From positions 1 to 32,041 of IMG/VR virus record IMGVR_UViG_3300024262_000149: a stretch of DNA of 32,041 bases. One strand, 5' to 3'. Origin of the DNA: a virus. Below the pieces are notes generated by a model, which was given only the letters and a program-made list of their open reading frames with translations, searched no databases and was not told the DNA's origin. Position numbers and translations under genes: made by a program. Shown here one piece after another: positions 1 to 32,041 of the stretch (within the stretch, counting starts at the first letter, position 1; every line of letters begins with the position of its first letter).

Positions 1-108
1 TAAACTTCCGCTTACCCTGTCCCATTTCTCTTCTTGCTCCCACTTCTTTGCAACTTCAGGTTTGTTGGCATACATCCACGCTTTCTGTGCTTTACTTTTA
101 AATGGCAT
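1..108 (-). CDS. Small conserved phage protein, N-terminal part only
   Basis: An ATG at 108-106 opens a frame that stays open for 36 codons to the window edge, so the gene continues outside. The visible start reads MPFKSKAQKAWMYANKPEVA, followed by KKWEQEEKWDRVSGSL. The pattern SKAQ-x-x-WM-x-ANKPE-x-AKKW resembles a short motif (SKAQqrwmfAnkPemAkrW) that I recall from many small phage proteins near virion or packaging genes; its biochemical role is not known to me. It starts 12 nt after the stop of the 2892-aa ejection protein, so it is probably co-transcribed with it. The region before the ATG is AT-only (ATATATAACT) without a Shine-Dalgarno site, as at most starts here. I am confident the gene exists and unsure of its function. 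Confidence 0.7.
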   Translation of the reverse strand, partial: MPFKSKAQKAWMYANKPEVAKKWEQEEKWDRVSGSL

Positions 109-120
109 AGTTATATATAT

Positions 121-3100
121 TTATTTCCAAAGTTCAGGATTGTTAGGGAAAAGAGATTTAAGTTCTGCTTTCGTAGGCTGCTTAACCTTAGTAGACGAAC
201 CCTTAGATGGGTTCTGACCATACCCCGGACGATAAGAAGGAGATATGCCTGTCAAATCATATAAACTCTCATCGTCTCCCTGTCCTAATATCATCTCCCC
301 AAAACCAATGAACGGGTCTACCTGAGTTCCAATTGCCATTTCAAATACAGGTTGAATAATCTTTAAAGGTTCTCCTGTCTTCACTCCTTTTTCTACTTTT
401 CTAAGAACTGATGCAATAGGGTTTACAATATCGCTTGTAGGGCTCCTGTCTCCTCTTGATTTTTTAATTGCACTTTCTATTGCGGCACCGAGTAAAGGGA
501 TTTGGTACAATAAGTTCAGCCCCATCATTGCATCTTTCATTGACTGCAGTGCTGCCTCTTTATCTTTATCATTGCCTTTTGCGAACTTCATAATGTTTGC
601 CGCGAAAGCAAATGCTACGTTGGCTACTGCTAAGTTTAAGGTAAATGCTCTAATGTCTTTTGTCTTAACTTCCCCCGGCTTACCTTTTAAAATAGGTTGC
701 ATAATACGTGCGGCAGACTGCATAACCTTATTCATTTGCAAATAAATAGTACTACCAAACATTGTGACCGCCCTAAACGCAAAGTTTTGTTGCAGTTGTA
801 ATTGGTTCTTTTCAGTTGCTCGCCTTGTTTGCTGCGTTGCGTTGTAGTTATTGAACCTCTCTAACGCCTCAGCCTTACTCATCCCATTGGAAATATCTCT
901 ATTGTAGTTAGCCATATAGCCCATAACACCGAGCATATCTCCTGCAACAGTTGGCGCACCCCCCGCTTTTTTAAACCCACGAGAAAATTGTGCACTTCTT
1001 GAGTTGCCACGCGAAAGCGAAGGAACTACATTACGTCCTGATTCTAATCCGTAAACCTCTCCTTCCATTCCTTTTTCAAGACGATTTCTAAATGTAGCAG
1101 AAATTTCTGTTGCTTTTTTGACTTCGCTTCTGAGGTTAAATATAACTTTAGCATAGTCAAACGCAAACATAGGTATATCAATAAGAGTATCTACTCCTCG
1201 AATACGTTTATTTCTTGGTCTATAACTATAGTCTTCAAACGCCTGTACAAATGATGTTGCTTGTTTTAAAACTTGTATAGACTTAAATGCCAATGCAAAG
1301 CCTGTAAACCTACGGGCCAACCATTCAGCAACAGATTGAATTTTTGAAGCATCAGGGCCTGCGTTTGGATTTATAGCCGAATTAATTGAAAGTTTATACA
1401 ATGACTTCATCCCTGTTTGCTCAAGTAAAGTATTAACGGCAGGGTCACTCATTAAAGCATTTAACTTCTTCACTCCTTCAGCGTATGCCTTGTATCTTTC
1501 CATTGACTGAAAATGATTCTCGACTACGTTAATGAATCCGGGTTGAATATCAATGTCGTTTGTTCTATCTGTACGTTCTTTTAACGCAGGAGCATTCTCC
1601 GCATCAAAGATTCCATTAAAGTTTCCGTCTTGTAATAGTTTAACATTAGCCTTTGAACTTATAGTACGGGTTGGAAAATAATTAGGGACATATCCTAAGT
1701 TAGTATCGTTAACAGTCCTATAGACATCGTTTACCTCATCAAAATAAGTATCACTAAAATATTCAACCATCATATCAGCCATCTGCACCGCTTCAGGTCC
1801 AATGAAATCTTTAATGTCTTGAATTTTAGCATCTGAAAATCCCATCTTATTTAACTTCTCCATCTGAATACTGTTCTTTGAAAGAGCATAGATGCGCATC
1901 AATTGGTCTACGTTAAATGAATCAGAGAATGTATCCCCTGTTTTTGAATTAGTAATACCATCAACCTTTAGTGTTTCATCAGAAAGGTTTTCTCTAAACT
2001 GTTTGTATCCTTTAGTATTCCCGGGAATAGAATTTGCCATTCTATCCATCTGCTCTCGTTGTCTATAGTAACCCTTCAAGTAATTCTCATCCATTTGGTT
2101 TAGATACCGATAGACATTCTTTGTAAAGAATCCATCAGTATTTTTATCTAATATATTAGAGTAAGTGCCAAGATGTTGAATATAGTTTCTAAAGAAAGCC
2201 GCTACTCCAACACCATTGGTGAAATCGTACTGCTCAAAATAAGAACGGATGCCTTCCCATATTTTTAAACTTTTAAAGTTTTCCCAAATCTGTTTACGCT
2301 CTGCGTTTAGTTGAGTTATATTTTTAAGATTACCATTAGCGTTAAATAAAAACCCATAGTTTTTAGAGATTGAATTTTTGGCTTCTTGCGCCAACTCTAA
2401 GTTGTCCTGTGCGCGTAACGCTCTATTAGACTTGAGTCTTGCAATGGATTCTCCACGAGTAGATTTTAAATCTGCTAATATTTCTTTAGTCTCCTCAAGA
2501 GATAAGTTATCTAAATCTGAAAAAGTATCAAGAGCGAGGGCTTGGTTCAATATTTTTTGTTCTTTAACACTAAGCCTTTCTCCACGAGCATCTTTGTTAA
2601 TGGCTTCATCAACTATTAAGTTGCCGGTATCTTCATTTATTTCTTGAGTGCTTAGAATAAGTTGATTAAGAGCATCTACATCACCTTTAAGGATTGCGCG
2701 TAACACAGGTTTTGCTGCAGCAAAGAATGATTGTCCTTTGGCATCTAACCCTGCGCTTCTTCTTTTACCCGAATCGCTTACCGCTGCTTGAGATTTTTTG
2801 CTAACTAAATCAAAGATGTTTTTAACGACTTCTTTTTTCATCTTCGCTCTCTGCTGCTCAACAATTTTTAAAACCTTTTCAGTGTTTGCTTCAAACTTTG
2901 CAACATTGGTACCGGACACTAATGATACTAATTTATTAATATCAGCCTGAGAATATATATTTGACTTAGGTAGATTGGCACGAATGAAATTCTTCAATCT
3001 AATCTGAGCAGATTTTAAATTATTTTCCCCAATCCTTCTCTGCTTTAAATCGTTTCTAATGGCAGATATCTGTCTTTGTACGTTAGGGTTTGCCCTAATG

Positions 3101-6100
3101 CCTAAAGACTTATCAAACGCGCTTAGAATTTCTTTCTGAGTCTGTTCGGGTTGGTTTTTAAATATTTCATTTGCCTTCATTAATTCCATTCCCTTCTGAC
3201 GAATGTCTGCATAGGTCTTTGTTCTTACCGTTCCTACACCACCTCGAGGCCCCGCCACCGACCAATTGTTTAGAGCATTTCGCACTTCATTAAATAAAGT
3301 TCTTCCTTCTACAACACCCCCTTCAAGGTTCCCAAATTCGTAAGGCATTACAGTAAACAAGTCAAGCATATATTCAGGGCTCATTGCTGCAGTTATATCA
3401 GCGGCCTTAAATCCACGCCCTAATAAAACTTGCTTAATAGATGCATCCGAGAAACCGTTCTGCCGACCTTTTGCAACAATTGAATCCATAGATAGCCCCC
3501 TGCTAAAAGCAGCGTCAGGATTTTTTAATTGCTTTAACTGTTCGTCAGTCATCTTAATTTCCTTCCCATTAAAGATATCCGCCAAGGCAGTCCCAATAAA
3601 TTCATCGAGAGTAAGGTCTTGAATTTCTTGCTCACTCAAGTCTTTAGACATCTTAAACTGTTGCTTGATGTACTTCCACATTCCAAGAAGCCACTCTTCA
3701 AACTTACTTTGTATAGAGGCATCTGCAATTGTTTGGCCTTTGTTTCCAATAAGAACTGCTAAAGTTTCATTAGCCGCTTTTATAGAATCACCGTTAAACT
3801 TTTTTAATTGTCTTTGATACTCATCTGTCTGCTTTGCAAGTTCAAGTCCTTTAGCATATATCTGTTTACCTTTCTCTGTAGTTTTAAGATAGTCTGTCCA
3901 TACGTGACCCATCTCGTGAATCGTTGTATTAAACAATGCAGACTCACTACTGTGCACATCAGGATTAATATAGATATCTCCATTAGTAGTTACACCATAG
4001 ATAACCTCATCACCTTTTAAGTATTGCTGAACCCCTTCTGAATTGATTACATTATTAAATGTCTCTGAGTCTGTCGATATAACAACACTTGGGAAAGCAG
4101 TATTTAAAAAATTTGTTAGTTTGGTTGCATTACTTATGTCTCCATTAGCAACTGCCCCCACAAACTCAAGCCCCGGTAACCCGTTTTGGACACCAAGGGT
4201 TTCAGTTAATATAGTACCAATGCTCGATGGTTTAAGTTGACCCTCTTCTAAAGTCTCTACATTTTTTTTTGTTTTACTTTCCTCAACCTGCTTGTCGGTA
4301 TACTTTTTCCCTTTTGCCTCATCGTTTGTTAGGCCCTTTAGTGCTGAGTTATATGCTTCAGGATAGATGTCTTGAATAGCAGCAGACTCATTAAGAACAC
4401 CTATGCTTCTTCCTGCCACCCCGTATTTATAGTTTGGATGAGTTGTCTCTATAATCTTTGGATTCAATACATCAACTCCCTGAATAGAAACAATACTACG
4501 CTGAGGTACATTTTTTAATTGCGGCTCAGTAATTAAATCCGTTATTGAACCAAGGTTGAGTAGTGAAGCCATTTCCTTTGGCTGACCTTGAAGTAATGCT
4601 TTTGCTACAGGTGTGGTTGGTTGTCCCGGTTTTTTGGATTCGTTGGCTCTATTGGGGCTCCCATATGCAATTGATTCTATTAACATTCTTCTTGTAGGAA
4701 GATTGAACTTATCAAGAACATCTTTAGAAATCACATCTTCAATTGATTTTACATTTGATTCGTTAAGGACATTTAAGATATCTTGTAAGCCATCTGCTTC
4801 TTTCTTGTAATTTTTTATTGTATTATCAGTCTTTCCTTCAAGACCATTAAGTCTTGTATTAATAATATCTTGAAGTCTTGCTTTTAAAACATTTAATGCT
4901 TCTACTTTATTTTGCTCAGGGAATTTAGTTAAGTTGTCTTGGAGAACTCTAAACGTAGCCTCGTTAGAAAGAAGTGAACCCTCTCCCATCTTTACTACGT
5001 TCATTGGGACAAGCCCTTTGTATTCAGGATTGGCCGCCCACCATTTTTCAAATAAAGGTTTATTATTTTCGTACACACTTAGTGCTTTTGTGATAATAGT
5101 ACCCGCTTCTTTTTCAGTAGTATTAGCCCACGCTGCATCTTCTATGAAAGTATATCCAACCCCACCTTTTAGATTACTTATTGTATTTCCTGTATTTGGG
5201 TTTACCACATCTCCCGTAGTGAGTTGGTCTGTGATTGTGAATATAGAAGGGATGCCATTTGTAACATCTATGGAGATTGATTTTGGGGCCTTCGTTGTTC
5301 TGCTCCCTAATTCCACTGCATCAATTTTTACTCCTTGTGTCCTTGAAGACACAGTAGTAGACACATTACCTGATGGCATAGCATTTATTGCTCTAACTTC
5401 TGCTTCTACTTCATCAGCAGCCGGACCCACTTCATCTTCACTCTTTAATCTAAAGTCCACTCTTCCCTCAGGTTGAGACAATACGGTCTCAAGGTCTGAG
5501 ACCTCGCTTAATAATGCTTGACTTTCTTCCGGGGTTAAGTCTACAGGAGTCTCAACAACCCCTGCTTCTAATGCCTCTTCAGAAATTAAATCAACCCCCT
5601 CAGCCACCGGTGTTTCCACAAGTGTCCCGGTTTCATCAAGAGTTGTTTCGACACTTGGAGTCTTTTGATAGGGTAGTAATTTTTCCATTACCATATTAAG
5701 AACCTCCTCATCATTCTCAACTCTGCCATTAAAGTTTTTCAGTTCATCAACTGACATATTTTTAAGGCTCGCTAAGAACTGTTCTTTAGTAACTTTCTTC
5801 TTGCCAATTTGATATAGCGCAGGGGCCTGTCTAATGTCAGTCCCTGTTGATTGTTCTTCTGCAGACAACACACCCGTGCCCGCAAGCAGAGTTTGTTGGT
5901 CTCTGCCACGTACTTTTTTAGTAGTAGCAATCTCTTCCAACTCCGCGTTTATCTCAGATATTTTATTTGAGAAAACAGATTTTCTATTTGGAGTTGAACT
6001 TAACTCTTCTCTCGCAGCCAATAAAGTCATAACACGAGACTCTACTGCTCCACTATATTTCTTGCTATTCCCGCCAACATCTAAAAGGTTACGAGCCTCT

Positions 6101-8799
6101 GCTCTTAGCCCTACGTTTTCTTGGATTCGTTGGTTTTGGTCTGCGTCAATTTTACCGAGTTTATGCATATTATTTGCCCAATCCGCAATACTCTTATCAG
6201 AGGATACTTCACGAGACATAAAATCTAAGTTCATTAGATTTGTTGCTATACCAAGATTGGTTTTAGCCCTTGCGTTCTTTAACATATTTATCGCAACGTA
6301 AGATGAGTTGTTTCCAATACCCCCACCTGCTTCGGCAATAATTTCTTTATAATCAAGTTCATCTCCAACATTAATTTGAGCAAGAGTTTCTCCCAATGCT
6401 TCTGCCGCAGGGTCAACAAGCATACGCTCTGCTGCAACCGCGCCTATTCTTGCTCCTTTAGTTGCAACACTACCAACTTTAAACAACTTACCTACTGTTC
6501 CGGCTGATACGAAATCAACTAACGCAATTGGAATACCACGCTTTAAGCCTCGCTCTCTACCTAAGTCCCAAACACTTTCATCCCCTAACGCTGCGGCTAC
6601 AGACTCAGGGTCACTGATGTCATATCCTTGAGTGGTGATGGCATCAATCATTTCATTGCCATATTCCATAGCCAAAGAAGCCAAACCCATTCCTGTTCTG
6701 AACCCATACATCCCCCCTGTAACGGCACCGGCCCCTGTGGTAACTACACCCCCGGGCCCTGTTGCAAATCCTGTCGCTCCAATCCCGGCTCCAATTCCGA
6801 CTCCGGCTATAGTTGTAGTCGGCACAATCTTCATCCCATAAGGTAATAGTTGTGCCAAACTACCAAAAGCCCAAGCCCCAAATAATTCCGCAGGGTCACT
6901 TTTAATTACATCCCAAACTTCTTTACCCCCTGTGGCTTGAGCATATCTCGCTAATGCTCTTGACTGAGTATCGCCTTCAGCATTTGAATACTCAACAAGT
7001 TTCTCTGCTGCTTTTCTCTTTAGGTCGGGGTCGTTCATATCGTACTCAATGCCAAGAGTAGCCATAAGGATTACCTCAGCCGCAAGGCCACGGCTCCATC
7101 CTGTAGAAATTTCATCCACGACACCCGCTAAATTATCAGAGAACTCTTTACTAATAGTTTTATTTGCTTTAGCGTCATAGTAAGTGTTTGCAATTTCATA
7201 TTTATCAGCAGCATCTTGTTGTATTGACTGTAAAGACAGATAGTCTTTTAGTAATGCACTTGCTTGTTGTTGTTTTCTTGGGTCTTCTAATGGTAGATTA
7301 ATTAACTCTGCAGGGGAAACACCAAACTGCTTATACGAATCAATGGCAACTTGTTCAGCCTTTTGTTTTGCAAAATAGTTTTGTGTTACTGCAGTTTTGG
7401 AAAGTTCTATTTGTCGTTTAGATAGTTGTAAATCCCACGCCTCACGTTCTCTTTGAGAATCGTCATCCATTACTATATCATAAAGTTTGTCTTCTTTATA
7501 CTTTAAATCTTGTAATACTTTTTCATAATCGTCACGAAGAACACCATTAACAAAAAGGTTAGGATATTTCTTTTTACCGCTTGGGTCTAAATACCCATCC
7601 TTTGCGTCTTCAATAAAGTCGATTTTGTCTCTGACACTTATATATTCATCGTATCTTTTCTTTTCTTGGATGTAATCTTTATCAAACTGCTTATAGAAAA
7701 TCTGCCCTTCCGCGTCTAAATTACTAACGTCTTTCCAAGAACCTTCAGCAAATTTCTGCGCTTCTTCTTCACTCTTAAAAGAAAATACTTCGCCTCTTTT
7801 TTTAGCGAGTTCGTAAGCCTCCATCCCATCTAACTCTTGCCACCAATCAGGGTCTGAGCCATACGCACCTTCCCCATCATAAGGGAATAATGTAGGGTAT
7901 ACTACTTCTTTTCCGTCAATATTTGCGGATTGGAATTTAACAGTAGACACTGTGCCGTCTTCGTTTCTTCTGCCATTAGTCCGAAGTTGTTTGGCTCTCA
8001 TTGCCTTACTTATCTCATCGTCAACTACAGACCTTTCATCGGCAATATCTGCATTAACTCTAATGAACTCACGGAGTTTTTCTGACTCTGCAATTTCTCC
8101 TGAATCTGTCCAAGCATCAAGGTCAATTTGCATTGACTTACTGCCGTCTTTATTTTTTACTATAATATTATCTCCAAACCCAAGGAAGCCACCCTCTTCA
8201 AAAACAAACCCATACATCCCAAACTTTTCTCTAAGAATAGGTAATACCTCTGTATCGTTTTGGCCTATAAGGTTGGCATCTATAAGATTTAATTTTGCCG
8301 CAAAAGTGGGGTCTTGCCATAAACCTTCGCGTTGTGCTTTTTCAACACCACGAATTTCTTGTTTCTTTTTTTCTTCACCTTCTGCAAAGGCCGCCATATC
8401 AATGGGCCTTTGTTTCTCGTAGGCTTCTGTGGCTGCTTTTTGTTCAGCAAATTGTCTTGGGTCTATAACCGGACGAGACGCAACACGCGTATTGTCCTGA
8501 GCCACAACAGGTCTATCAAACCCTTGAGGCTCCAATGAACCATCTCCCAACCACGATACCATACCATCTTTTTTTTTTACAGGCTCACCTGTTGATGATA
8601 TTCTTTTCATAAATGCATCGACAGGAAGGGCCTGACTAAATGAAGCATCCATACCCACAATCCACTCATACATCTTTGCAGCATACGCTTTGTCTGCCGA
8701 CATCTTTTGTGCAAAAGATTCGGGAGTATGACCCGCCTTAAACGTCTCGTCTTGCGAGGTAATCCAAGTGTATAAACTATTTAAGTATTCTTCGTTCAT
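121..8799 (-). CDS. Giant internal virion/DNA-ejection protein (polyvalent protein) with zincin metalloprotease motif
   Basis: This 2892-aa protein is the largest in the window and ends the internal-protein trio, the position of T7 gp16. Seen: residues 9-33 and 43-67 are a duplicated YxWI-x3-D-x2-F unit. Residues about 290-360 (IDGKEVVYPTLFPYDG, then a Phe-Lys-Ser-Glu-Glu-Glu-Ala segment) resemble a recurring module of large phage virion proteins. Residues about 640-715 hold a Gly-rich hydrophobic stretch (VGIGAGIGATGFATGPGG) able to insert in membranes. A TIHEMGHVW motif lies at about 1626-1634, with NETLAVLIG about 46 residues later, giving a plausible zincin HExxH plus third-ligand Glu. 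A small helical GFSDASIKQVL-type unit sits near 1780, then long charged helices. Hydrophobic helices lie near 2710-2770. Inferred: it is packaged and ejected, may help form the DNA conduit, and may cleave virion or host proteins. No DxDGD RNA-polymerase motif was found. Confidence 0.75.
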   Translation of the reverse strand: MNEEYLNSLYTWITSQDETFKAGHTPESFAQKMSADKAYAAKMYEWIVGMDASFSQALPVDAFMKRISSTGEPVKKKDGMVSWLGDGSLEPQGFDRPVVAQDNTRVASRPVIDPRQFAEQKAATEAYEKQRPIDMAAFAEGEEKKKQEIRGVEKAQREGLWQDPTFAAKLNLIDANLIGQNDTEVLPILREKFGMYGFVFEEGGFLGFGDNIIVKNKDGSKSMQIDLDAWTDSGEIAESEKLREFIRVNADIADERSVVDDEISKAMRAKQLRTNGRRNEDGTVSTVKFQSANIDGKEVVYPTLFPYDGEGAYGSDPDWWQELDGMEAYELAKKRGEVFSFKSEEEAQKFAEGSWKDVSNLDAEGQIFYKQFDKDYIQEKKRYDEYISVRDKIDFIEDAKDGYLDPSGKKKYPNLFVNGVLRDDYEKVLQDLKYKEDKLYDIVMDDDSQREREAWDLQLSKRQIELSKTAVTQNYFAKQKAEQVAIDSYKQFGVSPAELINLPLEDPRKQQQASALLKDYLSLQSIQQDAADKYEIANTYYDAKANKTISKEFSDNLAGVVDEISTGWSRGLAAEVILMATLGIEYDMNDPDLKRKAAEKLVEYSNAEGDTQSRALARYAQATGGKEVWDVIKSDPAELFGAWAFGSLAQLLPYGMKIVPTTTIAGVGIGAGIGATGFATGPGGVVTTGAGAVTGGMYGFRTGMGLASLAMEYGNEMIDAITTQGYDISDPESVAAALGDESVWDLGRERGLKRGIPIALVDFVSAGTVGKLFKVGSVATKGARIGAVAAERMLVDPAAEALGETLAQINVGDELDYKEIIAEAGGGIGNNSSYVAINMLKNARAKTNLGIATNLMNLDFMSREVSSDKSIADWANNMHKLGKIDADQNQRIQENVGLRAEARNLLDVGGNSKKYSGAVESRVMTLLAAREELSSTPNRKSVFSNKISEINAELEEIATTKKVRGRDQQTLLAGTGVLSAEEQSTGTDIRQAPALYQIGKKKVTKEQFLASLKNMSVDELKNFNGRVENDEEVLNMVMEKLLPYQKTPSVETTLDETGTLVETPVAEGVDLISEEALEAGVVETPVDLTPEESQALLSEVSDLETVLSQPEGRVDFRLKSEDEVGPAADEVEAEVRAINAMPSGNVSTTVSSRTQGVKIDAVELGSRTTKAPKSISIDVTNGIPSIFTITDQLTTGDVVNPNTGNTISNLKGGVGYTFIEDAAWANTTEKEAGTIITKALSVYENNKPLFEKWWAANPEYKGLVPMNVVKMGEGSLLSNEATFRVLQDNLTKFPEQNKVEALNVLKARLQDIINTRLNGLEGKTDNTIKNYKKEADGLQDILNVLNESNVKSIEDVISKDVLDKFNLPTRRMLIESIAYGSPNRANESKKPGQPTTPVAKALLQGQPKEMASLLNLGSITDLITEPQLKNVPQRSIVSIQGVDVLNPKIIETTHPNYKYGVAGRSIGVLNESAAIQDIYPEAYNSALKGLTNDEAKGKKYTDKQVEESKTKKNVETLEEGQLKPSSIGTILTETLGVQNGLPGLEFVGAVANGDISNATKLTNFLNTAFPSVVISTDSETFNNVINSEGVQQYLKGDEVIYGVTTNGDIYINPDVHSSESALFNTTIHEMGHVWTDYLKTTEKGKQIYAKGLELAKQTDEYQRQLKKFNGDSIKAANETLAVLIGNKGQTIADASIQSKFEEWLLGMWKYIKQQFKMSKDLSEQEIQDLTLDEFIGTALADIFNGKEIKMTDEQLKQLKNPDAAFSRGLSMDSIVAKGRQNGFSDASIKQVLLGRGFKAADITAAMSPEYMLDLFTVMPYEFGNLEGGVVEGRTLFNEVRNALNNWSVAGPRGGVGTVRTKTYADIRQKGMELMKANEIFKNQPEQTQKEILSAFDKSLGIRANPNVQRQISAIRNDLKQRRIGENNLKSAQIRLKNFIRANLPKSNIYSQADINKLVSLVSGTNVAKFEANTEKVLKIVEQQRAKMKKEVVKNIFDLVSKKSQAAVSDSGKRRSAGLDAKGQSFFAAAKPVLRAILKGDVDALNQLILSTQEINEDTGNLIVDEAINKDARGERLSVKEQKILNQALALDTFSDLDNLSLEETKEILADLKSTRGESIARLKSNRALRAQDNLELAQEAKNSISKNYGFLFNANGNLKNITQLNAERKQIWENFKSLKIWEGIRSYFEQYDFTNGVGVAAFFRNYIQHLGTYSNILDKNTDGFFTKNVYRYLNQMDENYLKGYYRQREQMDRMANSIPGNTKGYKQFRENLSDETLKVDGITNSKTGDTFSDSFNVDQLMRIYALSKNSIQMEKLNKMGFSDAKIQDIKDFIGPEAVQMADMMVEYFSDTYFDEVNDVYRTVNDTNLGYVPNYFPTRTISSKANVKLLQDGNFNGIFDAENAPALKERTDRTNDIDIQPGFINVVENHFQSMERYKAYAEGVKKLNALMSDPAVNTLLEQTGMKSLYKLSINSAINPNAGPDASKIQSVAEWLARRFTGFALAFKSIQVLKQATSFVQAFEDYSYRPRNKRIRGVDTLIDIPMFAFDYAKVIFNLRSEVKKATEISATFRNRLEKGMEGEVYGLESGRNVVPSLSRGNSRSAQFSRGFKKAGGAPTVAGDMLGVMGYMANYNRDISNGMSKAEALERFNNYNATQQTRRATEKNQLQLQQNFAFRAVTMFGSTIYLQMNKVMQSAARIMQPILKGKPGEVKTKDIRAFTLNLAVANVAFAFAANIMKFAKGNDKDKEAALQSMKDAMMGLNLLYQIPLLGAAIESAIKKSRGDRSPTSDIVNPIASVLRKVEKGVKTGEPLKIIQPVFEMAIGTQVDPFIGFGEMILGQGDDESLYDLTGISPSYRPGYGQNPSKGSSTKVKQPTKAELKSLFPNNPELWK

Positions 8800-8808
8800 A
8801 ATGTTTTA

Positions 8809-10767
8809 TTATCGAGGTGCCTGTGTTGTGGCTCCTGTTGGAGGAGTTGCCGCAGTTGTTCTTTGTCTTGATGATTTTCCGGTAGGTTTACTCGTTGTTT
8901 TTTGGTCTTTACCAATCAGTAGGCTTTTACCCGCAGCGTCTGTAGCAGCAGCAATAGTGTTTTTCAGTTGCTTCATTATGTTTGCTTGGCCCTCCGCAGT
9001 CATACCGCCAAGGTCAATTTTCATAACTAATTGTTGTTTATCATCGAAAATCTCTACAACATCATAACCCGGTGCTGCTTCGTTTACGGTCCAATTTGAA
9101 CTCGCGGGAACACCTCTCAGCACTGCCTGTAAATTTGTTTTTGTTTTAGACTCATCGTCAGCCACAAGAACACTTGGGGCAAATCCTTTCTTCTCAGTAA
9201 GTATTCTTGTGAAAGCCTCATCAACACCCTCTGTCTGAGAAATTGTTCCTGAGTACTCCTTACTATAGGTTGTGTTTAATCCCTTACTTGGGTCTGCCCC
9301 ACTTGATGCCCACGTTTTATCTATGTCTGTAATCTTGTTTGCTACAGGAAGAAAGAAGTTTGCATTCCCTTTAACCCATTGTTCTTGACTAAGAGTGCCT
9401 GTATCATTTGCAAATTTAAGAACTTCTTCGTGACCATCTGCATAAACAACAATAACATCAGTTCCCGCCCTGTCTATAGAGGCGATATCCGCGTTCTGAC
9501 TTCTTAACCAAGCACCCGCTTCGTCTATTTCTTGGGGTGTACCATAATAAAGTTTGGCCACATTACCCATAAAACTTTGTTGTGCTTTTAGCCTATCTCC
9601 TCTTCCGGGGTCAGGTGGTGCGGGAGGAGTATTACCTCCTACTACTTGGCCTTTAACTTCAATATCTAAAGCACCACGCATTCTGTTAATGAGTCCTTTC
9701 TTAGCATTCTCGTAGTGTTCGTACCCTTGGCCTGAATCAAAGTTAGGCACCATTTGACCGTCAATTTGCGTAAGCAAAATAGTGTTCTCATCCTCTAAAT
9801 CAGGGTTGTCCGTAAACGTATAAGCCACTCCGTTAGGGGCGTAGCCTCCTAAGTTATTTGTAAGTAAAGAAGATACATTATAAGGGTTTGATAGTTGGCT
9901 TTCAGCCCAAGAGTCTTCTGTGGTCTGTATGTCACTAAGTAACTTAGCCTCTTCAGCCGTCATAATGCCTTGCTTAACCAACTCTTGAAGACCTGACGCA
10001 TTTCTAAGTTGCGGGCCATTAGCCGTCATCTGCGTACCCTTTTGATATAGGCCGCCTAAATCATTACTTACAACTGAAAACGCACCAAACGCACCTGCCT
10101 TCGCATCTGCAATTGAAGCGTCCATATCATAGGCATCAATCTTCCCTTTAATTCTATTGCGTAAGTTATTGATACCAACTAATTTACTTGGGTCTTTCTC
10201 TATCTCTCCATTAGCCCCCATAAATCCTACCATTACTTTCCCTGTTGTCGGGCTAATCATAAGTTTAGATTTAGTGAAATTACCAAAGCCTTCAGCAGTC
10301 CCCATAAGAAAAGTTTCTAATGCTTGAGCACCAACAATCGGCTTACCATCAGGACCAATAGTGCTCCCGGGCTTTGCTTTAGCGCGAGCCATCTTCTCAG
10401 CAAATTCATTTTGATATTCTTGTTGCAACGTAAACGCTTGGTCTGTACCGTCTGCTAAATTCTGACGGATAACAGTATAGTCTCTTGGTTTTAACTGACC
10501 GCTTTTTAAAAGGGCATTAGTCATCAACAACTGACTCTGAGCATCAGAAGCAAAATCTAATGACCACTCGTTCATATTCTTAGAATCTCCCATAGGGGAA
10601 TTTTTAAGAACATTCTCCATTTCACGGGTAGCCCTATCTATCTCTGCTTTCTTTTCTTCACGGACACGAACTTCCTCTTGAAGCATCCCCGAGAAGTTAG
10701 CACCAACCTCAGCCCAATTTATACTTTCAGAGGGGTCTCTCCTTACGTAACCTATTTTAGTAGCCAT
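8809..10767 (-). CDS. Internal virion/ejection protein, 652 aa (T7 gp15-like position)
   Basis: A 652-aa soluble, mostly helical protein. The first 55 residues are charged and coiled-coil-like (QEEVRVREEKKAEIDRATRE). The middle is Gly/Ala/Asn-rich, a proline patch (NTPPAPPDPGRG) lies around 390, and the C-terminus is Lys/Thr/Ser/Pro-rich and probably disordered. No signal peptide or clear membrane segment is visible. It lies between the 279-aa and 2892-aa genes, an order and size progression that parallels T7 gp14-gp15-gp16, the internal core proteins ejected with DNA. I assign the role from that context because I do not recognise a domain. The start sits in TAATATGGC: the upstream gene's TAA is followed by one T and this ATG, suggesting coupled re-initiation. 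An alternative is another cargo or tail-lumen protein. Confidence 0.55.
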   Translation of the reverse strand: MATKIGYVRRDPSESINWAEVGANFSGMLQEEVRVREEKKAEIDRATREMENVLKNSPMGDSKNMNEWSLDFASDAQSQLLMTNALLKSGQLKPRDYTVIRQNLADGTDQAFTLQQEYQNEFAEKMARAKAKPGSTIGPDGKPIVGAQALETFLMGTAEGFGNFTKSKLMISPTTGKVMVGFMGANGEIEKDPSKLVGINNLRNRIKGKIDAYDMDASIADAKAGAFGAFSVVSNDLGGLYQKGTQMTANGPQLRNASGLQELVKQGIMTAEEAKLLSDIQTTEDSWAESQLSNPYNVSSLLTNNLGGYAPNGVAYTFTDNPDLEDENTILLTQIDGQMVPNFDSGQGYEHYENAKKGLINRMRGALDIEVKGQVVGGNTPPAPPDPGRGDRLKAQQSFMGNVAKLYYGTPQEIDEAGAWLRSQNADIASIDRAGTDVIVVYADGHEEVLKFANDTGTLSQEQWVKGNANFFLPVANKITDIDKTWASSGADPSKGLNTTYSKEYSGTISQTEGVDEAFTRILTEKKGFAPSVLVADDESKTKTNLQAVLRGVPASSNWTVNEAAPGYDVVEIFDDKQQLVMKIDLGGMTAEGQANIMKQLKNTIAAATDAAGKSLLIGKDQKTTSKPTGKSSRQRTTAATPPTGATTQAPR

Positions 10768-10768
10768 A

Positions 10769-11608
10769 TTATTTTACAAGTGGATTGAATGGATTAGCAT
10801 AAGCGTCCGTATATTGTTTGTTGAAGTATAACATCTGCTTTTGTGCAGGCGTTAGTTCTCTTTTAAATTGTCTGTACTGTGAATTATTCATTGCTCCAAT
10901 TGCATCAAAGTCAAGATTGGTGAAGCCCTCTGAACCGGCAGCACCCATAGATTTACTTGCACCTCCGTCTTTTCCTAATACATTACCAAATTTTTGAAAC
11001 TCAGCAGAGTCTAAACTCATACCTGAAAGTGCGGCTTTTTGTGATTGCATATTTTGTTGATAAAGAGGGACCATTGCTAACCCTGCTTGTGCCGTTTGCC
11101 CAATGCCCTGAATGCCTGCCTGCGTTGCATCCGCTGCCGCAATACGAGCATCTGCTGCTGCCTGCTGCGCACCTTCAACCTCTTGCATATCCAAGTCTAC
11201 ATTGATATCACGAAGTCTTGACTCTTCTTCTAAGATGGCGTTTTCAATGTTAATAAGTTCATCCGACTGACGGTTTGTGATATCTGCCTGACTTGATTGT
11301 TGCCCCATTAAGACTTGACCTGCCGCTGATGCAGCACCCCTATCGCTATCCGAAGCAGCGTCAATAACTTGCTGACCCTGACTAAGCATAGCCAACCTTT
11401 CTTGGTTATATGGTTCTTTTTTGATGGACATCTGTTTAGCATAGTTTACCTGCAATGCTCTACGCGCCTCAGCAAGAGCCTTGTCAGCATCTGCTTCATA
11501 ACCCTCTTGAAGTCTCCTTTGTTTCCCCGCTTGTATAAACGAAGTTGCAGTCGTACCTGCACTGATTGCTAAACCTGCAATTGCCAATCCTGTTGCTAAT
11601 CCTGCCAT
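10769..11608 (-). CDS. Internal virion protein, 279 aa (T7 gp14-like), N-terminal membrane segment plus coiled coil
   Basis: The N-terminus (about 2-27) is hydrophobic and Ala/Gly-rich (GLATGLAIAGLAISAGTTAT) and could cross a membrane. It is followed by a long Gln/Ala/Glu-rich helical region (residues about 30-180, many QA, ADA and EEE stretches) and a C-terminal segment with RQFKRELTPAQKQMLYFNKQ. A short N-terminal hydrophobic helix followed by a long amphipathic coiled coil is the usual look of the smallest ejected core protein of podoviruses (T7 gp14), which inserts in the outer membrane. It is the first gene of the internal-protein trio. Its start overlaps the end of the cupin gene by 13 bp. 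Function is inferred from architecture and position; a tail-lumen protein is the main alternative. Confidence 0.6.
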   Translation of the reverse strand: MAGLATGLAIAGLAISAGTTATSFIQAGKQRRLQEGYEADADKALAEARRALQVNYAKQMSIKKEPYNQERLAMLSQGQQVIDAASDSDRGAASAAGQVLMGQQSSQADITNRQSDELINIENAILEEESRLRDINVDLDMQEVEGAQQAAADARIAAADATQAGIQGIGQTAQAGLAMVPLYQQNMQSQKAALSGMSLDSAEFQKFGNVLGKDGGASKSMGAAGSEGFTNLDFDAIGAMNNSQYRQFKRELTPAQKQMLYFNKQYTDAYANPFNPLVK

Positions 11609-12114
11609 AATAATTTTTTCTTTTCTATAATATAATTAGGCAAGTCGTGATAAGTATCTGCATATACATCTGCCTCTGCCTCTTCAAATGTCTCTTTGTC
11701 AGTCCTATACACACAACACCAATCAGTGTCTTCGTGTATATATAAAACTCTTTGCGCTCCTTCTTTTGTTTTAATTACGTGAGGGGCAGTTATTGTTTCA
11801 ACCACTCCCTCGTCAGTTAAATACGATACCTTTCCTCTAAGTAAAAATGAAGGATGGTTTTGCTTATGTATCATTGAGATTACTAAATGTCCCGCAGGCA
11901 TAAATATTTCTCTTGTATACATACCATTGTCAATATGTTGCTTTAAAGGGTATACTTCTTGTAACTCTTTACTTTGTTTTTCCCCTGCTTTATGCGTCAA
12001 AGACTCATCAAGAGAATTTATTTGTTCTTGAAAGTTTTTAATTTTTTCCCATAACATCCCTGTTCCTTGTGGAATACTACTTAAAACCTGAATAGGATAC
12101 TCACTTTCAACCAT
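11596..12114 (-). CDS. Cupin-fold protein encoded among virion genes
   Basis: A 172-aa protein. Residues 55-140 look like a single cupin barrel: an entry strand (YTREIFMPAGHLVISMIH), a first half with H83 and H87 before SFLLRGKVSYLTDEG, then APHVIKTKEGAQRVLYIHED with H127, and a final strand WCCVYRT. H83, H87 and H127 could be metal ligands, but the canonical glutamate of motif 1 is not obvious. Residues 20-50 look helical or coiled. The gene lies between a tail protein and the ejection proteins and overlaps the 279-aa gene by 13 bp, so a virion or assembly role is more likely than metabolism. Whether it binds metal, sugar or only serves as a structural barrel cannot be told. A TATCTTTG box ends 5 nt before the ATG. 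Confidence 0.6.
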   Translation of the reverse strand: MVESEYPIQVLSSIPQGTGMLWEKIKNFQEQINSLDESLTHKAGEKQSKELQEVYPLKQHIDNGMYTREIFMPAGHLVISMIHKQNHPSFLLRGKVSYLTDEGVVETITAPHVIKTKEGAQRVLYIHEDTDWCCVYRTDKETFEEAEADVYADTYHDLPNYIIEKKKLLWQD

Positions 12115-12119
12115 AATAA

Positions 12120-12127
12120 CAAAGATA
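12120..12127 (-). promoter_or_regulatory. TATCTTTG box immediately before the cupin gene
   Basis: TATCTTTG on the minus strand ends 5 nt before the cupin ATG. If used, transcription would begin at or just inside the start codon, giving a very short or leaderless mRNA. It could equally be chance in an AT-rich 19-nt gap. Confidence 0.25.
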
Positions 12128-12133
12128 ATATTT

Positions 12134-12961
12134 TTATGGGAATGATTTCATAACTTCTGACTCAACCGCAAACAGTTCTGTTTTGGCCGTATTGCCGTTC
12201 TCTATATCAAAAATACAATAATGTCCTAACACTCCGTGCGATTCTGCCACTGCATTTTTTATATAAAGAAAATAAGCATCTTGGATGGGAATAGGGACAG
12301 TAACAGGTGGCGGTGTAACAGTAGGAATGAAGGTTGCACCAACTGTATTTATCACAACTTGATTTATTCCCGCACGTAGATTAATATTTACCTGAGTAAC
12401 TTGACCTGCAAGTTGTGGGCTATTGTAATTTGGTGGTAGTCCAAAATAAAACATATCCCCTATGCTTAGGATGTTGCCGATTTGAACCGTCAAAGGGAAA
12501 TCAATCGTTGCGGTGCCTGCACCAATTACAACTACAGAACTTCTGCCAATACCATTCAAAGAACGCAATGCATACTCAGAGATATTTGCAGGAACAGTTC
12601 CCAAATTGCGAACAAATGCAAACCAAGCCCCCTCCTTTTTTTCAAACCAAGCATCGTCAATATATCCTGAGTCTTGTATATCTGTCCTCATATACGCTTC
12701 CCACGAATCATCACCCTCTAAATTTAATGTTTTAAATAATTTATTTTCTAATGGTAAATCATTAAATACACTTTGGATTTTAGAGGTATACTGAGTCCCA
12801 TAAAAATTATTCCTTGTAGCGTTTACATTATGACGATAAAGATTGCCGTTTTTAAATGTATAAAAATAGTTGTTCATCCCAATCATAAAATCAGGGGCAT
12901 ATGAGTAAAAGGACGGCCATCCTTGTACTCCTTCATCGTATGTTAATGTGTAATTAGGCAT
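12134..12961 (-). CDS. Virion/tail protein, conserved in crAss-like and related phages
   Basis: A 275-aa protein. The first 75 residues read like a recurring beta-rich domain of Bacteroidota phage tails: EGVQGWPSFYSYAPDFMIGM (10-29), then NNYFYTFKNGNLYRHN, NFYG and LPLENKLFKTLNLEGDDSW. Residues about 85-125 add SGYIDDAWFEKKEGAWFAFV. The middle is beta-rich and Val/Ile/Gly-rich with a proline stretch (TPPPVTVPIP, near 215), and the end holds GHYCIFDIENGN. From memory this WtSF-yS-x-D-x-MIG and FEKKEGaWFAFiR pattern occurs in structural proteins next to muzzle genes of crAss-like phages. No enzyme motif is seen. It lies downstream of the muzzle-like and adhesin-like genes. Likely role: tail tip or nozzle component; the exact position is unknown. 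Confidence 0.6.
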   Translation of the reverse strand: MPNYTLTYDEGVQGWPSFYSYAPDFMIGMNNYFYTFKNGNLYRHNVNATRNNFYGTQYTSKIQSVFNDLPLENKLFKTLNLEGDDSWEAYMRTDIQDSGYIDDAWFEKKEGAWFAFVRNLGTVPANISEYALRSLNGIGRSSVVVIGAGTATIDFPLTVQIGNILSIGDMFYFGLPPNYNSPQLAGQVTQVNINLRAGINQVVINTVGATFIPTVTPPPVTVPIPIQDAYFLYIKNAVAESHGVLGHYCIFDIENGNTAKTELFAVESEVMKSFP

Positions 12962-12978
12962 ATGTATTTATGTGTTAT

Positions 12979-12996
12979 TGTGTCTTTAAAGACACA
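12979..12996. repeat. Perfect 18-bp palindrome TGTGTCTTTAAAGACACA
   Basis: A perfect inverted repeat in the 45-nt gap between the adhesin-like and 275-aa genes. It has the same core as the terminator after the capsid gene but no following T-run, so it could be an RNA-stability hairpin, a weak terminator or a protein-binding site. Confidence 0.85.
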
Positions 12997-13006
12997 TTAT
13001 ATTTAT

Positions 13007-13903
13007 TTATGGGCAAGCACCTGTTTCTATAACTACTCCGTTTAAAACATTCATCACTCCACCTGTAAATTTATACCACCCATTGGCTAAGGCTTGCTCT
13101 CCATATGCGTCTAAAAATACAAAGTCGTGTATACCGGGGCTCCCTGCGGTTCCCGTCACCGGGGCATTATAATACGAAGCCACTAAAACATCAGAACAAG
13201 CGTCATTTACGTTGCCCCAAGAAGATGCTCCTGAAGAATATGATGTTAGAAGTTCAGCACATTGCACATCTATAGTCCAAGCCGTAGAGCCACAAGGCCC
13301 CACCACTGCCACCTGTAAAAGTGTAGGGGTGGCAGATATTTTTGGTACAACCATAACACAGTTTCCGGGAGCCACTCCTAATGACACATCACCGGCAGCA
13401 ACTGTAACAGACTGAGTATTCCCTGTTGCAACAAAAGAACTTCCGTTATAATCAAACTCCGTTAGTGCAGGATAAGTAGTTCCTGAAATCCCGCAGTCAC
13501 TACCCGCGCTCCCTACAAAAGTATAGTTATTTGCATTTGTACTTGCGTGATATCCATCAACAGGACTACTTAGTTTATTATAAGTTCCGCTATTATAAGT
13601 AACTCTAATACCATCAGGGATGCTTGCAGGGTTAAATGTAATTATAACTGCACCTGTATCAGAGCCTAAGTCTAAACTAACCAAGTAAATCCCTTGGCTA
13701 CCGCCTGCTGAAATAGGGTCTCCACAAGCCACGGCACACGTTCCACATACCTGTGATGGCAGTAATACGCAGTTGACCTGCTCTCTTGAGTTTGTGCCGT
13801 CTGAATAGAATCCGTCATCTGCACACGTTGTCAGCCCCGCATCTATGAATATTGATGTAGAATTTAATAAAGTACTCCCGTCTGTATAATATGTTGTTGG
13901 CAT
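13007..13903 (-). CDS. Cysteine-containing beta-rich surface/adhesin-like tail protein
   Basis: A 298-aa protein, rich in Thr, Ser, Gly, Asn and Val with few charged residues, typical of an extracellular beta-structured protein. It has about 11 cysteines, several in pairs or clusters (CGTCAVACG near 53-61; further Cys near 135, 180, 200 and 235, and in the C-terminal GACP), suggesting disulfides or a metal site. A segment AVIITFNPASIPDGIRVTYN (84-103) is a clear beta-sandwich-like strand pair. The C-terminus has FLDAYGEQALANGWYKFTGG then NGVVIETGACP, resembling end modules I recall from marine Bacteroidota phage fibres. It follows the muzzle-like gene by 16 nt and has an A-rich start region. 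Likely role: virion surface or receptor-contact protein, inferred from composition and place. Confidence 0.5.
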   Translation of the reverse strand: MPTTYYTDGSTLLNSTSIFIDAGLTTCADDGFYSDGTNSREQVNCVLLPSQVCGTCAVACGDPISAGGSQGIYLVSLDLGSDTGAVIITFNPASIPDGIRVTYNSGTYNKLSSPVDGYHASTNANNYTFVGSAGSDCGISGTTYPALTEFDYNGSSFVATGNTQSVTVAAGDVSLGVAPGNCVMVVPKISATPTLLQVAVVGPCGSTAWTIDVQCAELLTSYSSGASSWGNVNDACSDVLVASYYNAPVTGTAGSPGIHDFVFLDAYGEQALANGWYKFTGGVMNVLNGVVIETGACP

Positions 13904-13919
13904 TTTTTATTTTATTTTA

Positions 13920-16900
13920 TTAAGTACAAGGACCATATTGATATAATGTTAATCCGCCTGCATTAACTGTTCCCGCTTGAGCACAGAACACATCTGAGTC
14001 GTATCCATTTGCTCCTCCAATTACTCCCCCTGCAGATTGACCCTCACAGTCAATATAAGTGTACGGTATGCCTGAATTACTGTAAGTAGATACCTGATAC
14101 GATAAACATACCGGACAATTCACCTCATCATCACACGCATAAGTGGTGCCACTCTGAATGCTTGCAGTCGGTGTTGTTGCCCCCACGCTTTGTATAGTAC
14201 CACATAATGTAGCCCCTGCGCCTCCATTTAAACCTACTCTATATTGTATTACATCTCCTATATTTAGACTTAAAGCACCTTTCTCTGCGATATAATCAAA
14301 TCCCGAATAGCAATCACGCACTACATAGGTAGCCGCAGGACCACTACCGCCACCGCCTTCACACGCACAACACGCAGTTAGTGCGCTTGTCGCATCGTAG
14401 CACAACTCAAGAGGAGTTGAATTCCTATAATCCCATACCAAGTATAAATACGCTCCTGTTGTTGGCATTTGAAATTGCGAAAAGAAAGCAGTGTTCCCAT
14501 TTGTTGGGGGAATTATCGGTATAGCCGTAGTCACTGTCGCTAATAACGCCTGAATGTCCGTGGGTGTATTTTGATATAGTGTGTTTGTTCTAAGATATTT
14601 AAAATCATCTGCATTAATATCAAAAGAAAAATCATCAGGACTAATTGTATTATTAAACATTGAAACTGTCGCATTGTTAGATGGTATAACACCACCACCT
14701 TGCAGCCCCGTTATGCTTGAATACTGACTAACAAGGGGACTGCTTGTCCCTCCTAAAAACTCAACTCTTTGAGTATGTAGTGGAGATAAAAATGTCCCAT
14801 CATTCCATCTGTATTGGTTTGTTGTAAATAGACCCTCTTCATTATTACTTGTCACAGTTATTAAAAATATTGTGATAGAATCTGCTTCAGGACAATTAAC
14901 GGTTAATTCTATAGACACAGTATCTGTAGCGGATATAGAAATTTGTGCCGTATCTATATTTACCGCAAACTTATTAAAGGTCAATCTTCCACTTGTACTT
15001 GTTGGACCAACTACTGTTGAATTGCCATTGTATACCGCACCTATAGTAAAGGTCCCGACTATGGAAGTCACTGTATAATCAACGTGCACATCACCAACTA
15101 ATTCCCCAAGGTCATAGCAAGTAGAATAATTAACCCCTGAAACAACCTGAATAGAGGTCGTTATACCACAGTTTTCACAAACAATTGGTACAGGTAGTGA
15201 AATCTCATTTGAAGACAACACATATTCGTTCATATAAGGGTCAAACCCTCCAAGTTTTTGCGTGTTGAATGACGTATTGAAAAGGTCTCTAAACCAAGTT
15301 CTCATACCCATCATTGAAACCGCAACCAATTGCTCTGACTCAGCCCCTTTTAAGTTGATTACAGAGCCTCTCTTTGCGTCCGTGAAGTATTTGTCCGGCC
15401 CCCATTGAACGAAACTCTCAGGGTTGTTTGAGATGCCATACTTTTCAGCACGAGCAACTTGACTTCCTAATACTTTTGGTATAGACACAACAACTCCTTG
15501 CCCGCCTCCTGCATCTGACAATAGATTTATATCTGTTTGAACGTATGATATTCTATCTTCTTGCAAGGTAAGTATGTCTCGTTCTCTTGAAAATAATTTA
15601 TTAATAGGACCAAATGATTGCTCAAGAGATTTGAAATTTAGTAGTCCAAGGTTAAACTCATTAAGTTTATTTGTGTTAGACTCTTCATTGTAAACACCGC
15701 TATATGTAATATCAGAAAATCTACGGGTTTCTTCAAACTCAGTCGTAGTAGTAATTAAAGCCCTGTTTCCAAGTTCTAATTTCTTACCTGTTATAGCATC
15801 TTCTATTTTATAACTTTCTACACCATTTCCAAAAGCGTAACAATTATAAAAATCAGTAAGTACTAACGCAGGGGTATTAGAAATAAAAACTTGATTTTGA
15901 GTGTTCCCTTGGTGCTCTCCGTTTGCATTAATATTAAATACCTCTGAAGACTCATACCATAAATTAGGAGCAGAGTCAATAGGTTTTGTTTCAAAAACAA
16001 CAAGACTATTACTACGTTGAATAACAATCTCTGCCTTATTGTTTGTTCTTGCTCTTCTTCCTGAATACCCTTGAATCCCGCTAAAGACAAGATACATTTG
16101 AGACGTAGCGTTGAATTGCTGAAACTGCCACGCAACATCAAGGTTACAAGGCGGGGCCCCTACTGTAAGTATCGATGGATAAAACGTAGCCTCCGGAGCA
16201 CTCTGAGCACACTCTGCTTCTCTTGTTACAAAATCTGCGTTTAGTGTGCCTTCTACATTATCGCCAATAAACCACTCGTAAAAACTATCGTAGTCTTGAG
16301 AGGAAGTGAAATCGTTTTCATATCTATAAAGTCTTTTCTCTAAACTACAACTACGCCCAATCCTATAACTCTCATACTTAATTAGTATTCTTGACCCCGC
16401 AGGGATTTTCAAGTCTACATAAGCCCCGGCAGTATTGGGGTCCGGTACATTTACCTGATACCATATAGGGGCGCATTGAGAACTGCTTTTCTTTGAATTA
16501 TTTGTCTTTTCCCCCGAAGTTAAAGTATTGGGAAGTCCGTCTCCTATGTCTGATGTGGTGCTAAAGTTATTAGCCCTTAACTTCATATATACACCTCCCG
16601 GAACGGCTAAATCGTTTCCGGCAGAATCTACAGGCGCAGGGTCTAACCAATCTGCTTGTTGCGCTACCTTGTCCAATACAGTTGTGTATACACAACTATT
16701 CATAGGTCCTGTAGTATCTGTCTTTACAATTAACTCATCTCCAATTTCAACCTTCTGTGAGTTTTGTCCGTCAAGTAGAAACCAATCCGCCCCCGAAGCG
16801 GCTTCTCTAAAAAAGAAACTTGAATAAACAGTTTCATAAGTATCTTCATCTGCCTTTATGCAGAACTTATATCTTTTTGCCCAAAACGGTGCGCGTTGCC

Positions 16901-18794
16901 CCGTTGGAATAGTGACTTGAATTTTGTTTTGGAGTTCTGACGATGCACAAGGGATGTGAACAGAATTGTTATCACTAACTAAAGCAGTAGTGGCCCTATT
17001 AAACTCATCCATATAAACAATACCAACCTCATAACCTCTATTGCTATGTAAACTTGATGGGTTGCCAATCTCCGCATAAGTGGCATCTGCCCCCTCTATG
17101 TCGTAATAAGCGTATACAGTTTGTGTGATGTTTGCAAAAAGAGGGTCGTCAACATATTTCATTGCGGGCATTTGAAACCCAATCTTAGTTGACGCAGGTG
17201 ATGAGATAATATTTATAGGTTGCCCCGGGGCAGAAATACCACTCTCATACTTGTAAAGGGTAATGTTGCCGGGAGCCTCAAGTGTCTGCTCTACAGAACA
17301 GTTAAAGGCATCTGTAAATGTAGTTCCGTCACAAGCGAGTGCAACAGTTTTAATTGTTCCCGGAGGATTAGGTAGTGCCGTACCTACTTTTTCTAAAAAG
17401 TCAGTATCAATAGATAAAGCATAAACACTACTAAACGGTTGTTGTAAAACATACGTAAACGATATAGTAGTTGATACTTGTTCATCTGTAGGGAAAGGTG
17501 CTTGTCCTGTATACTCTACAAAGCCATATCTCAAGTCAACAGTAATTATACCTCCTGCAACCAAATCCACTCCATTAAAATCTACATAAGCAACGGCTTC
17601 AGAAATGATATTACTTCCGTTAATGCTATATGTTCCATTTTCTAATTGATATTCTAAATCAACAGAACCAATGTCGCTTGAAATAGTATTTGTTAAATAC
17701 TCTAATCGAACAGGGCTATTGCCAACATCAACCATATCATAACCATCAACATAGTTACCATACATAAGCCTATTCCCCATCATAGTTTGGGCTTTAGCAA
17801 GACGTGGTACGTTGTCGTATAGTCTTAATATTTCTGAGTTTCCGAGGATAGTAAAGATTTGACTGTTCTGAAATTCAAACGTATAATTTGTGTTATCCGC
17901 AAGACCTTCTGTGGCTTTGTTTATTTTTTCAATAACTCTTATTGTAGGAAATTCCATTTCCTTAAACAACAACTCAACAGATTTCACGAGTGGCCCTCCT
18001 GAATTATAGGTGACAATTGCCATATTAGCAATACCATTCATACCTGAGTTTAGAGCAGTACTAAAATCATATCTAAAACTTCCGGGTAAAAAAGCGGGTT
18101 TGCTCCATTGTGAAGTTGCTGAATACTCCCCATCTTCATATCTATATCTGTATGCAAAACATATAAATCTTTCTTCTAAAAATTTATCTTGAGAACTTGT
18201 AACAGTTGGGACAACACTTGGGGCTTGTAATGGTGGTTGTTTAATTACAAGGATAGACTCAGCACTAAAGCCGTCCACGCCCGCGACAGGATTTGAATAG
18301 TTTCTTTTTACATTAATCTGTCTTGGCTGATTAAGGTTATCAGTCCAAAACAACAAATCTTCTACTTTTGAAATTCCCGTAATTAAATAATCGTTGTCAA
18401 AATTTAATGTAGTGCTATTGGTAATCCCCTCTCTGATGCTAATTAAATGATAAACAAGAGTATTTGTGTTGGTATTAAACGAAACAACTAAATCTATTTT
18501 AGATGTAGGGGATGAAGGATAATTCTCATCGTGAACAAACCAATAAAGAGTTTCTTCAGACCCGTCTTCAAAAGCACCTATACACCTTGCTTTATTACTA
18601 AGGGCCGTGCCATTATACGAAAGAGTAGTTAGCCCGATGTTTCCTTTTGCGTTTTCCATAACGCCCACCTCTGAACCCTCGGTAGACCCCATACGAATAT
18701 TAAGAGCATTAACATACTCTCCGTTTGGAACAAGCCGTTCATCAACGGTCTTGTTCATTTTACCTGCTATAAAATTTCTTGTAAGGTTTGCCAT
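13920..18794 (-). CDS. Muzzle-like large tail/stabilisation protein
   Basis: A 1624-aa beta-rich protein and the largest neck/tail component here. The N-terminus matches the pattern I know from crAss-like muzzle and P22 gp10-type stabilisation proteins: FIAGKMNKTVDERLVPNGEY (8-27), then VNALNIRMGSTEGSEVGVME, followed by repeated propeller-like strands such as EETLYWFVHDEN and DLLFWTDNLNQPRQINVKRN. The C-terminal ~150 residues are Cys-rich (CCACEGGGGSG, CPVC, YIDCEG, YGPCT) and look like an added host-contact or disulfide-stabilised domain. In crAss-like virions the muzzle closes the tail tip. The gene follows the 307-aa ring gene through a TAATATGGC stop-start junction with 1-nt spacing. Family assignment is by recalled motif and context. 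Confidence 0.7.
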   Translation of the reverse strand: MANLTRNFIAGKMNKTVDERLVPNGEYVNALNIRMGSTEGSEVGVMENAKGNIGLTTLSYNGTALSNKARCIGAFEDGSEETLYWFVHDENYPSSPTSKIDLVVSFNTNTNTLVYHLISIREGITNSTTLNFDNDYLITGISKVEDLLFWTDNLNQPRQINVKRNYSNPVAGVDGFSAESILVIKQPPLQAPSVVPTVTSSQDKFLEERFICFAYRYRYEDGEYSATSQWSKPAFLPGSFRYDFSTALNSGMNGIANMAIVTYNSGGPLVKSVELLFKEMEFPTIRVIEKINKATEGLADNTNYTFEFQNSQIFTILGNSEILRLYDNVPRLAKAQTMMGNRLMYGNYVDGYDMVDVGNSPVRLEYLTNTISSDIGSVDLEYQLENGTYSINGSNIISEAVAYVDFNGVDLVAGGIITVDLRYGFVEYTGQAPFPTDEQVSTTISFTYVLQQPFSSVYALSIDTDFLEKVGTALPNPPGTIKTVALACDGTTFTDAFNCSVEQTLEAPGNITLYKYESGISAPGQPINIISSPASTKIGFQMPAMKYVDDPLFANITQTVYAYYDIEGADATYAEIGNPSSLHSNRGYEVGIVYMDEFNRATTALVSDNNSVHIPCASSELQNKIQVTIPTGQRAPFWAKRYKFCIKADEDTYETVYSSFFFREAASGADWFLLDGQNSQKVEIGDELIVKTDTTGPMNSCVYTTVLDKVAQQADWLDPAPVDSAGNDLAVPGGVYMKLRANNFSTTSDIGDGLPNTLTSGEKTNNSKKSSSQCAPIWYQVNVPDPNTAGAYVDLKIPAGSRILIKYESYRIGRSCSLEKRLYRYENDFTSSQDYDSFYEWFIGDNVEGTLNADFVTREAECAQSAPEATFYPSILTVGAPPCNLDVAWQFQQFNATSQMYLVFSGIQGYSGRRARTNNKAEIVIQRSNSLVVFETKPIDSAPNLWYESSEVFNINANGEHQGNTQNQVFISNTPALVLTDFYNCYAFGNGVESYKIEDAITGKKLELGNRALITTTTEFEETRRFSDITYSGVYNEESNTNKLNEFNLGLLNFKSLEQSFGPINKLFSRERDILTLQEDRISYVQTDINLLSDAGGGQGVVVSIPKVLGSQVARAEKYGISNNPESFVQWGPDKYFTDAKRGSVINLKGAESEQLVAVSMMGMRTWFRDLFNTSFNTQKLGGFDPYMNEYVLSSNEISLPVPIVCENCGITTSIQVVSGVNYSTCYDLGELVGDVHVDYTVTSIVGTFTIGAVYNGNSTVVGPTSTSGRLTFNKFAVNIDTAQISISATDTVSIELTVNCPEADSITIFLITVTSNNEEGLFTTNQYRWNDGTFLSPLHTQRVEFLGGTSSPLVSQYSSITGLQGGGVIPSNNATVSMFNNTISPDDFSFDINADDFKYLRTNTLYQNTPTDIQALLATVTTAIPIIPPTNGNTAFFSQFQMPTTGAYLYLVWDYRNSTPLELCYDATSALTACCACEGGGGSGPAATYVVRDCYSGFDYIAEKGALSLNIGDVIQYRVGLNGGAGATLCGTIQSVGATTPTASIQSGTTYACDDEVNCPVCLSYQVSTYSNSGIPYTYIDCEGQSAGGVIGGANGYDSDVFCAQAGTVNAGGLTLYQYGPCT

Positions 18795-18795
18795 A

Positions 18796-19719
18796 TTATT
18801 TTAGCCACTTATCTTTTCCTCTTAGATTCATTAACAATCTACCGGGATGAATATTACTTATTCTTATTTTTGCATTTCTCAATAAAGCACTTCTTCTTTT
18901 TCTTGCTCTATTGATAACATACTCTTGAACTCCAAATTTAGAATTTAGAATAGCAAACTCGATGGCCGCATATACATAATCCTCAAACATTTTATTCACT
19001 GTGACTGTACTATCGTTGCCGTTTTCCATCCCGTCAGAAACATACTCAAGAACAACTAATTCATTCTGAATACCTGAACTAAAATTGATAACACCCCCTT
19101 TAGAGTTTATACTAAAAGTAGGATTAGCATTGGCGGTCTCTGTATTTAAACCGAATCTTGCTCCTATGCCTTTTTCAAAATACCAATTCCCCCCATCATT
19201 ATACCCATTATACCCATTGAAAGGAGATTGTGAGTTTAAATAAATAGTAGGTTGAATAGAAAAAATCCTTCCATAATCTAATTCTGAAAATTGTGGAGAA
19301 AGAGCATTTCCATCTTGGTCAAACAAAATCTTACCTGTATTATCTTGCAGATACGCTGAAGACCAATTGGTTTGGATATTCTCACTAAGAGGGTATAAGA
19401 TGCCTTGTCTTTCCACTGAGATTCTTACCCAATTGACATAGTCAGAAGGTAAGATATATCTAAGTTGGTCATCTACACTCAACTCTAATATTTTAATTTC
19501 TTTAAAAGCATCGTAGTTTAGTTCTTGAATAGCGCGTTTAGCGTGAAATAGAATCTTAAACCTTTCCTCGTTGTTTATTAAACTATGGTTTCCTGCATAC
19601 ATCAACATAAAATTGTTGACTATGTCGTATAGGGATACATATTGATAAGACCCCCAATTAGAATCTTCAGGAGCAACCCCCCCGTTTTCGTAATACTGAT
19701 ATTGTGAAATATATGCCAT
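18796..19719 (-). CDS. Ring/tail stabilisation protein (crAss-like)
   Basis: A 307-aa protein. Residues about 30-110 carry a highly recognisable pattern: LYDIVNNFMLMYAGNHSLIN, then FHAKRAIQELNYDAFKEIKI, then LRYILPSDYVNWVRISVERQ and GILYPL. The FHAKR-IQELNYD and LP-DYVNWVRI segments are hallmarks I recall for neck-ring/stabilisation proteins of crAss-like phages and relatives. The C-terminal third holds VLEYVSDGM, a helical segment (FEDYVYAAIEFAILNSKFGV) and a basic tail (RARKRRSALLRNAKIRISN). It likely stacks below the portal as a dodecameric ring joining head to muzzle. It lies 6 nt after the 327-aa gene and directly before the muzzle-like gene, matching that role. Confidence 0.75.
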   Translation of the reverse strand: MAYISQYQYYENGGVAPEDSNWGSYQYVSLYDIVNNFMLMYAGNHSLINNEERFKILFHAKRAIQELNYDAFKEIKILELSVDDQLRYILPSDYVNWVRISVERQGILYPLSENIQTNWSSAYLQDNTGKILFDQDGNALSPQFSELDYGRIFSIQPTIYLNSQSPFNGYNGYNDGGNWYFEKGIGARFGLNTETANANPTFSINSKGGVINFSSGIQNELVVLEYVSDGMENGNDSTVTVNKMFEDYVYAAIEFAILNSKFGVQEYVINRARKRRSALLRNAKIRISNIHPGRLLMNLRGKDKWLK

Positions 19720-19725
19720 CGTATG

Positions 19726-20709
19726 TTATTGTTCTGATTGGTTATCTAATTGTTCAAGTCCTTGTGCAAATTGAACTGCGCTTACCTCACGGATAGACAT
19801 ACCTGCATATTGAAGTATCTTATTTATCAAGTCCGGTTCACAATCAAGTGGTAACTCAAAATCTTGATAATCAGGTTGTGATTGGTCAAATGAAGGCTCT
19901 CCACTTACCAAGGTAATAAATGTCCATTTAGGGTCTAAAGGATATCTAATATACTGTGCTGCCACTTGTCCAATATTAGTTATAGTTTTTGGAAACGCAA
20001 ACATAGTATTGTCCTGCTGACTATACGCGGGGAATGTGAGTGTAGGCTTTGTTAAAATAGAGTTGTTTAACATAGTAATCTTGCTATGCGTCACCTTCTC
20101 TGCTTCTTCTTGGTTTTCTTTGTAGATATTATAATCAATACCTATTGCATTCCAAGGGTTTGCGGTTACAGTGCTTTGTGTTGTTAGTATAGTGGTTTCT
20201 GTTTCTACTGTTAATACTGTAACATATTGAGTAATCCCACCACTAACAAATCCCACCACATAACCCGGTAGTATCCCGTTAGTTATGAATGTAGCATTAG
20301 AATCTATTATTTTATTACCACCTCCAACTGTAGCGGTGGTAGTGCCTGATACAACTAAATCTGTGTGTATAAGAACTTTATTTAAAAGATAATAGTCATC
20401 TCCTGTTGTTGTTTGAGACGGCAATGAATACACATTGAAATTAGTTGGAGGAGTATTAGTAAGCGTAAGGGGATTGTATACAGAAAACACTTCAATGAGT
20501 TCTTCTAATCCCTTTGTTATATCGGCATACCCCGTCCCTGACTGCCGTGCATTTTCTTTATTTATCTGATAGTTGTACTGATAAAAATATGTCTCGAATA
20601 AATCTAACTGCGCCTGCTTTGCAAATAAATTGAAATCAGAAGGCGAAACGTATCCGTAATTATTCTTGTTCAGTACAGACAGAACTGTATTTCTTACTGA
20701 GTTAATCAT
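19726..20709 (-). CDS. Neck ring/head-tail connector protein (327 aa)
   Basis: The N-terminus MINSVRNTVLSVLNKNNYGY, then VSPSDFNLFAKQAQLDLFET, is helical and matches a pattern I recall from structural proteins of crAss-like phages (NK-N-GY-sP-dFN-fakqAQldlFE). It is followed by YFYQYNYQINKENAR and a beta-rich middle with GTTTATVGGGNKIIDSNATF and a PGYVVGFVSGG segment. The C-terminal third has a PLDPKWTFITL motif, an acidic loop (SQPDYQDFELPLDCEPDLIN) and a terminal helix ending QLDNQSEQ. It probably forms a ring beneath the portal together with the 307-aa protein. The gene starts just after a strong terminator, so it needs its own promoter or readthrough; a TATCTTTG box lies 16 nt before its ATG. 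Confidence 0.65.
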   Translation of the reverse strand: MINSVRNTVLSVLNKNNYGYVSPSDFNLFAKQAQLDLFETYFYQYNYQINKENARQSGTGYADITKGLEELIEVFSVYNPLTLTNTPPTNFNVYSLPSQTTTGDDYYLLNKVLIHTDLVVSGTTTATVGGGNKIIDSNATFITNGILPGYVVGFVSGGITQYVTVLTVETETTILTTQSTVTANPWNAIGIDYNIYKENQEEAEKVTHSKITMLNNSILTKPTLTFPAYSQQDNTMFAFPKTITNIGQVAAQYIRYPLDPKWTFITLVSGEPSFDQSQPDYQDFELPLDCEPDLINKILQYAGMSIREVSAVQFAQGLEQLDNQSEQ

Positions 20710-20724
20710 CTATGAACCTTTTTA

Positions 20725-20732
20725 CAAAGATA
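20725..20732 (-). promoter_or_regulatory. Candidate Bacteroidota -7 box TATCTTTG before the 327-aa gene
   Basis: The minus strand reads TATCTTTG, an exact match to the Bacteroidota TAnnTTTG -7 consensus, directly downstream of a strong terminator and 16 nt before the next ATG. No well-spaced TTG -33 element was found, so strength is uncertain. Confidence 0.4.
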
Positions 20733-20734
20733 AC

Positions 20735-20770
20735 AAAAAAAAAAGACCTCTTCTTTTTTGGAAGAGGTCT
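20735..20770 (-). terminator. Strong intrinsic terminator after the 248-aa gene
   Basis: On the minus strand the arm AGACCTCTTC (20770-20761) pairs perfectly over 10 bp with GAAGAGGTCT (20753-20744) around a 7-nt loop, followed by a run of T (20744-20735). There is no T-run on the other side, so it acts only on minus-strand transcription. It separates the 248-aa gene from the neck genes. Confidence 0.92.
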
Positions 20771-20794
20771 CATTATTAAAGCATACCATTTGAA

Positions 20795-21541
20795 TTATAG
20801 TAGTTTTTCAAGTAGTTTATAGTTCTCAATTCCATCATCTGACTGAAGAAACGATGACACTATCATCATAGGGTCTTCGCCATAGGGAATATTCAACATT
20901 TTAGTTTTATTGGTATTGGTATTAAACCACACTTCTTTTTGGTTTTTTCTAAAGGCTAAATGTCCCTTTTCAAACATCAATGAAATATTGGCCTGCAACT
21001 TTAAAGAAGGGTCATTAACTATATCGAGAAAAGTTGATGGATATGACTTTGCATAAACAAAGATATCTCTACGAAGTTCTGATGTAGAAACTTTTGTTAC
21101 GTCTCTATTAAATAGAACTCTTGATACCATTTCTATTTGGTCAACATTCATTTCCTTTGCAGCAATTAAAGCGTCAACCTCAGCGTTAAGTCTTTCTACT
21201 TCAGCGGTAGCATCACGTTCTTCGTTAACCTCTTCAAAACCAATCCCATTTAAAGGGTGGTAATAGAGAAATTGTTGTAGAACAGGATTGTTTCTTAAAA
21301 CGCTTAAAAACCCATCTTCAAAAATGATTGGTTCTAAAATCGCATTCCCATCTTGCTCATCCTCAAAAGGAGTTTTTTGATTTCTTGCGTAGCGTAGCGC
21401 ACGATTAGTCCCTTGCTCTTCATCAAAATATAAAAGAGGGAATTGTGCGGTGTGTCTTGTCGGCAACATAAAAGATAAAGGAGCCGCTGCTTTTGTTAGT
21501 TTGTACACCTTATCGGTTAATACATTTAGTTTGTTGTTCAT
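20795..21541 (-). CDS. Conserved head-associated protein next to the capsid gene (248 aa)
   Basis: A 248-aa protein of unknown biochemical role. Its pattern is one I recall as strongly conserved beside capsid genes of marine phages: VYKLTKAAAPLSFMLPTRHT (12-31), QFPLLYFDEEQGTNRALRYA (33-52), then RNQKTPFEDEQDGNAILEPI and FEDGFLSV. Later come HPLNGIGFEEVNEERDA, a charged helix (EVERLNAEVDALIAAKEMN) and SELRRDIFVYAKSYPSTFLD. There is no enzyme motif, signal peptide or membrane segment. It sits alone between two strong intrinsic terminators, downstream of the major capsid gene. Possible roles are head completion, decoration or an assembly factor; the sequence does not decide between them. A TAACTTTA element in the leader is a weak promoter candidate. 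Confidence 0.6.
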   Translation of the reverse strand: MNNKLNVLTDKVYKLTKAAAPLSFMLPTRHTAQFPLLYFDEEQGTNRALRYARNQKTPFEDEQDGNAILEPIIFEDGFLSVLRNNPVLQQFLYYHPLNGIGFEEVNEERDATAEVERLNAEVDALIAAKEMNVDQIEMVSRVLFNRDVTKVSTSELRRDIFVYAKSYPSTFLDIVNDPSLKLQANISLMFEKGHLAFRKNQKEVWFNTNTNKTKMLNIPYGEDPMMIVSSFLQSDDGIENYKLLEKLL

Positions 21542-21573
21542 TAGATATAATTTAAGATTAAAGTTAAAATTTT

Positions 21574-21608
21574 AAAAAAAGGGAGTGTGTCTTTAAAGAC
21601 ACACCCCC
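21574..21608 (-). terminator. Strong intrinsic terminator after the major capsid gene, built on a repeated palindrome
   Basis: In minus-strand RNA, bases 21608-21581 fold into a 12-bp stem (four G-rich pairs including one G-U, then GUGUGUCU with AGACACAC) around a UUAA loop, followed by seven U (21580-21574). The core is the 20-bp palindrome GTGTGTCTTTAAAGACACAC. The T-run exists only on the minus-strand side. It lies 15 nt after the capsid stop and should limit transcription into the 248-aa gene. Confidence 0.92.
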
Positions 21609-21622
21609 AATATTTATTCCTC

Positions 21623-23056
21623 TTAGTTAGAGAACAAGAAGAAGTTGTTAGCACCTAAAGTACATACTGCTCTTTCAGAAAGGAAGTTAACTTCCATTGC
21701 ATCAAGGTCAGAATTTTCAGCACCACCGGCAGAACCTGTAATCCAAGTCTTGTAACGTCTGTCTTCAGTTTCTGAAGCACGGTAACGCACGTGTAGGAAA
21801 GGACGCTTTGCGTTCTTACCAAGGATTTGGTCATACACAGTAGTAGAACCCGCAGGAACCAACAAACCGCTTACTTTACCTGAACCCGCTGATGCAGGAA
21901 GACCTCCACGCATTGTTGGGTCATTCAAGTACTTCCAATCAGATTTGTAGAAATCATAACCTCTACGGAATCCGGTGAAACCTAAATTAAGAGCCATCTC
22001 TTTGTCGTTTTCAAAAAGACCATAAGAAGACCCACCTGCTCCATAAGAGTTTTGTGCAGCCAACATATCGTCAATAGAGAAACTGAAGTTTCTGTCAACA
22101 AAGATTACGTTCTCTTCAATAGAACCTTGCTTATCCAAACGAGATACGATAGTATCAAAGTCAGCAAGAGTAGTTGGGTAACCACCGCCCCATACGTTAC
22201 CACGTAAGTTAACAACGTAGAATACACCTTGTGAACCTTTGTTACCAACGTCTCCGGCTGCTGCTGCTGCACCTGAAAGTGCTTCTGCAGGAACTGCTTC
22301 AATCATTGCAGTCTCAAGATAATCGTCAAAACGTAATCTTGTTTCGTGCTCAGACTTCAAATACCAAAGATATCCGTTTGCTCCGTTTTCAGTAGTTACT
22401 TCAACCCAACCAATTTGAGCCATATCAGAACCTGATACTGAATACTTGTCTTTGATGATGATTGGCGAATTCTCAAAGATTTCGTCATCAGCCTCTAAAG
22501 AACCTTGCATTCCGTTAGTTCCTTTTTTGAACTCAGAACCGTAAATGAATACTGTCCATTTGTCTGCTGCTGCTGCGTTAGTGATACCTAATGCATTGTA
22601 GAACGCTACATCAAAAGTTTTAAGTGCAGTATCAACTGCAGTAACGATTGCTTTGTAGTTTGCTCCACCTGCATTAGCGGTAAACATAACTGTTTGTCCA
22701 ACACGGATAGCGATAGAACCTGAATCCGCGTTTACAAACGCAGGATTCAATACATCGTTAACTGTGAATACTGCCGTATCAGAGTTAGCAAGAACAGATG
22801 TAGTACAATCAACATACTTAGTATGAAGACGACCCTGCTCTGCCCATTTGATAAGGTCAGAATTAGAAGGCATCTCTGCTCCTACCATACGTAGGAAAGA
22901 TGCGACTGTTCTATTACCGTAACGCTCAAATTCCTTTTCATAGGTATCAGGAAGATACTGATTCAAGAAATCGAAGTTGGTTATGTAATTTGTTTTTAAT
23001 GGGACTTGTTGCGCGCTCGGCTGCAAGTTAAATCCCGGTACTGCTTGTACTGCCAT
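21623..23056 (-). CDS. Major capsid protein (HK97-fold, crAss-like type)
   Basis: A 477-aa protein. Position (after portal and scaffold), length close to the roughly 490-500 aa of crAss-like capsid proteins, and a strong terminator after it all fit the shell subunit. Visible features: an N-terminal segment with NYITNFDFLNQYLPDTYEKE; a beta domain (about 85-175) with VFTVNDVLNPAFVNADSG; a long helix-like stretch SEHETRLRFDDYLETAMIEA; and FENDKEMALNLGFTGFRRGY. The end, RRYKTWITGSAGG, then DLDAMEVNFLSERAVCTLGA and NNFFLF, matches the conserved C-terminus I recall for crAss-like capsid proteins. The start is preceded by AAAAAAACTAAAAA, an A-rich leader suited to strong initiation in Bacteroidota. 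It may have been recruited to the shell from the scaffold complex. Confidence 0.82.
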   Translation of the reverse strand: MAVQAVPGFNLQPSAQQVPLKTNYITNFDFLNQYLPDTYEKEFERYGNRTVASFLRMVGAEMPSNSDLIKWAEQGRLHTKYVDCTTSVLANSDTAVFTVNDVLNPAFVNADSGSIAIRVGQTVMFTANAGGANYKAIVTAVDTALKTFDVAFYNALGITNAAAADKWTVFIYGSEFKKGTNGMQGSLEADDEIFENSPIIIKDKYSVSGSDMAQIGWVEVTTENGANGYLWYLKSEHETRLRFDDYLETAMIEAVPAEALSGAAAAAGDVGNKGSQGVFYVVNLRGNVWGGGYPTTLADFDTIVSRLDKQGSIEENVIFVDRNFSFSIDDMLAAQNSYGAGGSSYGLFENDKEMALNLGFTGFRRGYDFYKSDWKYLNDPTMRGGLPASAGSGKVSGLLVPAGSTTVYDQILGKNAKRPFLHVRYRASETEDRRYKTWITGSAGGAENSDLDAMEVNFLSERAVCTLGANNFFLFSN

Positions 23057-23075
23057 TTTTTAGTTTTTTTATAAA

Positions 23076-24170
23076 TTATTTTTTACTTTTAATTCGTAGC
23101 CCCCGACCTGTGTCTTGGGATACTGCTCTAATCGTTGTTCCTCCTGCAGTAGTAACTTGAGGGATGCTACGTGTAGACATATCAATATTCTTTGTCTTAC
23201 GCATTACATCATCAACTGCTTCTGATTTGCCTTGCTCATAAAAGAACTTAGCAAACTTTTCAGGATTCATTGCGACTGCCAATGCTTTGTGATAACCAAC
23301 AGGGTCAGTTAAAAGTCCATCATCACTCAAGAATTTCTTTGTGAAATTATTTGGGTCAAGATGAATTTTCTTCAACTCTGCGCCATCTCCGGGGACATAC
23401 ACAACATTTTTGCCTTCGTTTAACGCAAACTCAAAACCTTTGAACTCACTACCGAAAACTTCACTTGTCTTGTCTTTAAACCATTGGTCCCTTTTTTGGT
23501 AGGCTTCTCCTAAAGTCTTGGACTCTTCAACATATTGCCTATACTCATCTAATCCTTTTGAATCTTCCTGAGAAAGAGATGTACCCATCGACTCGACAGG
23601 GACTCTATATTTTTCTTTTTCAGACTCAAAATAATCCTTTGCTTTGGCAATTATTTTCTTTTTAGCCAACCTCGCTTTCTTAATGGTAGACTCATCATCT
23701 AATTCTTCATCATATGAATAATCTTCCATCATCGAATCAATATCCTCTGCATCAAGACCTTTCTCGGTAGCAGTTAGATAATCACGAAGTAACTTATCAG
23801 GGTTGACATCATCAAGGTCTCTATTTATTTTTACAAAGTCCTCAATTCCACGCCCCGTTTCTTTTTTATACCTAAAGTAAGCAGCGACATCTTCAGGTAG
23901 AGGCTCGGCCTCTTCCCTTTCTCGGGTAAACTCTTCAAGAGAGTTAATCTGCTTACCGTATTTATTTCCTATATATGCAAGAACGTCTTCCTCACTTAAC
24001 TCTGAGGCTTGAGTTCTATCAACTTGTAGGTTAATATTTTGCTCTTCTTCTTTAACTTGTAGGTTTACAGATTCATTTTGTTGCTCTGCGTGTTTGCTAA
24101 GAAGGTCTTGTTCAACTTGCTGAACAGACTTTGCTTCGATTACACCTACTTCTTTTACTTTAAATTCCAT
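23076..24170 (-). CDS. Probable capsid scaffolding protein
   Basis: A 364-aa, highly charged and largely helical protein between portal and capsid genes, the usual place of the scaffold. Residues 1-60 are Gln/Glu-rich and coiled-coil-like (QDLLSKHAEQQNESVNLQVK). Residues 55-180 are very acidic (ELSEEDVLAYIGNKYGKQIN, then EDIDSMMEDYSYDEELDDES), followed by a basic helix KKARLAKKKIIAKAKDYFES. A more ordered part (about 235-330) has GSEFKGFEFALNEGKNVVYV and DPVGYHKALAVAMNPEKFAK. The end is basic (GRGLRIKSKK), as in scaffold C-termini that bind capsid subunits. No protease motif was seen. It lies 19 nt before the capsid gene. Assignment is by composition and place; a head-maturation or cargo role is the alternative. 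Confidence 0.65.
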   Translation of the reverse strand: MEFKVKEVGVIEAKSVQQVEQDLLSKHAEQQNESVNLQVKEEEQNINLQVDRTQASELSEEDVLAYIGNKYGKQINSLEEFTREREEAEPLPEDVAAYFRYKKETGRGIEDFVKINRDLDDVNPDKLLRDYLTATEKGLDAEDIDSMMEDYSYDEELDDESTIKKARLAKKKIIAKAKDYFESEKEKYRVPVESMGTSLSQEDSKGLDEYRQYVEESKTLGEAYQKRDQWFKDKTSEVFGSEFKGFEFALNEGKNVVYVPGDGAELKKIHLDPNNFTKKFLSDDGLLTDPVGYHKALAVAMNPEKFAKFFYEQGKSEAVDDVMRKTKNIDMSTRSIPQVTTAGGTTIRAVSQDTGRGLRIKSKK

Positions 24171-24190
24171 ATTAGATTTGATTTATATTA

Positions 24191-24198
24191 CAAAGTTA
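24191..24198 (-). promoter_or_regulatory. Candidate -7 box TAACTTTG between portal and scaffold genes
   Basis: The minus strand reads TAACTTTG, a match to TAnnTTTG, in the 56-nt AT-rich gap between the portal stop and the scaffold start, about 20 nt before the ATG. No convincing -33 partner was seen at 17-23 nt. Confidence 0.3.
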
Positions 24199-24226
24199 GT
24201 CAAAAATTAATTATATAATAGACCCT

Positions 24227-26662
24227 TTATCTCGGATTAAATTCAGCAAAGTCAAACCCATCTAAACTGTCTTCATTAGATTCAAAAGTCATAGGAGGTA
24301 AGTTATTCTTTCTTTGATTGATTAACTTAGACTGTTCTGAGTTTTGTTGACTAATTCTGTCAGACTTAGCAGTTTCTCTTTTACCTTCTCTTTCCTGCAG
24401 TCCTTGCACTTCAACCCCTTTTAATTGCATCTGCATTTGGAATTCAGTCTGCATTAACTGTTGTTTAAGCATAGCCTCTTGTTTCATTTTTTCAATTTCA
24501 AAAGAAATCTCCGCCTGTTTGAGTTGCATTTTGCCTTGAAGTATTTGCTGCTCTTTTTGCATAGATGCTTCTGCAGCCATTTGTTGAGACTGCATTTGAC
24601 CTTGCTGCTGCATTGCCTGCTGCTGCATTGCCATTTTCTCTTCTCTTACTTGTTTAGACTTACGTTTTGCTTTTAGTAATTGATTAGCAAGTTTAATATT
24701 CCTAATCTCTCTAATGTCAATAGCGTCTTCTAAATCTATACCACCTTTTGACAATGCCATTTGAATGTTTTGTTCAAGCATTGCTTTTTGTTCTTCATCC
24801 GGAGCGACTTCAATAAAAATACCAAAATCATATATATACAAATCGTTAATACTGTTTAAGATATTAATATTGTATTTGCCGATTTGGTTTATAAACTCTT
24901 CTTTAAAGTCTGCATATTCAAGAATATCTCCTACTCTATAAGTTAAAGCCTCTGCCATTGACCTGTACATATAAAGACTTGCGTCAAGAATATGTCGGGT
25001 AGCGGTATTTGAATTTAGTGCCGCTAATTTTTGAAGACCAACTAAAGAGTTAGGGTCAGGCATACTTGCATCTCTTGCTTCATTAAGACCTGTTACCTGT
25101 CTAATTTGATTTAGGTAATGGTTGTAATTAGTTAAAAGCATCTGTGTCTTAGCAGAGCCTGAGTTAGCGGTTAACTGAGTAATAGGCACTCGTGCGTTGT
25201 TATAGTCCCCGTCTTGAGTAAAACTTCTACCAATAACACTACCTGTTTGGAAGTATAATCTTAAAGCATCTTCAGGATTATACGCATTGCCTGTTCCAAG
25301 GTCAACCTCATTTAAACCGTCAGCATCAATAAAGACACCATCAGGCACTACGCGAGAAATAACTTGTTGTAGTTTAAGGTGAGTAATTTGAATCAAATCA
25401 GCAAAAGGAATCATCCTTCGAGTCAATGATTCAATTGTACCCTTATACATTCTTGGGGCACACGCAACATAATTGGGGATAGCGTGTTGTGTAGCAGACT
25501 TTGGTCTTACCATATTCTTTGCCATCTCCCATTTCAATATGATGTTGGTCCCCATAACCATTACTCCTTCATACCAAACATCAATAGTTTTAGAAACCTT
25601 TTCAAAGTTCCCTTCTTGCATCATATCATCAGGCGGATTAAAGGAGTCATCCTTTTCAACCATACTGACATTACCGTTATCTTTTACCTTTTTCTTATAT
25701 ACAATATTTTTTGTAGTCTTGTAGTTGAAATACAATATTGTAGCAGAGTCTCTATAGAATATATCATTCTGTTGCATCTGCGCTACATTAAAGTAGTCGT
25801 ACCAACCTTGACCATACTTAGATATTTCTTCTAAGTCAGTATTGGTTAATGTTGGGTCAATCTTTTTTAATTCTGTAATTGATACAGTTTTGATTTCTCC
25901 CCAATAAAAACAATCTTTAAAATAAGGGTCTTCTGTATAACTATAGACCACGTTAGCGGGGTCTACATATGATAACCTAACACCATCCCCCTTTAGGAAT
26001 TCGTGTTTAGCCATCGCAACTCCAAGAACGGTTTGGTCGTAATCAAGTTGTTTCCTAATGTCATCATAATGATTGGCATCAAAAATAGTATTGATAGCAG
26101 TTTCTTCTGCAATTTCAATAGCAGGTTTGTAGTTCATTTCCATATACAATGCCAACTCTTCATCTGAATTTGGTAATTCATCCGGTTCGGTGACAAACGG
26201 ATTTGCGCCCGTTTTCTGCATAATAGTCTCAAGGATTGGTTTAGCAACCATTTGTCCCTCAATCATATCCTGATAAGCACTTCTTTTTTCTTGAGACATT
26301 GCATCTTGTGCATATGCTTTTACTTTAAAAAGTCTATCAGACATTCCGTTGACTACAATGTCAACAAACTTTGGTATAATAGGAACGGGTGTCCAATCTA
26401 AATTAAGATAAGATAAGTCACCGTCTATGGCTAATTCATTTTTATATTTTGCCACGGATTGCTCTCCACGGGCATAAAGTCTTAGGCGGTGAAAATCCCT
26501 CCATTGACCGTAGTACCTGCAGCCGTTTCCATCTTTTCTAAACCACTCATACTGAATGGCTTGTCCAATTTGCAAACCGAACTCTTCCGAAGCCTTCTCT
26601 TTGTCAGAAACAAATTGGCTTGGGAACCCTGCAGATGTGATATTTATATTAACATCCTTCAT
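24227..26662 (-). CDS. Portal protein (crAss-like, large) with Q/M-rich C-terminal coiled coil
   Basis: An 811-aa protein directly after the terminase. It forms the dodecameric ring through which DNA is packaged. The N-terminal region has YGQWRDFHRLRLYARGEQSV, LNLDWTPVPIIPKFVDIVVN and GMSDRLFKVKAYAQDAM, a pattern I recall for large portals of crAss-like and related phages. Later parts hold DPANVVYSYTEDPYFKDCFY (portal wing) and LTANSGSAKTQMLLTNYNHY with LNQIRQVTGLNEARDASMPD, typical of the crown/stem transition. Residues about 670-755 are a Gln/Met/Lys-rich coiled coil (KMAMQQQAMQQQGQMQSQQM), then a disordered acidic end. The ATG overlaps the terminase TGA (ATGA), giving tight coupling. The length and coiled-coil tail are more than in P22- or T7-type portals. 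Confidence 0.82.
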   Translation of the reverse strand: MKDVNINITSAGFPSQFVSDKEKASEEFGLQIGQAIQYEWFRKDGNGCRYYGQWRDFHRLRLYARGEQSVAKYKNELAIDGDLSYLNLDWTPVPIIPKFVDIVVNGMSDRLFKVKAYAQDAMSQEKRSAYQDMIEGQMVAKPILETIMQKTGANPFVTEPDELPNSDEELALYMEMNYKPAIEIAEETAINTIFDANHYDDIRKQLDYDQTVLGVAMAKHEFLKGDGVRLSYVDPANVVYSYTEDPYFKDCFYWGEIKTVSITELKKIDPTLTNTDLEEISKYGQGWYDYFNVAQMQQNDIFYRDSATILYFNYKTTKNIVYKKKVKDNGNVSMVEKDDSFNPPDDMMQEGNFEKVSKTIDVWYEGVMVMGTNIILKWEMAKNMVRPKSATQHAIPNYVACAPRMYKGTIESLTRRMIPFADLIQITHLKLQQVISRVVPDGVFIDADGLNEVDLGTGNAYNPEDALRLYFQTGSVIGRSFTQDGDYNNARVPITQLTANSGSAKTQMLLTNYNHYLNQIRQVTGLNEARDASMPDPNSLVGLQKLAALNSNTATRHILDASLYMYRSMAEALTYRVGDILEYADFKEEFINQIGKYNINILNSINDLYIYDFGIFIEVAPDEEQKAMLEQNIQMALSKGGIDLEDAIDIREIRNIKLANQLLKAKRKSKQVREEKMAMQQQAMQQQGQMQSQQMAAEASMQKEQQILQGKMQLKQAEISFEIEKMKQEAMLKQQLMQTEFQMQMQLKGVEVQGLQEREGKRETAKSDRISQQNSEQSKLINQRKNNLPPMTFESNEDSLDGFDFAEFNPR
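24604..24633. repeat. 15-bp tandem repeat in the portal Q/M-rich tail
   Basis: Two adjacent copies, GCTGCTGCATTGCCT and GCTGCTGCATTGCCA, differ only at the last base. They encode the repeated AMQQQ units of the portal coiled coil. This is a direct low-complexity repeat, a likely source of length variation. Confidence 0.85.
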
Positions 26663-28908
26663 CTAATAATTTCGCTAATTGTTCCTTTATTACTATATCT
26701 TGCAAAGTTAATCTTTATTTTTGATTCTTTTTTCTCTCCTAAATACATAGACTTTTGAGTTGCCATTATTGCCAATCCTGAACTTATCGAAGCATCGTGC
26801 TTAGTTCTGTTGGTAATATCAAACTTTGCCCAATCTTCTAAGGTCCTTATAAATATCATATCTCCCATATCCCCTGCGTCTCTATATGAGCCCTCTAAGT
26901 CTAACCCTACATATTTTTCAATATACGATTCAATTGCAGAAGCGTGTGCTTGTTTGATATCTTCACTTGTGTTAGGTATACCTCCAAGTTCTTTTTCTGT
27001 TTTAGAAAGTTTTATATATTGCTTGTCAGGTCTGTTCATACAGAACCCTCTATATCCCCTGTTTTTAAAGTGATATAACAATCTCGGCTTGTTATTTTCA
27101 ATAAGGATGGGCATACCATAAAACACACAGGCCATTAGTACGTCTTCATAAAATATCTCTGCCGTCTGAGGACGAGCAATGTACTCTAAGAAAAAAGTAT
27201 TTATAGGGGCTTCATCCATATGGTAAGTCGTTAACCCGTGAAGTGCTCCATTAGAGCCTCCCCCACCAACAACTCCTGATATGTCATAACTGTCACACCC
27301 AAACGCCCCAATGTGTTCATTGCCCGGAAACTTTATTCCGTTTCTTTGAATAACATTGTTTTGTAGTTGTGGCTTAGGGTTCCATCCTATATAAAACCTA
27401 CCATTGTTATTAGGACTAAAAAGAACTTTTGAATCTTTTATACCATCTTTCCAAGAAAATGACCCCCTTGTCATATGATGTTCTTTGATTAAAGAATCGT
27501 TATAGTCTATCTGTTGATATATCTTTGTAAGATTAAATAAAGACATTTTACTTTCATCCCTAAAGGCGTGAGATTCAGTTCTTGGAAATTGACGATAAAA
27601 TTCATTCAAAGCATCTGCGTCATTCTTTAAAGAGTCCACCTCTGCTTGCCAATATGTTAATGCGCTTTGGTAAATCGTTTCCCCATTTATACCTTGAATT
27701 GGTGAGTCTAAATATTCTATAACAGGATGGCCGTATCTATCAATAAACCCTTCCATATTCCATTCCATTGGGATAAAAAGTGAATACATACCACTTTTAG
27801 TCTGACCGTTCCCACTACGCTTATTCACATTAGAGTCTTCATATAACTTTTTAAAGTTATCTCCTCCTTTACTCAAAGCATTTGAAGTTGAGCCCATCAT
27901 ACATTTCCCGATGATTCTGCTACCAAGTCTTAAACAGGTTTTTGTAACTCGCCAATTGTTTTGAATGTTGTTTGGCTTAATCCACTTTCCACTTTCATCG
28001 TGTACTAATAGCAAAAGTTTTTCCCCATCATAACTGTTGTCGTCAGTGTTCTTCCAATCTATTGTAGTGTCTAATCCGTACAATTCATTAGTGTCTGCAT
28101 TGTACATATTTTTTTTAGTAATCTTAGCGGCAGGAATTCGGAACGCTAACTCTGTTTTTGGTTTATCCATACCATCTTGAATAGGTTTAAAAAAGAATGG
28201 TAACCTATTTGCAATTGGAACAACCTTATCGGTAAACATTGTTTTAGCATCGCCACCCGTCTTTGACAAGATACCAACCCTTGCGTTTTTTGCAAGAGTT
28301 CCTGTGTTTACGCATTCAGATGAGGACATAAAAGAAAATCCTGAACGTCTTATCTTTAGATACACCATACCAAAAGACCTACTATCTGCCTTGCAAGCCT
28401 CCCAAAAAATATATAAAATTCTATTAGCCTCTCTATAGTCGGGATACCCAACATCAATAGATGTCCATTGGAGATACATATAATGAGCACCTGTTATATA
28501 GGTTGGGATACCGTTATTAAGATACCATACCCCATTGTCTCTTCTGTCAAATTCTGTCTCAATATAATCTACCCACCTGTCTTTAAACTCAGAAGGCATA
28601 GTGTTCCATTGAAATATGGTTTGAAGTTTACTTAACTCAGCAGGGAGTTCTTGTCGTTCCCAATATTGTTGTTCTTTTTTTGTGTGTCTTTGAAGACACA
28701 TACTTGGGGTTTTAGGAAGCCCAATCTTTAATCCTTGGATATCAATTACTTCTCCTATAGTTCCATCTTTAGATATAACAACAAGGTTATTTTTGTGGTC
28801 ATAGCCATACACCCAACTCTTTGCTTTATTTTTATTAGCAAGGACTGTGCTTTGTATATAGTTATCTACGACTCTATATATTATACTATTTTGACCTTCG
28901 TTCTGCAA
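26659..28908 (-). CDS. terL: Terminase large subunit (packaging ATPase-nuclease)
   Basis: A 749-aa motor that pumps and cuts DNA at the portal. ATPase domain: a deviant Walker A at KIRRSGFS (185-192), then Walker B LLLLVHDE (298-305, with D304 and E305), and a GSTSN coupling motif near 339. Before it lie RRDNGVWYLNNGIPTYITG and HYMYLQWTSIDVGYPDYR (142-159), typical of crAss-like terminases. The RNase H-like nuclease domain shows FGCDSYDISG (D539), LIENNKP (E604) and FDITNRTKHDASISSGLA (D697, D705), giving three acidic positions. The frame has no ATG near its 5' end: the chosen start is a TTG at 28908-28906, overlapping the small terminase candidate, and the frame is open back to 28944. The start is therefore uncertain by up to 12 codons. 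The TGA overlaps the portal ATG. Confidence 0.88.
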   Translation of the reverse strand: MQNEGQNSIIYRVVDNYIQSTVLANKNKAKSWVYGYDHKNNLVVISKDGTIGEVIDIQGLKIGLPKTPSMCLQRHTKKEQQYWERQELPAELSKLQTIFQWNTMPSEFKDRWVDYIETEFDRRDNGVWYLNNGIPTYITGAHYMYLQWTSIDVGYPDYREANRILYIFWEACKADSRSFGMVYLKIRRSGFSFMSSSECVNTGTLAKNARVGILSKTGGDAKTMFTDKVVPIANRLPFFFKPIQDGMDKPKTELAFRIPAAKITKKNMYNADTNELYGLDTTIDWKNTDDNSYDGEKLLLLVHDESGKWIKPNNIQNNWRVTKTCLRLGSRIIGKCMMGSTSNALSKGGDNFKKLYEDSNVNKRSGNGQTKSGMYSLFIPMEWNMEGFIDRYGHPVIEYLDSPIQGINGETIYQSALTYWQAEVDSLKNDADALNEFYRQFPRTESHAFRDESKMSLFNLTKIYQQIDYNDSLIKEHHMTRGSFSWKDGIKDSKVLFSPNNNGRFYIGWNPKPQLQNNVIQRNGIKFPGNEHIGAFGCDSYDISGVVGGGGSNGALHGLTTYHMDEAPINTFFLEYIARPQTAEIFYEDVLMACVFYGMPILIENNKPRLLYHFKNRGYRGFCMNRPDKQYIKLSKTEKELGGIPNTSEDIKQAHASAIESYIEKYVGLDLEGSYRDAGDMGDMIFIRTLEDWAKFDITNRTKHDASISSGLAIMATQKSMYLGEKKESKIKINFARYSNKGTISEIIR
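28683..28700. repeat. Copy of the TGTGTCTTT-AAGACACA palindrome inside the terminase gene
   Basis: TGTGTCTTTGAAGACACA differs by one central base from the palindrome at 12979-12996. On the minus strand it encodes part of MCLQRHT of the terminase. It has no T-run and is not a terminator. Confidence 0.7.
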
Positions 28909-29167
28909 ATCCTTGTTTTGTGTTTGTTTTGCTTTCTCCTTTATCTAAAGATTCAATTGCCTCTTGCTCTGTATCTATTCTACTTAAAATTTCAAATGCA
29001 TCAAAGATTGCCAATTTTTTTGTTGCTGCCGCGTTTTTTAATCTATCGGCAGACAACCCATCCTCAAGGTCGTGTTTAATAATTTCTTCTCGAGCAACTT
29101 TAATCAGTTGCTCCACTGCTCGGTGACCCGCCTCGATTATTTTTAATTTTATTTCTTTTGAATTCAT
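28886..29167 (-). CDS. Probable small terminase subunit (93 aa)
   Basis: A 93-aa helical protein whose end overlaps the large terminase start by 23 bp. The sequence is a series of amphipathic helices: MNSKEIKLKIIEAGHRAVEQ, LIKVAREEIIKHDLEDGLSA and AAATKKLAIFDAFEILSRID, then a charged tail with SKTNTKQGFAERRSK. Small all-helical, DNA- or motor-binding proteins in this position are usually small terminase subunits, which recognise the genome for packaging. No classic helix-turn-helix can be claimed by eye, and 93 aa is short for the family, so the call rests on position. A helical accessory protein is the alternative. A 48-aa frame overlaps its start by 68 bp. Confidence 0.45.
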   Translation of the reverse strand: MNSKEIKLKIIEAGHRAVEQLIKVAREEIIKHDLEDGLSADRLKNAAATKKLAIFDAFEILSRIDTEQEAIESLDKGESKTNTKQGFAERRSK

Positions 29168-29246
29168 CTTTAATACGTTTTATTTTTTTTATAGGGACGT
29201 GATTCCATTCATCATTAAAATAAGTTCTATTGTCCTTTGGCCTCAT
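29100..29246 (-). CDS. Possible small overlapping gene (48 aa)
   Basis: An ATG at 29246-29244 overlaps the upstream gene's TGA (ATGA), and the frame runs 48 codons to TAA at 29102-29100, overlapping the small-terminase candidate by 68 bp. It reads MRPKDNRTYFNDEWNHVPIK, then KIKRIKDEFKRNKIKN and a Gly/Ser-rich end. The first 30 residues look protein-like (Tyr, Phe, Trp and His amid a basic helix), while the end is dictated by the overlapping gene. The stop-start overlap argues for real translation. It also fills the 75-nt gap before the next gene. Function is unknown; a small basic protein could bind nucleic acid. Confidence 0.4.
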   Translation of the reverse strand: MRPKDNRTYFNDEWNHVPIKKIKRIKDEFKRNKIKNNRGGSPSSGATD

Positions 29247-29806
29247 AACACCATACTTATATGATGGTCGTACATCCTATATAGTTTTTCCCCATCAACA
29301 TTAAACTCATATTCCGTTTCAGGTAGAAAGGTAACTAAATCCCCCACCTTTACTCCTTGACTTTTTAAGTACTCATTTGGGTACTTCATTTTGCCAATAA
29401 GAGGTTCTTCGCTAAATGGTTTGTAGATATAAGATTCAATGGTAGGGATAGGCTCAATAAAACAAAACCTATCATATGGATGCCACTCTTCCCCATCGTA
29501 ATGCATAAAAAATTGTTCTACATCAACAAAAAAAAGGTCATCCTTAAAGTAACTTTTGCCACTTCTTTGTCCGCCTTTTATGTCGTTGTAAAACTTAAAT
29601 ACGTTGTGATGGACAAGCAATATATCGCTTGGTTTGATAGGGCCTTTATATAAGATAGGGACCTCGACAACCTCAGCGTATCGGTTAGAGTGTTTAAAGT
29701 CCTCTTCCGATGTGCTCACAATAAAATCAGTTCCCCCGATTTTTTTTATGTTATCATAACGCTTGCCTCCTACCGGTTTTACTATAAATTCAAATGGAGA
29801 TTTCAT
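29243..29806 (-). CDS. GroES-like co-chaperonin
   Basis: The ATG at 29806 is chosen over a GTG at 29827 because it begins 8 nt after the upstream stop; it gives 187 aa. The C-terminus is the best evidence: GVKVGDLVTFLPETEYEFNV (151-170), then DGEKLYRMYDHHISMVL, closely follows the GroES pattern VKvGD-V-F-x-n-(g)-V-dgEe-x-i-me-dI-avi. The first part has IVSTSEEDF, RYAEVVEVP and IKPSDILLVHHNVFKF (58-73), like the GroES VvaVg and GD-vl-h strands around the mobile loop. At 187 aa it is longer than GroES (about 97 aa) and has an inserted middle region. It likely assists the host GroEL in folding the capsid protein, as T4 gp31 does. The gene sits just upstream of the packaging genes. Confidence 0.65.
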   Translation of the reverse strand: MKSPFEFIVKPVGGKRYDNIKKIGGTDFIVSTSEEDFKHSNRYAEVVEVPILYKGPIKPSDILLVHHNVFKFYNDIKGGQRSGKSYFKDDLFFVDVEQFFMHYDGEEWHPYDRFCFIEPIPTIESYIYKPFSEEPLIGKMKYPNEYLKSQGVKVGDLVTFLPETEYEFNVDGEKLYRMYDHHISMVL

Positions 29807-29814
29807 ATATATGT

Positions 29815-29997
29815 TTATGAGCCACACCCTATACAGTCAACATACGTATCCATCGGCTTAACGCCATCAAGAATCATCTGAAGGTTGTGTATTTTGTCTG
29901 CTATATTCATCTCTTCATCGAAAGAAGTAGCATCTGACTTGCGTTTCTTTAAAAGAGTAATTTCTTGAGTAATGTCTAAATAGTTTTGCTCAGTCAT
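29815..29997 (-). CDS. Small protein with C-terminal CxxC tail (60 aa)
   Basis: A 60-aa protein not assigned to any family. Residues 1-45 form a charged helix pair (YLDITQEITLLKKRKSDATS, FDEEMNIADKIHNLQMILDG). The last residues, YVDCIGCGS, contain a CxxC pair that could bind metal or be redox-active. The stop lies 8 nt before the preferred co-chaperonin ATG. It may be a small assembly or regulatory factor; no role can be read from the sequence. Confidence 0.55.
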   Translation of the reverse strand: MTEQNYLDITQEITLLKKRKSDATSFDEEMNIADKIHNLQMILDGVKPMDTYVDCIGCGS

Positions 29998-30001
29998 AGG
30001 G

Positions 30002-30232
30002 CTAAAAGTTTATGTTGTATTCAATAGATATGGGCATCGTATGGGTAAACTCTTTCCAAAGTACAATTTCTTTTGAATTGTTTCTTTCAATCCAAATTTT
30101 AATTGATTCCAATATAGCGTCAAAACGAATTAGATGAATAGTATGACTACCACCTAAAACGTCTTGACCAACGATGTAATGCATAGCCCCTCCTTTGTAA
30201 TCGGGACCAATGCTTATTTTTCTTATATCCAT
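30002..30232 (-). CDS. Conserved hypothetical small protein (76 aa)
   Basis: A 76-aa protein, starting MDIRKISIGPDYKGGAMHYI and continuing VGQDVLGGSHTIHLI, with a helix ESIKIWIERNNSKEIVLWKE and ending MPISIEYNINF. The pattern IGpDYK-AMHYivGQ is one I recall from other environmental phage genomes, without a known role. It is mixed alpha/beta with no Cys, signal peptide or membrane segment. It lies 12 nt after the 85-aa gene, across a palindrome, and 4 nt before the 60-aa gene. It is probably an accessory factor; no function is assigned. Confidence 0.55.
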   Translation of the reverse strand: MDIRKISIGPDYKGGAMHYIVGQDVLGGSHTIHLIRFDAILESIKIWIERNNSKEIVLWKEFTHTMPISIEYNINF

Positions 30233-30236
30233 TTTA

Positions 30237-30259
30237 TGTGTGTCTTAATAGACAACACA
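30237..30259. repeat. Imperfect copy of the TGTGTCT...AGACA palindrome
   Basis: TGTGTGTCTTAATAGACAAC followed by ACA forms a 9-bp stem with a TAAT loop and one bulged A, similar to the 12979 and 21585 palindromes. It lies at the junction of the 85-aa and 76-aa genes, overlapping the 85-aa stop. There is no strong T-run. Confidence 0.5.
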
Positions 30260-30502
30260 CACAACACTTGAACTTCCTGCAGACCCTGCGTTACGATAAA
30301 GATTTCCCGCCACCAATCCACCTGCTAAAGCAGCGGTGTTAGTTGCGTATATCGGCAACGTAACTACGGCTTCATTTAACAAAGAAAGAATTTGAGATAT
30401 CTCAAAATTCTTTGTTGCATTTAAACTTTCGACATCAGTGCCAATTAATTTATCATCAACAGTTGCTAAGGTGACTATGCCATATGTGCTTATTAGTCCC
30501 AT
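30245..30502 (-). CDS. Small virion-associated type protein (85 aa)
   Basis: An 85-aa protein. Residues 15-45 read VDDKLIGTDVESLNATKNFE and ISQILSLLN, close to a module (iGsD-x-n-TKNf-v-di-l) I recall from phage fibre and structural proteins. The end NTAALAGGLVAGNLYRNAGS, then AGSSSVVCVVY, matches a common C-terminal motif (AaAaGL-vGdlYRt-x-g-vl-vVy) of small phage virion proteins. It may be a decoration or fibre-connecting piece. The start is immediately after the 83-aa gene's stop, with no gap. Role is inferred from these motifs only. Confidence 0.55.
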   Translation of the reverse strand: MGLISTYGIVTLATVDDKLIGTDVESLNATKNFEISQILSLLNEAVVTLPIYATNTAALAGGLVAGNLYRNAGSAGSSSVVCVVY

Positions 30503-30754
30503 TTATTTAGCAACCTCCATCTTTGTTTCTTCAGGAAGTTTTACATCTCCTGTTTCAACATTGATTACGGCATCTTTACCATATGTCTCCATAAGTTCTT
30601 CCTCTAATTTAGAGTACGCCTCTTTTACTTCTTCAATTTTTTTCATAATTGCTTGCTGATTCATATACGTATCACCAAGTTGCATTTTAAGAATGTTGAA
30701 TTCAGAAACCATTTTAGTGATTTCAGTTTTTTCTGTGTCAGTTAATTGTGCCAT
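30503..30754 (-). CDS. Small coiled-coil protein (83 aa)
   Basis: An 83-aa protein that is nearly all helix: LTDTEKTEITKMVSEFNILK, then MQLGDTYMNQQAIMKKIEEV and KEAYSKLEEELMETYGKDAV, then a short beta end (INVETGDVKLPEE). Heptad-like spacing suggests a coiled coil, so it is possibly an assembly chaperone or connector. The start is preceded by CTAAAAAAAAATGG and an upstream TATCTTTG box, so this gene may begin a new transcript. Its stop is adjacent to the next ATG. No family is recognised. Confidence 0.55.
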   Translation of the reverse strand: MAQLTDTEKTEITKMVSEFNILKMQLGDTYMNQQAIMKKIEEVKEAYSKLEEELMETYGKDAVINVETGDVKLPEETKMEVAK

Positions 30755-30782
30755 TTTTTTTTAGATTAAATTATTATTTATA

Positions 30783-30790
30783 CAAAGATA
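30783..30790 (-). promoter_or_regulatory. Candidate -7 box TATCTTTG before the small-gene cluster
   Basis: TATCTTTG on the minus strand, in the 56-nt AT-rich gap before the 83-aa gene and 28 nt before its ATG. A TTG lies about 24 nt further upstream, slightly beyond the usual -33 spacing. This is the best promoter candidate for the packaging/head operon. Confidence 0.4.
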
Positions 30791-30810
30791 ATTATTTTTT
30801 TTTATTATAA

Positions 30811-31317
30811 CTAACAAGTGAATGCTTTTGACCAATTCCCGCCATCCCAATAAGAATACCGAACCACACCGAAATTACTATCTAACATAGCATAATACCC
30901 CGGAGGTGAAGGTTGTTCACAATCTCCGTCTCCATCATATATTTGAGAAGCATTTACCCAAGGTGGTAAATAATTGGCGGTGTCTACTGATAGTTTATGG
31001 ATTTCCGTATTACCTATATTCCAATTAAAACAAGCAGAAAAAGGGTCACCGGGGTCATAGCCTACGGCAAATTGACAACAATCCCCAATATTACAACCAC
31101 AAGATGCAGTTTGGTCATACGAGTACCACGATGCCATACTGTAATTAGGAATAACACCACAAGTGTTTAGAGCAGGGAAACCATTGGCCCCCCCGCCATT
31201 GACTAAGTCAAAAAGAGTAATAGGGAAAGAAGGAATTGCCACAGAGCCATATGAACCATATAATCTCTCCCGTGCTAACCCCAACATTGTAATCGCTCCT
31301 GAACCCGGTACTGCCAT
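30811..31317 (-). CDS. Cys-rich virion/fibre-associated protein (168 aa)
   Basis: The N-terminus MAVPGSGAITMLGLARERLY resembles a short motif (MAvPssGxIsm-xla-E) I recall at the start of many phage tail and fibre-related proteins. It is followed by PITLFDLVNGGGANGFPALN and SMASWYSYDQTASCGCNIGD. There are about eight cysteines, including CGCNIGDCC in the middle and a terminal Cys, suggesting disulfides or metal binding. The C-terminal part (GYYAMLDSNFGVVRYSYWDG) looks like a small beta module. It follows the S74 fibre through a TAATATGGC junction with 1-nt spacing, so it is probably made together with the fibre and may attach to it or cap it. Function is inferred. Confidence 0.5.
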   Translation of the reverse strand: MAVPGSGAITMLGLARERLYGSYGSVAIPSFPITLFDLVNGGGANGFPALNTCGVIPNYSMASWYSYDQTASCGCNIGDCCQFAVGYDPGDPFSACFNWNIGNTEIHKLSVDTANYLPPWVNASQIYDGDGDCEQPSPPGYYAMLDSNFGVVRYSYWDGGNWSKAFTC

Positions 31318-31318
31318 A

Positions 31319-32041
31319 TTAATTTAATTTTCTTTTCAATTCTTCAACCTCGTTAGTCAGTTCCTTTATTGCCTCGATTAATACACCGACAATGTTCCCG
31401 TAAGCAACTGACTTGTATTCTTCACCCTCTATCACTACTTCAGGTAAAATCTTCTCTACCTCTTGTGCGATGACTCCTAAGCCACGTACTCCGTCTTTAT
31501 CAAAGGTAACACCTCTAAGTGAATTAACCTTCTCTAAAGCGTTAGGAATAGTCTCTATGTTTGTTTTAAGTCTCTCGTCAGAGTAAGCAGTTATGTTTTG
31601 TGTTGCAGTGAAGTTTCCTGTATAAGAACCCGACATAGAAACAGTAACCGCACCTGAAGTTCCACCACCCGTTAAACCATTACCTACTCCTACTGATGTA
31701 ATGTCACCCACGTTAGTGGTATACCCTGCACCGTTGGTAATAGCATTGTTATTCAGAGATATATTAGCACTCCCATTAAAAGATACACCTGCAATTGTTC
31801 TTGCTGTTTGCAATACAGTAGCACTTCCTGCATTACCTGTAATTGTTGTTTGAACAACGTTAGGAGATGTATTAGCAAAGACTGTTCCTGTTAAAGAAAG
31901 ACCAGTTCCTGCAGTATAAGTCGTGTTGGTGTTAGTAGCCTCAATAGTTACACTCTTAGTTGCAGGGTCTGCAAGAAAACTTACATTAGTACCCGCTTTA
32001 AATATAGCAGTGTCATCATTGTTTGTTGCATCAAATAAAAC
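31319..32041 (-). CDS. Tail fibre with C-terminal S74 intramolecular chaperone, partial
   Basis: The frame is open to the window edge (240 aa visible), so the N-terminal shaft lies outside; a TTG at 31813 is not the real start. The visible part has Thr/Gly/Asn-rich beta-strand repeats (IEATNTNTTYTAGTGLSLTG, VGDITSVGVGNGLTGGG), typical of trimeric fibres. The last ~87 residues are a peptidase S74/endosialidase-type chaperone: AYSDERLKTNIETIPNALEK with the catalytic Ser-Asp pair, GLGVIAQEVEKILPEVV, then YGNIVGVLIEAIKELTNEVE, ending in a coiled coil. The family trimerises the fibre and then cuts itself off just before that serine. The domain is intact. The product binds the host surface. Confidence 0.88.
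   Translation of the reverse strand, partial: VLFDATNNDDTAIFKAGTNVSFLADPATKSVTIEATNTNTTYTAGTGLSLTGTVFANTSPNVVQTTITGNAGSATVLQTARTIAGVSFNGSANISLNNNAITNGAGYTTNVGDITSVGVGNGLTGGGTSGAVTVSMSGSYTGNFTATQNITAYSDERLKTNIETIPNALEKVNSLRGVTFDKDGVRGLGVIAQEVEKILPEVVIEGEEYKSVAYGNIVGVLIEAIKELTNEVEELKRKLN

What the first reader, a model, noticed from the sequence alone, without database searches (positions are those of the whole stretch)
121..8799. Giant 2892-aa ejection protein with an embedded zincin protease
A single virion-region protein combines a TIHEMGHVW zincin motif (near residue 1630) with a plausible third-ligand Glu, a Gly-rich membrane-like stretch (about 640-715) and hydrophobic C-terminal helices. 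A protease delivered with phage DNA could process virion proteins or attack host defences. Internal proteins this large with such a mix of domains are poorly characterised.
Basis: partly seen in the sequence, partly recalled or inferred. Interest (0 to 1): 0.65.

Follow-up and report, generated by a model that had tools for sequence, protein, structure and literature searches.

The report
Ejected giant phage protein carrying metalloprotease
A phage related to crAss-like and flavobacterial phages encodes a giant, cysteine-free protein that is very probably stored in the virus particle and fired into the host, and inside it sits a conserved zinc-protease-type domain; this is a new, well-preserved example of an already described strategy, and the protein that the protease cuts is unknown.

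Summary
The 2892-aa ORF lies on the minus strand at 121-8799, with one HExxH (residues 1628-1632). The domain around it recurs in over 100 viral contigs. In a set anchored on the protein's C-terminus, 61 of 61 copies keep HExxH, and in a 49-sequence alignment both His and Glu1678 are invariant. The AlphaFold model puts HExxH and Glu1678 on two confident helices, and its best solved relatives are nearly all zincins (lethal factor, IrrE, PPEP), at modest Z. The protein is the third of three genes (279, 652, 2892 aa) after the tail genes, matching N4 gp52-gp51-gp50 and T7 gp14-15-16. All three have no cysteine, as do N4 and P22 ejection proteins. So it is most likely an ejected cargo protein with a polyvalent-type metallopeptidase domain. 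The peptidase lies in an exchangeable cassette: relatives carry either this zincin or a diverged HE[VI]FH one, never both, and three complete relatives have none. This kind was described in 2017 (polyvalent proteins), and HExxH domains also sit in N4 vRNAP and, as seen here, in crAss001 cargo gp47. Substrate (self, ejected partners or host) is unresolved. New member of a known kind.

The parts
121..8799 (-). giant gene, 2892 aa, 0 Cys, 8 His; predicted ejected cargo protein
5677..8799 (-). N-terminal module, about residues 1-1041, present in about 70% of 60 non-redundant relatives found through the C-terminus
6655..6882 (-). Gly-rich, weakly hydrophobic stretch, residues 640-715
4270..5472 (-). 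companion domain, residues 1110-1510; confident AlphaFold model (pLDDT 85, pTM 0.82); best but weak structural rows are YTH/EVE/PUA-like
3550..4161 (-). zincin-type metallopeptidase domain, about residues 1547-1750
3904..3918 (-). HExxH, residues 1628-1632 (HEMGH)
3766..3768 (-). E1678, candidate third zinc ligand, invariant in 49 homologues, on the next long helix of the model
3952..3954 (-). H1616 at the end of the second strand, present in 41 of 49 homologues
124..3507 (-). C-terminal module, residues about 1765-2892, the most constant part of the family, with weakly hydrophobic stretches
8809..10767 (-). 652-aa gene just upstream, 0 Cys (phrog_35506); positional equivalent of N4 gp51 (644 aa)
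10769..11608 (-). 279-aa gene, 0 Cys (phrog_13764, virion structural protein); positional equivalent of N4 gp52 / T7 gp14

Best explanation
The gene encodes the third and largest ejection (cargo) protein of a short-tailed phage, probably of Bacteroidota. With the 279-aa and 652-aa proteins it is packed in the head, threaded through the tail in a largely unfolded state, and refolds in the host envelope or cytoplasm. Its middle carries a zincin-type metallopeptidase domain of the kind seen in polyvalent proteins (ligands H1628, H1632, E1678; general base E1629), next to an uncharacterised companion domain; more constant N- and C-terminal modules serve packaging and ejection. I think the peptidase most likely acts on the ejected proteins themselves (releasing parts of the giant or its partners once delivered), with cleavage of a host protein the close second. 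Shown here: the ORF, the conserved residues, the modular exchange, gene order and cysteine absence. Inferred: ejection, zinc binding, proteolysis, substrate. The confidence given is for an ejected protein with an active zincin; for the cargo-processing substrate alone it is about 0.4.
For: Both His, the base Glu and E1678 invariant in 49 sequences. In a C-terminus-anchored search, whose patterns do not involve the motif, all 61 profile-detected copies keep HExxH. AlphaFold model with pLDDT above 90 on both helices; pdb_via rows are nearly all zincins: lethal factor Z 6.7 (rmsd 4.6, 163 aligned), IrrE/PprI 5.8, PPEP 5.6, Zmp1 5.5. Gene trio order and sizes as in N4 (150/644/3500 aa) and cultured Flavobacterium phage elemoA (202/450/3694 aa). 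Cysteine: window trio 0 in 3823 aa; family giants 6 in 299,618 aa; ejection proteins of T7 1/2261, P22 0/1309, N4 0/4294, crAss001 cargo 7/7478, against 0.38-1.17% in other virion proteins. Publications tie the lack of cysteine in N4-like vRNAPs to passage into the cell (PMC2784036, PMC3715699).
Against: No virion proteomics for this phage. Sequence libraries give only sub-threshold zincin matches (SprT-like, M78, M91, MPTase-PolyVal). Foldseek against PDB gives nothing significant, and Z below 8 may mean only a common arrangement. Three complete relatives (L147, L159, L165) have no HExxH, so the domain is not always needed. N4 vRNAP, which has such a domain, is packaged unprocessed according to PMC5512222.
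Confidence: 0.72

Rival explanations
1. The zincin is a host-directed effector: after delivery it cuts a bacterial protein (defence, envelope or transcription factor) and the rest of the giant is mainly its carrier.
For: Cassette is exchangeable and mutually exclusive with a diverged HE[VI]FH zincin (10 loci, never together); central cassette is shared by proteins with different ends (L025, L061, L062, L064, L072); closest solved folds include effector and secreted proteases; some polyvalent MPTases are proposed to target host proteins (PMC5512222).
Against: Nearly universal retention (56 of 60 non-redundant relatives carry some HExxH domain) and similar domains in crAss001 and N4 giants of very different hosts fit a general ejection-linked role better than one host target.
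Confidence: 0.33
2. Prepackaging or in-head self-processing: the domain trims the giant before or during assembly, as proposed for phage P1 DdrB.
For: Proposal for polyvalent MPTases in PMC5512222; strict active-site conservation.
Against: N4 vRNAP with the same kind of domain is packaged unprocessed (PMC5512222). Modules on both sides are conserved together in most relatives.
Confidence: 0.15
3. The HExxH domain no longer cuts anything; it binds metal or only serves folding or regulation (in N4 the C-terminal region inhibits the polymerase).
For: N4 CTD, which contains the HExxH subdomain, is reported as autoinhibitory (PMC12633501). No cleavage by these giants was found in the passages read.
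Against: The general-base Glu has no structural need to be invariant, yet is kept in 49 of 49; HExxH intact in 61 of 61.
Confidence: 0.15
4. Chance HExxH in a helical giant protein without a zincin fold.
For: Foldseek PDB search not significant.
Against: Conservation, model topology and the string of zincin rows.
Confidence: 0.03

Closest known systems
Polyvalent proteins with zincin-like MPTase domains (Iyer et al. 2017, PMC5512222)
   Same: Very large phage protein near virion genes, HExxH plus Glu on a later helix, domain shuffling, more than one MPTase-like motif in some relatives (ctfjg026 two HExxH, L080 three)
   Different: No Pfam MPTase-PolyVal or LPD match above cut-off; no second enzymatic domain recognised in this protein
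N4 virion RNA polymerase gp50 with gp51 and gp52 (Schitoviridae)
   Same: Giant, cysteine-free, third of a size-ordered gene trio, internal HExxH domain (C1, residues 2124-2375, PMC12633501)
   Different: No PHROGs virion-RNAP match and no DxDxD/G motif; profile comparison with the N4 HExxH region inconclusive (14% probability)
crAss001 cargo proteins gp45, gp46, gp47 (PMC10172136)
   Same: Giant downstream of muzzle and cargo genes; gp47 is in virions by mass spectrometry in the paper, cysteine-poor, with HE[AS]FH kept in three further crAss-like phages read cleanly
   Different: No direct profile match of gp47 to this zincin (4.8% probability); link only through the HE[VI]FH variants (47% and 88%)
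Tenacibaculum phage Gundel_1 gp74, Flavobacterium phage elemoA gp21
   Same: Same gene order; Gundel shares this zincin at 32% identity, elemoA has the HEIFH variant; both giants have no cysteine
   Different: Outside the zincin no BLAST similarity to the window giant in Gundel; elemoA has none significant
T7 gp16 / P22 gp16 ejection proteins
   Same: Member of the ejection trio, cysteine-free
   Different: T7 gp16 is annotated with an endolysin domain, not a zincin; no sequence similarity found

Membership tests
Zincin metallopeptidase | HExxH motif, conserved | tested here: met
   49 of 49 aligned, 61 of 61 in the C-terminus-anchored set
Zincin metallopeptidase | Third ligand Glu on a following helix | tested here: met
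   E1678 invariant; model helix 153-178 carries it after HExxH helix 100-119; role as ligand inferred
Zincin metallopeptidase | Zincin fold | tested here: inconclusive
   pdb_via rows nearly all zincins, best Z 6.7; Foldseek E above 1
Zincin metallopeptidase | Zinc bound, ligand geometry, peptide cleavage | not testable with these tools
   coordinates and biochemistry not available
Polyvalent protein with MPTase (Iyer 2017) | Large multidomain phage protein encoded next to virion genes | tested here: met
Polyvalent protein with MPTase (Iyer 2017) | Mosaic domain architecture with exchangeable peptidase domains | tested here: met
Polyvalent protein with MPTase (Iyer 2017) | Domains of biochemically unrelated activities in one chain | tested here: inconclusive
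   only the zincin recognised; companion domain weakly YTH/EVE/PUA-like
Polyvalent protein with MPTase (Iyer 2017) | Phage clade with His at end of strand 2 and Asp three residues after HExxH | tested here: inconclusive
   H1616 in 41 of 49; Asp at the fourth position after the motif in 30 of 49
Podovirus ejection (cargo) protein | Third, largest gene of a small-medium-large trio after the tail genes | tested here: met
Podovirus ejection (cargo) protein | Cysteine (nearly) absent in the trio (empirical signature, not a formal criterion) | tested here: met
Podovirus ejection (cargo) protein | Present in virions and leaves with DNA | not testable with these tools
   needs proteomics before and after ejection
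N4-type virion RNA polymerase | Polymerase domain detectable | tested here: not met
   no PHROGs virion-RNAP or Pfam match; N4 gp50 itself matches phrog_2206 at 3964 bits

The most novel reading that the evidence does not exclude
Ejected giants of Bacteroidota podoviruses carry a dedicated peptidase slot, filled by one of several mutually exclusive zincins, that delivers an active protease into the host in the first minutes of infection to cut a host envelope or defence protein; selection against cysteine lets the chain cross the oxidising periplasm unfolded.
Probability: 0.28. Interest if true: 0.72.

Novelty: new member of a known kind. Interest (0 to 1): 0.45.

Why it matters
Giant ejected proteins are among the least understood parts of abundant Bacteroidota phages. 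A conserved, testable active site in a cultured relative (elemoA on Flavobacterium sp. BAL314) would let one ask directly whether phages fire a working protease into cells and what it cuts. The cysteine-free signature, seen here across T7, P22, N4, crAss001 and this group, offers a simple way to recognise ejected proteins in unannotated genomes.

Tried and rejected
Pfam, PHROGs, NCBIfam and PADLOC on the full protein: nothing above cut-off. Single-sequence and whole-length profile scans of viral contigs gave 0 and 2 loci; domain profiles worked. PDB sequence search with the zincin profile: only chance esterases at E about 1. Foldseek against PDB: no significant match for either model. N4 HExxH region against the zincin profile: inconclusive. 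RNA polymerase reading of the giant: no DxDxD/G motif and no family match. crAss001 gp47 zincin in IMG/VR: only crAss001 itself by single-sequence scan; tblastn in phages then gave distant relatives. One of the four distant relatives fetched (L174) was read in a frame with stops and is not counted as a clean case. Papers: no held paper joins 'crAss-like' with 'zincin'; the 2018 crAss genome paper is not held.

Full report
Observation. The window is a 32,041-base linear IMG/VR record. The ORF at 121-8799 is on the minus strand, starts with ATG and encodes 2892 aa. It has 8 His and no Cys; HExxH occurs once at 1628-1632, and none of 2000 shuffles of the sequence contains an HExxH. Residues 640-715 are 26% Gly. 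The best hydrophobic 19-mers lie at about 2719 and 2757 but are only borderline for membrane helices.

Neighbourhood. The genes run in one direction: Peptidase_S74-type tail protein (31319-32041, open at the record's end), terminase (phrog_6681), P22-like portal (phrog_6547), capsid protein (phrog_13704), tail proteins, a 1624-aa muzzle-like protein (phrog_14478), a muzzle C-terminal protein (Pfam crAss_MUZ_C, E 4e-19), a tail-fibre-like protein, then 279-aa, 652-aa and 2892-aa genes. The terminase is closest to MW202828 (75%) and then to cultured Flavobacterium elemo phages (46%). Relatives of the zincin lie in genomes of Cytophagales, Dyadobacter, Aquimarina and Runella, alongside some MAG contigs labelled Aliivibrio or archaeal. 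The host is therefore probably a member of Bacteroidota; this is an inference.

Conservation. A three-sequence zincin profile found 128 IMG/VR loci. That search used the motif itself as a pattern, so I repeated it from the C-terminal module (residues 2200-2892), whose patterns are unrelated to the motif. Of 76 loci covering the middle region (60 non-redundant by shared 6-mers), 61 have the window-type domain by profile and all 61 keep HExxH; 11 have only another HExxH domain; 4 have none, of which one is truncated and three (L147, L159, L165) are complete ORFs. An N-terminus-anchored relative (L084) also has it. In 49 aligned sequences H1628, E1629, G1631, H1632, W1634 and E1678 are invariant.

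Fold. AlphaFold2 on residues 1520-1790 with 49 sequences gave mean pLDDT 75 and pTM 0.73, with values above 90 over the HExxH helix and most of the helix with E1678. The second-look aligner's best rows are anthrax lethal factor (Z 6.7), IrrE/PprI (5.8), PPEP (5.6) and Zmp1 (5.5), then ACE2 and MATCAP: almost all zincins. Z stays below 8 and Foldseek alone found nothing significant in PDB, so the fold assignment rests on motif, conservation and topology together. Pfam gives sub-threshold zincin families for single members (SprT-like in 19 of 49, M78, M91, MPTase-PolyVal).

Mosaic. Some relatives share only the central part, about residues 1087-1806, and differ at both ends (L025, L061, L062, L064, L072). 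Conversely, relatives with the same C-terminal module carry a diverged HE[VI]FH zincin in the middle (10 loci), which never co-occurs with the window type. The two types align over 173 columns with HExxH on HExxH and the downstream Glu region in register (47% probability, E 2e-4), so they are probably distant relatives. A third type (HE[FI]GH followed by an aromatic-rich segment) is present in L112 and, as an additional copy, in ctfjg026. L080 has three HExxH copies.

Companion domain. Residues 1110-1510 give a confident model (pLDDT 85, pTM 0.82). Foldseek finds nothing; the second look lists YTHDF1-3 and the proteins PH1033 and Atu2648 (EVE-type by my own knowledge) on top (Z 4.1-5.5). This suggests a PUA/EVE/YTH-like barrel, which in characterised cases reads modified nucleic acid bases (own knowledge), but the scores are too low to claim it.

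Ejection. N4 has genes of 150, 644 and 3500 aa in the same order, and the last is the ejected vRNAP. In the N4-like phage DEV the equivalent three are ejection proteins likened to T7 gp14, gp15 and gp16 (PMC10925440). The cultured elemoA phage has 202, 450 and 3694 aa and a HEIFH zincin in the last. Cysteine is absent from the whole window trio. 101 giants of the family hold 6 Cys in 299,618 aa against 0.9% in other ORFs of the same contigs (that control includes some spurious ORFs, and the window's own capsid, portal and tail proteins are cysteine-poor too). In known systems, ejection proteins of T7, P22, N4 and crAss001 hold 1/2261, 0/1309, 0/4294 and 7/7478 Cys, whereas other virion proteins of those phages have 0.38-0.78%. 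Lack of cysteine in N4-like vRNAPs has been noted and tied to passage through tail and periplasm (PMC2784036, PMC3715699), and used to guess a vRNAP in StenR_269 (PMC10747016). The comparison here suggests that it is a property of ejection proteins in general, so by itself it does not mark a polymerase.

Function. Invariance of the general-base Glu argues for catalysis. Near-universal retention, with similar HExxH domains in giants of crAss001 (HEAFH, kept as HE[AS]FH in three more crAss-like phages read cleanly) and N4, argues for a general role linked to the ejected proteins. Exchangeability and occasional loss argue for an accessory, possibly host-directed, role. I put delivery-linked processing of cargo slightly ahead of a host-directed effector; neither is shown. 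Iyer et al. listed the same options for such domains in 2017.

Verdict. It belongs to a known kind; what is added here is a large conserved family, the mutually exclusive peptidase cassette, the ejection-trio context and the cysteine signature.

Noticed in passing
window 121-11608; L166-L169, L002, L183: Ejection proteins of unrelated podoviruses are almost cysteine-free (T7, P22, N4, crAss001, Gundel, elemoA, this family), unlike other virion proteins; in the held papers searched this was noted only for N4-like or putative vRNAPs.
   Followed up: partly
window 4270-5472: Companion domain next to the zincin, confident model, weak YTH/EVE/PUA-like resemblance; might read modified bases.
   Followed up: partly
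window about 7717-7965 (residues 279-361): Segment with DGTVSTVKFQSANIDGKEVVYPTLFP matches Pseudomonas phage Littlefix at 37% and is missing from the ctfjg026 BLAST alignment: looks like a mobile small module.
   Followed up: no
L169:26120-33145 (crAss001 gp47): Cargo protein annotated as RNA-polymerase subunit carries a C-terminal HEAFH zincin-like motif and an exonuclease-like PHROG match at residues 1703-1862.
   Followed up: partly
L080: Giant of at least 4669 aa with three HExxH copies in one chain.
   Followed up: no
window 31319-32041: Tail protein, open at the record's end, with a C-terminal Peptidase_S74 chaperone domain (E 1e-17).
   Followed up: no
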